A stretch of 64,000 bases of DNA from NCBI GenBank assembly GCA_902802265.1, contig CADCLN010000006.1, positions 16,401 to 80,400 on the forward strand, in the 5' to 3' direction. Below the pieces are notes generated by a model. That model did not search any database. It saw only the letters and a program-made list of their open reading frames with translations, and was not told the origin of the DNA. The translations under genes were made by a program, and so were the position numbers. Shown one piece after another: positions 1 through 64,000 of this stretch (its first letter is position 1; every line of letters begins with the position of its first letter). The DNA comes from an uncultured Bacteroidales bacterium. GTDB lineage: Bacteria > Bacteroidota > Bacteroidia > Bacteroidales > Bacteroidaceae.

Positions 1-105
1 GCTACGATTGAGCATAAACAGCACTAACATGGACCACTTGTCGCCAAAACGACTGACAACTTGCCTGATGGGACAGGCCAAATACTCTGCTTGGATATCT
101 GCCAT
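1..105 (-). CDS. HxlR-family transcriptional regulator (5' part only)
   Basis: Only the first 35 residues are in the window; the gene runs off its left edge. The N-terminus MADIQAEYLACPIRQVVSRF followed by GDKWSMLVLFML matches the start of HxlR winged-helix regulators, which have a conserved CP(I/V)R...GxKW segment and often sense redox or electrophile stress. The start is the ATG at 103-105. It is divergent from a cupin/PPOX-type pair, the usual arrangement for an HxlR protein regulating its neighbour. The target is inferred, not shown. Confidence 0.8.
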   Translation of the reverse strand, partial: MADIQAEYLACPIRQVVSRFGDKWSMLVLFMLNRS

Positions 106-120
106 AGTAACTTTTTTGTG

Positions 121-128
121 CAAAAGTA
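121..128 (-). promoter_or_regulatory. -7 promoter element of the HxlR gene
   Basis: Minus-strand TACTTTTG fits the Bacteroidetes TAnnTTTG -7 box and lies 16 bp from the ATG. The 9-bp AGTTACCAA at 135-143, just upstream of the box, is repeated as its inverse TTGGTAACT at 220-228. This could be an operator pair for the regulator. Confidence 0.5.
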
Positions 129-249
129 GCAAAAAGTTACCAAGTATCAGTCGCGCACTATGTTAATCTGCGTTAAAGGCTTTTCTGGGGAGAGCCGATG
201 ACTTCGCAATTCCTACTTTTTGGTAACTATGCCACCAAAAAGTGCCTTC

Positions 250-280
250 TTGCATAGATTGTTTTTTCGCCGTACCTTTG
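250..280 (+). promoter_or_regulatory. Promoter of the cupin gene
   Basis: TACCTTTG at 273-280 is a perfect TAnnTTTG -7 box. TTG at 250-252 sits 20 bp upstream in the -33 position. This also argues that an in-frame ATG at 220 lies upstream of the transcript and is not the real start. Confidence 0.7.
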
Positions 281-324
281 CAGCGTCAAAACAAATCAAT
301 AACATTTTAAACAAAGTAAAGACA

Positions 325-780
325 ATGAAACAGATTGAGACTATTAAGACAGGCAAGAATTTTGCCGCAGTGAGTGTAGGTAAAATGAGTGAGATTATTG
401 AGCACGAACTCCCTATGGGTCCCGACTTCACACTCAAAGGAAAAGTGTTTGCAGGTCAGGCCGTTGGTGCCACAGGCAGCGAACTGAGTTTTCAGACACT
501 GGTTCCAGGCCAGGACAGCGGTTTCCTGCACACACACAAGACGCACGAAGAGCTGTATATCATCCTGAAGGGTGAGGGACTGTATCAGGTTGACGGCGAA
601 ATCTTCCCTGTCAGCGAGGGCACCATCATCCGTGTTTCGCCCGACGGCAAACGTGCGCTGAAGAACACGGGAACAGAAAGCCTCACGATGCTCTGTATCC
701 AGTACAAGGCCAATGCTTTCACAGAAGCCGACAGCCCCATGACCGACGGTGTTATCCTGAAGGACGAACTGACATGGTAA
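325..780 (+). CDS. Cupin-domain protein
   Basis: A 151-residue single-domain cupin. The first conserved motif is visible as GFLHTHKTHEELYIILKGEG (two His, then Glu, typical metal ligands) and the second as VSEGTIIRVSPDGKRALKN, which lacks the usual second-motif His. Cupins of this size include sugar isomerases, dioxygenases and small-molecule binders; no substrate can be assigned. I start at 325 because the promoter box at 273-280 lies inside the longer in-frame reading. The next gene overlaps its last codons, so the two are probably co-translated. Confidence 0.85.
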   Translation: MKQIETIKTGKNFAAVSVGKMSEIIEHELPMGPDFTLKGKVFAGQAVGATGSELSFQTLVPGQDSGFLHTHKTHEELYIILKGEGLYQVDGEIFPVSEGTIIRVSPDGKRALKNTGTESLTMLCIQYKANAFTEADSPMTDGVILKDELTW

Positions 781-1232
781 CAAGCATGGAAAGGGCTTTG
801 CAATTCCTGCGCAACCACAACGAGGTGGCTTTCGCTACAAGCGAAGGTCACCTTCCCAAATTGCGTATGTTCCAGATAATGAAGCAGGAGGGAAACACAC
901 TTTACTTTGCCACGTCTGCAAAGAAGGCGGTGTTTCGTGAACTGAAGCAAAATCCCAACGTGGAGCTGTTGGCATATACCAACAACATTTCCGTCCGTTG
1001 CGCCGGCATGGTGAATTTCCATGTGGAAGACACCGTCAAGCGTTGGATTTACGAGCACAACGATGTGCTGAGCCGCCTCTACGAAAGCTATGACCAGATG
1101 GAATATTTCTGCCTCCCCATTGCCGAAATGGATTACTACGACCTCTCCCCTACACCACCCGTGTTCCTCCACTTCGACTTGATGGCTGGCGAAGTTGGCA
1201 AAGGATTCGTAGGCGACCAATTCAGCCAATAG
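774..1232 (+). CDS. Pyridoxamine 5'-phosphate oxidase-family flavoprotein
   Basis: A 152-residue split-barrel protein of the PPOX/FMN-binding superfamily. The segments EVAFATSEGHLPKLRMF and NTLYFATSAKKAVFREL are the usual first beta strands and flavin-contacting helix, and VELLAY follows. Small PPOX-like proteins bind FMN, F420 or heme and are mostly of unknown substrate. The ATG at 774 overlaps the cupin stop (7 bp); an alternative ATG is at 786 and removes four residues. Likely co-transcribed with the cupin and possibly under control of the divergent HxlR protein. Confidence 0.8.
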   Translation: MVTSMERALQFLRNHNEVAFATSEGHLPKLRMFQIMKQEGNTLYFATSAKKAVFRELKQNPNVELLAYTNNISVRCAGMVNFHVEDTVKRWIYEHNDVLSRLYESYDQMEYFCLPIAEMDYYDLSPTPPVFLHFDLMAGEVGKGFVGDQFSQ

Positions 1233-1260
1233 CCGCAATCCCGAAAGCCGTAGAAAAAAG

Positions 1261-1302
1261 AAATGGGTGCATCGTTCACATTGTGAGGATGTACCCATTT
1301 TT
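1261..1302. terminator. Bidirectional intrinsic terminator
   Basis: Inverted arms AAATGGGTGCATC and GATGTACCCATTT (one mismatch) enclose a short loop, followed by Ts on the plus strand; the minus-strand reading also runs into a T-rich stretch. It sits between the convergent PPOX-type gene and tsf. Confidence 0.75.
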
Positions 1303-1322
1303 ATGTATTTGTAACGAATTGA

Positions 1323-2315
1323 TTACTCAGCGCGCAGTGTATAACGCTTGAAGTCAGTGATGGTCAGTTCCTTGTCGATGGACTGGAGGTACTGCTTCAC
1401 ACTGATCTTGCTGTCGTCGATGTATGCCTGGTCGAGGAGGCAGTTCTCCTTGAAGAACTTGTTGAGCATACCCTGAGCGATGTTCTGAATCATCTGCTCG
1501 GGCAGACTGGCTGCCTTCTCTTCGGCTACGGTCTTCTTGATTTCACGAGCCTTGGCTGCGTCTTCAGCTGTAATCCAGCCTTTTGCCTGATTTGACTCGA
1601 TGTGGTCTTCGCTGTCAACATGAGCGGGGTTGATGCCGGCCTTTTTCAGTGCGACCTCAACTGCCTTGGCAATCTGGTTGTCCTTGGCTTTTTCGATGTC
1701 TGCCTTCAGCTCGGCATCTTTTGTGGCCTGTGGAACTGATGCTTCGTCGAGGGCAACTGGGTTCATGGCAGCTACCTGCATGGCGATGTTCTTGCCTACT
1801 TGCTCGTCTGTCTTCTTGTTCAGAGCAACGAGTGTGCACAGGAAATTGCCAGCCATGTGGTTGTAGGCGATGATGTTTTCGCCTTCTACTGTTGCATAGC
1901 CGTCGAGTTCCATCTTTTCGCCAGTGACACCTGAGCGGTTCACAACGGCATCTGCCACAGTTTCGCCATTGACGGTAAGAGCTTTAACTTCGTCCAGAGT
2001 CTTGGCTTTAGCTGCCACAGCTGCATCGATGATGGCGTTTGCAAGAGCTACGAAGTCTGCATTCTTTGCCACGAAGTCGGTTTCACACTTCAGGGCAATC
2101 ATTGCACCAAAGTTGCCGTCAACCTTGGCGAGCACGCAACCTTCTGCTGCTTCGCGGTCTGAACGCTTTGCAGCAACGAGCTGACCCTTCTTGCGAAGGA
2201 TTTCCATCGCTGCATCCATGTCGCCATTGGCTTCTGTGAGTGCTTTCTTACAGTCCATCAGACCTGCCTGGGTCTTTTGGCGGAGTTTATTGATATCTGC
2301 TAATGTAATAGCCAT
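1323..2315 (-). CDS. tsf: Elongation factor Ts
   Basis: 330 residues, within the bacterial EF-Ts range. The N-terminal UBA-like domain (about 1-45, with LRQKTQAGLMDCKKAL) is followed by the hallmark TDFVAKN at 79-85, which contacts EF-Tu. EF-Ts catalyses GDP release from EF-Tu in translation elongation. It is last in the order rplM-rpsI-rpsB-tsf, 36 bp after rpsB, as is common in bacteria. Confidence 0.97.
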   Translation of the reverse strand: MAITLADINKLRQKTQAGLMDCKKALTEANGDMDAAMEILRKKGQLVAAKRSDREAAEGCVLAKVDGNFGAMIALKCETDFVAKNADFVALANAIIDAAVAAKAKTLDEVKALTVNGETVADAVVNRSGVTGEKMELDGYATVEGENIIAYNHMAGNFLCTLVALNKKTDEQVGKNIAMQVAAMNPVALDEASVPQATKDAELKADIEKAKDNQIAKAVEVALKKAGINPAHVDSEDHIESNQAKGWITAEDAAKAREIKKTVAEEKAASLPEQMIQNIAQGMLNKFFKENCLLDQAYIDDSKISVKQYLQSIDKELTITDFKRYTLRAE

Positions 2316-2351
2316 AGTCTTATTTTCGATTTATAAATTACTATAAATTAT

Positions 2352-3125
2352 TTATTCTGCTTCAGGGGCTTCTTCTTCTGCAGGAGATTCTTCTTCGCCC
2401 TGTGTTTCGCCAGCAGCGTCCATGTCAACCTTTTCGGTCTTGCGCTCGTCGATGCCTTCCTGAATGGCGTCGCAGAGAACACTGAGGATGACTTCGATAG
2501 ATTTGGTTGAATCGTCGTTTGCAGGAATTACGAAGTCGATGTCGTTGGGGTTGGAGTTAGTATCTACCATTGCAAATACAGGAATGCCCAGACGGTTGGC
2601 CTCTGCTACGGCAATGTGTTCCTTCATGACGTCAACCACGAAGATGGCTGAAGGCAGACGGGTGAGGTCGGCGATAGAGCCGAGGTTCTTCTCCAGCTTG
2701 GCACGCTTGCGCTGAATTTGGAGGTTTTCACGCTTTGAGAGTTTGTCGTATGTGCCATCGGCCAACAGTTTGTCGATGTTTGACATTTTGCGGACTGCCT
2801 TACGAATGGTGGGGAAGTTGGTAAGCATACCGCCTGGCCAACGTTCAATCACGTAGGGCATACCTACAGAGGCAGCCTTTTCTGCGATGATGTCCTTTGC
2901 CTGTTTCTTGGTGCCGACGAAGAGGATGCGCTTGCCACTCTTGGCAATCTGCTTCATGGCTTCGGCAGCCTGTTCTGTCTTTGCAACTGTCTTGTGGAGG
3001 TCGATGATGTGGATGCCGTTGCGCTCCATGAAGATATAAGGAGCCATTGCGGGGTTCCACTTGCGCTTAAGGTGACCAAAATGTGCGCCTGCTGCGAGCA
3101 GGGTATCAAAATCTATTCTTGCCAT
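2352..3125 (-). CDS. rpsB: 30S ribosomal protein S2
   Basis: 257 residues. The start DTLLAAGAHFGHLKRKWNPAMAPYIF and the internal VIERWPGGMLTNFPTIRK are diagnostic of S2. The C-terminus is a strongly acidic tail (about 25 residues rich in Glu), common in Bacteroidetes S2. S2 binds the 30S head/body junction late in assembly with S1. It is preceded by a 114-bp gap after rpsI holding a potential hairpin (3178-3216). Confidence 0.98.
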   Translation of the reverse strand: MARIDFDTLLAAGAHFGHLKRKWNPAMAPYIFMERNGIHIIDLHKTVAKTEQAAEAMKQIAKSGKRILFVGTKKQAKDIIAEKAASVGMPYVIERWPGGMLTNFPTIRKAVRKMSNIDKLLADGTYDKLSKRENLQIQRKRAKLEKNLGSIADLTRLPSAIFVVDVMKEHIAVAEANRLGIPVFAMVDTNSNPNDIDFVIPANDDSTKSIEVILSVLCDAIQEGIDERKTEKVDMDAAGETQGEEESPAEEEAPEAE

Positions 3126-3177
3126 AATCCTTTTTGTTTGTTTACTTTCTTTTTAGTTAATAGTTTGTTTGTTAACC

Positions 3178-3216
3178 AACCACAGGGTAGCCGCTATGCT
3201 GCGAGTCTCTGCGGTT
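3178..3216 (-). promoter_or_regulatory. Hairpin in the rpsI-rpsB gap
   Basis: On the minus strand AACCGCAG and CTGTGGTT can pair (one G-U) around an inner GC-rich segment. It lies about 50 nt upstream of the rpsB start. It could be an autoregulatory or attenuation structure for rpsB-tsf; this is inference from one sequence only. Confidence 0.3.
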
Positions 3217-3239
3217 TAGATACTAAACATTTCGCTATG

Positions 3240-3629
3240 TTAACGCTTAGAGAACTGGAAGCGACGGCGTGCCTTTGGACGACCTGGCTTCTTGCGTTCA
3301 ACAACACGTGAGTCACGAGTGATAAAGCCTTCAGCGCGGAGTGCCTTCTTGTCTTCTTCATTGATTTTCACAAGAGCACGAGCGATAGCAAGGCGGAGTG
3401 CCTGGCTCTGGCCTGTGTAGCCACCACCGCAAAGATTTGCCTTGATGTCGTACTTCTCGACTACGCCAAGAAGGTTGAGGGGCTGCTTTACGACGAATTG
3501 AACGAGTTCTGATGGGAAATAGTCTGCGAGTTCGCGCTTATTGATGATGATTTTACCAGTACCTTCTGTCAGGTAAACACGGGCAACAGCGGCCTTGCGG
3601 CGACCGAGTGCATTAATTACTTCTGCCAT
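3240..3629 (-). CDS. rpsI: 30S ribosomal protein S9
   Basis: 129 residues, the usual S9 length. Core motif GGGYTGQSQALRLAIARALV and the basic C-terminal tail ending RRRFQFSKR are diagnostic; the terminal SKR reaches the P-site tRNA in known ribosomes. The gene starts 12 bp after rplM, the usual L13-S9 pairing. Confidence 0.98.
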   Translation of the reverse strand: MAEVINALGRRKAAVARVYLTEGTGKIIINKRELADYFPSELVQFVVKQPLNLLGVVEKYDIKANLCGGGYTGQSQALRLAIARALVKINEEDKKALRAEGFITRDSRVVERKKPGRPKARRRFQFSKR

Positions 3630-3641
3630 ATACCTTGCTGC

Positions 3642-4109
3642 TTATTTTAATGTGTTAATATCAAGTGAAATGGGCTTCTGAGCCTGCATGTTGTGCTCTG
3701 GACCTTCAAAAACCTTCAGGTGGCTGGGAGCTGAGAGATGTCTGCCAAGAATGCCTTTGGGGAGCATTCCCTTGATGGCATGGCGCAGAATCTTCTCGTA
3801 ACCATTGGCACGCTTGGTCATGTCTGCAAATGTAGCCTTTTTCTGACCGCCAGCATATCCCGAGAAGGTGATATACAGCTTCTGAGTTTCTTTTGCACCT
3901 GACACTTGAATCTTGTTTGCATTGATGATGATGACATTGTCACCGCAGTCCATGTTCGGAGTAAAACATGGCTTGTACTTGCCACGAAGTACTTGTGCTA
4001 CTTTAGATGCCAGACGACCGAGTGTCTGTCCTGATGCATCTACAACAACCCACTGCTTGTTGGCAGCTTCGGTGTTGACGTAGTTTGTCTTAAAACTTAA
4101 AGTGTTCAT
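3642..4109 (-). CDS. rplM: 50S ribosomal protein L13
   Basis: 155 residues. WVVVDASGQTLGRLASKVAQ, DNVIIINANKIQVSG and the KGMLPKGILGRHLS segment identify L13, an early 50S assembly protein that binds 23S rRNA. First gene of a ribosomal operon with rpsI, rpsB and tsf downstream. Transcription probably starts near 4320, leaving an unusually long leader of about 210 nt. Confidence 0.98.
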   Translation of the reverse strand: MNTLSFKTNYVNTEAANKQWVVVDASGQTLGRLASKVAQVLRGKYKPCFTPNMDCGDNVIIINANKIQVSGAKETQKLYITFSGYAGGQKKATFADMTKRANGYEKILRHAIKGMLPKGILGRHLSAPSHLKVFEGPEHNMQAQKPISLDINTLK

Positions 4110-4320
4110 TTAAATAAATAATGTGTAATAAAAGTTTGTAAAATCTCGGCTTCTTCCACCGAGCACCCGACGCTTGTCGCAGTGTTTTGTGCCCACAGTG
4201 CGTTGCATCTGCTCTCTGCGGGTTTTGTAATCGGTGATTCTCGGACCGCCATTCCGGCTAATAGAATGTGCTATCCACACACAGATTTAGACTCATAAAC
4301 ATGAGCCCTCGATAATAATC
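4110..4320 (-). ncRNA. Candidate structured 5' leader of the rplM operon
   Basis: The region between the -7 box and the rplM ATG carries no ORF but several local hairpins: CTCGG/CCGAG (4145-4163), CGAC/GTCG (4168-4179) and a CTCAT/ATGAG pair near its 5' end. The length and pairing suggest a ribosomal-protein leader that could be bound by L13 or S9 for autoregulation. I judge structure by eye only; covariation across relatives is needed. Confidence 0.45.
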
Positions 4321-4326
4321 GGCTTG

Positions 4327-4357
4327 CAAAGGTACAGTTTTTCCACTTTACAGCAAA
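4327..4357 (-). promoter_or_regulatory. Promoter of the rplM-rpsI-rpsB-tsf operon
   Basis: Minus-strand TTTG (4354-4357), 19-bp spacer, TACCTTTG (4327-4334): a textbook Bacteroidetes -33/-7 pair. It is back to back with the promoter of the radical SAM gene, with only 16 bp between the two -33 elements. Confidence 0.8.
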
Positions 4358-4373
4358 AGTTTTGTTGATTTAT

Positions 4374-4405
4374 TTTGCTGAACTGGTTCATTTTTTATAC
4401 TTTTG
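4374..4405 (+). promoter_or_regulatory. Promoter of the radical SAM gene
   Basis: TTTG at 4374-4377, a 20-bp spacer and TACTTTTG at 4398-4405 match the Bacteroidetes consensus. The ATG at 4439 follows 33 bp downstream. Confidence 0.75.
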
Positions 4406-4438
4406 CAAAGTAAAAATAGCAAAATGTTTTCTGTCTGA

Positions 4439-5359
4439 ATGCAATTATACAACGAATATGGTCCGTGGATGGCCCAACGAATGGGGTGCAAAGTGCAAAA
4501 AATTTCCATCAATGCTGGGTTTACTTGTCCCAACCGTGACGGCACTGTCGGCACAGGGGGATGTACCTATTGCAACAACCAGACTTTCAACCCTGCTTAT
4601 TGTGAAACGCAGAAGGGCGTGACACAGCAGCTGGAAGAGGGGAAGTTGTTTTTCAGGCGCAAATATCCGACGATGAAATATTTGGCGTATTTTCAGGCTT
4701 ATACGAATACTTACGGTTCGCTTGATTTGTTGAGAGCCAAATATGAAGAGGCTCTCCGTGTGCCAGATGTCGTGGGACTGGTCATCGGCACACGCCCCGA
4801 CTGTATGCCTGACCCGTTGCTTGACTATTTGGAGAAACTTAACCGGCAGCACACCGTCATTGTGGAGTATGGTGTGGAGTCTATTTATGACAGGACTTTG
4901 CAGCGAATCAATCGAGGTCACACGCAAGCACAAAGTGTTGATGCCATTCGGCGCACTGCTGCACGGGGCATCCCTGTGGGCATTCATGTCATTTTGGGGT
5001 TACCTGGCGAGAGTAACGAAATGATTCTCAATGAGGCCAAAGTTCTTTCAGGCTTACCTATCACTACACTGAAGTTGCACCAAATACAGCTTATCAGGGG
5101 TACACGCATGGCGGAAGAATATGCAGAGTGTCCCGCTGATTTTCATTTGTTCTCCGTGGATGAATATATTGACCTCGTCATCGAATTCATCTGTCTGCTG
5201 CGTCCCGATATTGTCTTGGAGCGTTTTGTGTCTCAATCTCCAGCTTCGTTGCTTGCCACGCCTGGTTGGGGGCTGAAGAATTATGAATTTACAGAAAAGC
5301 TCCGCAAACGCATGGTGGAAAGAAATATGTGGCAGGGAAAACTGTTTGGGCAATCGTAA
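4439..5359 (+). CDS. Radical SAM protein, TIGR01212/YhcC family
   Basis: 306 residues. The first conserved block ISINAGFTCPNRDG begins at residue 22; the cluster cysteines are C30, C42 and C45 (Cx11CxxC), the wide spacing characteristic of this family instead of the classic Cx3CxxC. Later blocks YFQAYTNTY, VVGLVIGTRPDC and VEYGVESIYDRTL follow the TIGR01212 pattern. Members are SAM-dependent [4Fe-4S] enzymes of uncertain substrate, thought to act in RNA modification. It stands alone, with its own promoter. Confidence 0.88.
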   Translation: MQLYNEYGPWMAQRMGCKVQKISINAGFTCPNRDGTVGTGGCTYCNNQTFNPAYCETQKGVTQQLEEGKLFFRRKYPTMKYLAYFQAYTNTYGSLDLLRAKYEEALRVPDVVGLVIGTRPDCMPDPLLDYLEKLNRQHTVIVEYGVESIYDRTLQRINRGHTQAQSVDAIRRTAARGIPVGIHVILGLPGESNEMILNEAKVLSGLPITTLKLHQIQLIRGTRMAEEYAECPADFHLFSVDEYIDLVIEFICLLRPDIVLERFVSQSPASLLATPGWGLKNYEFTEKLRKRMVERNMWQGKLFGQS

Positions 5360-5488
5360 ATAAAATAATTTCTTTCGCTTGTGTGATAAAAGGGTTTTCT
5401 TTTGTTTTTTGGAGTCGCTGCAAGCGTAAAACATTTTGTGCCAAGCTATTTTTTTACGATTACTATAGGGTATGTCATAATAAAATCG

Positions 5489-5496
5489 TACCTTTG
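5489..5496 (+). promoter_or_regulatory. -7 element of the CCA-transferase gene
   Basis: TACCTTTG, 25 bp upstream of the ATG at 5522. The preceding 130 bp are AT-rich and contain no ORF. Confidence 0.65.
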
Positions 5497-5521
5497 CACG
5501 CTTTAGAATTATTACATTGTG

Positions 5522-6973
5522 ATGAAACATTTGACAAGAGAAGATATACAGCAGGCACTAAGCCTCCCCATTTTTAAGATTATCGGCGAAACAGCAGACC
5601 AGCTGAACATGGAGTGTTACGTGATTGGCGGCTGGGTGCGTGATTTGTTCCTGCAACGTTCCTCCCAAGACATTGATGTGGTGGTGGTGGGTGGAGGCAT
5701 TGAGCGACCTGGCATTGTCCTTGCCGAGGCCTTGAAGAAGAAGCTCGACAAGGCGAACATTGCCATTTTCCGCAACTTTGGCACGGCGCAACTGAAGTAT
5801 AACCACATGGAAGTGGAGTTTGTCGGTGCACGTCGCGAAAGTTACGACCGCAATTCACGCAAGCCCATTACGGAAGACGGTACTTTGGAGGAAGACCAGA
5901 ACCGCCGCGACTTTACCATCAACGCCATGGCGCTGTGTCTGAACCATGCACGTTTCGGTGAACTGATTGACCCCTTCAACGGCATCGATGATCTGGAAGA
6001 CAGAATCATCGCCACTCCACTCAATCCGGACATCACCTTCAGCGATGACCCGCTGCGCATGATGCGGTGCATCCGTTTTGCCACTCAGCTGAACTTCTAC
6101 ATTGAGGATGAAACATTTGAGGCTTTGGAACAAAATAGGGATCGCATCAAAATCATCAGCGGAGAACGCATTGCTGACGAACTGAACAAAATCATCCTGG
6201 CTCCCATCCCTTCAAAGGGTTTCATTGACCTGGACCGTTGCGGACTGCTGGAAATCATTTTCCCTGAACTGGCAGCTTTGCAGGGAGTGGAAACCCGCAA
6301 CGGAAGGAGGCATAAGGACAATTTTTACCACACATTGGAGGTTCTTGACAATGTGGCAAAAATGCAAGAGACGCCTTCGCTCTGGCTGCGTTGGGCTGCC
6401 CTACTCCATGACATTGGCAAACCAAAGTCGAAGCGTTGGGACAATCTGCTGGGCTGGACGTTCCACAACCACAACAACATCGGAGCCAAGATGATTCCCA
6501 ATATCTTCCGAAGAATGAAGCTGCCCATGAACGAGAAGATGAAGTACGTGCAAAAGTTGGTAGAACTGCACATGCGTCCCATCGTAATTGCCGACGAAGA
6601 AGTGACTGACAGCGCCGTGCGCCGACTGCTGTTCGAAGCTGGCGATGACATCGATGACCTGATGTTGCTGTGCACAGCTGATATCACTTCGAAAAATGAA
6701 GAAAAGAAACGCCGATTCCGTCAGAACTTTGAATTGGTACGTCAAAAACTGATTGAGATAGAAGAGAAAGACCGCATCCGCAACTTCCAGCCTCCTGTGA
6801 GTGGCGAGGAAATCATGGAACTGTTTAACCTGAAGCCGTGTCCGACTGTGGGTGTTCTGAAAAATGCCGTCAAAGATGCCATTCTGGACGGCAAAATTCC
6901 CAATGAATACGAGGCGGCAAAAGCTTTGTTGTTAAAAGAAGCCGAAAAAATAGGACTCAGCGCAAAGTTTTAA
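5522..6973 (+). CDS. CCA tRNA nucleotidyltransferase / poly(A) polymerase family with HD domain
   Basis: 483 residues. The class II nucleotidyltransferase signature GGWVRD (about 36-41) and the metal-binding DID (about 50-52) are present, followed by RRDFTINAMAL and the RNA/nucleotide-binding region. A central HD domain is seen as LLHDIGKPKSKRW (about 290) with a later HNHNNIGAKM. The enzyme adds or repairs the 3'-CCA end of tRNAs; the HD part may give phosphohydrolase activity. I prefer the ATG at 5522 to the GTG one codon upstream. Bacteroidetes usually have one such enzyme; a poly(A) polymerase role cannot be excluded. Confidence 0.88.
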   Translation: MKHLTREDIQQALSLPIFKIIGETADQLNMECYVIGGWVRDLFLQRSSQDIDVVVVGGGIERPGIVLAEALKKKLDKANIAIFRNFGTAQLKYNHMEVEFVGARRESYDRNSRKPITEDGTLEEDQNRRDFTINAMALCLNHARFGELIDPFNGIDDLEDRIIATPLNPDITFSDDPLRMMRCIRFATQLNFYIEDETFEALEQNRDRIKIISGERIADELNKIILAPIPSKGFIDLDRCGLLEIIFPELAALQGVETRNGRRHKDNFYHTLEVLDNVAKMQETPSLWLRWAALLHDIGKPKSKRWDNLLGWTFHNHNNIGAKMIPNIFRRMKLPMNEKMKYVQKLVELHMRPIVIADEEVTDSAVRRLLFEAGDDIDDLMLLCTADITSKNEEKKRRFRQNFELVRQKLIEIEEKDRIRNFQPPVSGEEIMELFNLKPCPTVGVLKNAVKDAILDGKIPNEYEAAKALLLKEAEKIGLSAKF

Positions 6974-6985
6974 TAAAATAATGTG

Positions 6986-6993
6986 TATCTTTG
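6986..6993 (+). promoter_or_regulatory. -7 element of the GH105 gene
   Basis: TATCTTTG, 62 bp upstream of the ATG at 7056. It begins just 12 bp after the previous stop, so an ORF start at 6981 would be inside the promoter and is rejected. Confidence 0.65.
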
Positions 6994-7055
6994 CGCCCGA
7001 CAAAACCAAGAATTATCATATTCAACAGACAAATAACATCAAAAACATATACACG

Positions 7056-8171
7056 ATGAAAGCACTCTTAACACTTGCTCTCGGCGCATCACTGTTTGCA
7101 CAGAGCGTCGTGGCACAAACCAAGCAGGAGGTCATCTCCACCATTGAGAAAGTCAACAACTATTGGCAGTCGCACAATTCTGCCCAGTGCAGAGGTTTTT
7201 GGGACAATGCGGCTTACTTCACAGGGAATCAGGCTGTATATGAGCTTACTGGCAAGCAGGACTATTTGGACTATGCCATTGAGTGGGCTGAATACAACAA
7301 ATGGAAAGGTGCCACTCAGCGCGACAAGTCGAAGTGGCGTTACCAGACGTATGGCGAAGGCGCGGACTTTGTGCTCTTTGCCGACTGGCAGATTTGTTTC
7401 CAAGTCTATATTGACCTGTACAAACTGGAACACAGGGCTGAACGGCTGGAGCGTTGCCTGGAAGTGATGTGCTACCAGGCCAGCACCCCTCAGAAAGATT
7501 ACTGGTGGTGGGCAGATGCACTGTACATGGGAATGCCTATTTTCTCGAAACTTTACTCCGTGACTCACGATCAGAAACTGCTCGACAAGCAATATGAATG
7601 TTACCGCTGGACGGACAGCCTGCTGTTCGACACCGAGGCACAGCTTTACTACCGTGACGGCAAATATGTCTATCCGAAGGTGAAGACAGCTTGCAATGAG
7701 GGCAAGAGTTTTTGGGCACGCGGTGCAGGTTGGGTGTTGGCAGGACTTGCCAAGGTGCTGCAAGATATGCCCAAAGACTGCAAATACCGCGCATTCTATG
7801 TGGACCGTTTCAAGAAATTGGCAGCAGGCGTAAAGGCTTGTCAGCAGGAAGGTGGTTACTGGAGCCGATCCATGCTTTGCGAAAACGATGCTCCAGGTTA
7901 TGAAACCAGCGGTACGGCATTTTTCACCTACGGTATATTGTGGGGCGTGAACAACGGCATTTTGCCTGCAAAAGATTACCAAAACTGCATTGAGAAAGCA
8001 TGGAATTATCTCTACACGAAAGCTTTGCAACCAGACGGCAGCATTGGCTTTGTACAGCCCATTGGCGAAAAGCCCGACCCAACACGCACTGTGGATGCTC
8101 ACTCACAGGCTCCTTTTGGTACAGGTGCATGGCTGTTGGCCGCTTGTGAATATACCCGATATATAAAATAA
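7056..8171 (+). CDS. Glycoside hydrolase family 105-like unsaturated glycuronyl hydrolase
   Basis: 371 residues with a signal peptide (MKALLTLALGASLFAQSVVA). The (alpha/alpha)6-barrel blocks RGFWDNAAYFTGNQAVYELT, WWWADALYMGMP and FWARGAGWVLAGLAKVL match GH105/GH88-type enzymes, which remove the unsaturated uronic acid left by polysaccharide lyases, classically from rhamnogalacturonan. Exported to the periplasm by prediction. No SusC/SusD or lyase genes lie nearby, so this is a stand-alone enzyme and the substrate is unproven. Confidence 0.82.
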   Translation: MKALLTLALGASLFAQSVVAQTKQEVISTIEKVNNYWQSHNSAQCRGFWDNAAYFTGNQAVYELTGKQDYLDYAIEWAEYNKWKGATQRDKSKWRYQTYGEGADFVLFADWQICFQVYIDLYKLEHRAERLERCLEVMCYQASTPQKDYWWWADALYMGMPIFSKLYSVTHDQKLLDKQYECYRWTDSLLFDTEAQLYYRDGKYVYPKVKTACNEGKSFWARGAGWVLAGLAKVLQDMPKDCKYRAFYVDRFKKLAAGVKACQQEGGYWSRSMLCENDAPGYETSGTAFFTYGILWGVNNGILPAKDYQNCIEKAWNYLYTKALQPDGSIGFVQPIGEKPDPTRTVDAHSQAPFGTGAWLLAACEYTRYIK

Positions 8172-8194
8172 AAGATTCACATTTTAATTCAATC

Positions 8195-9994
8195 ATGAAA
8201 CAATTTCTGAAATACGTGCTTGCCACGGTGGTTGGCATCATCATCGTAAGTGTATTGTTTACTTTCCTCACCATCACAACCCTCATCGGCATGGCTGGAA
8301 TGCAGTCGGCCAATACGGTTGTCAACGACAACAGCGTGTTGGTCATCAAGATGGAGGGTTCGTTATCTGAACGCAGCGAAGATAATCCTTTGAGCATGAT
8401 ACTCGGCAATTCTTTGGCAGAGGAACAGAGCCTCGCTAACATTCTAAAAGCCATCGACCAAGCTAAGGAGAACGACAAAATCAAAGGCATTTATATCGAA
8501 GCAGGCAGTTTCACGGGAGCAGCCCCAGCTATGCTTCAAGAGATTCGCAATGCGCTGACTGACTTCAAGAAAACCAACAAGTTCATCGTGAGCTATGGTG
8601 ACATCTATACACAGGGCACCTATTATCTCAGCACCGTGGCAGATTCTGTCATCATCAATCCACAAGGCATGATTGACTGGCACGGCATGGCGCTACAGAC
8701 GATGTACTACAAGGATTTGCTCGACAAAGTGGGCGTGAAGATGCAGGTGTTCAAGGTGGGAACCTATAAGAGTGCGGTGGAGCCATTCCTGCTCAACGAC
8801 ATGAGCGAAGCCAATCGTGAACAGCTGGATGTGCTTGCTCAGGAAATCTGGAGTGGCATGGTGGCTGAGGTCAGCAAAAGCCGCAACATTTCCGTTGAAA
8901 AGCTGAACTTGCTGGCAGATTCATGCATGGCTTTTGCTATGCCGACCGATTACAAAAAAACTAAGCTGGTGGACAAGCTGGCCTATAGCGACGAAGTGCC
9001 ACAAATCATCTGCAACATGATGGAAGGCGTGGACAGTCCTGACGATTACCACACTGTGACAGCTAACGACCTGGCTTCCATCACGAACAACAAACCGAAA
9101 GGAACCAGTGGAAACATCATCGCAGTCTATTACGCATACGGCGACATTGTGCAGGAAGCATCGACGGGCTTTGGCGGACTCAGTGGCGAACATGAAATTG
9201 TGGGCAAGGATGTCATCAAGGACTTGAAGGAACTGGCGGACAACGATGACGTAAAGGCTGTAGTGCTTCGTGTCAATTCAGGCGGAGGAAGTGCTTACGC
9301 CAGCGAACAGATTTGGCATCAGATTATGAACATCAAGAAGAAGAAACCCGTCATTGTGAGCATGGGAGGCTATGCAGCCAGCGGCGGCTACTACATCAGC
9401 TGCGCCGCAGACTGGATTGTGGCAGAACCCACTACACTCACTGGCTCTATCGGCATCTTTGGCATGTTCCCAGAAGCCAGCGAACTGATGAACAAGAAAT
9501 TGGGTCTGCACGTGGCGACCGTGAAGACCAACGAACACGCCGATTTGGGACTGAGCATGGCACGACCTTTCAACGAAAGCGAAAGCGCCCTCATCCAGCG
9601 ATATATCAACAGCGGCTACGAACTTTTCACTAAACGTTGTGCTGACGGCAGAAAGATGAAACAGGCAGACATCAAGGCCATTGCCGAAGGACGTGTGTGG
9701 ACAGGTATGCACGCCAAGCAGATTGGTTTGGTTGATCAGCTCGGCAATCTGAAAGACGCGATAGCTGTTGCCGAAAAGAAGGCTAAAGTGAAAGAATACA
9801 GCGTCATGGAATATCCCAGCAACAGTTCTATTCTGGAGAACCTGATGAAGGAAGTCAGCGGCAACAGCTATGCCGATGCTCAGATGAAAGCAGCGCTGGG
9901 GGAATATCAGGAGATGTTTGGACAGCTGAAGAACATCAACCGAAAAACAGGTATTCAAGCCAGCCTCCCCTACTATCTGAGATTTAATCTGTAA
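8195..9994 (+). CDS. sppA: Signal peptide peptidase SppA, 67-kDa type
   Basis: 599 residues, the double-domain long form. One N-terminal transmembrane helix (about 8-33). The N-terminal repeat carries the general-base lysine region FKVGTYKSAVEPFL (about 185-198) and the C-terminal repeat the nucleophile Ser in GGYAASGGYYIS, followed by TGSIGIFG. SppA degrades cleaved signal peptides in the inner membrane with a Ser/Lys dyad. It opens the run sppA-lpxK-PNP-thiL and starts only 23 bp after the GH105 stop. Confidence 0.95.
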   Translation: MKQFLKYVLATVVGIIIVSVLFTFLTITTLIGMAGMQSANTVVNDNSVLVIKMEGSLSERSEDNPLSMILGNSLAEEQSLANILKAIDQAKENDKIKGIYIEAGSFTGAAPAMLQEIRNALTDFKKTNKFIVSYGDIYTQGTYYLSTVADSVIINPQGMIDWHGMALQTMYYKDLLDKVGVKMQVFKVGTYKSAVEPFLLNDMSEANREQLDVLAQEIWSGMVAEVSKSRNISVEKLNLLADSCMAFAMPTDYKKTKLVDKLAYSDEVPQIICNMMEGVDSPDDYHTVTANDLASITNNKPKGTSGNIIAVYYAYGDIVQEASTGFGGLSGEHEIVGKDVIKDLKELADNDDVKAVVLRVNSGGGSAYASEQIWHQIMNIKKKKPVIVSMGGYAASGGYYISCAADWIVAEPTTLTGSIGIFGMFPEASELMNKKLGLHVATVKTNEHADLGLSMARPFNESESALIQRYINSGYELFTKRCADGRKMKQADIKAIAEGRVWTGMHAKQIGLVDQLGNLKDAIAVAEKKAKVKEYSVMEYPSNSSILENLMKEVSGNSYADAQMKAALGEYQEMFGQLKNINRKTGIQASLPYYLRFNL

Positions 9995-10001
9995 AAGAAA
10001 A

Positions 10002-11048
10002 ATGGAGGGCGACCACATCAAGACATACCCCTTGTTAGCCCCTTTGTCGTGGCTATATGGTGCAGGAGTCATGTTACGCAACATACTCTTCGATTGTGGT
10101 GTGCTGCACTCCAGGACATTTGATGTGCCCGTCATCAGCGTAGGCAATCTGACCGTTGGCGGAACAGGAAAGACGCCTCACACAGAATACCTCATTCAAC
10201 TACTCAGCAAAGACTTCCAGGTAGCCGTATTGTCGAGAGGCTATAAACGCAAATCCAGCGGATTCATCCTGGCACAAAAGGACACACCCATGCAAATGAT
10301 TGGAGATGAACCTTTCCAGATGAAACAGAAGTTTCCCTTCATCCACATGGCTGTGGATAAAAACCGATGTCGAGGCATCGAAAAGTTGTGCCAGCCCGAC
10401 ATCCAACCGACAACGGACGTGGTCTTGCTCGATGATGCCTACCAGCATCGCTACGTAAAGCCCGACATCAACATTCTGCTGATGGACTACCATCGCCTCA
10501 TCTATTTTGACGCCCTGCTGCCTGCAGGAAAACTGCGCGAACCGAAGTCGGGGAAAAGCCGAGCAGACATTGTCATCGTCACCAAGTGTCCCACCTACAT
10601 TACCCCAATGGATATGCGAGGCATTGAGCGCACATTGGAGCTGCAGCCCTGGCAAAAGCTCTATTTTACCACGTACCAATATCCTGACACGCTGAAAGAT
10701 GTGGGCGAAAAGCCGCTGCTCGTGACAGGAATTGCATCGCCCCAGCAGATAGAGTATGACTTGAAAAAAATGATTCCCGACTTTGAGTTGATGGCGTTCC
10801 CCGACCATCATGCTTTCACCCAAAAGGACATTGAACGAATCAAGCGGCAAGCCAACGGACGTACTATTTTGACAACGGAAAAGGATGCTACCCGTCTGTT
10901 TGACATTGACTACAAAGTCATCCCCATTGAAGTGAAGTTTCTGGGTACCAACAAACAAGAAGATTTCAACCAAAATATATTGAACCATGTACGAAAAAAT
11001 AAAAGAAACAGCCGCCTTTCTCAAGGAGAGAATGCACACAAAGCCTGA
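10002..11048 (+). CDS. lpxK: Tetraacyldisaccharide 4'-kinase
   Basis: 348 residues. The Walker A region SVGNLTVGGTGKTP (about 46-59), LLDDAYQH and the DYxR-like region are typical of LpxK, the inner-membrane kinase that makes lipid IVA in lipid A synthesis. Begins 7 bp after sppA. Its last 62 bp overlap the next gene, whose start at 10987 is supported by homologous N-termini, so the overlap looks real. Confidence 0.95.
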   Translation: MEGDHIKTYPLLAPLSWLYGAGVMLRNILFDCGVLHSRTFDVPVISVGNLTVGGTGKTPHTEYLIQLLSKDFQVAVLSRGYKRKSSGFILAQKDTPMQMIGDEPFQMKQKFPFIHMAVDKNRCRGIEKLCQPDIQPTTDVVLLDDAYQHRYVKPDINILLMDYHRLIYFDALLPAGKLREPKSGKSRADIVIVTKCPTYITPMDMRGIERTLELQPWQKLYFTTYQYPDTLKDVGEKPLLVTGIASPQQIEYDLKKMIPDFELMAFPDHHAFTQKDIERIKRQANGRTILTTEKDATRLFDIDYKVIPIEVKFLGTNKQEDFNQNILNHVRKNKRNSRLSQGENAHKA

Positions 11049-11796
11049 AACCGCCATCATTCTGGGTTCAGGACTGGGCAGACTGGTTGATGATATTGAC
11101 ATCGAGAAGGAAATTCCATACGCCGAAATACCCAATATGCCTATTTCGACCGTGGAGGGACATGCCGGTAAATTGCTTTTCGGCAAACTGGGCGGCAAGG
11201 ACATCATCGCCATGGATGGGCGTTTCCATTACTACGAAGGCTACTCCATGAAGGAAGTGACTTTCCCTATCCGTGTGATGTATGAACTGGGCATCAAGAA
11301 TCTGATTGTCAGCAATGCTGCCGGCGGAATGAATCCCAAATTCAACGTGGGCGATTTGATGATTATTGAGGACCACATCAACGCATTCCCTGAAAATCCG
11401 CTCCGTGGCAAGAACTTCCCCACAGGACCTCGCTTCCCATCCATGCACGAGGTCTATGACAAGCAATTTATCCATCTGGTGGAGAAAGCCGCCGAGGAAC
11501 TGAACATCCCCGTCCAGAAGGGTGTATATGTAGGGACAGCAGGGCCTACCTTTGAAACACCTGCCGAATATCGTATGTTCAAGACATGGGGCGGCGACGC
11601 TGTAGGTATGAGTACCGTGCCTGAAGCGATTGTGGCAGTACACTGCGGCATCAGAGTCTTTGGCATTAGTGTCATCACGGACTTGGGCGGCTTTGATGTA
11701 GCCGTAAAGGTCAGCCACGAAGAGGTGCAGGAGTCTGCCAACAATGCACAGCCGAAAATGACAGCCCTGATGAAAGAACTGGTTAAACAAATCTAA
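10987..11796 (+). CDS. Purine nucleoside phosphorylase (trimeric type)
   Basis: 269 residues. ETAIILGSGLGRLVDDI, STVEGHAGKLLFGKLGGKD, MDGRFHYYEGY, VSNAAGGMN and GTAGPTFETPAEYRM follow the PNP/MTAP family in order. It splits inosine/guanosine with phosphate for purine salvage. The glycine-rich phosphate site, the histidine of GRFHYYEGY and the Glu of FETPAEYRM are present. The start at 10987 lies inside lpxK; the next start that would avoid overlap removes the conserved N-terminal helix. Confidence 0.93.
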   Translation: MYEKIKETAAFLKERMHTKPETAIILGSGLGRLVDDIDIEKEIPYAEIPNMPISTVEGHAGKLLFGKLGGKDIIAMDGRFHYYEGYSMKEVTFPIRVMYELGIKNLIVSNAAGGMNPKFNVGDLMIIEDHINAFPENPLRGKNFPTGPRFPSMHEVYDKQFIHLVEKAAEELNIPVQKGVYVGTAGPTFETPAEYRMFKTWGGDAVGMSTVPEAIVAVHCGIRVFGISVITDLGGFDVAVKVSHEEVQESANNAQPKMTALMKELVKQI

Positions 11797-12903
11797 ATGG
11801 CAAGAACAGAAATCAACACACTGGGTGAATTTGGTCTGATTGACCATCTGACTCAAAACATCGAACTGAAAAACCCCGAAACCAAGTATGGCGTAGGTGA
11901 CGACAGCGCTGTGCTCTCCTACCCTACGGACAAGGACATTCTGGTGACAACAGACTTGCTCATGGAGGGTGTACACTTCGACCTTACCTACATTCCCCTG
12001 AAACACCTGGGCTACAAGAGTGCGATGGTGAACCTGAGCGACATCTACGCCATGGGAGGAATGCCGAAGCAGCTCACCGTCAGTCTGGCACTGAGCAAGC
12101 GGTTTTGCGTGGAAGACATGGAGGATTTCTACGAGGGACTACGCATTGCCTGCGAACAGCACCATGTAGATATCGTAGGGGGTGACACCACCACCAGCAT
12201 GACGGGACTTGCCATCAGCATCACCGCTATTGGCGAAGTGGAAAAAGGCAAAGCCATCTATCGAAATGGAGCCAAAGAGACGGACATCGTCTGCGTCAGC
12301 GGAAATCTGGGGGCTGCCTACATGGGTTTCCAACTGTTGGAACGTGAAAAGCAGGTCTATTACAAACAGATAGAGGAAATAGAGCGTAAACGTGCAGCAG
12401 CCACAGACCCTACCACCAAGGCACAGTTCGATCAGCAACTGGCTGGCGTGTCTCAGCCTGACTTTTCTGGTAAAGAGTACCTCATAGAACGGCAGATGAA
12501 ACCCGAAGCTCGCCGTGACATCATCCTGAAACTGCGCGAACTTGGCATACAACCCACTGCCATGATGGACATCAGTGACGGGCTTTCCAGCGAGTTGATG
12601 CACATCTGCAAACAAAGTAAGGTAGGCTGTCGCATTTACGAAGAACGGATTCCCATTGACTACCAGACGGCTGTCATGAGCGAAGAAATGAACATGAACC
12701 TCAGCACCGCCGCTCTCAATGGTGGCGAGGACTACGAACTGCTCTTCACCATCCCCATTGCTGACCACGAGAAAATCGAACAGATGGAGGACGTGAAAGA
12801 AATCGGATACATCACCAAGCCCGAACTGGGACAGATGCTCATCACCCGCGACGGCAACGAGTTTGAACTCAAAGCCCAAGGCTGGAACCCCATAGAAAAG
12901 TAA
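11797..12903 (+). CDS. thiL: Thiamine-monophosphate kinase
   Basis: 368 residues; the ATG directly follows the PNP stop. GVGDDSAVL, TTDLLMEGVHFDL, VGGDTTTS and DISDGLSSELMHI are the ThiL/AIR-synthase fold motifs, with the Asp ligands for Mg-ATP. It makes thiamine diphosphate from the monophosphate. An insertion of about 25 charged residues (around 190-215, rich in Glu, Lys and Gln) lies after the ADP-contact region and makes it slightly longer than most ThiL. Confidence 0.94.
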   Translation: MARTEINTLGEFGLIDHLTQNIELKNPETKYGVGDDSAVLSYPTDKDILVTTDLLMEGVHFDLTYIPLKHLGYKSAMVNLSDIYAMGGMPKQLTVSLALSKRFCVEDMEDFYEGLRIACEQHHVDIVGGDTTTSMTGLAISITAIGEVEKGKAIYRNGAKETDIVCVSGNLGAAYMGFQLLEREKQVYYKQIEEIERKRAAATDPTTKAQFDQQLAGVSQPDFSGKEYLIERQMKPEARRDIILKLRELGIQPTAMMDISDGLSSELMHICKQSKVGCRIYEERIPIDYQTAVMSEEMNMNLSTAALNGGEDYELLFTIPIADHEKIEQMEDVKEIGYITKPELGQMLITRDGNEFELKAQGWNPIEK

Positions 12904-12973
12904 ATTGTAAAAAAGAAAAGGTAAAAAGTAAAAAAACGCTATTATAGCGCAATCTCCTAAAAAAAAGAAACAA

Positions 12974-14167
12974 ATGAAACACCTACTATTTTCCACCTTC
13001 CTGTTGGCAGCAACCACTGCCCAAGCACAGTTCATAGACCAGGCAAAAGCTAATCTTGAACAAACCCCAACCTCTTTAAACAGCCTGTCCAGTACGGACA
13101 AAAACATTCTGAACCACCTCGACATCTCTTTTACAGCCGGTTCTACAGGTCTCGGCTTCGACTTTGCCATGCCCATCGGCAAATACGTACAGGTGAGAAC
13201 GGGTGCCACCTTCATGCCTCACTTTGAAAAGAAAGCAACATTTGGCATCGAAGTCAGCAAAGACGGAGAAAGCCTGACAGAATCGGAGAAGCATTCGCGC
13301 TTTGAGAAGATGGCTACCTTGCTGGAGGGCTTCACAGGCATCAAAGCCCAAGACCACGTGACCATGATTGGCACGCCACACATGAACCACTGGAAGTTTT
13401 TGGTGGATGTATTTCCCTTCCAGAAAAGCAAATTCTGGAAAAATCTGCACTTTACAGCAGGTTTCTTCCTGGGCAACTCACAGATTGGCACCGCTGTTAA
13501 CTCTGCCGAGGACGTGCCATCACTCTTGGCAGTAAATATGTACAACAGAATGCGTGACAACATATTGGCACTCGAACCGCTCATCAGTGTAGCCGTACAA
13601 GGAAAGGAATTTTCGATGGGCATTCCAGAAGAAATGGCACAATCTTTCATCAGCAAGTTGGAAGAATACGGCACGATGGGTATGGGTGTAGGCTATTACT
13701 CACACGACGTCTATGCCACAGAAGACATCTACTACGACAAAGATGTCTATACTGCATCAGACCTGGACGTTCTCTATGCCGATGACCCAGAGACCCCTAC
13801 CCCTTCCCATCATAAAGGCGACTTGAAATATGCCAAAGGCGATGTCATCCACAAAGCTGGCGACCCCTATAAAATGTTGCCAGGTGAAGACAATCTGGTC
13901 AAAGCAACGGTGAAAGTCAACAAGTTCAAGCCTTATCTGGGCTTCGGTTACGGCGGTCCCATCACGAAAGACAAGCGCACCAGCATTTCATTCGATGCAG
14001 GTATACTGTTCTGGGGCGGTACGCCAAGCATCATTACCCACGACGGCACAGATTTGATTAACGACATTGAAAACTTAAACGGAAAAGTCAAAGACTACGT
14101 AAACACCATCAAGGGCTTCAAAGTCTATCCAGAAATCAGCATTCGAATCACACAGAGACTGTTTTAG
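12974..14167 (+). CDS. Secreted or outer-membrane protein of unknown function
   Basis: 397 residues with a clean signal peptide (MKHLLFSTFLLAATTAQA). The mature part alternates short amphipathic strands (DISFTAGSTGLGFDFAMP, YVQVRTGATFMPHF, LHFTAGFFLGN, KPYLGFGYGGP) and ends in aromatic F (ITQRLF), which is what outer-membrane beta-barrels look like. I do not recognise the family. It is 70 bp after thiL, with no TAnnTTTG box between, so transcription may read through. Confidence 0.75.
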   Translation: MKHLLFSTFLLAATTAQAQFIDQAKANLEQTPTSLNSLSSTDKNILNHLDISFTAGSTGLGFDFAMPIGKYVQVRTGATFMPHFEKKATFGIEVSKDGESLTESEKHSRFEKMATLLEGFTGIKAQDHVTMIGTPHMNHWKFLVDVFPFQKSKFWKNLHFTAGFFLGNSQIGTAVNSAEDVPSLLAVNMYNRMRDNILALEPLISVAVQGKEFSMGIPEEMAQSFISKLEEYGTMGMGVGYYSHDVYATEDIYYDKDVYTASDLDVLYADDPETPTPSHHKGDLKYAKGDVIHKAGDPYKMLPGEDNLVKATVKVNKFKPYLGFGYGGPITKDKRTSISFDAGILFWGGTPSIITHDGTDLINDIENLNGKVKDYVNTIKGFKVYPEISIRITQRLF

Positions 14168-14235
14168 GTTCATAAGAATTAACCCTTGAAAAGACGAAAC
14201 ACGGCACTTATCGTTTCAAATCTAAACATATACAA

Positions 14236-14283
14236 AAACGAAACTGAAGCGTTGAATGAACAACACTTCAGTTTCGTTTTTAT
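14236..14283. terminator. Strong bidirectional terminator
   Basis: Arms AAAACGAAACTGAAG and CTTCAGTTTCGTTTT pair perfectly around an 17-nt loop and have T/A runs on both sides. It lies between two convergent genes. Confidence 0.88.
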
Positions 14284-14317
14284 CAGTCTTCAGCAGTAAA
14301 GGATACTGCCAGGAGGA

Positions 14318-15520
14318 CTACTTGATGATGACCTTGCGAGTGGTACCGTCAGAATACTTGACAATATTCACACCTTTGAGCGGAGCAGAAAGCTTGACAC
14401 CACTGATGGAGTAGTAAGAGTCTGCCACTACTTCGTCTGCCTGCACACCTTCAATGCCAGCCAATGCACCGTATTCGGCCTCAGTCATGATGGTCAGTTC
14501 GGCAGGTGTTCCTGCAGCCACTTTCAAATAGGAAGTATTGGCGGGAATACAATACTGGTCGTCTTCGATGCTCTCCAAATAGAGCGGTGTGAGCATATCA
14601 TTGGTAGCCGTCACGAAGCCCAGCTTTCCAACAGCAGTAAGCCCCAGCATACGCATGGTGCTTTTATTGTAAACGGTGCGAGCCACCTTGCTTTCTTGGC
14701 GATCTTCAAAGGCAAAATAGTTCCCGCTCAGCACATTGTCGGCAGGCTTGCTGGGTGAAGCGGGCTTCAAGGTAAGCTTATTATTCAATGGATCAGCAGA
14801 CGTTGCTTCCAGAATAATAGGAGTAGCAGCAGGCACAGTGCCTGTGATTTCCTTCATCACAGCAACACCCAGCTGAGTGTCCACCTTGCTGATGTAGTAT
14901 GCCTTCATGCCCGATGTGAATGGGTAATCAGCATAGTACGCAGCATAATACTTACCGTTGCACGACAAAGATGGTTTCACGGCTATATAGTTGTCCGTCT
15001 GATTAATGGGAACGATGGACCAACGCTGAATCTTTGACGTTATATCATCGCCATCATCATTGCGAATCTTCTGACCTTCATCCACTGTTTTGAGGAAACT
15101 CTTTTCGCGTCGCAACGACGGAGAAGCGTCATACAGATAGACCGTAAATCCTTTTTCAGTAGCAGATACTGTATAAGAGTTTGTTGCCCAGTTGTGTGCA
15201 TGTACATAATACCCGATAATGTCATGCACACCTGTGCCTTGTGCCTTCAAGTCATACTTCTCATTCTTGGCATCCACACACTTTATATAAATAACAGAAG
15301 CGGGATCTGTATAGGCTGTTTCAATGTTCAAACGAGTCTGGATAGCACCCATGTCGGCTGTGCCCTTAGTCACATTGATACTACCCGTGGCATCATACAC
15401 ATAGATGTAACGAGTGGTGTATCGGTTATAGACACGGTAGTAGCCGTCTCCAGAAAACTGTGCGGCTGCCGGAAAGGCAGCCGCCATAGTTAATAGTATA
15501 ATAGCAAGTCTTTTCACCAT
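14318..15520 (-). CDS. Secreted protein with possible T9SS-type C-terminal tail
   Basis: 400 residues with a signal peptide (VKRLAIILLTMAAAFPAAA). The body begins GDGYYRVYNRYTTRYIYV, a module seen in Bacteroidetes exported proteins and reminiscent of ricin-like/beta-trefoil folds. The C-terminus YYSISGVKLSAPLKGVNIV then YSDGTTRKVIIK resembles the Bacteroidetes C-terminal sorting/anchoring tail (Y.(I/V).G......G.(Y/N)I...G...K...K). The tail match is suggestive only. Because porU and porV are in this window, T9SS export is possible. Function unknown. Confidence 0.7.
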   Translation of the reverse strand: MVKRLAIILLTMAAAFPAAAQFSGDGYYRVYNRYTTRYIYVYDATGSINVTKGTADMGAIQTRLNIETAYTDPASVIYIKCVDAKNEKYDLKAQGTGVHDIIGYYVHAHNWATNSYTVSATEKGFTVYLYDASPSLRREKSFLKTVDEGQKIRNDDGDDITSKIQRWSIVPINQTDNYIAVKPSLSCNGKYYAAYYADYPFTSGMKAYYISKVDTQLGVAVMKEITGTVPAATPIILEATSADPLNNKLTLKPASPSKPADNVLSGNYFAFEDRQESKVARTVYNKSTMRMLGLTAVGKLGFVTATNDMLTPLYLESIEDDQYCIPANTSYLKVAAGTPAELTIMTEAEYGALAGIEGVQADEVVADSYYSISGVKLSAPLKGVNIVKYSDGTTRKVIIK

Positions 15521-15595
15521 AAATAAAATTTAGTAAAAACTAAGCTTATTAAGTAATATTCAAAGGTCTAAACCTGCCACGAAGGAAGGTATAGA

Positions 15596-16717
15596 TTACT
15601 CGGCGATACAGATAGTAACGCGGTTGAGAGGCTGGTCTGTGTAAGGCTGCTCAGTGTCACCCTTAGCAGAAACAGTCATACGGCTTGGAGAAATGCCGAA
15701 CTGATTCTGGAGAGCGTTAGCAACAGCTTCAGCACGCTTCTGAGAATAACCCATGTTGATGCGTGGGTTACCAGTACCACGGTCAGCGTAACCAGTGATG
15801 CTTACGCGAGATTCTGGATACTTCTTCATGTAGTCAGCAACTTCAACAACCTTAGCCATTTCCTGTGCGGAAATCTGAGAACCACGGATGAGGAAGTAGA
15901 TGTCACGACGAAGTGGCTCACGCTTTGGCTGCTCAACAACTGGAGCAGGTTGCTGAACAAATACTGTATCGGGCTTTGGCTGCTCAACAACTGGCTTGCA
16001 GCATGGCTCAAGCACCTTTGTAGTGTGAGTAGCACCGAAGTTGTAGCGCAGACCAACGAGACCGTTGAAATACCAGTCAGCGTTGCCAGCCTTCTTGCTG
16101 TTGTAGCGGTCAGAAGTTGGGTTAGCGTTCAGTTCAAAGTTTACAGAGAAAGCATCGTTGATGCGAACATCTGCCAAAAGACCGAACTGAGCTACGAAAC
16201 GGCTCTTAGTGCCAGACCAAAGATATTCCATATATTCTGGGCAGTCAGGAAGAACAGTTGAATTCAGTTCACCCCAAACATTCCAAGCCTGATCGTTCTT
16301 CCAAGCAATATTGATACCTGCACCTACGAAAGCGTAGATGTTGATAGGACGATTGTACTTGTAACCACAGAAAAGATTAGAGAGGTTTGCAGTAACATCA
16401 AGAGTTGGAGCAATGTAGTTCCAAGCCCACTTGTACTCTTTGTTGAAGATCTCAGAACCGCCCTTAGACTTCCAAGCGTTTACATCCAGACGAATACCAA
16501 CAACAGGGTTGAATTCATAACCGAATGCAATCTGAGCATTGGGCGAAACCAGTGAGCCAAAGCCCACTTCACCGAGTGTGTGCTGCATACCAAACTGACC
16601 CTGCACGTACCAGTGTGGCTTGAACACTTCCACTGTCTTTGCCTCCTGCTGCTGAGCAGAGGCAGATACACTTGCTAATGCAACAAGTGCACCGAGAAAG
16701 ATGTTTTTAATATTCAT
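15596..16717 (-). CDS. OmpA-family outer-membrane protein
   Basis: 373 residues. Signal peptide to about residue 21, an N-terminal beta-barrel (to about 225, strands such as WYVQGQFGMQHTL and FNGLVGLRYNFGA), a Pro/Val/Gln linker (PKPDTVFVQQPAPVVEQPK) and a C-terminal OmpA domain (about 270-373). The peptidoglycan-binding pattern GYADRGTGN...SQKRAEAVANAL keeps the Asp and Arg that bind diaminopimelate. It would tether the outer membrane to the wall. 40 bp downstream of the small lipoprotein gene, so perhaps co-transcribed with the surface lipoproteins. Confidence 0.92.
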   Translation of the reverse strand: MNIKNIFLGALVALASVSASAQQQEAKTVEVFKPHWYVQGQFGMQHTLGEVGFGSLVSPNAQIAFGYEFNPVVGIRLDVNAWKSKGGSEIFNKEYKWAWNYIAPTLDVTANLSNLFCGYKYNRPINIYAFVGAGINIAWKNDQAWNVWGELNSTVLPDCPEYMEYLWSGTKSRFVAQFGLLADVRINDAFSVNFELNANPTSDRYNSKKAGNADWYFNGLVGLRYNFGATHTTKVLEPCCKPVVEQPKPDTVFVQQPAPVVEQPKREPLRRDIYFLIRGSQISAQEMAKVVEVADYMKKYPESRVSITGYADRGTGNPRINMGYSQKRAEAVANALQNQFGISPSRMTVSAKGDTEQPYTDQPLNRVTICIAE

Positions 16718-16757
16718 AGATACAAATTTTAATTAGTTTCTTGATTTAAAATAAATA

Positions 16758-17384
16758 CTAAAGCATGATAAGTCCGTGTTGACGCTGACATGTATAAACG
16801 CTGTCGAGGAAGTTCAGTTGAAATTCTTCAGCAGTGAGATTCAGGATTTCTGCCTCGCCGACTTCATATTCCAGTTTGTCTGTTGCCTCTTGCTGCATAT
16901 CTACATAGTAAAGATACAACTTTCCGTTCAGCAATTTCCATTCTCTGAAACTGATGCGCTCGGTGTTGATACTGGACAGGCCGCCAGTCATTTCAAAGGC
17001 AAAGCCTCTGTGCTGTTGCATATCGTAGTACCATTTTCCGCGCAATTCAGAAACATTGATGCAAATCTTTACTTTCCTGTTCTTTGAATCGGGGAAGATT
17101 GAAAGCGTATCCCCTTCGGTGAGTGAACCTTTGATTTGAAGGTCTGCCTCGGCTTCGCTGAAGGAATAGGCTTTTGGATGCTCCAGTTCGTTGTCGCACA
17201 GGCGAACAATGATTGAATCTCCGTCTATTTCCTGCAACACCACCAGTTGGGCTTCATCTTGCACTTCGTCCAGTTCCTCTGCCGTCGGTTCGGTTTTCGA
17301 GTCTTTCTTGCCTCCGCTACAAGAGCAGAGGACAAGAAGACTTGAAATCAGTATAGTCGTTAGGACTTTGCAATGAGTATTCAC
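16758..17384 (-). CDS. Small lipoprotein, possibly lipocalin-like
   Basis: 208 residues. Signal peptide ending in the lipobox LCSC with Cys about 22, then a charged linker (Glu/Asp-rich, 28-45). The remainder is beta-rich, and GKWYYDMQQHRGFAFEM... ISFREWKLLNGKLYLYY resembles Bacteroidetes lipocalin-like or DUF4488 domains. It lies 33 bp after the giant lipoprotein gene and 40 bp before the OmpA gene, in the same orientation. I do not assign a function; a ligand-binding or assembly accessory role is a guess from position. Confidence 0.7.
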   Translation of the reverse strand: MNTHCKVLTTILISSLLVLCSCSGGKKDSKTEPTAEELDEVQDEAQLVVLQEIDGDSIIVRLCDNELEHPKAYSFSEAEADLQIKGSLTEGDTLSIFPDSKNRKVKICINVSELRGKWYYDMQQHRGFAFEMTGGLSSINTERISFREWKLLNGKLYLYYVDMQQEATDKLEYEVGEAEILNLTAEEFQLNFLDSVYTCQRQHGLIML

Positions 17385-17417
17385 CTTATTTATTATTAAG
17401 GGAGTTGTCAGTTTGGA

Positions 17418-20400
17418 TTATTTCTTAGCAACGTAGTACTTGCGAGTAGCAATCTGACCGTTGTAGTCAAGAGCAGAGTAAGCAACTTCATAGATGTAAC
17501 CATCTGCAAGGTTGAGGGTAGCATTCTGGTGGATACCGCCAGCGATAACAACGTTCATGTTAGCACCCTGGTTAGCTCTCTGGAGAGCGGCCTTGCAAGC
17601 TGCGTCGCCATCCTGAGCAGAAGCGCTGCCCTTGAAGACGTTAGTTACAGCGATGTGCTTCTTGTAGCATGGAGTGATAACTTCAGCAGTGTAAGTAGTT
17701 GGGTAGATTGTGATTGTAGAAGCATCTACAAACTTAACCTTACCAAGAGTACCACCGAGCTGAGAAATCTTGTTGCCTTCTACGAAGAGTGCGATTGGCT
17801 GAACACGGGCGCTGATGTTGCGGATGAAGTTCACAAGCTTACCGTTAATCTTGTCGAGGAAGTTCTGGATTGTGTTGTCAATCTTGTTTTCAATGCGTGT
17901 CTCGTAATATTCGATGTTACCGAGATAATCATTAACATAGCCAACAAGCTTAGCAATATCGTCAACAAGAACCTTTGTATTGTTCAAGTCGTAGTTAACC
18001 TGACCAAGGATGTCTTCAACCTGAGATTGGAATGAAAGTACGAAATACTTCTGACTGCCGTCATCTACAAATCTATAGTAAGTAGGATCTGCAGCAACTG
18101 AGCGGCCATTGATTGTGACTGTCTTACCATCAGGACTAATTGTAACATCATCTGTCAGTTTCATGTAAACTGTGATATTGAACTTACCTGCGAATGAACC
18201 GTCTGCATCGATTGGCTTAATGTCAATCTTAGCAATATCATTTGCAACCTTATTCTGCAAGAAGTCAACAATCTTGTTGTCCTTGATGCGAGGATTAATA
18301 GTGTTGGTGATATAATTATCAACGCGACGATTAATCTTGTAGATGAGGTTCATTACACGGTAGTAGCCGTCCACATACTTTTCGTCATCAGTGAGGAGTG
18401 TCTTTTCAAACTTGTTCCAGAAGTCAGGAGAGAAGCCTGGAGCCTTCACAGCTGTAGCAGCAATGCCGTAGTTAGAGTAAACGCTGCGAGTGTCGCCGTC
18501 AGCATTCTTATAGTCAGCCTTAACAGCAAGAGCTGGGAGGATACCGTTGAACTGGTTGTAGAGAGTACCAACGAGAGTAGCGATTGATGGGAATGTACCA
18601 CTTGCATCCTTAGCCTTAGTAGCACTTACAACTGTTTCGAATGTGTTTCTGAATGCTTGAGCAATCTTCTTGCTGTCAATCTTAACCTTAACCTTGTCAA
18701 TGTCAGCCTTGCTGAGGTGAGCATCAGCTGCATAGAAGCCGTTTGCAACGGAACGAGTGTAACCGAAGGTAACGAGCTTAGAAGATGGGAGGAGGTTCTT
18801 CAGTTCTATACCAGAAGCCTCTTCCTGGCTGTTCATGAGCTTAATAGGAGTCTTGCTGAAGTCAACACCTGCAGGGTTGATAGTCAAATAAACCTTACCA
18901 GCATTGTCAGAAGCGTCGCTGATGAGTGTACCAGCTCTGCCATTGATCTGACCGTCAACGCTACCAATCATAGCGAGGTCGGCGTCTGTCAGCTTAGCAA
19001 ACCTAGTTACAGATGGGTCAGCATAGTACATCAGTTCAGAAGATGGGAACTCGTATGGAGTATCAGCCTTACCGTAGAAGGCAACGAGTACGTTAGAGTT
19101 AACACCTGCTGGGATGTTGAATGTACCGTACATTGGGTTGTAAGTGCCCTGAACGATAACACCTGTAATCTGGTTGTCGATAGCAGTCTTGATGTTAGTA
19201 ACAGTAGTTGTCAGACCTTCGATAGCTGTCTTGTTCTTTTCAATATTACCCTTGTTTGTTGCAACATCTTTCTTTACTGCTTCAACGTCTTTCTTAACCT
19301 TGTCAATAGCTTTGTCCAAAGCTGTCTTGTAAGTCTCAACCTTTGTGTCAAGCTTACCGATTTTAGTATCAAGAGTAGAAACCTGAGTTTCGAGGGTAGA
19401 AATCTTACCTTCAGCAGTAGTCATCTTGCCTTCGAGAGTAGAAACCTTACCTTCAACGGTTTTCATCTTGCCTTCGAGAGTAGAAACCTTACCTTCAACG
19501 GTTTTCATCTTGCCTTCGAGAGAAATGATCTTGCCTTCCTGAAGGGCAACCGTACCAGCGAGTGTAGCAACTTCACCTGTAAGTAAAGTTACAGCACCTT
19601 CGAGTTTACCAACCTTACCATCAAGAGAAAGAACTTTACCGTCAAGTATTCCGAGATGACCTTCAATTCCCAAAAGCTGACCAGTAATTGTCAGAATCTG
19701 ACCTTCAATTCCAGCAATTTCACCTTGCATAACAGTTACAGCGCCAGTAAGACCTGCAATAACAAGATCCTGAAGAGCATCAGCAGCCTTGTAAGCAATA
19801 GTCAGGTCTTTCACAGCCTGAGCAAGTTCTTCCTTAGTAGCATAATTCTTCTTGAGATCTTCAACTTCTGACTTGAGGTCAGCAATAGCAGTAATCAATG
19901 TAGAGAGGTCAACAGGTGTACCTGGTACAAGACCGTCAACAACGCCTTCGAGGAGACCCAGTTTGTAGAGTACCCAATGGAGAGTCTTGTCAAGAGTCTC
20001 GATTTTATCAGCATTTGAATTAGCCAAAGTCAGAGCAGCAGTAGCATCCTTCTGAACGTCAGAAATCTGACTTCCGAGCTGACCAGCGATAGTAGCAAGG
20101 TCATCCTTCACTTTACCAATCTGACCAACGAGATCCTTGTAATCATCAACCATCTTTTGATTGAGTTCGTCCTTAGTCTTACCGATCTGCTCCATAACAT
20201 CTTCATACTTAGAGAGAGCCTTCTGTGCTTCCTGATAAGCAAGATCAGCCTTATCCTGAGCAGCCTGAACAGCCTTGTTAACCGTACTGAGTTCGGCAGC
20301 GAGAACAGCTGTAGTTACATACTGAGAGAGGTCGAGACCTTCGATAGCGGTCTGCAGCTTAGCAATGTCAATCTTGTTCTGCTCTACGTCAGACTTGAGG

Positions 20401-22259
20401 GTAGAGAGACCAGAAGTAGCTTCCTGCAGCTTAGCGATGTCAGCCTGAACAGTTGTGAGGGTATTCTGGAGACCTGTCTGAGCATCCTTCAGTTCCTTGA
20501 TAACCTGAGCGTCGTTTACAACGTTCTTAGCGATAGTTTCAACATCTTCCTTCGTGAGTGATGTTGGGTATGGGTGAGCAACGAGCCATTCGTTCAGAAC
20601 GCTGGAAGCAATCTTGGCAACCTGTTCTGGAGTGAGGCAAGAGCAAGCGCACTTGGCAGCATCGATCAGAGCCTGAACTTCAGCAGTTGTAGAGTAAGCC
20701 TTCAGAGCCTTTTCCAGTTCGTCGTCGATAACGTCAAGAACGTCAGCTGTAGTAGCGTAAGGAGCAAGGTAAGAAGCGATATCTTCCTTAGTGATTACGT
20801 CCTTGATAGCTTCGGTGATGAGGTTCTTCACTTCAGCAGCAGTCAGACCTGGAGTCAGACCTTCGAGAGCCTTAGCGATAGCGTCGTTGATGAGGAGCTG
20901 AATCTTGTCAGTAGTAGCATAGTCAGCGAGAGCCTGCTTAACAGCATCGTTGATGAGAGCCTTAACATCGTTTTCAGAAAGAACACCCTTCATAGCTTCG
21001 TTCACTGCATTCTGAACGTCAGCAGCAGTAGTGTAGTTCTTCAGTCTTTCTGTAACGATTTCGTTTACAAGAACCTTAACTGCATTTTCATCCAGACCGT
21101 TGTTGCCAACACCCTTGAGAGCTTCAGTAACAATCTTAGTTACGAGGTTTTCAATTTCTGCTTCAGACATACCTGGCTGAACAGTCTTCAGTGCTTCAGC
21201 GATGAGCTTGTTAACTTCGTCAGTTGTTGGGTAAGCATTGAGAGCGTCCTTGCCCAGAACATCCTTCAGCGCTTCAGTGATAGCCTTCTGAATTTCGAGA
21301 GCGATGTCAGAAGCACTGATGTGTGGATAGTCTGCCACATGTCCCTTCAGAGCGTCCTGAATAGCCTTTGTTACAAGGTTTTCAACTTCGGGCTGAGTCA
21401 TGCCTTGTTTCCATCCAGCCAAAGCAGCCTTGATAGCCTTGTCAATCATGCCGTCAACTTCAGCAGCAGTAAGGTGATTGTCTGTAGCTGCATAAGCGTT
21501 GATAGCCTTGTCAATCAGACTTTCGATGTAAGCCTGAGTTGGGATGTCAGACTTCAGAGCATAATCAGCGAGAGCCTTAGTGATGGCAGCCTCGATGAGG
21601 GCATCAACCTGACCCTTGTCCAGAATCTGGTGGTTATAGATCCACTCTGTGATAATGGTTTGAACGTCGTCCTTAGTCAGACCCTGAGGATTCTTTGCCA
21701 GATATGCAGCAATGAGAGTCTCCACGTCGTCAGAAGTCAGACCTGGGTTAGTAACGAGATAACCCTTAATGAGATCTTCAACATCAGACTTGCTGACACC
21801 TGGATGAGCAGCAGCATAGTCTTCAATCATCTTCTGAACCTCTGCCTTCTGAGCGTCAGAAAGCTTAGAGATTACGTCGTTGATTGCAGCTGTAATGGCA
21901 GCAGCAACGTCAGACTCTGTCATGTACTTGTCGCCATTGTTGGCAAGAGCGTCGGAAATCGACTGGTCGATCATAGCCTGGATGCGTGCATCCAAGGTAC
22001 CATCACCACAAGTACAAGACTTGATTGCAGCAAGGGCAGCGTTGATTGCGTCGATCTGGTCCTGCAGACCTTTCACCTGAGCAGCCAACAATGTCTTGAG
22101 ATTGGCATCCTGAGCAGCGATGGCATCAGTGTAGCCGTTGACGAGCTCCTGCTTGTTCTGAGCAAGAGCATCCTCCTCTGTGTCCTTACAAGAAGTCACA
22201 AAACCTGCACTGGAAAATGCCAGTGCAAGCACGAGCAAGTTTGTAAATTTTCTTCTCAT
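17418..22259 (-). CDS. Giant repetitive coiled-coil surface lipoprotein
   Basis: 1613 residues. The signal peptide ends in VTSC (lipid-modified C24). Three regions follow. About 120-610: helical repeats of roughly 30-36 residues of the form (M/L)(T/S)xx(D/E)VxxLIxxAIxxAL, e.g. SKSDVEDLIKGYL and TSDDVETLIAAYL. About 610-1035: long heptad coiled coil including 14-residue units (VEGKVSTLEGKMKT), two identical at DNA level. About 1036-1613: a globular part starting VIVQGTYNPMYGTFNIPAG, a segment met in Bacteroides/Prevotella coiled-coil lipoproteins often annotated as PL29-lyase N-terminal-like. Two Cys clusters (C82/C84; C537/C539/C541) bracket the repeats. Probably a surface stalk or adhesin; no enzymatic motif seen. 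Confidence 0.85.
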   Translation of the reverse strand: MRRKFTNLLVLALAFSSAGFVTSCKDTEEDALAQNKQELVNGYTDAIAAQDANLKTLLAAQVKGLQDQIDAINAALAAIKSCTCGDGTLDARIQAMIDQSISDALANNGDKYMTESDVAAAITAAINDVISKLSDAQKAEVQKMIEDYAAAHPGVSKSDVEDLIKGYLVTNPGLTSDDVETLIAAYLAKNPQGLTKDDVQTIITEWIYNHQILDKGQVDALIEAAITKALADYALKSDIPTQAYIESLIDKAINAYAATDNHLTAAEVDGMIDKAIKAALAGWKQGMTQPEVENLVTKAIQDALKGHVADYPHISASDIALEIQKAITEALKDVLGKDALNAYPTTDEVNKLIAEALKTVQPGMSEAEIENLVTKIVTEALKGVGNNGLDENAVKVLVNEIVTERLKNYTTAADVQNAVNEAMKGVLSENDVKALINDAVKQALADYATTDKIQLLINDAIAKALEGLTPGLTAAEVKNLITEAIKDVITKEDIASYLAPYATTADVLDVIDDELEKALKAYSTTAEVQALIDAAKCACSCLTPEQVAKIASSVLNEWLVAHPYPTSLTKEDVETIAKNVVNDAQVIKELKDAQTGLQNTLTTVQADIAKLQEATSGLSTLKSDVEQNKIDIAKLQTAIEGLDLSQYVTTAVLAAELSTVNKAVQAAQDKADLAYQEAQKALSKYEDVMEQIGKTKDELNQKMVDDYKDLVGQIGKVKDDLATIAGQLGSQISDVQKDATAALTLANSNADKIETLDKTLHWVLYKLGLLEGVVDGLVPGTPVDLSTLITAIADLKSEVEDLKKNYATKEELAQAVKDLTIAYKAADALQDLVIAGLTGAVTVMQGEIAGIEGQILTITGQLLGIEGHLGILDGKVLSLDGKVGKLEGAVTLLTGEVATLAGTVALQEGKIISLEGKMKTVEGKVSTLEGKMKTVEGKVSTLEGKMTTAEGKISTLETQVSTLDTKIGKLDTKVETYKTALDKAIDKVKKDVEAVKKDVATNKGNIEKNKTAIEGLTTTVTNIKTAIDNQITGVIVQGTYNPMYGTFNIPAGVNSNVLVAFYGKADTPYEFPSSELMYYADPSVTRFAKLTDADLAMIGSVDGQINGRAGTLISDASDNAGKVYLTINPAGVDFSKTPIKLMNSQEEASGIELKNLLPSSKLVTFGYTRSVANGFYAADAHLSKADIDKVKVKIDSKKIAQAFRNTFETVVSATKAKDASGTFPSIATLVGTLYNQFNGILPALAVKADYKNADGDTRSVYSNYGIAATAVKAPGFSPDFWNKFEKTLLTDDEKYVDGYYRVMNLIYKINRRVDNYITNTINPRIKDNKIVDFLQNKVANDIAKIDIKPIDADGSFAGKFNITVYMKLTDDVTISPDGKTVTINGRSVAADPTYYRFVDDGSQKYFVLSFQSQVEDILGQVNYDLNNTKVLVDDIAKLVGYVNDYLGNIEYYETRIENKIDNTIQNFLDKINGKLVNFIRNISARVQPIALFVEGNKISQLGGTLGKVKFVDASTITIYPTTYTAEVITPCYKKHIAVTNVFKGSASAQDGDAACKAALQRANQGANMNVVIAGGIHQNATLNLADGYIYEVAYSALDYNGQIATRKYYVAKK
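19429..19512 (-). repeat. Perfect 42-bp tandem duplication inside the giant lipoprotein gene
   Basis: 19429-19470 and 19471-19512 are identical. Each encodes 14 residues, exactly two heptads. Degenerate copies flank it on both sides. In-phase units allow length change without frameshift. Confidence 0.9.
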
Positions 22260-22358
22260 GTTGTTTTTAAAAATTTATAAAGTGGTTAATAATAAAAATT
22301 GGTTTCTACGCGCATACATTATTATATAATATGGAGTGCAATAACACTAAAATCGGGA

Positions 22359-22366
22359 CAAATTTA
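22359..22366 (-). promoter_or_regulatory. -7 element of the giant lipoprotein gene
   Basis: Minus-strand TAAATTTG. No clear TTTG at -33. It gives a leader of about 90 nt that is very AT-rich. The 357-bp gap (22260-22616) holds this box, the opposite promoter at 22560-22590 and otherwise AT-rich sequence with no feature I recognise. Confidence 0.5.
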
Positions 22367-22559
22367 GTAATAAAAACATTCTCGGTCTTCATAAAGGGGA
22401 ATAAATGAGTGTATTTTTAAGAAAATTTCACATAAAAATGACGTGTTTACTTATAAATTGTGTCTTAAACTACATATTTTCTCGTAAAAGTATGAAAAAT
22501 GCCTTCCACAAAAAGAAAGGATTTTCACTACAAAAAACGCAAAATCGGCGCATAAATTG

Positions 22560-22590
22560 TTTGCTGTTTGAGATATTTCCACTATTTTTG
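22560..22590 (+). promoter_or_regulatory. Promoter of the helix-hairpin-helix gene
   Basis: TTTG 22560-22563, 19-bp spacer and TATTTTTG 22583-22590. The ATG at 22617 is 26 bp downstream. Confidence 0.75.
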
Positions 22591-22616
22591 CAAAAGAAAA
22601 ACAAAACCATCCCTGT

Positions 22617-24752
22617 ATGTTCGTATTCAAAAGGATTTCCATTGCAGCGATTACATGGGCTTTCCCGTTGATTCTCTGTGCACAAAGTCCCATTTCGTGG
22701 GAAGATTTCATTGAGCAAATACTGGAAGAGGACGTTGACGACAGCCAACAGGACAAGGATGTGTATGAACTGTTGGAAGAGATCCATGCACACCCCTTCA
22801 ATCTGAACCAGGCAACGGTGGAAGATTTGCGCCAACTGCCCTTCCTCAGCGAAGAACAAGCCCGCGACATTGTGTTCTATCGGGTGATGTACGGACCTCT
22901 CTACAGCACGGGCGAACTGATGTTCATCGAAACCCTGAGCAAACAAGACCGAGAATACCTGCAACTGTTTTGCTATGCAGGAGAACCAGCTCCGCAGCAA
23001 GGGGTGAAAAAGGCCCAAGGAAGCCTGCTGAAAAACTTGCGGAACGAAGCCATCCTCAGAACGGACATACCTTTTTATTATAAGGCAGGGCAGCAAGACT
23101 ATCCCGAAGAGGTGCTTGCCAAAAATCCAAATCTCAGCTATCGCGGCGACCCGCTCCATCTTGCCTTCAGATATTCCCTAAGCAGCATGAACCATCTGTT
23201 CGCGGGCGTGCAATTGGAGAAAGATGCGGGTGAGCGCGGCTGTGACTACATCTCTGGCTATTTGATGCTGAAAGATTATTTGATAGGCAAGCGGAGCAGC
23301 ATACGCGAAGCTGTCCTCGGCAACTATCGGGCAAATTTCGGCATGGGACTGGTCATGAACACCAATGCCAGCTTTGATAAGTCCATGATGGTCAACCGAC
23401 TGGGGCATCTGGAACATGGATTCAGCAAACATTCCTCAACGATGGAAGCGGGCTATCTGACAGGAGCTGCCATCAGATACCAATACGGGGCATTGACCTT
23501 TTCTGCCTTCGGTGGCTATAACAAGATTGACGGAACGTTTGCAAAGGATTCGGCGGGCATCACTTCTCTCAAGACAGACGGGTTGCACAGAACGCCTTTG
23601 GAACACAGCAAACGCCGCAATATCAGCGTCATCAATGTGGGCGGGAATATCCATTGGGAGAGCAATAGTCAGAATGTGCAACTGTCGGCTACGGCTGTGG
23701 CTACGCACTACTCTACCCCCTTGATGCCCAAATGGGACACTCCTTCCACACTATACAGGAAATACAATGCCCAGGGACAGGATTTTCAGGCCTACAGCCT
23801 GGCTTACCTTTGGCGCGGAAACAAACTCAAGTTTACAGGCGAGACGGCTCTGAGCCACGCAACAGGACTGCTAACTGGCGACGGGAAGCAACTGGGATTT
23901 GCCACCCTCAACACGCTGCAATATCGGGTGAACAGCGAAAACACGTTGACGGCTTCTTTCAGATACTACGGAGCGAAATTTGTCAGTATCAACGGAAAGG
24001 CTTTTGGAGAAAACGCGCGGCCACAGAACGAAGAAGGGGTGTATTTGGCCTGGAACACGACGATGATACCAGGTGTGCGCATAGACACCTACGTGGATTT
24101 GATGTATTTCCCCTGGTTGAAATACAGCGTGAGCAACCAGTCGTACGGTTTTGACTATATGTTGCAAGCGACCCTCACCCAAAGCAGGAGTAGCGAATGG
24201 TTCTTTCGGTATCGGATGAAATCGAAACAGCAGAATGCCCAAGACGAAGCGGAGCAGAAGGCAAGCATCCAGGAACAGGAAGAGCGCGAAACGCTTCTGC
24301 ATTATAATATGCGGCACACGCTGAAGGTTCAGCACACGTTGTCCGTAGGGAAAGCATGGACTTTCAGCACCACTCTCAACGGTTGTCTGGTTGATTTCGG
24401 ACCGAATATGTTGGAAAAGGGAATTTCGATTGGTGAGCATGTGCGATGGATGCCCATAACGGAAAAAGTAAAGTTGGATGTAGGCTTTACTTATTTTTAT
24501 ACAGACAGTTACGATGCACGCGTCTATGCCTATGAGCCTTCGTTGCTCTACAGTTTTGGCCTCACATCTTATTCCTACCACGGCTTCCGAGGCATTGTCA
24601 TGACCAGCTGGAACATCTGCAAGGGCTTAACCCTGACTGGCAAGTTCGGCATCACCAAGTATTTCAACCGCGACACCATCGGCTCAGGCACCGAACTTAT
24701 TGCAGCCAATCACCGCGAAGACTTGCAGGTCATGGTACGCTGGAAGTTCTGA
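22617..24752 (+). CDS. Helix-hairpin-helix outer-membrane protein
   Basis: 711 residues. Signal peptide to about 22. Residues 30-130 hold an acidic segment and two ComEA-like helix-hairpin-helix units: NLNQATVEDLRQLPFLSEEQ and YGPLYSTGELMFIETL. The rest (about 180-711) alternates beta strands rich in aromatic residues and ends RWKF, typical of an outer-membrane barrel. Bacteroidetes often encode such HhH-plus-barrel proteins; their role is unclear, and DNA binding/uptake is only suggested by the HhH part. Single-gene unit with its own promoter. Confidence 0.78.
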   Translation: MFVFKRISIAAITWAFPLILCAQSPISWEDFIEQILEEDVDDSQQDKDVYELLEEIHAHPFNLNQATVEDLRQLPFLSEEQARDIVFYRVMYGPLYSTGELMFIETLSKQDREYLQLFCYAGEPAPQQGVKKAQGSLLKNLRNEAILRTDIPFYYKAGQQDYPEEVLAKNPNLSYRGDPLHLAFRYSLSSMNHLFAGVQLEKDAGERGCDYISGYLMLKDYLIGKRSSIREAVLGNYRANFGMGLVMNTNASFDKSMMVNRLGHLEHGFSKHSSTMEAGYLTGAAIRYQYGALTFSAFGGYNKIDGTFAKDSAGITSLKTDGLHRTPLEHSKRRNISVINVGGNIHWESNSQNVQLSATAVATHYSTPLMPKWDTPSTLYRKYNAQGQDFQAYSLAYLWRGNKLKFTGETALSHATGLLTGDGKQLGFATLNTLQYRVNSENTLTASFRYYGAKFVSINGKAFGENARPQNEEGVYLAWNTTMIPGVRIDTYVDLMYFPWLKYSVSNQSYGFDYMLQATLTQSRSSEWFFRYRMKSKQQNAQDEAEQKASIQEQEERETLLHYNMRHTLKVQHTLSVGKAWTFSTTLNGCLVDFGPNMLEKGISIGEHVRWMPITEKVKLDVGFTYFYTDSYDARVYAYEPSLLYSFGLTSYSYHGFRGIVMTSWNICKGLTLTGKFGITKYFNRDTIGSGTELIAANHREDLQVMVRWKF

Positions 24753-24868
24753 CTCCCCCTCTCTACATACAACAGCAGGACCAATATTTTTTGTTTTCCC
24801 TGGTAATTTTTTGAAGCAAAGTTACACTTTGTGGTTAATCAGTTTGTAATCATCGTGTTATGTCGGAA

Positions 24869-24912
24869 AAAGTTACATGAAAGTTACATGAAAGTTGCAC
24901 TAAAGTTACATC
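24869..24912 (+). repeat. Four 11-bp direct repeats, AAAGTTACATG type
   Basis: Four contiguous units: AAAGTTACATG twice, AAAGTTGCACT, AAAGTTACATC. A lone fifth copy (AAAGTTACACT) is at 24818-24828. The same four-unit array occurs at 63718-63761 on the same strand. It lies in the 366-bp gap (24753-25118) between two convergent genes; the rest of this gap is AT-rich sequence plus the 22-bp array below. Confidence 0.85.
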
Positions 24913-24960
24913 GATTCCGTCTTTTTATGGCGCAAATTTGTCAACATTTGTACGTCAGTG

Positions 24961-25092
24961 GCACTGCATTGCTGCTGCGGTACGAAAGTTCTCCCGCTGC
25001 GGTGGCAATGCAGTGCCAGACGAGTAGCAAAGTTCTCCCACGGCAGCGAGAGAACTTTGCTACTGAGATGAGAGAACTTTGCTTTTCAGATG
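24961..25092. repeat. 22-bp-period repeat array, locus 1 (six units)
   Basis: Six units in perfect 22-bp phase starting at 24961, 24983, 25005, 25027, 25049 and 25071. Positions 1-12 of the units are, in order, GCACTGCATTGC, CGAAAGTTCTCC, GCAATGCAGTGC, GCAAAGTTCTCC, AGAGAACTTTGC, AGAGAACTTTGC; units 1/3 and 4/5 are near inverses. Positions 13-22 resemble YRCTGCGGTG. The arrangement yields long hairpins, e.g. AGTAGCAAAGTTCTC with its complement (25024-25065). Non-coding, between convergent genes. Confidence 0.85.
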
Positions 25093-25118
25093 AATGTTGC
25101 ATTGTTGCAACATGATTT

Positions 25119-25865
25119 TTAGTGTGAAAGGCAGGAGAAAAGCAGTTCCCAGTGGTCGCAAAGGGACTGCATGGAGGGGAAAAGAAGGTTTGCTCCCTGT
25201 GACAAAAGAGCTTCGTCGGGAAGAGGACCTGTGTTGACGGCGATGGTGAAGACACCTGCGGCAACAGCGGCTTGAACGCCGAGGGGAGCGTTTTCCACAA
25301 CAATGAAATGAGAAGGGGAAAGCTCGCAAGATTGGTAGTGGGCAAACTTCTGCATCCCCATGAGATATGGCTCGGGGTTAGGCTTTCCCTTTTTCACGTC
25401 GAAAGCAGTCACCATGAGTTCGGGACGGAAGATGTCAGGGAAATGAGTGTTCAGCCGACCGAGCAGGGATTTTTGACCTGAGCCTGTGACAATCATGGGA
25501 GTAATGCCTGATGCTTTTACTTTCTGAAGGAGTTCGTAAGCTCCAGGCATGGGGGGAGCAGGGTCACATTTGTTGAAAAGTTCTGCTTTGTAGGCATAGA
25601 TTTCTGCGATTTCCTCGGGGGTAGCATCGTGGCCGCGTTCCCGTTGCGAAACGATATTGATGGTGCCTGCTCCTGTGCGGCCTTCGTGCATATATGCTTC
25701 TTCCTTAGAGAATTGCGTGAATTTGAAATGCTGCATGGCTTGATGCCAGCAGGAAGCATGGTTCTTCATGGAATCGTAAAGCACGCCGTCCATGTCGAAC
25801 ATGACGGCTTGCAGGTGGACAGAACCATAAGAGCGGAGCGCTTGAGTGATTTGGGCTTGGGTCAT
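25119..25865 (-). CDS. HAD-superfamily phosphatase/phosphomutase
   Basis: 248 residues. Motif I FDMDGVLYDS (nucleophile D24, acid D26), an alpha-helical cap (about 35-105), motif II IVTGSG, motif III lysine in KKGKPNPEPYL and motif IV VENAPLGVQAAVAAG. This is the beta-phosphoglucomutase-like subgroup, whose members hydrolyse or isomerise sugar phosphates. Motif IV has Glu-Asn where Glu-Asp is usual. It is last in the order yicC-gmk-HAD, 53 bp after gmk. The substrate cannot be told. Confidence 0.85.
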   Translation of the reverse strand: MTQAQITQALRSYGSVHLQAVMFDMDGVLYDSMKNHASCWHQAMQHFKFTQFSKEEAYMHEGRTGAGTINIVSQRERGHDATPEEIAEIYAYKAELFNKCDPAPPMPGAYELLQKVKASGITPMIVTGSGQKSLLGRLNTHFPDIFRPELMVTAFDVKKGKPNPEPYLMGMQKFAHYQSCELSPSHFIVVENAPLGVQAAVAAGVFTIAVNTGPLPDEALLSQGANLLFPSMQSLCDHWELLFSCLSH

Positions 25866-25918
25866 AGAGCTGGTTTTTGCTGTGATACAGCAAAATACGG
25901 GACAAGAGGGAGAAAGGA

Positions 25919-26488
25919 CTATTCGTTGAGGAAATCTTCGATGAGGGTGGAGACTTCGACTTGGGCTATCTCAAGGTTGTCGTTGATGACAATTTCGTCG
26001 AACTGGGGGGCAAAAGAAAGTTCTTCTTCGGCTTTTGCCAAGCGCTGTTCGATGATTTCGGGTGCATCGGTGCCTCGGTTTTCAAGACGGCGGCGCAGTT
26101 CAGCAACGGATGGTGGCTGGATGAAGATAGCAAGAGCACGTTTACCGTAAAGTTTCTTGATGTTGAGCGCACCTTTCACGTCCACATCGAAGATGATGTT
26201 GTCACCCTGGGCCAGTTGCTTGTCAACCTGTGACTTGAGGGTGCCGTAGAAGAGTCCAGGATAGACTTCTTCGTATTCCACAAAATCGCCATTGGCTACG
26301 TGAGCGTTGAATTCGTCGATGGTCTTGAAGAAGTATTGTTCCCCATCCTTTTCGCCTTCGCGTGGGGCACGTGTGGTGACAGAGACGGAGAAACGAAGGT
26401 CGAGGTCGGTTTCGTTACAGAGGAATTTAACGATGGTAGATTTGCCGCTGCCAGAGGGCGCGGCACAAATGATGAGTTTGCCTTGCAT
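25919..26488 (-). CDS. gmk: Guanylate kinase
   Basis: 189 residues. P-loop APSGSGKST (10-18), the GMP-binding region FSVSVTTRAPREGEKDGEQY and DVDVKGALNIKK are all present. It phosphorylates GMP to GDP. The pairing with the yicC-like gene 32 bp upstream is conserved widely in bacteria. Confidence 0.96.
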   Translation of the reverse strand: MQGKLIICAAPSGSGKSTIVKFLCNETDLDLRFSVSVTTRAPREGEKDGEQYFFKTIDEFNAHVANGDFVEYEEVYPGLFYGTLKSQVDKQLAQGDNIIFDVDVKGALNIKKLYGKRALAIFIQPPSVAELRRRLENRGTDAPEIIEQRLAKAEEELSFAPQFDEIVINDNLEIAQVEVSTLIEDFLNE

Positions 26489-26520
26489 AGGGATGAATTG
26501 GTTTTTAATGGAATAACTGG

Positions 26521-27414
26521 TTACATGACGTTGAGGACTTGCTCCTTGATTTGTTCGAGTTCGTCTTTCATGCGAACAACGATGTTTTGCATTTCAGCTT
26601 GATTAGACTTGCTGCCGGTGGTGTTGATTTCTCGGCCCATCTCTTGGGCAATGAAGCCTAACTTCTTGCCTTGTCCACGCCCCTCGTTCATCGTCTCAAT
26701 GAAATAGCGAAGATGGTTGGAGAGGCGTTGCTTTTCTTCGGAAATGTCCAGTTTTTCAATATAGTAAATCAGTTCCTGCTCCAATCGGTTCTTGTCGTAG
26801 TCGGAACCAATCTGCTGTTCGAGTGTATCGACAATGCGCTGGCGGATTTTCTCGACACGTCCCTGTTCATAAGGTTCGATACTCGCCAAGAGTGCCGTGA
26901 TGTTGTCGATTTTCTCCTGAAACTTCTTTGCCAGAGCTTTACCCTCCTGCTTGCGGAAGTTCACGAGGTTTTCCACAGCCTCTTCGACTACTCGCTGGGC
27001 AACAGTCCATTCTTCGTCGGTGAGTTCTTCCACTTCGGTACGGAGAGTGACATCAGGCATCCGCACCAAGACACGCATCCAGTCGCTGGCTGTGTTGCGT
27101 TGGTTGGAGGCATCCAGTCCGAGCTGTTCGGAGAGTGCCTGCATCTGGCGGAAGTATTCTGTAACTAATGCGCCGTTGATGGGAGCGGCATTCGTGGCAT
27201 CATTTTTTTCTACCCAGAGAGAGAACTCCACTTTGCCACGCTCCAGTTCCTTTTGAATGAGTTGGCGGATTTCCATTTCCTTCTCCCGATAGAGAGGAGC
27301 GATGCGGGTCGCCATGTCGAGCGCTTTCGAGTTGAGCGACTTGATTTCCGCATGAATTTTTTTGCCTTGAAATTCGGCCACGCTTTTGCCGTAGCCAGTC
27401 ATAGATTGTATCAT
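26521..27414 (-). CDS. YicC/YloC-family endoribonuclease
   Basis: 297 residues. The N-terminus MIQSMTGYGKSVAEFQGK and the C-terminus GKKLGFIAQEMGREINTTGSKSN...VVRMKDELEQIKEQVLNV are diagnostic of the YicC family (DUF1732 at the C-terminus), shown in other bacteria to be an RNase that affects small RNAs. The middle contains long charged helices. First gene of the yicC-gmk-HAD unit with its own promoter at 27469. Confidence 0.93.
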   Translation of the reverse strand: MIQSMTGYGKSVAEFQGKKIHAEIKSLNSKALDMATRIAPLYREKEMEIRQLIQKELERGKVEFSLWVEKNDATNAAPINGALVTEYFRQMQALSEQLGLDASNQRNTASDWMRVLVRMPDVTLRTEVEELTDEEWTVAQRVVEEAVENLVNFRKQEGKALAKKFQEKIDNITALLASIEPYEQGRVEKIRQRIVDTLEQQIGSDYDKNRLEQELIYYIEKLDISEEKQRLSNHLRYFIETMNEGRGQGKKLGFIAQEMGREINTTGSKSNQAEMQNIVVRMKDELEQIKEQVLNVM

Positions 27415-27468
27415 AAAAATAGGCCTGTTTTTATCTGTTATTATTTACTTGTAAAAACAAAACGGCTG

Positions 27469-27476
27469 CAAAGGTA
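27469..27476 (-). promoter_or_regulatory. -7 element of the yicC-gmk-HAD unit
   Basis: Minus-strand TACCTTTG, 54 bp upstream of the yicC ATG. Confidence 0.7.
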
Positions 27477-27549
27477 AGGAATAAATCTGAATTATGGAAT
27501 CGGAAAAACTAAAAAGTAAGGCGTTTTTAGGTTTTTTGGCGCAGAAAAC

Positions 27550-27580
27550 TTGGTAAATCTTTGGAGTTGTGCTACCTTTG
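27550..27580 (+). promoter_or_regulatory. Promoter of the tsaB-murA-ispF run
   Basis: TTG 27550-27552, 20-bp spacer, TACCTTTG 27573-27580. The in-frame ATG at 27550 falls in the promoter, so the real tsaB start is 27634. No comparable box was noted between the following genes, so this promoter may serve much of the 11.6-kb run. Confidence 0.7.
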
Positions 27581-27633
27581 CACATTATTTAGATAATAGC
27601 CGCTATGATATAGCGACAAACCGGACAAAAGAA

Positions 27634-28374
27634 ATGGCTTGTATTTTACATATAGAAACAGCAGCAGAGGGATGCAGCGTGGCTGTGAGCCAGGAGGGAG
27701 CAGTCATCTATGCTGCCGACAACGAGCATCTGAACGAAGAAGCTGGGAATGAAACTCTACATAAAGGGAAAAACTCGTTGAGCGGACATGCCGGTGTGCT
27801 GGGCACATTGGTGGATGGCGCCCTTTCGTTCACCGACAATCATGCCATCCCCTTCGATGCCGTTGCCGTCAGCGCGGGCCCTGGCAGCTATACGGGACTG
27901 CGCATTGGTGTGAGCATGGCAAAGGGCATTTGTTATGGTCGTGATTTAAAGCTCATTGCGTTGCCCACCTTGCAGATTCAATGCGTACCCTTTCTTCTCA
28001 AGCACGATGATATCCCTGAAGACTCTTTGATTTGCCCCATGCTTGACGCAAGACGCATGGAAGTTTATACGGCACTCTACACTCGAGGCTTAAAGCCTGT
28101 GATAGACATTTGTGCCAAAGTGATTGACGAACAATCGTTTCTGGAACATCTGGCAGAGCATCCTGTCTATTTCATGGGCAATGGAGCTGCCAAATGCCGT
28201 TCTGTCATCACCCACCCCAACGCACATTTTGTAGAGGATGTTCCGTTGGCAGCCAAGTTTATGTCACCTTTGGCTGAACGTCGATTCCTGCAAGAAGATT
28301 TTGAGGACGTAGCTTATTTTGAACCCAATTATTTAAAAGAATGGACTACAACACACAAAGACCCAAACTCATAA
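27634..28374 (+). CDS. tsaB: tRNA threonylcarbamoyladenosine biosynthesis protein TsaB
   Basis: 246 residues from the ATG at 27634. The ASKHA fold start ACILHIETAAEGCSVAVSQ and the region VSAGPGSYTGLRIGVSMAKGICYG match TsaB, the non-catalytic partner of TsaD in making t6A37 of ANN-decoding tRNAs. Its 3' end overlaps the DUF4290 gene by 34 bp. Confidence 0.94.
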   Translation: MACILHIETAAEGCSVAVSQEGAVIYAADNEHLNEEAGNETLHKGKNSLSGHAGVLGTLVDGALSFTDNHAIPFDAVAVSAGPGSYTGLRIGVSMAKGICYGRDLKLIALPTLQIQCVPFLLKHDDIPEDSLICPMLDARRMEVYTALYTRGLKPVIDICAKVIDEQSFLEHLAEHPVYFMGNGAAKCRSVITHPNAHFVEDVPLAAKFMSPLAERRFLQEDFEDVAYFEPNYLKEWTTTHKDPNS

Positions 28375-28937
28375 TGCCTGAATACGGAAGGTACATTCAG
28401 GAAATGGTGGATTATTGTAAAACCATCACGGATGCGCAAGAACGGCAGAATTGTGCCGAGAACATCATTGCGGTCATGGCCAACATGTCGGAAAAGAGCG
28501 GCGACGATGAGGAGTTCCGCACAAAGCTATGGAACCATTTGGCGGCTATTGCAAATTATCAGCTTGATATTGAATACCCTGTTCCTATTGAACGGGAAGA
28601 CGCCATTGGCAGCAACCGCGAAAGAATACCCTATCCGCAAAGAAAAATAGACCGTCGCCACTATGGTGCCATTGTGGAGATGTTCACAAAAGCACTCAAA
28701 GAAGAGGAGGACGAGGAGAAGCGTTACGAAATGGCGAAACTGATTGCCAACCACATGAAACGTGATTTATCGAACTGGAACGTGGATGCCATAAGTGACG
28801 CCAAAGTGGCAGACGATTTGGAACAATACACAGAAGGGAAGGTAGTGCTGAATCCTGATAACTTCCAGTTTATCAGCGACGGAGAATTGCTCAGCAGCCT
28901 TATTTCAACCACCGTGAAGAAAAAGAAGAAGAAGTAA
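28341..28937 (+). CDS. DUF4290 protein
   Basis: 198 residues, highly charged and helical: MPEYGRYIQEMVDYC, YPQRKIDRRHYGAIVE and a lysine-only C-terminus. Matches DUF4290, found only in Bacteroidetes, typically between tsaB and murA. The start at 28341 overlaps tsaB; its stop overlaps the murA ATG by one base. Function unknown; the conserved placement suggests a link to the wall or translation genes around it. Confidence 0.88.
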   Translation: MDYNTQRPKLIMPEYGRYIQEMVDYCKTITDAQERQNCAENIIAVMANMSEKSGDDEEFRTKLWNHLAAIANYQLDIEYPVPIEREDAIGSNRERIPYPQRKIDRRHYGAIVEMFTKALKEEEDEEKRYEMAKLIANHMKRDLSNWNVDAISDAKVADDLEQYTEGKVVLNPDNFQFISDGELLSSLISTTVKKKKKK

Positions 28938-30241
28938 TGGGACAATTCATCATAGAAGGCGGACATAAACTTCACGGCGAGATTACACCACAGGGTGCCA
29001 AGAACGAGGCGCTGGAAGTGATCTGTGCCGTATTGCTCACAGCAGAACCTGTTGTCATCAAGAATATCCCCAATATTCTCGATGTCAATAATCTGATTAA
29101 CTTGTTGAGCAAGATGGGAGTATCCGTTACCCATTCGGGCGACCACGAATGGACGTTTCAGGCAGAGAGACTTGACAAAGCTTATTTAGGCAGTCAGGAA
29201 TTTGTGCAGCGGTGTGCCAGTCTTCGAGGTTCCATCCTGACATTGGGTCCTTTGCTTGGCAGGTTCCATCATGCTTGCGTTGCCAAACCTGGCGGAGACC
29301 AGATTGGTCGCAGACGATTGGACACGCATTTCATTGGCATCCAGGAATTGGGCGCCAAATTCAGCTATAATCCGCAATGTGCTGTATATGACATTGATGC
29401 CCATGAACTGCATGGTCAATATATGTTGCTCGACGAAGCCAGCGTGACGGGTACCGCCAACATCATCATGACAGCCGTACTGGCACAAGGAACTACCACC
29501 ATCTATAATGCGGCATGTGAACCCTATATTCAGCAATTGTGCAAAATGCTGAATCGCATGGGAGCAAAGATTACAGGAGTTGGTTCGAACTTGCTGACGA
29601 TTGAAGGTGTGGAGGTGTTGCATGGCACAGAACACACCATTCTGCCCGATATGATTGAAGTGGGGTCTTTCATCGGCATGGCTGCCATGACAGGCAGCGA
29701 ACTGACCATCAAACACGTATCTTACGAGAATCTCGGCATCATCCCAACCATGTTCAGCCGTCTGGGCATCCAGATGGAAGTTATTGGCGACGACATACAC
29801 ATCCCAGAGCAAGAGCACTACGAAGTGCAATCGTTTATGGATGGCAGCATCATGAATATTGCCGACGCCCCGTGGCCTGGTCTCACGCCAGACCTGCTCA
29901 GCGTCATGCTGGTAGTGGCAACTCAGGCAAAAGGCAGTGTGCTGATACACCAGAAGATGTTTGAAAGCCGCCTGTTCTTTGTGGACAAACTGATAGACAT
30001 GGGTGCACAGATTATTCTATGTGACCCACATCGTGCCGTGGTCGTAGGACACGACAACCAACGCAAGTTAAGAGCCGCCAAGATGTCAAGTCCCGACATT
30101 CGAGCAGGCATCGCCTTGCTCATTGCCGCCATGGGAGCACAGGGCACAAGCGTCATCAGCAACATTGAGCAGATTGACCGTGGATATGAGGACATTGAAG
30201 GACGACTGGCTGCATTAGGAGCAAGCATCACACGAATATGA
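28937..30241 (+). CDS. murA: UDP-N-acetylglucosamine 1-carboxyvinyltransferase with Asp in place of the active-site Cys
   Basis: 434 residues. GQFIIEGGHKLHGEITPQGAKN, KPGGDQIGRRRLDTHFIG and PDMIEVGSF are MurA blocks; the enzyme transfers enolpyruvate from PEP to UDP-GlcNAc, the first committed step of peptidoglycan synthesis. In E. coli the loop reads GGCAIG with catalytic Cys115; here it reads GGDQIG with Asp121. The Cys-to-Asp form is known in mycobacteria and chlamydiae, remains active and resists fosfomycin. Overlaps rimM by 4 bp. Confidence 0.96.
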   Translation: MGQFIIEGGHKLHGEITPQGAKNEALEVICAVLLTAEPVVIKNIPNILDVNNLINLLSKMGVSVTHSGDHEWTFQAERLDKAYLGSQEFVQRCASLRGSILTLGPLLGRFHHACVAKPGGDQIGRRRLDTHFIGIQELGAKFSYNPQCAVYDIDAHELHGQYMLLDEASVTGTANIIMTAVLAQGTTTIYNAACEPYIQQLCKMLNRMGAKITGVGSNLLTIEGVEVLHGTEHTILPDMIEVGSFIGMAAMTGSELTIKHVSYENLGIIPTMFSRLGIQMEVIGDDIHIPEQEHYEVQSFMDGSIMNIADAPWPGLTPDLLSVMLVVATQAKGSVLIHQKMFESRLFFVDKLIDMGAQIILCDPHRAVVVGHDNQRKLRAAKMSSPDIRAGIALLIAAMGAQGTSVISNIEQIDRGYEDIEGRLAALGASITRI

Positions 30242-30762
30242 TACGCAAAGAAGACTGTTATAAAATCGGGAAAATCACAAAGGCACACGGACTGAAGGGC
30301 GAAGTGAATTTCATGTTTACCGATGACATTTGGGACCGTACAGAAAGCCCATATATCATTTGTGAAGTAAATGGCATTTTGGTTCCTTTTTACATGGAAG
30401 AATATCGCTTCAGAAGTGACTCGACTGCCCTTGTGAAATTTGAGCACCTTGACTCTGCCGATGCGGTACAGTTTCTTGTGAACAGCGATGTCTATTTTGA
30501 GAACAAATACGTTGAGGAAGGTGATGATGACGAAGTGTCGCTCCAATTTTTCATTGGGTTCAAAATGCTCAATGGTGACGACGAAACGGAAATCGGTACC
30601 ATCATCGACGTAGATGACAAAACAGAAAACTGGCTTTTCATTGTGGAGCGGCCCGACGGTAGCGAAGCCTTGATACCAGCACACGAAGAATTTATTCAAG
30701 AAATCAGGCAAGAGGAGAAAGAAATGGTCATGGACCTGCCGCTCGGATTGCTTGATTTGTAA
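30238..30762 (+). CDS. rimM: Ribosome maturation factor RimM
   Basis: 174 residues. DCYKIGKITKAHGLKGEVNFMF is the RimM N-terminal motif; the PRC-barrel at about 95-170 contains IIDVDDKTENWLFIVERPDGSEALIPAHEEFI. RimM assists 30S head assembly with S19. Translationally coupled to murA through an ATGA overlap. Confidence 0.94.
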   Translation: MIRKEDCYKIGKITKAHGLKGEVNFMFTDDIWDRTESPYIICEVNGILVPFYMEEYRFRSDSTALVKFEHLDSADAVQFLVNSDVYFENKYVEEGDDDEVSLQFFIGFKMLNGDDETEIGTIIDVDDKTENWLFIVERPDGSEALIPAHEEFIQEIRQEEKEMVMDLPLGLLDL

Positions 30763-30772
30763 AACATAGGAC

Positions 30773-31912
30773 ATGAAAAGAATTTGCATACTCGGTTCAA
30801 CCGGCTCCATCGGTACGCAAGCCCTGGAGGTGATAGAGGAACATAGTGATTTGTACGAAGCATACGTGCTGACAGCTTATAACAACGCCGACTTGGTGAT
30901 AGAACAGGCGCGCAAGTTTAAGCCCGAAGCTGTCGTCATTGCCAATGAAACTAATTATAATAAGGTACGCGAAGCGTTGGCAGACCTCCCCATCAAAGTG
31001 TATGCTGGAGCCAAGGCGCTGTGCGAAGTGGTACAGAATGAAAACGTGGACATTGTGCTTGCCAGCATGGTAGGATTTGCAGGATTGGAACCCACCATTG
31101 CGGCAATCAAAGCAAAGAAAGCCATTGCTTTGGCAAACAAAGAGACATTGGTCGTGGCTGGTGACCTTATTACACGGCTGGCAAATCAGTACCAAGTACC
31201 TATTTTGCCTGTGGATTCGGAACATTCGGCAATCTTCCAATGCCTTGAACCTGGCAACAAGATTGACAAGATTTTGCTGACTTGCTCGGGGGGACCCTTC
31301 CGCAAATTTTCAAAGGAACAAATCAAACACGTCACCAAAAGCGACGCACTCGCCCACCCCACGTGGAACATGGGTGCAAAGATTACCATAGATTCAGCTA
31401 CGCTGATGAACAAAGGTTTTGAAGTCATTGAAGCCAAATGGCTCTTCGGCGTAAAACCCGAACAAATTCAAGTGGTTGTCCATCCGCAAAGCGTCATTCA
31501 TTCTGCCATACAATTTGAGGATGGCGCCGTAAAAGCACAGTTGGGCGTTCCCGACATGCGTCTGCCTATTCAGTATGCATTCTCTTATCCCAAACGGCTT
31601 AGTCTGTCAGGGGAACGACTGGATTTGTTTGCCATGAAGGATCTCACCTTTGAGGCTCCCGACACAGACCGTTTCCCCTGTCTGCGCCTTGCCTACGAAG
31701 CTTTGCATCAAGGTGGGAATATGCCTTGCATTGTGAATGCTGCCAACGAAATCGTGAACCGCGCATTCATTGACGACAGAATTTCATATCCCCGCATTGC
31801 GGAAATCATCGAAAAGACAATGAACAAGATTGCCTTCTCGAAAGAATCATCACTTGAAACTTATTTAAACACGGACAAGGAAGCAAGAACTTACGCTTCT
31901 TCGCTGCTTTAA
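30773..31912 (+). CDS. dxr: 1-deoxy-D-xylulose 5-phosphate reductoisomerase
   Basis: 379 residues. NADPH-binding ILGSTGSIGTQALEV near the N-terminus; the metal/substrate region ILPVDSEHSAIFQCL and SGGPFR; then HPTWNMGAKITIDSATLMNKGFE. Second enzyme of the MEP isoprenoid pathway and target of fosmidomycin. A second MEP gene, ispF, closes the same co-directional run. Confidence 0.97.
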   Translation: MKRICILGSTGSIGTQALEVIEEHSDLYEAYVLTAYNNADLVIEQARKFKPEAVVIANETNYNKVREALADLPIKVYAGAKALCEVVQNENVDIVLASMVGFAGLEPTIAAIKAKKAIALANKETLVVAGDLITRLANQYQVPILPVDSEHSAIFQCLEPGNKIDKILLTCSGGPFRKFSKEQIKHVTKSDALAHPTWNMGAKITIDSATLMNKGFEVIEAKWLFGVKPEQIQVVVHPQSVIHSAIQFEDGAVKAQLGVPDMRLPIQYAFSYPKRLSLSGERLDLFAMKDLTFEAPDTDRFPCLRLAYEALHQGGNMPCIVNAANEIVNRAFIDDRISYPRIAEIIEKTMNKIAFSKESSLETYLNTDKEARTYASSLL

Positions 31913-31942
31913 CAAGGAAAATCATTTAAACACAAAGAATAC

Positions 31943-33376
31943 ATGGAAACAGTACTTATAAAAGCCCTGCAACTGATTATTGCCCTTTCTCTTCTTATCG
32001 TACTCCACGAAGGTGGACACTTTCTATTTGCCAAATTATTCAAAACGAGAGTAGAAAAATTCTATCTGTTTTTCGACTATAAATTTCATCTGTTCAGCAC
32101 CTATTCCAAATGGTTCCGCAAATTGCGTGGAAAAGCTCCTGTTCCTCGTCGTAAAGATAAAGATGGAAAGGAACTGGATGAGTATGAATATGATGGAACA
32201 GAATATGGCATCGGTTGGATTCCACTCGGAGGTTATGTCAAGATTAGCGGCATGATCGACGAATCCTTAGACAAAGAGCAAATGGCTTTGCCCCCAAAAC
32301 CTTGGGAATTTCGCACAAAACCTGCTTGGCAACGTCTGCTCATCATGCTGGGAGGTATCATCATGAACTTCCTTACAGCTATTGTCATCTATTCTATGGT
32401 GCTGTTCACTTGGGGAGAGGAGTATGTCAAAAGTGAAGACATGACCTATGGTATGAAATTCTCCGAACAAGCAAAACAAGACGGATTCCGTGACGGAGAT
32501 ATTATTATTAAAATAGATGATGAACGAGTAGAGTCATGGGCTGCAGGAAAGCTGCAGGACATCTCCAATGCAAAGAAAGCCACTGTTTTACGTAATGGAA
32601 AAGAAGTTGTTATCGATCTGCCCGAAGAAATGAATCTCATTGATATGCTGCAACAGGAACCTCGTTACGCATCCATCCTTCTACCCATGGAGATTGACAG
32701 TATCCTGCCTGGCTCTCCTGCAGAAGAAGTGGGGCTCAAGAAAGGAGACAAAATCACCGCACTCAACGGGGAAGCCATCGCAGACTTCAATGATTTCTGC
32801 ACCCACTTGCTCATGTTGCAAGATGTGCTGACAGAAGAATCCACTCATGCAGACAGTTTGAAGCAGCGTTCCATTACAATGGTTATCAACAAGACAGATA
32901 CTGTAAAAGCCGTACTCACATCATCATTCACGCTGGGTTTTTCCAACAAAATGCCTTATCTTGACAAAATCACAACCCGCAAATATGGCTTCTTCGAATC
33001 ATTCCCCGCTGGCATCAAACTGGGGTACGAAACTCTGGCAAGCTATGTCGATCAGATGAAGTATCTGTTCACAGCCAAAGGGGCACGAAGCGTAGGTGGA
33101 TTTATTGGCATTGGCAACATCTTCCCTGATGCCTGGAACTGGGAACGCTTCTGGATGCTTACTGCCTTCCTCTCCGTTGCACTTGGATTCATGAACGTTT
33201 TACCCATCCCAGCATTGGATGGCGGTCACGCCGTATTCGCTATTTACGAAATTATTACACGCAGAAAACCAAGCGACAAGGTTTTGGAAAAAGCACAATA
33301 CATCGGCATGATTCTGCTGATAGGACTGATGATTCTGGCACAAGCCAACGACATCCTACGCTTATTCGGTCTGTAA
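31943..33376 (+). CDS. rseP: RIP site-2 metalloprotease RseP
   Basis: 477 residues. Zinc motif HEGGH at 22-26 in the first membrane helix and the second motif NVLPIPALDGGH in the C-terminal membrane region; a transmembrane segment around 130-155 and PDZ-like sequence (about 245-280, LPGSPAEEVGLKKGDKI) lie between. Cleaves anti-sigma factors or other single-span proteins within the inner membrane. The dxr-rseP adjacency is conserved in many bacteria. Confidence 0.95.
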   Translation: METVLIKALQLIIALSLLIVLHEGGHFLFAKLFKTRVEKFYLFFDYKFHLFSTYSKWFRKLRGKAPVPRRKDKDGKELDEYEYDGTEYGIGWIPLGGYVKISGMIDESLDKEQMALPPKPWEFRTKPAWQRLLIMLGGIIMNFLTAIVIYSMVLFTWGEEYVKSEDMTYGMKFSEQAKQDGFRDGDIIIKIDDERVESWAAGKLQDISNAKKATVLRNGKEVVIDLPEEMNLIDMLQQEPRYASILLPMEIDSILPGSPAEEVGLKKGDKITALNGEAIADFNDFCTHLLMLQDVLTEESTHADSLKQRSITMVINKTDTVKAVLTSSFTLGFSNKMPYLDKITTRKYGFFESFPAGIKLGYETLASYVDQMKYLFTAKGARSVGGFIGIGNIFPDAWNWERFWMLTAFLSVALGFMNVLPIPALDGGHAVFAIYEIITRRKPSDKVLEKAQYIGMILLIGLMILAQANDILRLFGL

Positions 33377-33394
33377 TCAAAGGGGAGAAACCGC

Positions 33395-34027
33395 ATGAAA
33401 ATACTTGCTGTAGGCATGAACTATGCCGCACACATTAACGAGCTGCACAATAAAAACGAGCAGAATGCGTTAATACCATTAGAGCCAGTGATTTTCTCAA
33501 AGCCCGACTCTGCCATCATTCAGCCTGGAAAGCCATTCTTTGTACCAGATTTTGCAGAACGCTTCGACTATGAAACTGAAATTGTTGTGCGTATCAACAG
33601 AGCTGGTAAAGATATTGGCGAGCGCTTTGCCCATCGCTACTATGATGAAGTCACCGTCGGAATAGATTTTACTGCGCGCGACCTTCAACAGAAATTACGT
33701 GCCAAGGGACTGCCATGGGAACTCTGCAAAGGTTTTGACGGTAGTGCAGGCATCGGAAAATTCATGAAGGTGGAAGATTTGGGCACAAACGTGCAAAACA
33801 TAGATTTTCATCTGAATAAAAATGGAGAGACCGTACAACGAGGCAACACCCGTGATATGCTGTTCACCATCGACCAAATCATTGCATACGTCAGCCGATT
33901 CTTCATCCTCAAAACGGGAGACCTGCTGTTCACAGGCACCCCGTTGGGTGTAGGCCCCATCGCAGAAGGAGATGTACTCGACGGATTTATCGGTGAGAAA
34001 CAATTGCTCCATTTGAGAATAAAATAA
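33395..34027 (+). CDS. Fumarylacetoacetate hydrolase-family protein
   Basis: 210 residues. FSKPDSAIIQPGKPFFVPDF, FDYETEIVVRINRAGKDI and GDLLFTGTPLGVGPIAEGD follow the FAH-fold pattern with the Glu ligands for a divalent metal. Family members are acylpyruvases, decarboxylases or hydrolases of C-C bonds; a role as acylpyruvase/oxaloacetate decarboxylase is possible but not shown. 18 bp after rseP and 28 bp before porU. Confidence 0.88.
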   Translation: MKILAVGMNYAAHINELHNKNEQNALIPLEPVIFSKPDSAIIQPGKPFFVPDFAERFDYETEIVVRINRAGKDIGERFAHRYYDEVTVGIDFTARDLQQKLRAKGLPWELCKGFDGSAGIGKFMKVEDLGTNVQNIDFHLNKNGETVQRGNTRDMLFTIDQIIAYVSRFFILKTGDLLFTGTPLGVGPIAEGDVLDGFIGEKQLLHLRIK

Positions 34028-34055
34028 CACAGGAATGTAAAAAACAAGAACACTC

Positions 34056-37000
34056 ATGGCAAAAAGACTTTTCATATTACTGTCCATTTTTACGATGGTC
34101 ATCGCCACCCATGCTACAAACACATACGCAGAACATTCCGTACTTTCATCGGGTAGATGGGTAAAAATTCGCGTAAGCAATACAGGTGTTTACCAACTGA
34201 CAGCCAGCCAACTATCAGAAATGGGATTCAACAACCCATCTGCTGTCAGACTGTTCGGGTACAACTTGCCCATCTTGCCTGAAGCAAACATTGAGAACAT
34301 CAGCGACGACCTGACAGAAATTCCGCTGTGGCGACGGAGTGACGGCACGCTGCTGTTCTATTCCTGCGGTACAATCCAATGGACAAAGAGCGAAGAAACG
34401 AAAAACAAATTTACACACAAGAATAATCCCTATTCCAACTATATCTATTATTTCCTTTCTGAAGGAACACCTGTTGCATTCCCTTCAGAAAGCCCCTCAA
34501 CAACCCCAACCCACACAGCAACGACGTTCCCCGAACATTCAGTCATGGATATGGACGAATTTTCTTTTATCAATGTGGGTAGAACCTTTTTTGAAGAATA
34601 CGAATACGACAACAATGGTAGTCGCACCTACACGATAAGTACCCTGGGAGTAAACGATGGTACCGTTTTGCTGGATATACAGTTTGCCTCTACTGGAGCT
34701 TCCACGTTGTATATCTCCGCCAATGGCAACAACCTGATGTCAAAGATTTTTACTGATGTTACGAATCACTCTTCCGCCAGAATAAACACCATTTCAACTA
34801 CATTATCAAACAATTATGCAAACATCGCGAACATCACTCTTTCCCATAAAGCTTCAGCCACAACGGTAACAGGACATCTTGATTTCATTCGTGCCAATTA
34901 CACCCGAAAGCTTGACCTCAACGGACTTCATTTCATGGCTTTTCGTCCTGCCGATGAATTCAATTACCAAGTGACAATTACAGGAGCAAAGAGCGACACC
35001 CGCGTTTGGAAAGTGACCACACCTGCACGCACTTGCGAACAAAAGGGTTCACTTTCAGGTAGTAACTATGTTGCCGAGCTCACAAATGAAGGAAACGATG
35101 AATACGTAGCCGTCAACATCAACGCCAACTTCCCTTCTCCCGAATATGTCGGAGAAATAGCTAACCAAGACCTCCACAGCTGCAAGGACATTGAGTTTGT
35201 CATCATCGTGCCCGAAAACGGCCGTTATACAGCCCAGGCACAACGATTGGCAAATGCACACATTATTAAAGAAGGAATGAAATGCCTTGTGGTACGTGCA
35301 GACCAAATCTACAACGAGTTTTCTTCTGGAACACCCGATGCTACAGCCTATCGCCGATTCATGAAAATGCTCTACGACAAAGCACAAACGGACGGAAGCA
35401 TCAAGGCTCCCCGAAACCTGCTCTTCTTTGGAGCCTGTTATTGGGACAACCGCATGGTGACATCAACCATGAAGAAAAAATCACCTGCCGACTACCTGCT
35501 CTCTTACGAATCCGACAACTCCATTTCCATGACCGAAAGCTACCTTTGCGAAGAATATTTCGGCTTACTGACTGACAACAGCGGACACAACCCGCTCAAA
35601 GAAGCAGCACAAATCGGTATAGGCCGCCTGCCTGTTACCGACCTCACCACGGCAACCAACGTGGTAACAAAACTGATCAAATACATCAATAACGAGAACG
35701 CTGGAGCATGGAAAAACACCATCTGCTTCATGGGTGACGATGGCGACAACAACATCCACATGGACGATGCAGAGAACGTCATCACTTCAACACAAGATGC
35801 TTTCCCAAAATTCAGATATAAAAAAATCTATTGGGATCACTACCCAATTGTCAAGACTTCTACAGGAAGCACCTACCCAGCAGTACTTGAAGAAGTTAAC
35901 AAAACCATGCACGATGGGGCATTGGTCATGAACTACACAGGACATGGTTCTGCCTCTCTGCTCTCACACGAACAAGTATTGAAGACCGAAGACTTCCAGA
36001 AATGGTCTTCACCCAGACTTCCTCTGTGGTTCACAGCCGCTTGTGACGTCACACCCTACGACATGAACAAAGACAACATCGGCACAGAAGCCGTATTCAA
36101 CAAACGAGGTGCAGCCATGGGATTTGTTGGAACAGCACGTACCGTCTATTCCACACAAAACCGAATCTTCAACCGCTATTTCATGAAACAGCTTCTCGGT
36201 AAAAATGCTGCAGGCCAGCGAAACACCATCGGCGAAGCTATCACCCTGGCAAAAGCCTCCATTGCTACAAGCAGAAACATTAGTAACCGCGATGCCATCA
36301 ACAAGACACATTTCGTACTCATTGGCGACCCCGCCATCACACTCGCAACCCCCAACTACAACATAAAAGTTGACCAAATCAATGGCACGGCTGTCAGCGA
36401 GACCAACCAACCTACTATAAGTGCTGGTAACGTGGTGAGCGTGACAGGTCACATCGAGGATGAAGAAGGGAATCCCATCAATGATTACAACGGTACCATC
36501 GAACCTGTCGTCTATGACAATCTGGAAACCATCAAGTGCCACAGAAATTCTTCTGCCGACACCGATACGGCATACATCTACCATGACCGGACACGTACTC
36601 TCTTCGCGGGTTCCGAGAAAGTTTCAAACGGACAATTCACATTCTCCTTCCCCGTACCGCTCGACATCAACTACAGCAACAAGACGGGTCTGATAAACCT
36701 TTATGCCAACAATGGACTGAACGAAGCCCATGGCAATTGCAACAACTTCATCGTAGGAGGCACAGGAAACTATGTGCAAGACGGCAACGGGCCTGCTATC
36801 ACCGCCTATCTCAACAGAGACGACTTCAACGACGGCGACGATGTCAACGAGACCCCCTACCTCTTCCTGCAACTCCACGACCCCGATGGCATCAACACCA
36901 CAGGCAATGGCATCGGACATGACATCGAAATCATTATTGACAACGATGAACAGAAGACCTACAGCCTCAACAAATACTTCACTCCTACTACTGGCGGTTA

Positions 37001-37445
37001 TGCCAATGGAACGGTAGGCTTCAGCATTCCCGAACTGGAAGAAGGACCGCACACCATGCTCATCCGAGCCTTTGACGTGCTCAACAACATGGGTAGCACT
37101 ACGCTCAATTTCAATGTTATAAAAGGTCTAAAACCCGATGTTACCAACCTCTACATCAAGACACCCGTCAGCGACAACGTCACCATGCGTGTGTATAGCG
37201 ACCGCAAAGGTTCCATCCTAAACGTAAACCTCTGGGTATATGACATGTATGGTAAACTCCATTATGCACAGTCACAGTCAGGTGAAGAAAACATCGGCGA
37301 TTACTACGAATTTGAATGGAACATCACAGGTACCGTCGGACTGGTTCCCCCAGGTGTGTATATTGCACGGGTAGGCATCTCTACGGCTGACGGAGAAGAA
37401 TGTAAGACAGCCAAGAAGATACTCATCGTGGGTTCAAACAAATAA
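34056..37445 (+). CDS. porU: Type IX secretion system sortase PorU
   Basis: 1129 residues with an N-terminal signal peptide. A long beta-rich N-terminal part is followed by the gingipain-type (C25) peptidase, in which the catalytic His lies in NYTGHGSASLLSHE (H630) and the Cys in LWFTAACDVTPYD (C663). The C-terminus (from about 1040) ends in VPPGVYIARVGISTADGEE with a KKILIVG tail. PorU sits on the cell surface, removes the C-terminal sorting domain of T9SS cargo and attaches A-LPS. Followed by porV. Confidence 0.92.
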   Translation: MAKRLFILLSIFTMVIATHATNTYAEHSVLSSGRWVKIRVSNTGVYQLTASQLSEMGFNNPSAVRLFGYNLPILPEANIENISDDLTEIPLWRRSDGTLLFYSCGTIQWTKSEETKNKFTHKNNPYSNYIYYFLSEGTPVAFPSESPSTTPTHTATTFPEHSVMDMDEFSFINVGRTFFEEYEYDNNGSRTYTISTLGVNDGTVLLDIQFASTGASTLYISANGNNLMSKIFTDVTNHSSARINTISTTLSNNYANIANITLSHKASATTVTGHLDFIRANYTRKLDLNGLHFMAFRPADEFNYQVTITGAKSDTRVWKVTTPARTCEQKGSLSGSNYVAELTNEGNDEYVAVNINANFPSPEYVGEIANQDLHSCKDIEFVIIVPENGRYTAQAQRLANAHIIKEGMKCLVVRADQIYNEFSSGTPDATAYRRFMKMLYDKAQTDGSIKAPRNLLFFGACYWDNRMVTSTMKKKSPADYLLSYESDNSISMTESYLCEEYFGLLTDNSGHNPLKEAAQIGIGRLPVTDLTTATNVVTKLIKYINNENAGAWKNTICFMGDDGDNNIHMDDAENVITSTQDAFPKFRYKKIYWDHYPIVKTSTGSTYPAVLEEVNKTMHDGALVMNYTGHGSASLLSHEQVLKTEDFQKWSSPRLPLWFTAACDVTPYDMNKDNIGTEAVFNKRGAAMGFVGTARTVYSTQNRIFNRYFMKQLLGKNAAGQRNTIGEAITLAKASIATSRNISNRDAINKTHFVLIGDPAITLATPNYNIKVDQINGTAVSETNQPTISAGNVVSVTGHIEDEEGNPINDYNGTIEPVVYDNLETIKCHRNSSADTDTAYIYHDRTRTLFAGSEKVSNGQFTFSFPVPLDINYSNKTGLINLYANNGLNEAHGNCNNFIVGGTGNYVQDGNGPAITAYLNRDDFNDGDDVNETPYLFLQLHDPDGINTTGNGIGHDIEIIIDNDEQKTYSLNKYFTPTTGGYANGTVGFSIPELEEGPHTMLIRAFDVLNNMGSTTLNFNVIKGLKPDVTNLYIKTPVSDNVTMRVYSDRKGSILNVNLWVYDMYGKLHYAQSQSGEENIGDYYEFEWNITGTVGLVPPGVYIARVGISTADGEECKTAKKILIVGSNK

Positions 37446-37489
37446 TCGAAACAACGCAATCACTTCATAACGAAAAAACTAAAAACAGA

Positions 37490-38668
37490 ATGAAGAAAAA
37501 CCTTTTAATATTCGCACTTCTATTCAGCATTCTTGATGCAAAAGCACAAGATGTGAAGAACCAGCTCAACCCCGTATATTTCGGAGTTACTTCACTTGCC
37601 ATTGCTCCTGACGCACGTGCCGGCGGACTTGGCGACGTGGGAGCTGCAACCGACCCCGATGTCAACTCACAATTCTGGAACCCAGCCAAATATCCGTTCT
37701 GCATCAGTCGTGCAGGAATTTCACTCAACTACACACCTTGGTTGCGTCGTCTCGTTCAGGGCATCGACCTTGCCAACATCACAGGCTACTACCGTCTGGG
37801 CGAATATAATGCACTCTCAGCTTCGCTTCGCTATTTCTCTCTCGGAGAAGTAATTGCAGAAGGAGACTTTACGGTAAAGCCCTACGAACTTGCTTTCGAT
37901 ATTGCCTACTCGCGAATGTTGAGCGAAACATTCTCCGCAGGTGTAGCCCTTCGCTATATCCGTAGCGACCTCGGTTGGAAAGACAGCGGTATCACGCCTG
38001 GTAACGCTTTTTCTGCAGACATCTCCATCTACCACAATGGCTATCTCAACCTGGGCAGCCGCGAGTGTCAGCTGGGTTGGGGTCTCAACATCAGCAACAT
38101 CGGTAGCAAAATCTCCTACGACGAGGGTAACACCAGCGAATTCCTTCCCACCAACCTCCGTTTAGGTCTTTCCTTCCTGATACCCTTCGACGAATACAAC
38201 ACCCTTACCATCGCAGCCGATGCCAACAAACTGCTTGTGCCCACTCGACCCACCTTCGAACAATACATCGAACAGACTGGTGCCAGCGAGAAAGACTACT
38301 CTGGCTATCGTGCATGGCTCGAAGGCGAAGGATACTACAACGTATCATCCATCACAGGTATCTTCAAATCCTTCAGCGACGCACCTGGCGGATTTAAGGA
38401 AGAATTGCAGGAAATTCAATTGTCTGCAGGTTTGGAATATTCCTACAACAACCAGTTCTTCATTCGTGGTGGTTATCACTACGAACACCCCAACAAGGGT
38501 AACCGCAAATACTTCACCGTGGGAGCAGGCTTCAAGATGTCCGTCTTCGCCATCGACGCAGGCTACGTCATCTCCACAGCACAATCCAACCCACTCGACC
38601 AGACCCTCCGCCTCTCCCTCTCTTTCGACATGGACGGCATACAGGATTTGCTCGGGAAAAGAAGATAA
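37490..38668 (+). CDS. porV: Type IX secretion system outer-membrane protein PorV
   Basis: 392 residues. Signal peptide MKKNLLIFALLFSILDAKA, then NPVYFGVTSLAIAPDARAGG and LGDVGAATDPDVNSQFWNPA, the start of PorV/LptO, a FadL-like 14-strand barrel that shuttles cargo and holds PorU at the surface. The C-terminal strand ends LSLSFDMDG.... 44 bp after porU, the usual porU-porV order. Confidence 0.93.
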   Translation: MKKNLLIFALLFSILDAKAQDVKNQLNPVYFGVTSLAIAPDARAGGLGDVGAATDPDVNSQFWNPAKYPFCISRAGISLNYTPWLRRLVQGIDLANITGYYRLGEYNALSASLRYFSLGEVIAEGDFTVKPYELAFDIAYSRMLSETFSAGVALRYIRSDLGWKDSGITPGNAFSADISIYHNGYLNLGSRECQLGWGLNISNIGSKISYDEGNTSEFLPTNLRLGLSFLIPFDEYNTLTIAADANKLLVPTRPTFEQYIEQTGASEKDYSGYRAWLEGEGYYNVSSITGIFKSFSDAPGGFKEELQEIQLSAGLEYSYNNQFFIRGGYHYEHPNKGNRKYFTVGAGFKMSVFAIDAGYVISTAQSNPLDQTLRLSLSFDMDGIQDLLGKRR

Positions 38669-38726
38669 TTATTACGCAAGGACATTATAACGTTATAACG
38701 AAAGAACAAAAAAACGCAAAACGTAC

Positions 38727-39215
38727 ATGAAGATACGAGTAGGCTTTGGCTACGATGTACACCAGCTCGTCACAGAACGAGAACTTTGGTTAGGCGGCAT
38801 TAAGATAGATCACGAAACAGGCTTGTTGGGCCATAGCGATGCCGACGTACTCATCCATGCCATCTGCGATGCCATCCTTGGGGCAGCCAACATGCGTGAC
38901 ATCGGCTACCATTTTCCGCCCAAGAAAGGAAACGAGTTTGAAAACATAGACTCCAAGATATTGCTTCGCAAAACGCTCGACCTGGTAGCCACAAGGGGCT
39001 ATCACGTGGGCAACATCGATGCCACAATCTGTGCCGAGCGGCCCAAACTCAACCCACACATTCCACAGATGCAAACCACACTGGCACACGTGATGGATAT
39101 ACCCGAAAACGATATTTCCATCAAAGCCACCACGACTGAAAAGCTCGGATTTACAGGCCGCGAAGAAGGCATCAGCGCCTACGCCGTGGTACTTTTGGAA
39201 TCTTCCGCAAGCTAA
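38727..39215 (+). CDS. ispF: 2-C-methyl-D-erythritol 2,4-cyclodiphosphate synthase
   Basis: 162 residues. Zinc ligands D10, H12 (GYDVHQL) and H44 (SDADVLIHAICDAILGA) and the phosphate-binding TTEKLGFTGREEGI are conserved. Acts in the MEP isoprenoid pathway with dxr. Its TAA stop shares two bases with the stop of the convergent nuclease gene. Confidence 0.97.
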   Translation: MKIRVGFGYDVHQLVTERELWLGGIKIDHETGLLGHSDADVLIHAICDAILGAANMRDIGYHFPPKKGNEFENIDSKILLRKTLDLVATRGYHVGNIDATICAERPKLNPHIPQMQTTLAHVMDIPENDISIKATTTEKLGFTGREEGISAYAVVLLESSAS

Positions 39216-41527
39216 TTGCTCATTTCGAGATACAAATCAATCAACGTAGTAATATCCAAAAGGTTTACAGCTCCGTCACCATTCACATCGGCCGACGGAG
39301 TTTCTGTTTGTTCACCCAGATACACATCAATCAGCATAGTGATGTCCAGCAAATCCACCTTCCCGTCAACATTCACGTCACCAAGAAGCACAGGCACAGG
39401 TTCAGCAAGCAAGGCAAGATGGAAATCGTCTGCCTTGAACCATTTTGTCGATTCCAATCCAATGGTATAAGTGCCTTTCTTGCAATAAACATTCAAGGCA
39501 AGCGGTACTCCTTGAGTACGGTCTGTCAACACAGGCGACTGCTGGGCAATATTTCCAAACACAAGGCTCACCCACGTGTCACCTTCCTCACCACCACCCG
39601 ATGCCACGACAGCCGTCAGTCGGTAATAAGCATCTTTCGTAATGTTGATATCCTGCTTGCAATAGAATGTACCGTTACCACCAGGCGACCAGGCATTAAA
39701 GATGTGATTACCTGCCATACCCGTGAAATAACGTCCATTGCCGTTCTCTGTATTTTCCCAAGGAGCAAAGGCTTCCTCGGCTTCCTCTTCAGAAGAAACT
39801 GTCCAGCCAAACACTTGATGATTTTCGCCGTTGACTTCTTTACCTAAATTTCTGGCTGTTCCCAGCTTCTCGAAAGAAGGGTTCTTGAGCTTGATGGAAG
39901 TATAATCTCTTTCCACTTCGTAACTTGCCCATTCGTTCTGGATGGCAGCCACAGCCCCATCCAACTGAGCAATCACTTCTGACACATTATTATATATAAC
40001 AGGACTTGCCAATGCAGCCATCAATCCAGCATAAAGTTCGTCGGACAGCGGACTGCCGGCATAACTCATGGCTCGATTGTAAGCAGCCACATAGGCAGCA
40101 TAGGCGGCAACCTGAGCTTCAGAAACAAAAAGCCAGTCGCTCAAGTCTGTTTCGTAGGTAGTACCTGCATCCAGCGTGTAGTTTTCATCCCATGCCACAT
40201 TCACAAAATGGTCAGAGGCTTTCAGCTTGAAGGCATCAGGACGCGACCACCCCGTCTGCAAAGAGAAAGTTGTTGCACCCGATTCCGTCTGAGTACGGCA
40301 ATAGTAGCTAAAGGGTTTCCACCCCAAAGCAAGCCGATAGCCGCTGTCCGTGGAGAATGTAAAGTCACGACCCTCACCCCACATCGTCCACAACGTTGCC
40401 TCTGCGAGGAAAGGCGTCAGCACACCCGTCTGGTTCAGGAAACACCCCGAACCCACGTTGTAGAGATACCGGTTAGTTCCGCTACTCATTTCCGTTTCAC
40501 CTCCCCAAAAATCTTTCGCTTCCACAGGCAACAACTGAGTACCTGTCAATTCAAACTCAGCCACTAAGGGAAAATGGTCACCCATCATATTGCCGTTTTC
40601 ATCCACATAATCTTCTTCCACACGCAAGTTTTTCAACGACAACTGCAAACCGATAGCAGGATTGAGGAAGAAGATTTTATCTACAATCTCGTAATTCGCC
40701 CCCGTCAATCCCTGGCTGGCATCCGTCAAAGCGTAGGCACCAGAATTAGAACTGTAATATTGAGGATAATCTCCCTTACGGGCATATTCCACCCAGGCAT
40801 CCTTCACCGTGTAGATGGAACCATTGTTGACGGCATCAACAAATAGAGCCTTCAATCGGTCGCGGGTATAGCGGCAATTCGTGTCACCCATCACAATCTT
40901 GGGTCGCCCATTCGTGTTGGCAATCACAGCATTCGCCAACTGGGTAAGCTGTATTTCGCGTGCAGCAATATCGCCTGCGTCAATTTCTGCATCCATGTGC
41001 AAAATGTAACAGTCAATCACAGCCCCACCCTGCAAGGTAATCTTATAATAGCGGTAGCCCTTGTCCACATTCTCATCGAAACCATGGTCAAAGTTTCCGT
41101 TTGTCTTTTCCCACGAAACCCAACGTTCCTCTGTAGCCTGATGCACATTTCGCCACAACAGGTTCAGTCCATCGGTATCTACCTGCGTCAGTCCACTTGC
41201 CAAAGCCTTGGCGATAGAACCGGCATCCAGCGCTCCACGCCAAGTACCTACTTGGTAGTTGCCCTCCAGCGCCGAAAGCAGCGAACCGTTATAGTTGAAG
41301 TCTTCGCTCACGGCTATGACATCATAACCTTTCTCTGCCAGATAAGAGCTGATTCGCTTGGTTCCGTCCGAACCAGGGCCATCGGGGTTTACCTCTACAT
41401 TCATGATAGAGGCAGGCAGTCCGTCCACATTCAGGGCACAGACCGTAAACGACTGATTTTGTGCCGACATACAAAACGAACAGAAACAGCACAACAAGAA
41501 TACAGTTAATCTAAACAAACGTATCAT
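39212..41527 (-). CDS. Secreted endonuclease/exonuclease/phosphatase-family protein with dockerin
   Basis: 771 residues; signal peptide to about 22. Residues 28-330 are an EEP domain: CALNVDGLPAS, GYDVIAVSEDF, MGDTNCRYTRDRL and GDHFPLVAEFEL hold the metal- and phosphate-binding Asn, Glu, Asp and His. Members cut DNA, RNA, phosphoinositides or sphingomyelin. The middle (about 335-700) contains beta-sandwich-like segments. Residues 714-771 are a type I dockerin: two Ca-binding loops, DVNVDGKVDLLD and DVNGDGAVNLLD, each followed by an F-helix-like LIDVYLG. Starts 18 bp after the lyase gene, so probably co-transcribed with it. Confidence 0.87.
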   Translation of the reverse strand: MIRLFRLTVFLLCCFCSFCMSAQNQSFTVCALNVDGLPASIMNVEVNPDGPGSDGTKRISSYLAEKGYDVIAVSEDFNYNGSLLSALEGNYQVGTWRGALDAGSIAKALASGLTQVDTDGLNLLWRNVHQATEERWVSWEKTNGNFDHGFDENVDKGYRYYKITLQGGAVIDCYILHMDAEIDAGDIAAREIQLTQLANAVIANTNGRPKIVMGDTNCRYTRDRLKALFVDAVNNGSIYTVKDAWVEYARKGDYPQYYSSNSGAYALTDASQGLTGANYEIVDKIFFLNPAIGLQLSLKNLRVEEDYVDENGNMMGDHFPLVAEFELTGTQLLPVEAKDFWGGETEMSSGTNRYLYNVGSGCFLNQTGVLTPFLAEATLWTMWGEGRDFTFSTDSGYRLALGWKPFSYYCRTQTESGATTFSLQTGWSRPDAFKLKASDHFVNVAWDENYTLDAGTTYETDLSDWLFVSEAQVAAYAAYVAAYNRAMSYAGSPLSDELYAGLMAALASPVIYNNVSEVIAQLDGAVAAIQNEWASYEVERDYTSIKLKNPSFEKLGTARNLGKEVNGENHQVFGWTVSSEEEAEEAFAPWENTENGNGRYFTGMAGNHIFNAWSPGGNGTFYCKQDINITKDAYYRLTAVVASGGGEEGDTWVSLVFGNIAQQSPVLTDRTQGVPLALNVYCKKGTYTIGLESTKWFKADDFHLALLAEPVPVLLGDVNVDGKVDLLDITMLIDVYLGEQTETPSADVNGDGAVNLLDITTLIDLYLEMSN

Positions 41528-41545
41528 GATTACGACTTTCTATTT

Positions 41546-42718
41546 TTACAATTCCTTATACGCTTCCTCCAGCTGTTTCACAGCTTGTTGCAAAGTGCTG
41601 CGCGGGCATCCCACGTTCAGGCGCATATACCCCTCGCCCAATGTGCCGAACATAGCTCCTGAGTTGAGAGCGAGACGCGCTTTGTTAACAAAGAAATCCT
41701 CCAACTGCGGATGAGTTAGTCCCAGTTCGCGACAATCGAGGAACACCAGGAAACTGGCTTCAGGACGTATCATCCGAATCTTCGGGCAACACTCAGAAAG
41801 CGCTTGCTGCAAATAATCAATATTGCCCTGCACATAGGCCAGCATCTGCTGGCGCCACTCGTTGCCTTCGTCTGTATAGCACGCCCGCGCACAATCGTAG
41901 GCAAACACATTTCCGAGGTCCTGATCTGTACCTTCTATATAAGTAAAGTAAGCCCTCCGCAGGGAATCGTTGAAGACGATGGCATGAGAGCAGACAATGC
42001 CAGGCATGTTGAACGTCTTCGACGGAGCCTGCAAAGTGATGGCTATACGGCGAGCCTCTTCGCTGACTGTGGCAAAGGGGACATGCTCGTGTCCTGGCAG
42101 CACCATGTCGCAATGGATTTCGTCGCTGACGACAATAGCTCCAGCCTTCGCGCAAATGGCAGCCACACGTTGTAACGTCTCACGACTCCAGCAAATGCCT
42201 GCAGGATTGTGTGGATTGCATAGAACCATCAGCTTGCAGCCCTGAATATCGCGTTCCAATGCCTCAAAGTCCATTTCAAACGAGTCGGCTGTTCGGCGCA
42301 ACGCATTCTGCACCACGATGCGCCCCGTAGCCTCGGGCACCAAGTGAAATGGATGGTACACAGGCTGCTGAATCAACACTTTGTCGCCCTTCTCGGTGAA
42401 AGTCTGCAAGGCAAGAAAGATGCCAGACACCACACCTGGCACATAGCTGACCATTTCGGGCGACACGTCCATGTTGTGCAAACGCTTTACCCATCGGCAG
42501 ATGGCTTCCTTATAGCTGGGCATACCACAGGTGTAGCCCAATATGCCTTGCTGCATACGGCGGGCAATGGCATTCATCACAAACGGCGGCGTGCGGAAAT
42601 CCATGTCTGCCACCCACAGGGGCAACACGTCGGTACGCCCACAAAGGTCCATCAGTCCTTCATATTTGAAACAGTCCGTATGCTCGCGCCGAACCTGTTC
42701 ATCAAAGTTATAAACCAT
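41546..42718 (-). CDS. MalY/PatB-type PLP-dependent C-S lyase or aminotransferase
   Basis: 390 residues from the ATG at 42718. Fold type I: LPLWVADMDFRTPPFVM, YTCGMPSYKEAICRW, LCNPHNPAGICWS, VSDEIHCDMVLPGHEHVPF and the PLP lysine in APSKTFNMPG. This set is diagnostic of MalY/PatB, which cleave cystathionine or cysteine conjugates. The upstream in-frame ATG at 42751 lies within the promoter box and is not used. The Bacteroidetes promoter is at 42749. Confidence 0.92.
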   Translation of the reverse strand: MVYNFDEQVRREHTDCFKYEGLMDLCGRTDVLPLWVADMDFRTPPFVMNAIARRMQQGILGYTCGMPSYKEAICRWVKRLHNMDVSPEMVSYVPGVVSGIFLALQTFTEKGDKVLIQQPVYHPFHLVPEATGRIVVQNALRRTADSFEMDFEALERDIQGCKLMVLCNPHNPAGICWSRETLQRVAAICAKAGAIVVSDEIHCDMVLPGHEHVPFATVSEEARRIAITLQAPSKTFNMPGIVCSHAIVFNDSLRRAYFTYIEGTDQDLGNVFAYDCARACYTDEGNEWRQQMLAYVQGNIDYLQQALSECCPKIRMIRPEASFLVFLDCRELGLTHPQLEDFFVNKARLALNSGAMFGTLGEGYMRLNVGCPRSTLQQAVKQLEEAYKEL

Positions 42719-42748
42719 AGTTTTTACTTCTTTTATGTTTTTTCGCTG

Positions 42749-42756
42749 CAAAAATA
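42749..42756 (-). promoter_or_regulatory. -7 element of the MalY-type lyase gene
   Basis: Minus-strand TATTTTTG, 30 bp from the ATG at 42718. The opposite promoter is only 44 bp away. Confidence 0.65.
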
Positions 42757-42800
42757 CAAAAAAAATGATAAACGGTGAACGAGAAATGACAAATAATTCC

Positions 42801-42808
42801 TATCTTTG
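42801..42808 (+). promoter_or_regulatory. -7 element of the rubrerythrin gene
   Basis: TATCTTTG, with the rubrerythrin ATG 53 bp downstream; no clear redox-regulator palindrome was seen around it. Confidence 0.65.
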
Positions 42809-42861
42809 CGCCAACATTTTTAGTTTCTCTATTTATTAACCTTTTAAAGAACACGATTATT

Positions 42862-43428
42862 ATGGTAAAGAAATGGGTATGCCCAGTATGCGGCTATGTT
42901 TATGAGGGTGAAAATCCTCCAGAAAGATGTCCTCAATGCAAAGTTCCTGGCTCAAAGTTCAAGCTGAAGGAAGAAACTGACGGACTGCAGTTTGCCTGTG
43001 AACACGAACTCGGTGTAGCCAAGGCTATTCCAGAGGGCGAAGAAGGTGCATTCGTCCTGCAAGGACTGAAAGACCACTTCACGGGTGAATGTACCGAAGT
43101 AGGTATGTATCTGGCCATGGCACGCCAAGCCGACCGCGAAGGTTATCCTGAAGTGTCCGAAGCCTTCCGTCGTTATGCTTACGAAGAGGCTGACCATGCT
43201 TCACGCTTTGCAGAACTGCTCGGCGAAATGGTTTGGGACACCAAGACAAACCTCAAGGCCCGCATGGAGGCTGAAGAAGGCGCTTGTGCTGCAAAACTCG
43301 AAATTGCGAAGGTAGCCAAGAAGCTCAACCTCGACGCCATCCACGACACCGTACACGAAATGGCTAAGGACGAGGCTCGCCACGGCGCAGGCTTCCAGGG
43401 ACTCTACAACAGATTCTTTAAAAAATAA
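42862..43428 (+). CDS. Reverse rubrerythrin (peroxidase)
   Basis: 188 residues. The rubredoxin-like domain is N-terminal ([12 protein letters not shown], then RCPQC; Cys 7, 10, 23, 26) and the ferritin-like diiron domain C-terminal (about 50-188), the reverse of classic rubrerythrin. Diiron ligands are seen in [35 protein letters not shown] and [12 protein letters not shown]. Such proteins reduce H2O2 using NADH- or rubredoxin-derived electrons in anaerobes. A rubredoxin gene follows 15 bp downstream. Confidence 0.93.
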
Positions 43429-43443
43429 AAACGCGCAAAAACT

Positions 43444-43605
43444 ATGCAGAAATACGTATGTGATGTATGCGGCTGGGAATACGACCCCGCAGTAGGTGTG
43501 CCAGAAGCAGGAATTGCACCAGGCACAGCCTTCGAAGATCTTCCAGACGATTTTGAATGCCCACTTTGCTCAGTAGGCAAAGACCAATTCTCTCCAGCAG
43601 AATAA
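43444..43605 (+). CDS. Rubredoxin
   Basis: 53 residues: [18 protein letters not shown] begins the classic fold, and the four iron ligands are C6, C9, C39 and C42 (CxxC...CPLC), with [15 protein letters not shown] at the end. A one-electron carrier, very likely the electron donor to the adjacent reverse rubrerythrin. The gene is short and easily missed by length filters. Confidence 0.95.
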
Positions 43606-43675
43606 CCAAATCTTTCCTTTCATGGTGTATGCCCCTTTGATTGCATCTCTCTGGGTTACTGCCATAAGAAATTTT

Positions 43676-43730
43676 TATCAAACAAGCTTTTTGCCTGCAT
43701 TTTCAGCGAAGGCGAAAGGCTTGTTTGATA
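43676..43730. repeat. Large imperfect palindrome / hairpin
   Basis: Outer arms TATCAAACAAGC and GCTTGTTTGATA are perfect; the pairing extends through TTTTTGCCT and AGGCGAAAG with two G-U pairs, giving about 21 bp around a 13-nt loop. No T-run follows on the plus strand, so a simple terminator is not certain. It lies in the 528-bp gap after rubredoxin (43606-44133), which also holds the 22-bp array; 43740-43945 shows nothing I recognise. Confidence 0.7.
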
Positions 43731-43946
43731 GTATATCCATACTACCCATTTAGGGCTTCGGGCACGTGTTTTGAGGCCTCTTAAAGGGAGGGAAATTGGG
43801 GATTTCAGCACTTGTTCGGATTTGTGATTCTTCGGAGTTTGCGGATAAGGAATTGTAATTCTTGCAATTCCCACATTTCTCTTCTCGATACTGAGAGCAA
43901 ACTGTCCTAAGAAATTCTCCCCTATAGGCTGACTCATGTTCCTGCA

Positions 43947-44144
43947 GCAAAGTTCTTCCATGCTGGCGGCAAAACTTTGCTGCTGAAGTGACAGAACTTT
44001 GCTGCTGAAGTGGCAGAACTTTGCTGCTGGAGTGGCAGAACTTTGCTGCTGAAGTAGCAGAACTTTGCTGCTGAAGTAGCAGAACTTTGCTGCTGGAGTA
44101 GCAGAACTTTGCTGCTGAAATGGCAGAACTTTGCTACCTTCCGC
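43947..44144. repeat. 22-bp-period repeat array, locus 2 (nine units)
   Basis: Units start every 22 bp at 43947, 43969, 43991, 44013, 44035, 44057, 44079, 44101 and 44123. The first is the inverted core type (GCAAAGTTCTTC); the rest carry AAAACTTTGC or GCAGAACTTTGC. Units 3-8 differ at only a few positions, so this array is recently homogenised. The last unit contains the TAG stop of the AddB-like gene (44134-44136), so the array starts inside its 3' end. Confidence 0.92.
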
Positions 44145-47058
44145 AGACATTTTTGAAGTCGCAATATTTACAGTTTTCCTGACAATTTGTTTGGAAGAAA
44201 GAGGTCTGCGGACTGAAGATTTCCTGGATGACGGCCAGCAGCTGTTCATGGTAGTCGGCTTTCAGTTGCTCCCGAAAATCCAGAATCAGATCCTTGCCCA
44301 GCTGTACGGCTTTCGCCCGCTTTGAGGGTGGTTGTTTCACGTACATCAGCTGTGAAAACACGGGCTGTGTCTCGGTTTCCGTCACCACATCGCAATAATA
44401 GAGCGCTTGCAGCAGGTGGTGGAAACGGTTTTTCTGTTCGGGGTTGAATAGCGACTCCAAGTTGGATGCAGTCTGCGGACGGCTGCTGGTTTTGTAGTCC
44501 ACAATACGGATGCAGCCTTCAGGCGTGCGTTCATAACGGTCAATCACACCACCGATGCGTACAGGAATCGGTCCCGACTCCGTAGGAACCGTAAACTCGG
44601 CATATCGGGGGGCTTCCACGCCCAAAAGCGTAAAGGGACACGTCTGCGCATCGAACCTCAGCTGCATCTTTATATAGGTAATAAGGACGTGCTTGTTCAG
44701 AAGCTGGTGGCCGTTGTAAGGCGGTTGCAGGGGGGTACGGCCATGCGGTTCTGCGGTCTTAAACACATTTACGACAAAGGCTTCATCGACCAGCTGGGAA
44801 AGTTTTTGTTCGTCCTGCGCCATGTTGAGCAGGTAGCTGCTTTGCACTTGACGTTGGAGGCAAGGCTGGTAGATGTGCTCCATGCAGTAGTGGAGCAAGG
44901 TGCCGAACATGGCATCATCCACGTCGTCGGTCAGTTCTTCTTCGGCTTTCAAGCCCACCACATATTTCAGGAAGAACCGGCGGCGGCAGTCCAAATAGTC
45001 GTTGATGGCCGAGGGACTGATTGTCATTATGGCCCCGCGGCGCTTGTCACTATATTCTTTGTCGTAGGTGGTACTGAAGCGGTGGAGAAGTTTGTCGAGA
45101 ATGACCGCGTTGCTCTGGACATCCAGCGATGGTTCCATATTGACATCCACGTCGGAGACCAGGGTCCTGAGCTGAATCTGTACAGTGGGCGGGAATAGTG
45201 TTTTGGATTCTATCTGCAGCTGCATCAGGAACCGCGACATTTCGCCCTGGTTGAGCCCATCGGTATAGTTGTTGTACATCAGGGTGATGTTTTTGGCTCG
45301 GCTAAGCAGACGGTAGAAGTAGTAGGCATAGAGACTGGTTTGCTTCTCGATTGTGGTCATGCCGTGAAGGGTGCGCAGGTTGTAGGGGATAAAGGTGTTG
45401 TTCATCGACACACGAGGCATTTGCCCCTCGTTGACGGACAGCATGATAAGGTTGTCGAAATCGAGGTTGCGAGTTTCAAGCAGTCCCATCACCTGCAGAC
45501 CGACGGCTGGTTCGCCGTGGAAGGGAACCGTCTTGTTGCGCAGCAGCTGGCGCAACAGTCGGCTATAGGTGTCTTTATTGACCTGGAAGGAAGGTAAAGT
45601 TTCCTGCAGGATGCCCAAGCGGCTGATCAGGGTGTAGACCGTGTAGAGGGATTCGGCAAAGAGCGGAGAGTCCGTCTGAAGGGTACGCAGCCGATCAACG
45701 ACCTCCATGAAGTAATGTGTCAGTTCTTGTGGCGTGGCGCAGGACTGAAAGAGAACGAAAAGTGCTGCGTTATCCTTGAAAAGTTCCTCGGACGGAAACA
45801 GGATGGACCGCCGGTTGAGGGTAGCCAGCAAAGTGGCAGCCGCGCCGCCAGACAGCCAAGCCGTGTAGGGATGCCGCAGGACTGCTGCCACCTGGGCATA
45901 TCGCCACTTGCCGTTCTGGGTGCGTCCGTGGGTTTGCAAATCGAGCAAAGTGCAGAGGAAGCTGTAGAGGGGCGTGTCGGTCAGGGGAAAGCCCATGGTG
46001 ACGTTGAGCTGTACGTGTGTTCCGTCGAGGGTGGAGGGTATGGCGTGCAGCACAGAATTGAGAATCTTCTCGTTGCAAAGCACAATGGCGGTACGGTTGT
46101 CGAGGGAGATGTCTTTCTGCTGCAACCATTGGGAAAGGTAGCGGCTCTGGGCATCTTCCGTGGGCGAAGAGATGATGGTGATTTGCTTCTCCGCGTCGGT
46201 TAAGAAATGGTCGTACACCTCGTTACGCCCCTCAAAACGGTTGGGGAACAGCTGCAGATTGGAACGGATAAAGGCCCCTGCTTCGTGGCTGAGGTAGGCA
46301 CGGTCGTAGTCCCAGTAGAAAAGGGTGTCGCGTTCTGCTTTCAGGAATTTGAACAGTCGCTTTTCCGTTTCACTCAGCACGTTGAATCCCACGACGATAT
46401 AGTGTTTCGACGGAAGCAAACGGGCTGTCGCTTCGGGCTGCAAGGCAATAGATTCGATGACCCGACGCTTCTGCATTCCTCGGTAAGCCTTCTGGGCCGA
46501 GAGCAGAGTTTCCTGAAAAGTTTGATAAATGGGGTAAAGATGTTGCCAGACGGACTGGAACTTCTCCTTCAAAAGGGTTTTTCGCTCTGGGTCGAAATGG
46601 CAGAAGAACTGGCGAACAGCTTCTTTCTGTTCGTCGGTCATATAGTCGAAGTTGGTCAGGTTGTCAAGGTCTTCGATGTTGGCAAACAGCATCTTGGCAT
46701 CAGCAAGATTGTTGTCAATATCGTCGAAATCGCCGAGCAGCAGTTCGCCCCAACTGTAGAAGCGGTCAAGCGATTCCTCGGTACCCGTCAGCTGCTGATA
46801 GACTTGATGCAACTGGCAGACCAAATAGATGGGATCAGCCACAGCAAGTTCGCTTAACTGTTCGAAGATGTCGCTAATCGTCACATATTGCGGCGTCCAG
46901 AAAGGCTTGTCACCCCCCAGCCTCTTCAATTCCTGATTCAAGAACAAGCTGGCTCGCTTATTCGGAAACACCACAGTCAGGTCGGAATAATCGCCCCGAA
47001 ACAGTTCTCTGATATCCTCTGCCACCAGCCTGAGAAAACCTTTTCGCTCCATAGTCAT
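44134..47058 (-). CDS. AddB-like PD-(D/E)XK nuclease/helicase subunit
   Basis: 974 residues. The N-terminus has LTVVFPNKRASLFLNQEL, the helicase-like segment of AddB, though without a usable Walker A. The C-terminal nuclease domain (from about 685) includes FTVPTESGPIPVRIGGVIDRYERTPEG... with IRIVDYKTSSRP (catalytic Asp, Lys). Four cysteines, C691, C963, C966 and C972 (CKYCDFKNVC), form the iron-sulfur staple of AddB/Cas4-like nucleases. It acts in double-strand-break resection, presumably with a RecB/AddA-like partner not in this window. The stop lies inside a 22-bp repeat unit. Confidence 0.9.
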   Translation of the reverse strand: MTMERKGFLRLVAEDIRELFRGDYSDLTVVFPNKRASLFLNQELKRLGGDKPFWTPQYVTISDIFEQLSELAVADPIYLVCQLHQVYQQLTGTEESLDRFYSWGELLLGDFDDIDNNLADAKMLFANIEDLDNLTNFDYMTDEQKEAVRQFFCHFDPERKTLLKEKFQSVWQHLYPIYQTFQETLLSAQKAYRGMQKRRVIESIALQPEATARLLPSKHYIVVGFNVLSETEKRLFKFLKAERDTLFYWDYDRAYLSHEAGAFIRSNLQLFPNRFEGRNEVYDHFLTDAEKQITIISSPTEDAQSRYLSQWLQQKDISLDNRTAIVLCNEKILNSVLHAIPSTLDGTHVQLNVTMGFPLTDTPLYSFLCTLLDLQTHGRTQNGKWRYAQVAAVLRHPYTAWLSGGAAATLLATLNRRSILFPSEELFKDNAALFVLFQSCATPQELTHYFMEVVDRLRTLQTDSPLFAESLYTVYTLISRLGILQETLPSFQVNKDTYSRLLRQLLRNKTVPFHGEPAVGLQVMGLLETRNLDFDNLIMLSVNEGQMPRVSMNNTFIPYNLRTLHGMTTIEKQTSLYAYYFYRLLSRAKNITLMYNNYTDGLNQGEMSRFLMQLQIESKTLFPPTVQIQLRTLVSDVDVNMEPSLDVQSNAVILDKLLHRFSTTYDKEYSDKRRGAIMTISPSAINDYLDCRRRFFLKYVVGLKAEEELTDDVDDAMFGTLLHYCMEHIYQPCLQRQVQSSYLLNMAQDEQKLSQLVDEAFVVNVFKTAEPHGRTPLQPPYNGHQLLNKHVLITYIKMQLRFDAQTCPFTLLGVEAPRYAEFTVPTESGPIPVRIGGVIDRYERTPEGCIRIVDYKTSSRPQTASNLESLFNPEQKNRFHHLLQALYYCDVVTETETQPVFSQLMYVKQPPSKRAKAVQLGKDLILDFREQLKADYHEQLLAVIQEIFSPQTSFFQTNCQENCKYCDFKNVCGR

Positions 47059-47073
47059 ATCATTTTTTCACGG

Positions 47074-47081
47074 CAAAGGTA
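47074..47081 (-). promoter_or_regulatory. -7 element of the AddB-like gene
   Basis: Minus-strand TACCTTTG, 15 bp upstream of the ATG at 47058. Confidence 0.65.
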
Positions 47082-47259
47082 ATGAAAAAAATAAAAACCA
47101 TCCAAATCTACGATGCAAAAAACACGAGTTCGGAGTAACTTAGATTTTTTTGGAGTATGTAATAGGCTCGACAAAGTCATCGAAGAATAAAAAAGACTAA
47201 AAAACTCCGTAGTGTGTGAAATAATCTTCATTCTTCGTTATTCATTCTTCATTTTTTTA

Positions 47260-47267
47260 TACCTTTG
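47260..47267 (+). promoter_or_regulatory. -7 element of the ABC-F operon
   Basis: TACCTTTG 23 bp upstream of the ATG. TTCATTCTTC-type repeats lie just upstream (47228-47252), a pattern also seen before the STAS gene at 61991-62021. Confidence 0.7.
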
Positions 47268-47290
47268 CAACCGATTTTAAATAAGTATAG

Positions 47291-48901
<1,611 letters not shown>

Positions 48902-49105
48902 ATGATGCTAAAGACATTCATTCTCTGCGCAATCATCATCGCCATCTGCATCGTTATGCTCAGCGTGCAGATTCTGCTGAAAAAAAACGGCACATTCATC
49001 AAAACCCATGTGTCGCAAAGCAAAGAAATGCGCAAACGTGGCATTAGCTGTGTGCAGAGCCAAGACTATGCCGCAAGACATCGACAAAAACGTATTAAAG
49101 AATAA
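48902..49105 (+). CDS. Small conserved membrane protein
   Basis: 67 residues: one N-terminal transmembrane helix (about 4-24), then KKNGTFIKTHVSQSKEMRKRGISCVQSQDYAARHRQKRIKE, which is basic. Proteins with the pattern LLKKNG.F..THVS.....R.RGI.C..SQD..AR are found in Bacteroidetes next to this ABC-F gene. It starts immediately after the ABC-F stop. Function unknown; position suggests a link to translation or envelope. Confidence 0.75.
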   Translation: MMLKTFILCAIIIAICIVMLSVQILLKKNGTFIKTHVSQSKEMRKRGISCVQSQDYAARHRQKRIKE

Positions 49106-49131
49106 ATCATTAACAAACAACCAATAACAAC

Positions 49132-49758
49132 ATGAAAAAGTATTCAACCATCTTCATGCTTGCAGCGGTAGCCATCCTGGCATCCTGCAATGGCAATAAG
49201 GCAGGAGCTCCAGCCGAAGAAACTACCACTAAATCAGAAGTAAAGGCAAACGACATCAAGATTGCCTTCGTCCTCATCGACACGCTGACCAATCAGTATG
49301 AACTCTATAAGGAAGCCAGCGATGCCTTCCAGAAGAAACAAGCCAACGCCGAATCAACCATCAACGCCAAGGGCAAGAGCTTTGCCAATCAAGTGCAAGA
49401 ATTTCAGCGCAAGGCACAGAGCAACCAGCTGACCCAGCAACAATATGAAAACGAACAAGCCCGCTTGGCAAAACTGCAGCAGGACATTCAAGACCTCCAG
49501 CAACGTCTGTCTGCCTCTCTGCAAGAAGAATACCAAAAAGAACTGCAGGCCTTGACCGACACCATTCAGAACTTCATGAAGTCATACGCCAAGGAAAAAG
49601 GCTTCGACTTCATCCTCTGCAAGTCTTCTGGCATCGACAACGTGCTCTACGGCAATCCCAAATATGACATCACAGACGAAGTCGTAAAGGCACTCAACAA
49701 GCGCTACGCCAAGGAAAAGAAGGCTACACCTAAAAAAGAAGAAAAAGAGAAAAAATGA
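49132..49758 (+). CDS. OmpH/Skp-like lipoprotein
   Basis: 208 residues. Lipobox ILASC (Cys about 19), a short linker, then the Skp/OmpH-type fold: first strand IKIAFVLIDTLTNQYELYKEA, two long coiled-coil helices (about 70-140) and a closing strand (FDFILCKSSGIDNVLYGNPKYDITDEVVKALNKRY). Skp proteins chaperone outer-membrane proteins in the periplasm. The lipid anchor makes this a membrane-tethered variant. Overlaps lemA by 4 bp. The C-terminus is Lys/Glu-rich. Confidence 0.88.
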   Translation: MKKYSTIFMLAAVAILASCNGNKAGAPAEETTTKSEVKANDIKIAFVLIDTLTNQYELYKEASDAFQKKQANAESTINAKGKSFANQVQEFQRKAQSNQLTQQQYENEQARLAKLQQDIQDLQQRLSASLQEEYQKELQALTDTIQNFMKSYAKEKGFDFILCKSSGIDNVLYGNPKYDITDEVVKALNKRYAKEKKATPKKEEKEKK

Positions 49759-50375
49759 ACACGTTAAATCTTCTTGACGCTATTGTTCCACCTAAAGATA
49801 ATTTTACTTCTATGTCAACCACATTTATCATCCTCATCGTTGTTGTCGTCTTGGTTTTCATCTGTATCTCGCTCTACAACAACCTCGTAAAACTGCGCAA
49901 CAACCGCGAAAATGCTTTCGCAAACATCGACGTACAGCTCAAGCAACGTTTCGATCTCATTCCACAACTCGTGGCTACCGTCAAGGGCTATGCTGCTCAC
50001 GAAAAAGAACTGTTGGAGAAAATCACCCAGGCACGTTCTGCAGCCATGTCTGCCACAACCATCAACGACAAAATCCAGGCAGACCAACAGCTCTCCAACG
50101 CTTTGGCTGGACTGAAAGTCAGCGTAGAAGCCTACCCCGACTTGAAAGCCAACCAGAACTTCCTGCAATTGCAAGGCGAACTGGCCGACATCGAAAACAA
50201 ACTGGCAGCCACACGCCGTTTCTTCAATTCTGCCACTCGTGAATACAACAACGCTGTGCAGACCTTCCCTGGCAACATCTTTGCAGGCATGTTCGGCTTC
50301 CACAAGGAACCCATGTACGAAATTCAAGCCTCTGAACGTCAAACATTAGAGACTGCACCAAAGATTGAATTCTAA
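49755..50375 (+). CDS. LemA-family membrane protein
   Basis: 206 residues from ATG 49755; an alternative ATG is at 49812, after which the usual LemA start (TM helix STTFIILIVVVVLVFICISLYN) begins. KLRNNRENAFANIDVQLKQRFDLIPQLVATVKGYAAHEKELLEKIT is the family core. LemA proteins have one N-terminal TM helix and a helical bundle facing outward; role unclear, but commonly paired with membrane M48 proteases as here. The first start gives ATGA coupling to the previous gene. Confidence 0.92.
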   Translation: MNTLNLLDAIVPPKDNFTSMSTTFIILIVVVVLVFICISLYNNLVKLRNNRENAFANIDVQLKQRFDLIPQLVATVKGYAAHEKELLEKITQARSAAMSATTINDKIQADQQLSNALAGLKVSVEAYPDLKANQNFLQLQGELADIENKLAATRRFFNSATREYNNAVQTFPGNIFAGMFGFHKEPMYEIQASERQTLETAPKIEF

Positions 50376-50376
50376 A

Positions 50377-51393
50377 TTGACCTACGTCGGCATACAAACC
50401 CAAATCAACAGGAACAACAGGAACAGCATCCTGTTGCTCTTGTCGTTTCCCTGCATCATCCTGGGCATGGTGTGGGTGTTTCTTGCACTCACCACAGGCT
50501 TTGAAACTGTAGGCTACGACGAATACGGCTATTCACAAAGTGCCTTCAACATCGACCTTGTCAACCAAAATTGGCTCTCCGCCGCACCCTACATCCTTTT
50601 GGGCGTAGGCATTTGGTTCCTCATCGCCTATCTGTTTAACACCCAGATGATTCAGTCCAGCACAGGAGCGCGGTCGATAACTCGCAAAGAAAATCCACGC
50701 ATCTACAACATCGTGGAGAACCTCTGCATCGCCGGTGGCATGGATATGCCCAAAATCAATGTTGTTGACGACCCACAACTCAACGCCTTTGCTTCGGGCA
50801 TCAACAAAAACACCTATACCGTTACCGTCACCACAGGCATTTGCGACCGACTCGACGACGAGGAACTGGCAGGTGTCATCGGTCACGAACTTACCCACAT
50901 TCGCAACCACGACACCAAAGTGCTCATCACCAGCATCATCTTCGTAGGCATCATCAGCACCGTTCTCACCCTGCTTACCCAGTTTGTCTATCGCACCTTC
51001 CTGTACGGCGGATTCCGCACATCCTCCAACAGCAGCAACAGCAAAAAAGACGGCGGCGGCATCGGACTGATGGCAGTCATCCTCATTGCCATTGTCTGTA
51101 CTGCCATAGCCTACTTCTTCACCCTGCTCACCCGCTTTGCCATCAGCCGACGACGTGAATTCATGGCGGACGCTGGAGGAGCCGAACTCTGTGGCAATCC
51201 CCTGGCATTGGCTTCAGCCTTGCGAAAAATTTCCAACGACCCAGGACTCAACCACGTAGAACGTGAAGACGTGGCACAACTCTTCATCGTCCATCCTTCC
51301 CGACTCAAGCAGTCCTTCCTGAGTGGGCTCAACTCCCTTTTTGCTACTCATCCCGATACCGCAGAACGCATTCGCCTGCTGGAACAATTCTAA
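50377..51393 (+). CDS. HtpX-like M48 membrane metalloprotease
   Basis: 338 residues. Zinc motif GHELTHIRNHD; transmembrane helices near 15-40, 55-75, 175-200 and 215-235; third ligand in REFMADAGGAELCGNP. The protease is related to HtpX and degrades damaged membrane proteins. There is no upstream ATG in frame; the TTG at 50377, one base after the lemA stop, gives MTYVGIQTQ..., fitting homologues that begin M(K)YVGLQTQ. A TTG at 50365 overlapping lemA would add four residues. Confidence 0.9.
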   Translation: MTYVGIQTQINRNNRNSILLLLSFPCIILGMVWVFLALTTGFETVGYDEYGYSQSAFNIDLVNQNWLSAAPYILLGVGIWFLIAYLFNTQMIQSSTGARSITRKENPRIYNIVENLCIAGGMDMPKINVVDDPQLNAFASGINKNTYTVTVTTGICDRLDDEELAGVIGHELTHIRNHDTKVLITSIIFVGIISTVLTLLTQFVYRTFLYGGFRTSSNSSNSKKDGGGIGLMAVILIAIVCTAIAYFFTLLTRFAISRRREFMADAGGAELCGNPLALASALRKISNDPGLNHVEREDVAQLFIVHPSRLKQSFLSGLNSLFATHPDTAERIRLLEQF

Positions 51394-52467
51394 ATGAAGA
51401 TAAAAGAAGACATAAGGAGATATTGGGAGATAGAATACGCCCGTTTCTATCTCCTCTTATTGTCTTTTATCTTCTTCTGTTTCCCTTCAACGTCCCATTG
51501 CCAAATTGAAAATCGTCCCATTGTCAAATCAGACGGTACCCAGCGAACCATCATCGGCGCATGGACCTTGGTGAGCGAGACTGGTCCCGACGGGAAAGAA
51601 ACCCCGCAGATATACACCCAATACACACGTTGCAAAATCTACGACCCCGACAGCACCTACTACACCGTGCAGCTCCACGCCGTCGGTGAAGAAATGATGA
51701 TCATCGCCCACGAAATGGGACGCTACCACCTCAATGGCTCCGTGTATATAGAGAACGGCAGAACCATGCCCTTCCGCTGGATAAACGACACCACATTCAT
51801 TGATGAATTCAAGGGATATCAAGAAAAGATGGTACGCACCACCATGAGCGAAGAGCGCAAAGAAGAAATCCGCGCCATCGTCAGACAATACCCCAACGAT
51901 AGCGAAGCCCCTGTAAAACACTTCGTCCTCTCCACCACAGAGCGGAAGCTGAAGAAGGAGAACACACTCTTCCTTTATATAATAATAGGCATGACCGTCG
52001 TGGCAGCTGGCGTAGCGGTGTACATTTATCGTCTGCAAAAGCGCAAACACGAAGTAGAGCAGAAGTTGGCAGAGATTAACGAGGAACACACCCAACGCCC
52101 CCTTCTCGTAGCTGATGCCATGAAGCAAGTGGAAACCCAATTCTTTCAGTCCGACTACTATCAATCTCTACGTCACCATATCGAAGCAGGAAAAAACATT
52201 AAGCCCGAAGCTTGGAAAGAACTGGAACAGCAACTCAACATTGTCTATCCGCGCTTCAGCAGCACCCTCTACGGACTCTACAACTTTTCGCCCACCGAAT
52301 ACCAACTCTGTCTTCTGCTCAAGATTCGTACCGCTCCAGCCGAGATTGCAATGGTGCTCAACAAGGACAAAAGCACCATCAGCAGCATCCGAAAGCGGCT
52401 CTACAAGAAAGTTTTCGACAAGGAAGGGACAGGAAAAGATTGGGACGAGTTTATTCTCTCATTATAA
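51394..52467 (+). CDS. Membrane-spanning one-component regulator with DUF4488-like sensor and LuxR-type HTH
   Basis: 357 residues. N-terminal signal/TM (about 18-36), a periplasmic lipocalin-like sensor (about 45-150; GAWTLVSETGPDG, ARYHLNGS-like), then one TM helix (about 192-215, TLFLYIIIGMTVVAAGVAV). The cytoplasmic part has a coiled linker and a C-terminal helix-turn-helix (about 300-357: FSPTEYQLCLLLKIRTAPAEIAMVLNKDKSTISSIRKRL), like the Bacteroidetes LuxR-type HTH with S-T-x-x-x-x-R-K-R-L recognition helix. It would signal across the membrane directly. Starts straight after the M48 stop and precedes the thioredoxin genes, which are candidate targets. Confidence 0.82.
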   Translation: MKIKEDIRRYWEIEYARFYLLLLSFIFFCFPSTSHCQIENRPIVKSDGTQRTIIGAWTLVSETGPDGKETPQIYTQYTRCKIYDPDSTYYTVQLHAVGEEMMIIAHEMGRYHLNGSVYIENGRTMPFRWINDTTFIDEFKGYQEKMVRTTMSEERKEEIRAIVRQYPNDSEAPVKHFVLSTTERKLKKENTLFLYIIIGMTVVAAGVAVYIYRLQKRKHEVEQKLAEINEEHTQRPLLVADAMKQVETQFFQSDYYQSLRHHIEAGKNIKPEAWKELEQQLNIVYPRFSSTLYGLYNFSPTEYQLCLLLKIRTAPAEIAMVLNKDKSTISSIRKRLYKKVFDKEGTGKDWDEFILSL

Positions 52468-52552
52468 GCACCTTAAAGCGGGTTTGCAAACTTTTTGCAA
52501 ACTCGTTTTTTGTATTATGATGCAAATGCCAACCACTTGCCAACTCGAAAAA

Positions 52553-52584
52553 TTGGCGTATGCCGTGAGAATGCAGTACCTTTG
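52553..52584 (+). promoter_or_regulatory. Promoter of the double-thioredoxin gene
   Basis: TTG 52553-52555, 21-bp spacer and TACCTTTG 52577-52584. The ATG at 52614 follows 29 bp downstream. Confidence 0.7.
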
Positions 52585-52613
52585 CACCACATTTAACTTA
52601 AAACCCAACCAAA

Positions 52614-55376
52614 ATGAAAAATCTTTTTATAACAATGTGTACTGCAGTACTGACGATATCGGCACAAGCTCAAACCAGAGTGATTCTAAATCCCGACTAC
52701 GACAAACCCGAAGGGGTGCCCCATCTGGAGCCGAAGCGTGTGGAACTGACCGATACAGCGACGGTGGTTCACATCAGCGTGAACAGCAACTTTTCGTGGT
52801 ATGCGCTGGGAGAAGTCTGGCTAAAAGCAGATGGAAAGAAGTATGCCCTGCGAGGCGGACGGCGCATCAGCACATTCGGTCAAGGAAAAGCTGCATACGA
52901 AAAGGACGAAACGATTCCCTTCCGCAACAGCAAAGGCGATACGGTTCAAATCTCTCACGTACCAAAGGAAGAGCCGTTTGTGGAATGGAAACGCTACGAG
53001 CACACCAGCGTGGCCGACTCGCTGGTACTCAGCTTTGAACCACTACCAACCGAAGCGACTGCGTTTGACTTCTCCAACGACATCCTAAACATCAGCCTTA
53101 CCAAGACCCTGCAACTCAACTCTACACAGAACATCCTGCCCATGCCCGATGTCACACCCGAAAAATGCTTCGAAGCCATCGCCGCCATGTTTCCTGGCAA
53201 AGTCGTCTTCATCGACCTCTGGACAACATGGTGTGGCCCCTGTAAATGGGGCATAGGCAAGATGACCCCTATCAAGAAAGAACTGGAGGGCAAAGACGTA
53301 GTGTTTGTCTATCTCACCAACGAAACAAGCGACAAGGTTCTCTGGAAAAGGAGTGTAGCCAGCACCAAGGGCTACCACCTGATGCTCCCTGGCGACTATT
53401 GGAACCAACTGCCTTGCATCGTTGAATTTAGTGGCATTCCGCAGTATTTCCTCTATGACCGCAGTGGCAAGCGCGTCTTACATCAAGTCGGCTTCGCTGA
53501 CGGTAGTGAGCAACACTTCAAAGAAGAAATCCTGAAGGCATTGGAGGAAGAAAAGCGGGTTGTCCTCCGCCCTGCATTCAAGTCCAGCTCTACAGGCAGT
53601 TTGTGTCCAAAGAGGGTGGAACTGACGAAGGAGGCCACTGTGGTGCATTTCCGCATGAATTGTGCCCACTGGAGGAACTGGAGCATGGAGGGGGCACGAC
53701 TGGAGTCGGATGGCAAGCGGTATGCCTTCAGGCAGGGGCGCATCATCACGCACGACGGCACGGAGGTGCTGACCGACGATCCATTTCAGTTAGGCAAGCA
53801 ATATGCACAGAATGCACAGCAAGATTCTGTCATCCTCTACTTCGAGCCGCTCGCAGCAGAGGCCAAGACTTTCGACTTCATTGAGGAGGGCGAAGATGAA
53901 GGGCTTTGGAGGGTGTGGGGTGTCCGTCTCGATGGTCAGCTTTATCCGTCCATCTTTCCGCCATACGAGTCACGGGTGGATGACGGGAAGCCTCTCGCAC
54001 CTCTCACGCTGAAGCATGGCGAGGCACGGGCTACCTTCGTGGTGCATGGTGGCAGCATCAGCTACTTTGGCGACCCAAGCCGCGACCCTATTACGGGGCA
54101 GTATGAGAGTAAGAGCGAGCAGAGCGATTCAACGCTGGTTTACTGCCACCCTGCCTACGTAACGACGTGTCCGCATTTCTTGGGCTGCAGGGTGGATGGC
54201 AGCATGTTTACCGACCAGTTCGGACTCAACATGGTGCCAGACGGGGAGTTCACACTGGAAGTGGATGCCACCAGCTGCACGGCGCGCGACAACGATTTTG
54301 CTGCGGGCAAGCCGAAGAACCGCGACTGCTACCGTGTGAGTGGCCCGATGGGAGATCTTGTGCAGGTGATGCTGGAGAATGCCCTCCTGGGGTTCTCTCA
54401 CCCCAAAGAGACTCCAGCCTATACGGGGCAAACTTTTGCTGAATGGCGCGATGCCCTGTGGCAGAATTTCGACACCCTGCGGCGAGCGGCGACAGAACGG
54501 TTAGGCTACACACGGCGGCAGCAGGAGTTTCTGCGGCTGCTGGTAGAGGACCGTTATGTGCGCACGCTACAAGACTATCGGGGATGCATCGCAGCGAAGA
54601 TGCACCTGCAGCATCCCGACAGTGTGCTGGCTCCGCTAGCGGCAACCTTCACGCTGGCTGACCCTCATGCCAAAGAGTTGATGCTTTTCCGCGACAGCCG
54701 CACCTTCTATCTGCCTCCATGCCCCGAACAGTTGGCTTATATCGAAGCCAACGGACTGGACCACGGCGAAGTGTATAAAATGCTGAAAGGTTTTGCCTCG
54801 GCTAAAAAAACGGGCGAGAAGATACGGCAGGGCCACGTGCAGCCCGACAATGTGATACAGGCTACTCACCCTTACTTCCAGCCCGTCCTCCGTGCCTTCA
54901 ATGACAGCACCCGTGTACTCATGGAGCGGCTGCGAGCGGAAGCCCAGAATCGCATGATGACCACGCCCGACGTGCCGGGTGACCAGCTCCTCGCAACCAT
55001 TGCTGCCCTGCATCCAGGCAAGGTCGTCTTCTTCGACCTCTGGACCACATGGTGCGGTCCTTGTCTGAAGGGCATTCAGGCCATGGAATCCCTAAAAGAG
55101 GAACTGAAGGGGAAGGACATCGTATTTGTCTATCTGACTGACGAGTCGAGTCCGCTGAACCAGTGGAACAAGTATGTGCTGGACATCCCCGGATTGCACT
55201 ACCGCCTCACCACAGCTCAGTGGCGGCAACTGCCCTGGCCTTCCGGCGGCGGCATCCCGCAGTATTTCCTCTATGACCGCAAGGGGCACTGCGTGTGGGA
55301 ACAGACGGGTTTTAGCGACAGTGTGCTGGAACGCATCAGACAGGAAATCCTGAAGGCATTGGAACCGAACAATTAA
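52614..55376 (+). CDS. Internally duplicated periplasmic double-thioredoxin protein
   Basis: 920 residues with a signal peptide (to about 20). The protein is two tandem copies of one plan. Copy A: beta domain starting KRVELTDTATVVHI (41-54) and a thioredoxin domain with TTWCGPC (C207, C210). Copy B: KRVELTKEATVVHF (333-346), a long helical insert (about 600-780), and a thioredoxin domain with TTWCGPC (C814, C817). Both thioredoxin domains end near a shared GIPQYFLYDR motif. Likely a periplasmic thiol-disulfide reductant of the TlpA type. Partners are unknown. Confidence 0.85.
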   Translation: MKNLFITMCTAVLTISAQAQTRVILNPDYDKPEGVPHLEPKRVELTDTATVVHISVNSNFSWYALGEVWLKADGKKYALRGGRRISTFGQGKAAYEKDETIPFRNSKGDTVQISHVPKEEPFVEWKRYEHTSVADSLVLSFEPLPTEATAFDFSNDILNISLTKTLQLNSTQNILPMPDVTPEKCFEAIAAMFPGKVVFIDLWTTWCGPCKWGIGKMTPIKKELEGKDVVFVYLTNETSDKVLWKRSVASTKGYHLMLPGDYWNQLPCIVEFSGIPQYFLYDRSGKRVLHQVGFADGSEQHFKEEILKALEEEKRVVLRPAFKSSSTGSLCPKRVELTKEATVVHFRMNCAHWRNWSMEGARLESDGKRYAFRQGRIITHDGTEVLTDDPFQLGKQYAQNAQQDSVILYFEPLAAEAKTFDFIEEGEDEGLWRVWGVRLDGQLYPSIFPPYESRVDDGKPLAPLTLKHGEARATFVVHGGSISYFGDPSRDPITGQYESKSEQSDSTLVYCHPAYVTTCPHFLGCRVDGSMFTDQFGLNMVPDGEFTLEVDATSCTARDNDFAAGKPKNRDCYRVSGPMGDLVQVMLENALLGFSHPKETPAYTGQTFAEWRDALWQNFDTLRRAATERLGYTRRQQEFLRLLVEDRYVRTLQDYRGCIAAKMHLQHPDSVLAPLAATFTLADPHAKELMLFRDSRTFYLPPCPEQLAYIEANGLDHGEVYKMLKGFASAKKTGEKIRQGHVQPDNVIQATHPYFQPVLRAFNDSTRVLMERLRAEAQNRMMTTPDVPGDQLLATIAALHPGKVVFFDLWTTWCGPCLKGIQAMESLKEELKGKDIVFVYLTDESSPLNQWNKYVLDIPGLHYRLTTAQWRQLPWPSGGGIPQYFLYDRKGHCVWEQTGFSDSVLERIRQEILKALEPNN

Positions 55377-55407
55377 CAAATAAATAATGAACAATCAAGC
55401 ATTAACC

Positions 55408-56493
55408 ATGAAAAAGATTATTATAACAATGTGTGCCATGGTGCTGACAGCGTCGGCGCAAGCACAAACCTCCACAGAGGCACAACAAGTGAAGTATGCC
55501 GTCAAGGGCATCAGTAAAGAAAACGGCAAGTTGGTCTATCTCGAAGATAAACTGGCAAACCAGGTGGTGGACAGCACCATCGTTGCCAAAGGCAAGTTTT
55601 CGTTCAAAGGTGTGGCAGATAAGGATGCCATTTTTGCCATCACGTTTGACAAAGACGATTGGCAGAGTTGGCGAACATTGTTTTTCAACGACGGCAAGCC
55701 TGTCAGCGTGAACATGAACGACAGCACGCTGAATGGTTCACCGCTGAACGAGCGACTTTCCTATTATAATATAGAGGTGATGGGGAAGCCGAGCAATTAT
55801 TATCCCGAACACCGATACGAGATGGTGAAGAAGATGTTTGAAGAGGAGCGCGAGACCCTTTTGCCTGCTGCACTCATCATAGAAGGCCAAAGGTCTTTTG
55901 GAACAAAAGGATTGATGAGTATTCTGGAAAAAAGACCCGTTTATGCCAATCATCCATACGTCAAAAAATATGAGGAGTCTCTGAAGAGGATGGCTACGGC
56001 AACCGTTGTTGTGAAGTCAAGTAAAACTGATGAACAGAAAGCAGCCGACAGGAAAACAAAGACTGCATTCATCGGTCAGCAGTTCACCGACTTCGAGATG
56101 GCTGACACGTTGGGGAACACCCACAAACTGAGTGAGTACGTGGGGAACGGACATTGGCTGCTTGTTGACTTCTGGGCTTCGTGGTGCGGCCCTTGTTGCC
56201 GTGAAATGCCTAATGTGGTGGAAGCCTATGAAAAGTTCCACGACAAAGGGCTTGACATCGTTGGCATCTCTTTCGATGGGAACAGGATTCCGTGGGTAAA
56301 GGCCATTGTCAAGCTGAAAATGCCATGGGTACACCTCTCAGATCTGAATGCATGGGATTCCGTCGGTGCCAAAATCTATAAGGTTAATGCCATCCCCGAC
56401 AATCTGCTCATCAATCCTCAAGGCAAGATTGTAGCGCGTGAATTGTTTGGCGAGGCATTACACGAAAAGTTAAAGGAAATCTTTGGCGAATGA
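55408..56493 (+). CDS. TlpA-like thioredoxin with DUF4369-type N-terminal domain
   Basis: 361 residues from ATG 55408 (the ATG at 55387 would put MNNQALT before the signal peptide). Signal peptide to about 20; beta-rich DUF4369-like domain (about 25-210); C-terminal AhpC/TSA thioredoxin (about 220-360) with WASWCGPCCREMPNV and the cis-Pro region NAIPDNLLINPQG. Acts in periplasmic thiol reduction. Its signal peptide is closely related to that of the preceding double-thioredoxin protein. 31 bp downstream, probably the same transcript. Confidence 0.9.
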   Translation: MKKIIITMCAMVLTASAQAQTSTEAQQVKYAVKGISKENGKLVYLEDKLANQVVDSTIVAKGKFSFKGVADKDAIFAITFDKDDWQSWRTLFFNDGKPVSVNMNDSTLNGSPLNERLSYYNIEVMGKPSNYYPEHRYEMVKKMFEEERETLLPAALIIEGQRSFGTKGLMSILEKRPVYANHPYVKKYEESLKRMATATVVVKSSKTDEQKAADRKTKTAFIGQQFTDFEMADTLGNTHKLSEYVGNGHWLLVDFWASWCGPCCREMPNVVEAYEKFHDKGLDIVGISFDGNRIPWVKAIVKLKMPWVHLSDLNAWDSVGAKIYKVNAIPDNLLINPQGKIVARELFGEALHEKLKEIFGE

Positions 56494-56601
56494 AAAGTTG
56501 GGCATGACGACTGCAAAGTTAATATCTAAAAAAAAGCAAATGCATATCTAAAAACACTTGTTAAAGTTTTATGTTAGACATACATTTTTTTCGTCTTTCT
56601 C

Positions 56602-56633
56602 TTGTGTTTATCTAAAGTTTTAGATTAACTTTG
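56602..56633 (+). promoter_or_regulatory. BlaI-type promoter with palindromic operator
   Basis: TTG 56602-56604 and TAACTTTG 56626-56633 form the promoter. Between them sits TCTAAAGTTTTAGA (56611-56624), a perfect 6-bp inverted repeat with a 2-bp centre. Further TCTAAA half-sites occur at 56525, 56547 and 56644. The position suits repression by the encoded BlaI protein, as in the Bla/Mec systems. Confidence 0.72.
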
Positions 56634-56662
56634 CAGCAGAAAATCTAAAACATTAAATAAAA

Positions 56663-57073
56663 ATGAAACAGACACACGATGAACGGACATTGACCCGATC
56701 CGAAATGGAAATCATGAACATTCTGTGGACACACAGCGAAAACCTGAATGCAAACCAGGAAAAAGGCATGACCACCCATGAAATCATCCATCAATACCCC
56801 GAACCTCAGCCAGCCTACTCCACCATTGCCACTTTTCTGAAGATACTCACGACCAAAGGCTTCATCCGTTCCTATAAACAAGAGAACAGCGGCAAAACAT
56901 TCTACTTCTTTCCACTCATCACACGAGAAGCCTACACCAACCGAGTGATGAAAGAAGTGAAAACCACCTTCTTCAAAGGCTCACTCAAATCCATGCTCTC
57001 CTTCTTCATGGAACAAGAAGAAGTGTCGGAAAACGAATTGAAAGAAATCCTTTCCCTTATTAACAATAAATAA
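56663..57073 (+). CDS. BlaI/MecI-family repressor
   Basis: 136 residues. LTRSEMEIMNILWTHSE, then TTHEIIHQYPEPQPAYSTIATFLKILTTKGFIRSYKQ (winged helix, recognition helix YSTIATFLKIL) and a C-terminal dimerisation helix (FKGSLKSMLSFFMEQEEVSENELKEILSLI). BlaI-type dimers repress their operon until cleaved after M56/BlaR-type signalling. The stop is 8 bp before the M56 gene. Confidence 0.94.
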   Translation: MKQTHDERTLTRSEMEIMNILWTHSENLNANQEKGMTTHEIIHQYPEPQPAYSTIATFLKILTTKGFIRSYKQENSGKTFYFFPLITREAYTNRVMKEVKTTFFKGSLKSMLSFFMEQEEVSENELKEILSLINNK

Positions 57074-57081
57074 AAACGGAC

Positions 57082-59130
57082 ATGTTTATCCTCAAGTCAG
57101 CCATCACATTGGCACTCCTATACAGCTGTTTCTTCTTCTTCCTAAGCAAAGAAACTTTCCATCGGTTCAACCGCTTCATGCTCCTGGGCATCATGGTGGT
57201 ATCGCTCATTCTACCTCTGCTGCACTTCACCACAACACATCCCACCGTCATCAACGAAGAAATCTATCTCATGCAAAACCTGATAGAAGAAGAATCCATC
57301 CCCGTCGTCATCGGACAGACAGCCACAACTCCACGCATCACATGGATGCAGATACTCACCATCTTCTACTTCACAGGAGTTGCCGCCATGCTGATGCTTA
57401 CCCTCTTGCAAATCCTTGCCCTTATCCGCTTCATGCACAACGGAGTCCACCACACAGACAACCAGGGCAACACCGTCATCCTGCACAACGACGAAAGTAT
57501 CTCCCCCTTCAGCGTCTTCCGCTTCATCGTCATGAACGTGAAGGATTATGAAAACTGTCGACAATATGTCCTCACACACGAACAGGAACACATCCGACAG
57601 GGACACACCTACGACCTAATACTGCTCGAAGCGATGAAAACCATCCAGTGGTTCAACCCCTTCATCTGGTTCCTCAGCCGAGACCTCAAAACCGTACATG
57701 AATACGAAGCAGACCAAGCTGTCATCAACCAAGGCATCGATGCCAAATCATATCAACAACTGCTTGTGATGAAAGTTATCGGGAACCGACTGCAGCCCTT
57801 CACCAATAACCTGAATCACAGCTCACTCAAAAAACGAATCTTTATGATGTACCAGAAACCCTCCAACCGATGGCTCATGCTCAAAGCCTTTTGCGCCATC
57901 CCCGTGATTGCATTAACCCTCAATGCTTTCGCCACACCTACCCCGACAAACCCTGTAGAAGATATTGTAAACACTTTGGAGAACAAAGAAATACCTATCT
58001 TCAACGAGCCCCAAACACCTAAAGTGGAAAACCTCACGGCAGAAAAGCCTTCTGAAGAGAACCGCCCCTTCTCCATCCATCCCGTCAGAGATCAGTACGG
58101 CAGAATTATCAGATTCTCTCACGAAGGCAAGCCTGCCGACGGCGACTTTGACTGTACCGCTGAACATGTGTTCATCAATGGACGCCAAGCCACTGAAGCC
58201 GAGCTGAAGAACTACAAGACCCTGCTGGCCAATTCCAAGTTTGAACTGCTGAAGACGGCCAACGGAACGGCAAAGTACGACTACAAGGACAAGCACGGCA
58301 TCATCGCCATCACCACAGACAACAACACCATTGATGACGACCCACTCATTATACTGGACGGCAAGATGGTAGAGATTCCCGCTAACTTCTCCACCAAGCA
58401 GAAGAACCTCGACGACGAAGCCCTCCTCGCCAAAATCTTCGGCATCAAAAAAGAAGACATCGCATCCATTACTGTCCTCAAAGACGGAGCTGCAACGGCC
58501 ATCTATGGGGAAAAGGCTAAAAATGGTGTCATCTCTATCGAAACCAAGGGATTTGCAGCACTTCCTAAAGACACGGTCGTGGCCAAGGATCCTGTTTTTG
58601 AAAACACCTTAATGCAAAGACTGCCAGGTGTAGAAAAGCAACCCGATGGTCATCTCACCATCCACGGCAAGGAGGTGAAAAAAATCCTCCTCGAAGGCGA
58701 AGAAGTCTATAACAAAGACGAAGACCACGAAGTATTTGAAATCTGCGAAGAACCTGCCAAATACCCAGGTGGTAAAGCTGCCCTCATGCAATTCATCAGC
58801 CAAAACCTGCGCTATCCTAAAGAAGCACTGGAACAAGGCGTCACAGGTCTTATCGTTGTTCAATTTATCGTCCACGAAGACGGCACATGCAACGACTTCA
58901 AAATCATCAAAAACACCGCCAACAACCCAGACGGCGCAACCATCACAGCCATGTCACAAAACAACAACACCGCTGCCCCCAGCCGTGAAGAACAGTCGGA
59001 AGCAAGAAAAACCCTCGAAGCAGAAGCCCTCCGTGTATGCCGTCTCATGCCCAAATGGCAACCAGCCAAACAGCGCGGAAGAACCGTGAAGATGAGGCAA
59101 ACCATCCCTTTCACTTTCCGCCTTCAATAA
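57082..59130 (+). CDS. M56 (BlaR1-type) metalloprotease fused to TonB-plug-like and TonB C-terminal domains
   Basis: 682 residues. N-terminal TM helices (about 4-20, 33-47, 92-115) and the zinc-protease motif HEQEH (166-170) in VLTHEQEHIRQGH. A fourth TM is near 263-285. The outer part has a SusC-plug-like segment (about 415-490, EDIASITVLKDGAATAIYG then NGVISIETKG) and a TonB C-terminal domain (about 555-680, YPGGKAALMQFISQNLRYPKEA... QGVTGLIVVQFIV). BlaR1-type proteins sense a signal outside and trigger cleavage of BlaI. The TonB end suggests contact with an outer-membrane receptor. Confidence 0.87.
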   Translation: MFILKSAITLALLYSCFFFFLSKETFHRFNRFMLLGIMVVSLILPLLHFTTTHPTVINEEIYLMQNLIEEESIPVVIGQTATTPRITWMQILTIFYFTGVAAMLMLTLLQILALIRFMHNGVHHTDNQGNTVILHNDESISPFSVFRFIVMNVKDYENCRQYVLTHEQEHIRQGHTYDLILLEAMKTIQWFNPFIWFLSRDLKTVHEYEADQAVINQGIDAKSYQQLLVMKVIGNRLQPFTNNLNHSSLKKRIFMMYQKPSNRWLMLKAFCAIPVIALTLNAFATPTPTNPVEDIVNTLENKEIPIFNEPQTPKVENLTAEKPSEENRPFSIHPVRDQYGRIIRFSHEGKPADGDFDCTAEHVFINGRQATEAELKNYKTLLANSKFELLKTANGTAKYDYKDKHGIIAITTDNNTIDDDPLIILDGKMVEIPANFSTKQKNLDDEALLAKIFGIKKEDIASITVLKDGAATAIYGEKAKNGVISIETKGFAALPKDTVVAKDPVFENTLMQRLPGVEKQPDGHLTIHGKEVKKILLEGEEVYNKDEDHEVFEICEEPAKYPGGKAALMQFISQNLRYPKEALEQGVTGLIVVQFIVHEDGTCNDFKIIKNTANNPDGATITAMSQNNNTAAPSREEQSEARKTLEAEALRVCRLMPKWQPAKQRGRTVKMRQTIPFTFRLQ

Positions 59131-59173
59131 CCATCGATGTGAGTTAAAAATTAGTTAAGCAACGTGTACACAC

Positions 59174-59211
59174 TCCTTGCATTGTCAGTGATGATGGTGC
59201 AAGGATTTTTA
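59174..59211 (+). terminator. Intrinsic terminator after the M56 gene
   Basis: TCCTTGCA and TGCAAGGA form an 8-bp stem followed by a T-run. Confidence 0.72.
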
Positions 59212-59315
59212 TTTACACCCCCTATTTTTCAAACGTTCTTTCCCCTTTTTGCTTCTTTTTAATCGATTAACCCTACTAAATACAAACCAAATTTGGTGAT
59301 TTGCCGCATTAAGCG

Positions 59316-59323
59316 TAACTTTG
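59316..59323 (+). promoter_or_regulatory. -7 element of alaS
   Basis: TAACTTTG, 23 bp upstream of the ATG at 59347. It lies inside the longer reading frame starting at 59293, which rules that start out. Confidence 0.7.
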
Positions 59324-59346
59324 CAGCGGAAAAAAATTCTCAAAAA

Positions 59347-61974
59347 ATGACAGCAAAGGAAATACGCGAGTCTTTCAAGAAATTCTTTGAAAGCAAAGGA
59401 CACCTCATTGTGCCGTCAGCACCCATGGTTGTAAAAGACGACCCCACGCTGATGTTCACCAATGCAGGCATGAATCAGTTTAAAGACATCATCTTAGGCA
59501 ACGCAACCCCCAAAAGCCGCCGACAGGCCGACACACAGAAATGCCTGCGTGTCAGCGGAAAGCACAACGACCTGGAGGAAGTAGGACACGACACCTACCA
59601 CCACACCATGTTCGAAATGCTCGGCAACTGGTCGTTTGGCGACTACTTCAAGAAGGAAGCCATCTCATGGGCATGGGAATACATCGTCGATGTACTGAAA
59701 ATCAACCCCGACGACCTCTACGCCACCGTCTTCGAAGGTAGCCCCGAAGAAGGACTGTCACGCGACGACGAAGCCGCCAGCATCTGGGAACAATTCCTGC
59801 CCAAAGACCACATCATCAACGGCAACAAGCACGACAACTTCTGGGAAATGGGCGACACAGGTCCCTGCGGTCCCTGCTCCGAACTCCACGTTGATTCACG
59901 TCCAGCTGAAGAGAAAGCTAAAGTGCCAGGTCGCGAACTGGTCAACAAAGACAACCCACAAGTCATCGAAATATGGAACCTCGTCTTCATGCAGTTCAAC
60001 CGCAAAGCCGACGGTTCACTCGAAGGACTGCCCGCCAAAGTGATTGACACCGGCATGGGCTTCGAGCGACTCGTGCGCACCCTGCAAGGCAAGACATCCA
60101 ACTACGACACCGACGTCTTCCAGCCCCTCATCAAAGTCATGGCCGACATGGCAGGCTGCACCTACGGACAAGACGAAAAGAAAGACATCGCCCTGCGCGT
60201 CATCGTCGATCACCTCCGAGCCATCGCCTTCGCCATCGCCGACGGACAGCTTCCCAGCAACGCCAAGGCTGGCTACGTCATCCGCCGCATCCTCCGCCGA
60301 GCCGTCCGTTACGGCTACACCTTCCTCGGACAGAAAGAAGCCTTCATCTACAAACTCGTCCCCACCCTCGTGGCAGAAATGGGCGAAGCCTTCCCCGAAC
60401 TGCCCGCCCAGCAGAAACTCATCATGAAAGTGATGCAAGAAGAAGAAAGCTCCTTCCTGCGCACCCTCGAAAACGGCATCAAACTGCTGCAAGGCGTCAT
60501 TGACGAGACCAAGGCAGCAGGCAAGACAGAGATTGACGGCGAGAAAGCCTTCACCCTCTTCGACACCTTCGGCTTCCCGCTCGACCTCACCGAACTCATC
60601 TGCCGCGAACAAGGCATGACCGTCGATGAGCAAAACTTTGATGCCTGCATGCAACAGCAGAAAGAACGAGCCCGCAACGCCGCTGAAGTAAAACTCGGCG
60701 ACTGGGTCATCATCAACGACAGCGAAGGCGACAACCTCAGCGAATTTGTCGGCTACGACTACACCGAATACCCCGCCCACATCGTGAAATACCGCGAAGT
60801 GCAGCAGAAAAAAGGCGTAGCCTACGAAATAATACTCGACAAAACTCCCTTCTACGGAGAAATGGGCGGTGAAATCGGCGACAGAGGCGTGCTCGTATCC
60901 GAATACGAAGAAATCACCGTGCGCGACACTAAGAAAGAAAACGGCGTCAGCATCCACATCGTCAACAAACTGCCCGAACACCCCGAAGCCGAATTCATGG
61001 CCTGTGTCGATGTAGAAACACGCCGAGCCATCGAAGCCAACCACACCTGCACTCACCTGCTCGACGCCGCCCTCCGTCAGGTGCTCGGCACCCACGTCGA
61101 ACAGAAGGGATCACTCGTCACCGCCGACGGACTGCGCTTCGACTTCTCACACTTCGAGAAAGTCACCCCCGAACAACTCCGTCAGGTAGAACACATCGTC
61201 AACGAGAAAATCCGCCAGAACATACCCCTGGAAGAATTCCGCGACTACCCCATCGACAAAGCCAAGGAACTCGGAGCCATCGCCCTCTTCGGCGAAAAAT
61301 ACGGTGACCGCGTGCGCGTCGTGAAATTCGGCGATTCCGTAGAATTCTGCGGCGGATGCCACGCAGCATCCACAGGCCAGATAGGCATGGTACGCATCAC
61401 CAGCGAAAACTCCATTGCCGCCGGAGTGCGCCGCATCGAAGCCATCACAGGCAAAGAAGTAGAAGCCATGTACGACATCATGCAAGACTTTATGTCCGAC
61501 CTGCGCACCCTGCTCAACAACGCCCCCGACCTCATGGCAACCATCCAGAAAGCCATTGCCGACAACAAGGAACTGCAAAGCCAAGTAGATGAATTCAAGG
61601 CACAGAAAGCACAGGAATTCAAGAAAATGCTCATCGAGCGCGCCAAAGACATCCACGGCACTAAAGTCATTTCAGGCATACTGCCCATAGAGCCGCAATA
61701 CGTCAAAGACATGGCATTCCAGCTGCGCAGCCAATTCCCCGAAAACCTACTTGTCGTCATCGCCTGCGCCCCCAGCGGCAAACCTACCCTCACCGTCAGC
61801 CTCAGCGACGACCTCGTGGCAGAAGGCAAGAACGCCGGCACACTCGTGCGCGAAGCAGCCAAACTCATGAAAGGCGGCGGCGGCGGTCAGCCCCACTTCG
61901 CCACAGCCGGAGGCAAAGACTCCGACGGCATGAAGGCAGCCATCGACAAAGTCATCGAATTAGCAAAACTATAA
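59347..61974 (+). CDS. alaS: Alanyl-tRNA synthetase
   Basis: 875 residues. N-terminal class II catalytic core ([18 protein letters not shown]..., [21 protein letters not shown]); editing domain with HTCTH and [13 protein letters not shown] zinc ligands; C-terminal DHHA1-type region ending [15 protein letters not shown]. Charges tRNA-Ala and hydrolyses mischarged Ser/Gly-tRNA. Start at 59347 chosen over 59293 because of the promoter. Confidence 0.98.
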
Positions 61975-61990
61975 TTTATCATTCTCAAAG

Positions 61991-62021
61991 ATTCTTCATT
62001 CTTCATTCATCATTCATCATT
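61991..62021 (+). repeat. Short tandem TTCAT-type repeats before the STAS gene
   Basis: ATTCTTC and ATTCATC units are repeated in tandem; a similar block precedes the ABC-F promoter (47228-47252). Simple low-complexity DNA by appearance. Confidence 0.5.
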
Positions 62022-62030
62022 TTATCAACT

Positions 62031-62330
62031 ATGGACATCAACATTATCAAGGGCGACAAGATTACGGTAGAAATCTCCGGCCGTCTTGACACAGCCTCTG
62101 CACCCGAATTCAACGAAGCCATCGAAGCCATCACTTCCCAGAAGAACGACATCATCTTCGACTGCGCCGACATGGAATACATAGCCAGTTCAGGCCTGCG
62201 CTCATTCCTTGCAGCCCACAAAGCCGTTACCGCAGCAGGCGGCACGCTCGAAATCATCAACGTGCAGCCCGCCGTGCAGAGCGTCTTCGACATGACAGGC
62301 TTCTCCGTCATGCTCCAGATTGTGAAGTAA
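62031..62330 (+). CDS. STAS-domain protein (anti-sigma-factor antagonist type)
   Basis: 99 residues, one domain: KITVEISGRLDTASAPEFNEAIE, DCADMEYIASSGLRSFLAAHKA with the phosphorylatable Ser in SSGLR, and the C-terminal FDMTGFSVMLQI. Typically binds an anti-sigma or RsbW-type kinase when unphosphorylated. No cognate kinase or sigma factor gene is near. 56 bp after alaS. Confidence 0.9.
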   Translation: MDINIIKGDKITVEISGRLDTASAPEFNEAIEAITSQKNDIIFDCADMEYIASSGLRSFLAAHKAVTAAGGTLEIINVQPAVQSVFDMTGFSVMLQIVK

Positions 62331-62623
62331 CAATAGGGATGTCTTGGCAAACTGACTACTTTTTTCCGGTTTTAGCGTCTTGTGATGTAGTTTCATACAG
62401 TTGAAACGGCATTTCATACAGACAACACAAAATAATGGTGTAAAGATATATAAATGCAGTATCTTTGCACCATATTTTTTTAATGGTATGAACAAAAGCA
62501 GACTTATTTTTCTCTAAAGGTTCCTAAACTCCTTAGAATAAAAACCAAAAAACACATCCCATAGAAAAGTAAAAGGATAAGCGAACCCTTGACATCCGAG
62601 GGCAACTACAGCACCATTCCGCA
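62331..62623. other. Gap with an orphan promoter
   Basis: A TATCTTTG box at 62460-62467 on the plus strand lies in a -7-like context but is not followed by a proper gene. The first ATG (62488) opens only nine codons (MNKSRLIFL), which look like the start of a signal peptide. The rest is AT-rich and ends at the 3' end of the GH25 gene. It may be a decayed gene or a short RNA. Confidence 0.4.
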
Positions 62624-63352
62624 TCAATGTTTCAACATCAGGCAGTCCAAATCAAAATCGGGATGAAACCTGTCAAGGTCAACAGGCTTGGGGATGCCCT
62701 TGATTACCCCCTCTTGACTATACTGCCAAATATTATAATGCCCTTTCCCTCTAATCACAGGAGGTTCAGAACCATATCGGCCAATCATCAGATAATAACT
62801 GTTGGAATCAGGCGCACAATAAGAATTGTAAGAACCCATAGTTCCGTATATCATAGGCAACCTGCCATAATGCTTCTTTACAAGTTCACAAAACAGCAAA
62901 ATGCTATCCTTATCCACACGCTCTTCCACATCGACCATGGGGATAAGGTCTTGTTCATCCTTAGCCGCCATGGACTTAAAAATCTCAAACTGTTTACGGA
63001 TCAGACTCGTATTTCTGATAAAGTGATACGACCCGACAAGGATGCCATTCCTCCTTGCCCCTTTGACATTCTCCTTGTACCGTTTATCTTTGAACGTTGC
63101 CCCTTCCGAAGCCTTGATATACACAAACCTTATGTTCTTATCACGAGCGACATCACTCCACGATATTTCGCCTTGATGGTTTGACACATCTATACCCTGA
63201 TAATCCGACACAGCGGCAGAATCAGCATGCTCACATCCATCCACCTCCTCTGGTGGAACAACCTTTGGCGAGTTACCAAGCAGATAGGTAGTCACCCCTC
63301 CCACCAAAGCACCCAAAAAGAAAAAAGCAATATTTTTCAGCATAGAACCCAT
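62624..63352 (-). CDS. GH25 muramidase (lysozyme)
   Basis: 242 residues from ATG 63352 (alternative ATG 63343). One N-terminal TM/signal helix (about 5-25), linker, then the GH25 barrel: GIDVSNHQGEISW, FVYIKASEGATFKD, GSYHFIRNTS, PMVDVEERVD (catalytic DxE) and NIWQYSQEG. GH25 enzymes cleave the beta-1,4 bond of peptidoglycan; here likely exported and membrane-anchored. The reading frame continues upstream to 63391, but the promoter box lies there. Confidence 0.9.
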   Translation of the reverse strand: MGSMLKNIAFFFLGALVGGVTTYLLGNSPKVVPPEEVDGCEHADSAAVSDYQGIDVSNHQGEISWSDVARDKNIRFVYIKASEGATFKDKRYKENVKGARRNGILVGSYHFIRNTSLIRKQFEIFKSMAAKDEQDLIPMVDVEERVDKDSILLFCELVKKHYGRLPMIYGTMGSYNSYCAPDSNSYYLMIGRYGSEPPVIRGKGHYNIWQYSQEGVIKGIPKPVDLDRFHPDFDLDCLMLKH

Positions 63353-63367
63353 TTTACGATTTCGCCG

Positions 63368-63375
63368 CAAAGTTA
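63368..63375 (-). promoter_or_regulatory. -7 element of the GH25 gene
   Basis: Minus-strand TAACTTTG, 15 bp before the ATG at 63352. This decides the start. Confidence 0.65.
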
Positions 63376-63473
63376 CAAAAAAACACAACATACCCCTTGT
63401 GAATGGCTATAAAATCACATTTCCCGCCGTTATAAACAACTGCCGGACTTGGAATACATAACCCGTTCAGCCC

Positions 63474-63605
63474 GCAAAGTTCTCCCACTGTCGTAGTAAA
63501 ACTTTGCTACTGCGGTGGGAGAACTATGCTACTGCGGTGGCAATGCAGTGCCACCGAGGCGAGAGAACTGTGCCGCTGCCGTGGCACTGCAGTGCCAACA
63601 AACCA
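63474..63605. repeat. 22-bp-period repeat array, locus 3 (six units)
   Basis: Units start at 63474, 63496, 63518, 63540, 63562 and 63584. Cores (positions 1-12) are GCAAAGTTCTCC, GTAAAACTTTGC, GGAGAACTATGC, GCAATGCAGTGC, AGAGAACTGTGC and GCACTGCAGTGC; the flanks are mostly TACTGCGGTG-like. As at locus 1, six units and both core families are present. It lies in the gap beyond the GH25 5' end, with no gene in 63392-64000. Confidence 0.85.
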
Positions 63606-63717
63606 ACACTGTGCTGTCGTTGAATCAACACACTACATTCAAAATTCCTACACATTTTTTCAAACAAAGTTGCACTAAAACGGATTTCTTTCAGATATTC
63701 AGACAAATAAGCCTAAA

Positions 63718-63761
63718 AAAGTTACATCAAAGTTGCATCAAAGCTACATCAAAGTTACACC
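63718..63761 (+). repeat. Four 11-bp direct repeats, AAAGTTACATC type
   Basis: AAAGTTACATC, AAAGTTGCATC, AAAGCTACATC and AAAGTTACACC in a row; one more copy, AAAGTTGCACT, is at 63666-63676. Same unit and copy number as at 24869-24912. Confidence 0.85.
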
Positions 63762-63925
63762 AAACAAGGTTCATTTCATCAATTTTTGTCCAAAGTTTAT
63801 ATTTTTAACACCACAGGCTCCCCACCTTGATGGCAGCTTGTATCAAAATTCCAATACCTACGGGTCATACCGTATAGATTTTTCCCCACGCTACTCTTGA
63901 TTTTCTTTAACCCAACTTTGACGCT

Positions 63926-63960
63926 GCAAGTCTGATTTTTCTTGCTAATCAGTGACTTGC
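63926..63960. other. Hairpin near the right edge
   Basis: GCAAGTC/GACTTGC and TGATT/AATCA form a 12-bp stem with a 2-nt bulge. A minus-strand reading entering from the edge stops nearby, so it could be the 3' end of a gene or element outside the window. Too little is visible to say. Confidence 0.3.
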
Positions 63961-64000
63961 ACATTTTCGCTATGGTGACTGTGTTCTACAGATTTTGATT

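Follow-up and report, generated by a model that had tools for sequence, protein, structure and literature searches.

Rigidly phased palindromic arrays with a 22-bp unit in intergenic spacers of a Bacteroidales genome

BIMEs have roles in gyrase binding and transcription, and it has been proposed that they insulate converging transcription or absorb supercoils. REPs, REPINs, and BIMEs (GTAG superfamily) are high-copy, extragenic, palindromic, and GTRG-tagged elements whose orientations alternate and whose unit number varies (PMC3733652; PMC2817692), and the spacers of REP dimers are mostly 20 to 100 bp and variable (PMC3733652). BrickBuilt, a minisatellite MITE of Porphyromonas gingivalis, consists of direct tandem repeats with a leader and a tail bearing IS-like terminal repeats (PMC4596501). 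The literature searched, mostly outside the subscription journals, contained no description of a 22-bp array with a lattice of mirror axes such as the one reported here. An earlier note on the 64-kb stretch of DNA under study (the window) had known of no REP, MITE or CRISPR family with such a layout, and this stands as far as Rfam is concerned: at gathering score, the sole match in the whole window was an L13-Bacteroidia ribosomal protein leader (RF03127) at 4236-4307, with none at the arrays.

The focal array (43947..44134, no strand assigned) is made up of nine 12-nt cores that start at 43947 and follow one another at exact 22-bp steps, and TRF reported a period of 22, 7.6 copies, and 0% indels for 43968-44135; the nine units without a phase slip that had been described there are thus real, and the equation of 22 bp with two helical turns is true only roughly. 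We name the core states F (AGAGAACTTTGC), R (the inverse of F), p (GCAATGCAGTGC), q (GCACTGCATTGC), and s and t (two palindromes). The focal array reads R FFFFFFFF, one R-type core (GCAAAGTTCTTC) followed by eight of F type, and being nearly uniform it displays hardly any of the switching of cores once ascribed to it. Its best mirror axis coincides with the exact array centre, with 77 of 93 positions paired (G-T allowed). The last 10-nt "flank" that had been assigned to it (44135-44144) proved to be coding sequence of the gene to its right, a 974-aa ORF (44134..47058, minus strand) that we take, from reading its protein, to be AddB-like; the 3' end of this ORF abuts the array, with its stop codon TAG (44134..44136, minus strand) at the array edge. 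Relatives of this ORF are present in 43 of 45 genomes of the genus, and by reading, the protein ends GR-stop here versus GKQ-stop in the sister species G039. The convergent left neighbour (42862..43428, plus strand) is a putative rubrerythrin-like ORF, and a homologous stretch lies on the same side in G039. The orthologous spacer of G039 contains no array of the kind described here (family 1), and the counterpart of the locus in the relative G014 contains no 22-bp array.

The two six-unit arrays reported elsewhere in the window were both found, one at 24961..25082 (cores qRpRFF) and the other at 63474..63595 (cores RFFpFs), neither with an assigned strand. To the left of the former lies a flank (24807..24960, unstranded) that is common to a set of arrays, the M1 group. 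Head-to-tail 11-bp repeats of the AAAGTTACATN type, half the array period in length, adjoin both arrays, at 24869-24911 within this common M1 flank and, as AAAGTTACATC, at 63718..63764 (unstranded). The motif AGAACTTTGCTRCT with at most 2 mismatches has 17 matches in the window versus 0.92 expected. By itself, the palindromic core GCACTGCAGTGC shows no excess over chance across the window (5 matches versus 3.82 expected) and stands out only through its phase inside arrays. A 42-bp tandem repeat of 3.2 copies at 19372-19522 of the window has a length that suggests coding sequence.

The family extends well beyond these three loci. In the whole genome (G000; 2.88 Mb in 63 contigs, 85.65% complete), GAGAACTTTGCTRCTG with at most 3 mismatches has 330 single-motif matches, versus 26 for the pattern read backwards. 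Arrays, called wherever at least three good cores stood in 22-bp phase, were inventoried in the window and 68 further stretches, 54 of them picked at or beside listed matches and 14 picked blind, which together amount to 1.13 Mb (7.6 kb shared by stretch L043 and the window being counted twice). This DNA contains 63 arrays with 450 unit positions, and the reversed sequence contains none. Units per array number 4 (one array), 5 (2), 6 (10), 7 (32, the mode), 8 (12), 9 (5), or 11 (1). Of the 63 arrays, 2 come from the 254 kb that were picked blind; the overall array density is not an unbiased one because most stretches were picked at motif matches, and since arrays were called by phase, broken arrays may be under-counted, though out-of-phase units were sought. 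In six contigs of the genome (C8, C9, C14, C39, C40, and C48) an array lies no more than about 300 bp from the contig end, and the arrays may therefore break assembly.

That a few core states occupy a strict 22-bp layout, for which no Rfam family gives a match, is borne out by these units. The column profile over all of them reads G C A n (A/T)(G/A) (C/T)(T/A) n T G C in the core and Y R C t G C a G T R in the flank. This profile is self-complementary around two axes, the core centre and the flank centre, that lie 11 bp apart. The self-complementarity about the flank centre means that flanks flip too. The consensus of the 62 flanks between two F cores is TaCtGaAGTG and that of the 62 between two R cores is CaCTgCaGTa, and TACTGAAGTG, found in 3 F-F flanks, is the exact reverse complement of CACTTCAGTA, found in 4 R-R flanks. 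The fixed flank orientation proposed in the earlier note therefore fails as a rule, F-F and R-R flanks being inverted relative to each other, although the CGCTGCGGTG-like form seen there does prevail in the R-p, q-R, and R-q contexts. GTRG directly precedes 255 of the 450 cores, and either GTRG or CYAC is found at 351. A free search for the best hairpin axis placed it at the centre of either a core or a flank in all 63 arrays. The states are also ordered, by a statistic that is independent of the strand read: R is ahead of F in 325 unit pairs and behind it in 9 (mean of 167.5 and maximum of 210 in 2000 order shuffles), and q is ahead of p 44 times versus 6. Given this order, whole arrays are imperfect inverted repeats. 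Within arrays, position 4 of R and position 9 of F are complementary more often than expected (0.617 versus 0.404, sd 0.048; 0 of 1000 permutations), with no such excess when position 11 of R is set against position 2 of F (0.572 versus 0.597), and identity at F position 9 is 0.75 within arrays versus 0.43 pooled.

No shared leader or tail was found around the arrays; there are several unrelated flanks, and by eye many arrays have TTTCAGTG-like letters ahead of the first core and CACTGAAA-like letters past the last. For family 1, the longest inverted repeats in the flanks (4.84 versus 4.82 shuffled) and the longest word common to both flanks (mean 4.70 versus 4.72 shuffled, sd 0.14), the latter measured from inexact array ends as a sign of direct repeats or target-site duplication, do not exceed chance.

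The phase is kept while the letters change. A search for out-of-phase units up to 130 bp from arrays returned one clear slip, at L203:3347, where a perfect F core is displaced by 2; the other 19 matches have one or two mismatches and favour no phase, and 3 of 269 perfect cores are isolated from arrays. As an internal control, we compared three groups of arrays with homologous flanks (55, 15, and 34 pairs, 60-bp flanks). The ratios of indels to substitutions are 106 to 468, 15 to 91, and 56 to 322 in the flanks, and, with multiples of 22 excluded, 16 to 911, 4 to 270, and 18 to 864 in the arrays of the same groups. Non-22 indels per substitution are thus about 0.02 in arrays versus about 0.2 in homologous flanks, a roughly ten-fold difference in which the pairs are non-independent and the length of some gaps depends on how the sequences were aligned. 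Paralogous array pairs differ by 12-20% substitutions and almost never slip. Replacement can be restricted to the core: in the M1 group, p is present in L053:628 and L213:13495 where the other 11 rows have R, the identical left flank cagacgagta being found in 5 of these 11, and L067 and L075 have q versus p in nearly identical flanks. The flip in place once proposed for p and q is a matter of two mirrored substitutions: GCAATGCAGTGC and GCACTGCATTGC differ at two mirrored positions and nowhere else, so that their supposed inversion needs two substitutions. Between R and F, about six positions are different.

The genomic setting was assessed with home-made, codon-scored ORF calls on the array-enriched stretches. 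No array midpoint lies inside a called gene (0 of 63); a rougher gene call, which the codon-scored calls replaced, had given 17 convergent settings and one array (L088:15956) inside an ORF. Among the 55 arrays with both neighbours on the stretch, 26 are between convergent, 21 between tandem, and 8 between divergent genes, 8 more arrays being at stretch edges. The convergent setting is thereby enriched relative to array-free gaps of at least 150 bp (24 of 177; p 7.7e-7), and an array lies within 60 bp on 30 of the 78 sides that face 3' ends versus 5 of the 40 that face 5' ends. Short tandem modules of the GCTTAGGCACAG, GGTTCCAGGTC, and GACAGGTCTGT types adjoin arrays, in some cases beside a GCTCCCCACCCTG block (L060, L072, L074, and L210; L057, L077, L088, L206, and L207).

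Other letters occupy the same phase. A lattice scan, which ignores sequence and scores mirror axes at fixed spacings (periods 7-26), gave 70 peaks at 11 bp, 36 at 22 bp, and at most 12 at any other period in this genome, with an additive score whose threshold was set after the results of two stricter and insensitive versions had been seen (the first found 2 arrays at period 11; the second found 11 at 11 and 2 at 22). Called arrays overlap 61 of the 70 period-11 peaks; of the other 9, four belong to a second family and the rest have no clear unit. The same scan gave 11 peaks at 11 bp in 345 kb of G039, at least one of which (L220:18847) is non-array sequence also present at window position 16652, and 0 in three array-less relatives. 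Family 2 has GTAAANNTTTAC cores and CANNNNAGTG-like flanks on the same 22-bp phase, with 104 matches in this genome, 52 on each strand; a draw of 398 further genomes from the same taxonomic family, which did not include G039, gave none. Family 3 (CGTAGGCAATGC gtcgcgctcg, with forward units first and reverse units after) is found at 79 places in G039, at one in this genome, and at none in the other 43 genomes of the genus. Its copies in the fetched G039 DNA, called without any phase requirement, all span 22n+8 bp (16 of 16; 30, 52, or 74 bp), and the same loose call in this genome gave 6 clusters, of which only the one place counted above is in phase. The single in-phase, family-3-like element of this genome, with different flanks, lies at L046:9230-9290, about 730 bp from a family-1 array. 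In G039, the small sample of family-3 settings (2 convergent, 4 tandem, 2 divergent, and 8 at stretch edges) has no convergent bias. At L232:479 of G039, palindromes of the CAACGCCGTTG type are spaced 21-22 bp apart with TTTNTAAAAA between them, possibly a further related layout.

In G039, the orthologues of the two spacers with the arrays at 24961 and 43947, both convergent, contain family 3 in place of family 1. Over 57 mapped gaps, in which the overlap of L043 with the window makes one own locus count twice, family 3 is present in 2 of 2 own-array spacers versus 0 of 31 other spacers of at least 150 bp. A loosely mapped third own-array spacer (L081) corresponds in G039 to a gap of 94 bp that contains neither of the two families. 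No array is present in this genome at two loosely mapped family-3 spacers of G039 (L278 and L290) or at three mapped G039 spacers with family 1, among which L220 is mapped cleanly. That families 1 and 3 replace each other at orthologous spacers is at most suggested by two loci, with other mapped spacers against it. A bolder reading, which we regard as possible but doubtful, is that the 22-bp grid rather than the letters is conserved and that the arrays represent a new class of phased mirror-lattice elements with a putative reader that counts 22 bp (11 bp between axes), so that letters might be swapped. This would be consistent with the use of families 1 and 2 in this genome and of families 1 and 3 in the sister species, and with family 3 in both cleanly mapped spacers. 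If the layout is selected, spacing and symmetry, and not sequence, would be what defines these intergenic elements of bacteria, and G039 would offer a natural sequence swap for finding the reading protein or the copying process.

Family 1 itself has a narrow distribution. It was found in 2 of the 45 genus genomes, G000 and G039, and a second probe likewise matched 2 of 81 genomes (our own and 80 relatives). The exact F-F probe matched 6 stretches in a collection of 84,980 species, from which our own records may be missing: 4 from assembly JAFTEV01, one other tandem, and one match without an array. JAFTEV01 is taken to be G039 because the arrays in its stretches L143 and L144 are the ones also present in L089 and L091. 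Two stretches were rejected as family 1: L139 (a Prevotella MAG) is a separate 22-bp tandem without mirror states, and L141 (a Clostridia MAG) yielded no array in the array scan. The viral contigs searched gave no match. The 642 kb of DNA fetched from G039 contain 13 family-1 arrays, and the 151, 100, and 100 kb from G014, G007, and G027 contain none.

We favour, tentatively and with a probability of roughly 0.4, the reading of the arrays as REP/BIME-like extragenic elements that are specific to this lineage, act as DNA, perhaps as phased binding sites or substrates, and have a putative protein reader and mobiliser. The register and the symmetry are what is actually kept, and for this reason we prefer a DNA-level reading. 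On an imperfect inverted repeat of 4 to 11 units with a mirror axis every 11 bp, a putative dimeric DNA-binding protein, a nucleoid protein, gyrase, or a REP-type nuclease might sit on successive axes in register; loss of register would break such binding, which would explain the near-absence of non-22 indels. Being placed in spacers, often near gene 3' ends or between convergent genes, the arrays could act as insulators for converging transcription or take up its supercoils, which is what has been proposed for BIMEs. New core states, and changes that match one another, may arise through hairpin-templated copying together with duplication or loss of units, a model suggested by the core-only replacements, the complementary pairs within arrays, and the length changes of 22 bp.

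The same placement could also suit RNA hairpins at mRNA 3' ends, acting between convergent genes as bidirectional terminators, insulators, or exonuclease blocks. This we consider unlikely, even though the convergent enrichment and 3'-end proximity agree with it and the 63 arrays fold strongly on both strands (mean z of -6.91 and -6.56; 94% and 95% below -2). The focal array folds modestly (z of -2.76 as DNA on the plus strand and -2.07 as RNA on the minus strand) and has no terminator-like site, the one such site in 43400-44400 being at 44313 (1.0 expected). The convergent setting fits a terminator role, which the earlier note suggested, or an insulator role, but the focal array gives no sign of a terminator, and 8 of the 55 arrays lie, by rough gene calls, between divergent genes. 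Among 45 R-flank-F segments (42 distinct), R and F pair in 86.9% of cells, not above the 86.0% of shuffles, and the covariation score, which was equalled by 8 of 500 shuffles, comes mainly from one pair, at which 17 of 42 segments have two-sided changes; in 28 of 42 segments, positions 11 and 24 do not pair. In 47 arrays read on the sense strand, as set by the gene end closest to each, G-U pairs number 199 and are outnumbered by the 264 A-C pairs. This bias runs in the wrong direction for strand-specific selection of an RNA hairpin, which is not supported although folding is strong on both strands. Unit order was also discarded as a folding design, since shuffling it hardly changes folding (z of -0.34 and -0.18, se 0.16 each).

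The arrays might instead be selfish or neutral satellite-like repeats, duplicated or copied by hairpin repair and tolerated in 3' spacers, where neither promoters nor genes are hit, with the phase as a mere trace of copying. The patchy presence in the genus, the absence of the focal array from the orthologous spacer of G039 and from the G014 locus, and the homogeneity within arrays at F position 9 would all be expected of such repeats. However, paralogous arrays have diverged by substitution with almost no slips, and different letter families share one phase; we consider this explanation about as unlikely as RNA hairpins. That they are REPs proper, mobilised by a RAYT (Y1_Tnp) of this genome, appears highly improbable. 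The PF01797 search of G000 returned one strong RAYT-like gene (G000:C23:37777-38118; L175, ORF near 1487-1965) and a weaker match at G000:C31:1795. Candidate GTRG tags at array units and a family-1 array about 330 bp past the stop codon of the strong gene speak for such a link, but this gene is directly bracketed by palindromes of the GGTAGCCAGCCAT type, unlike the array motif. A palindrome of this type also lies beside the RAYT of G024 (L176), a genome without any array-probe match, and in G039, which has arrays and whose genome is 84% complete, the search for PF01797 returned nothing. The arrays were accordingly not filed as REPs, and we do not claim REP membership because the strong RAYT-like gene has its own, different palindrome.

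With REPs, REPINs, and BIMEs the arrays share extragenic high copy number, palindromes, both orientations, a variable number of units, and perhaps the GTRG tags. They differ in the rigid 22-bp phase throughout, in the mirror axes every 11 bp, in swappable core states, in having several letter families per layout, and in that no cognate RAYT was found. BrickBuilt resembles them as a dispersed tandem unit of the Bacteroidales (23 nt versus 22 bp), and the arrays differ from it in their 22-bp unit, inverted halves, unrelated flanks, and lack of a common leader or tail. They resemble CRISPR in having regular short repeats, but their units are of 12+10 nt, both orientations occur, there are dozens of dispersed copies, and the place of unique spacers is taken by flanks that form a degenerate common palindrome. 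As noncoding DNA that tolerates substitutions and hardly any indels, the arrays make the copying and keeping of dispersed bacterial palindromes testable.
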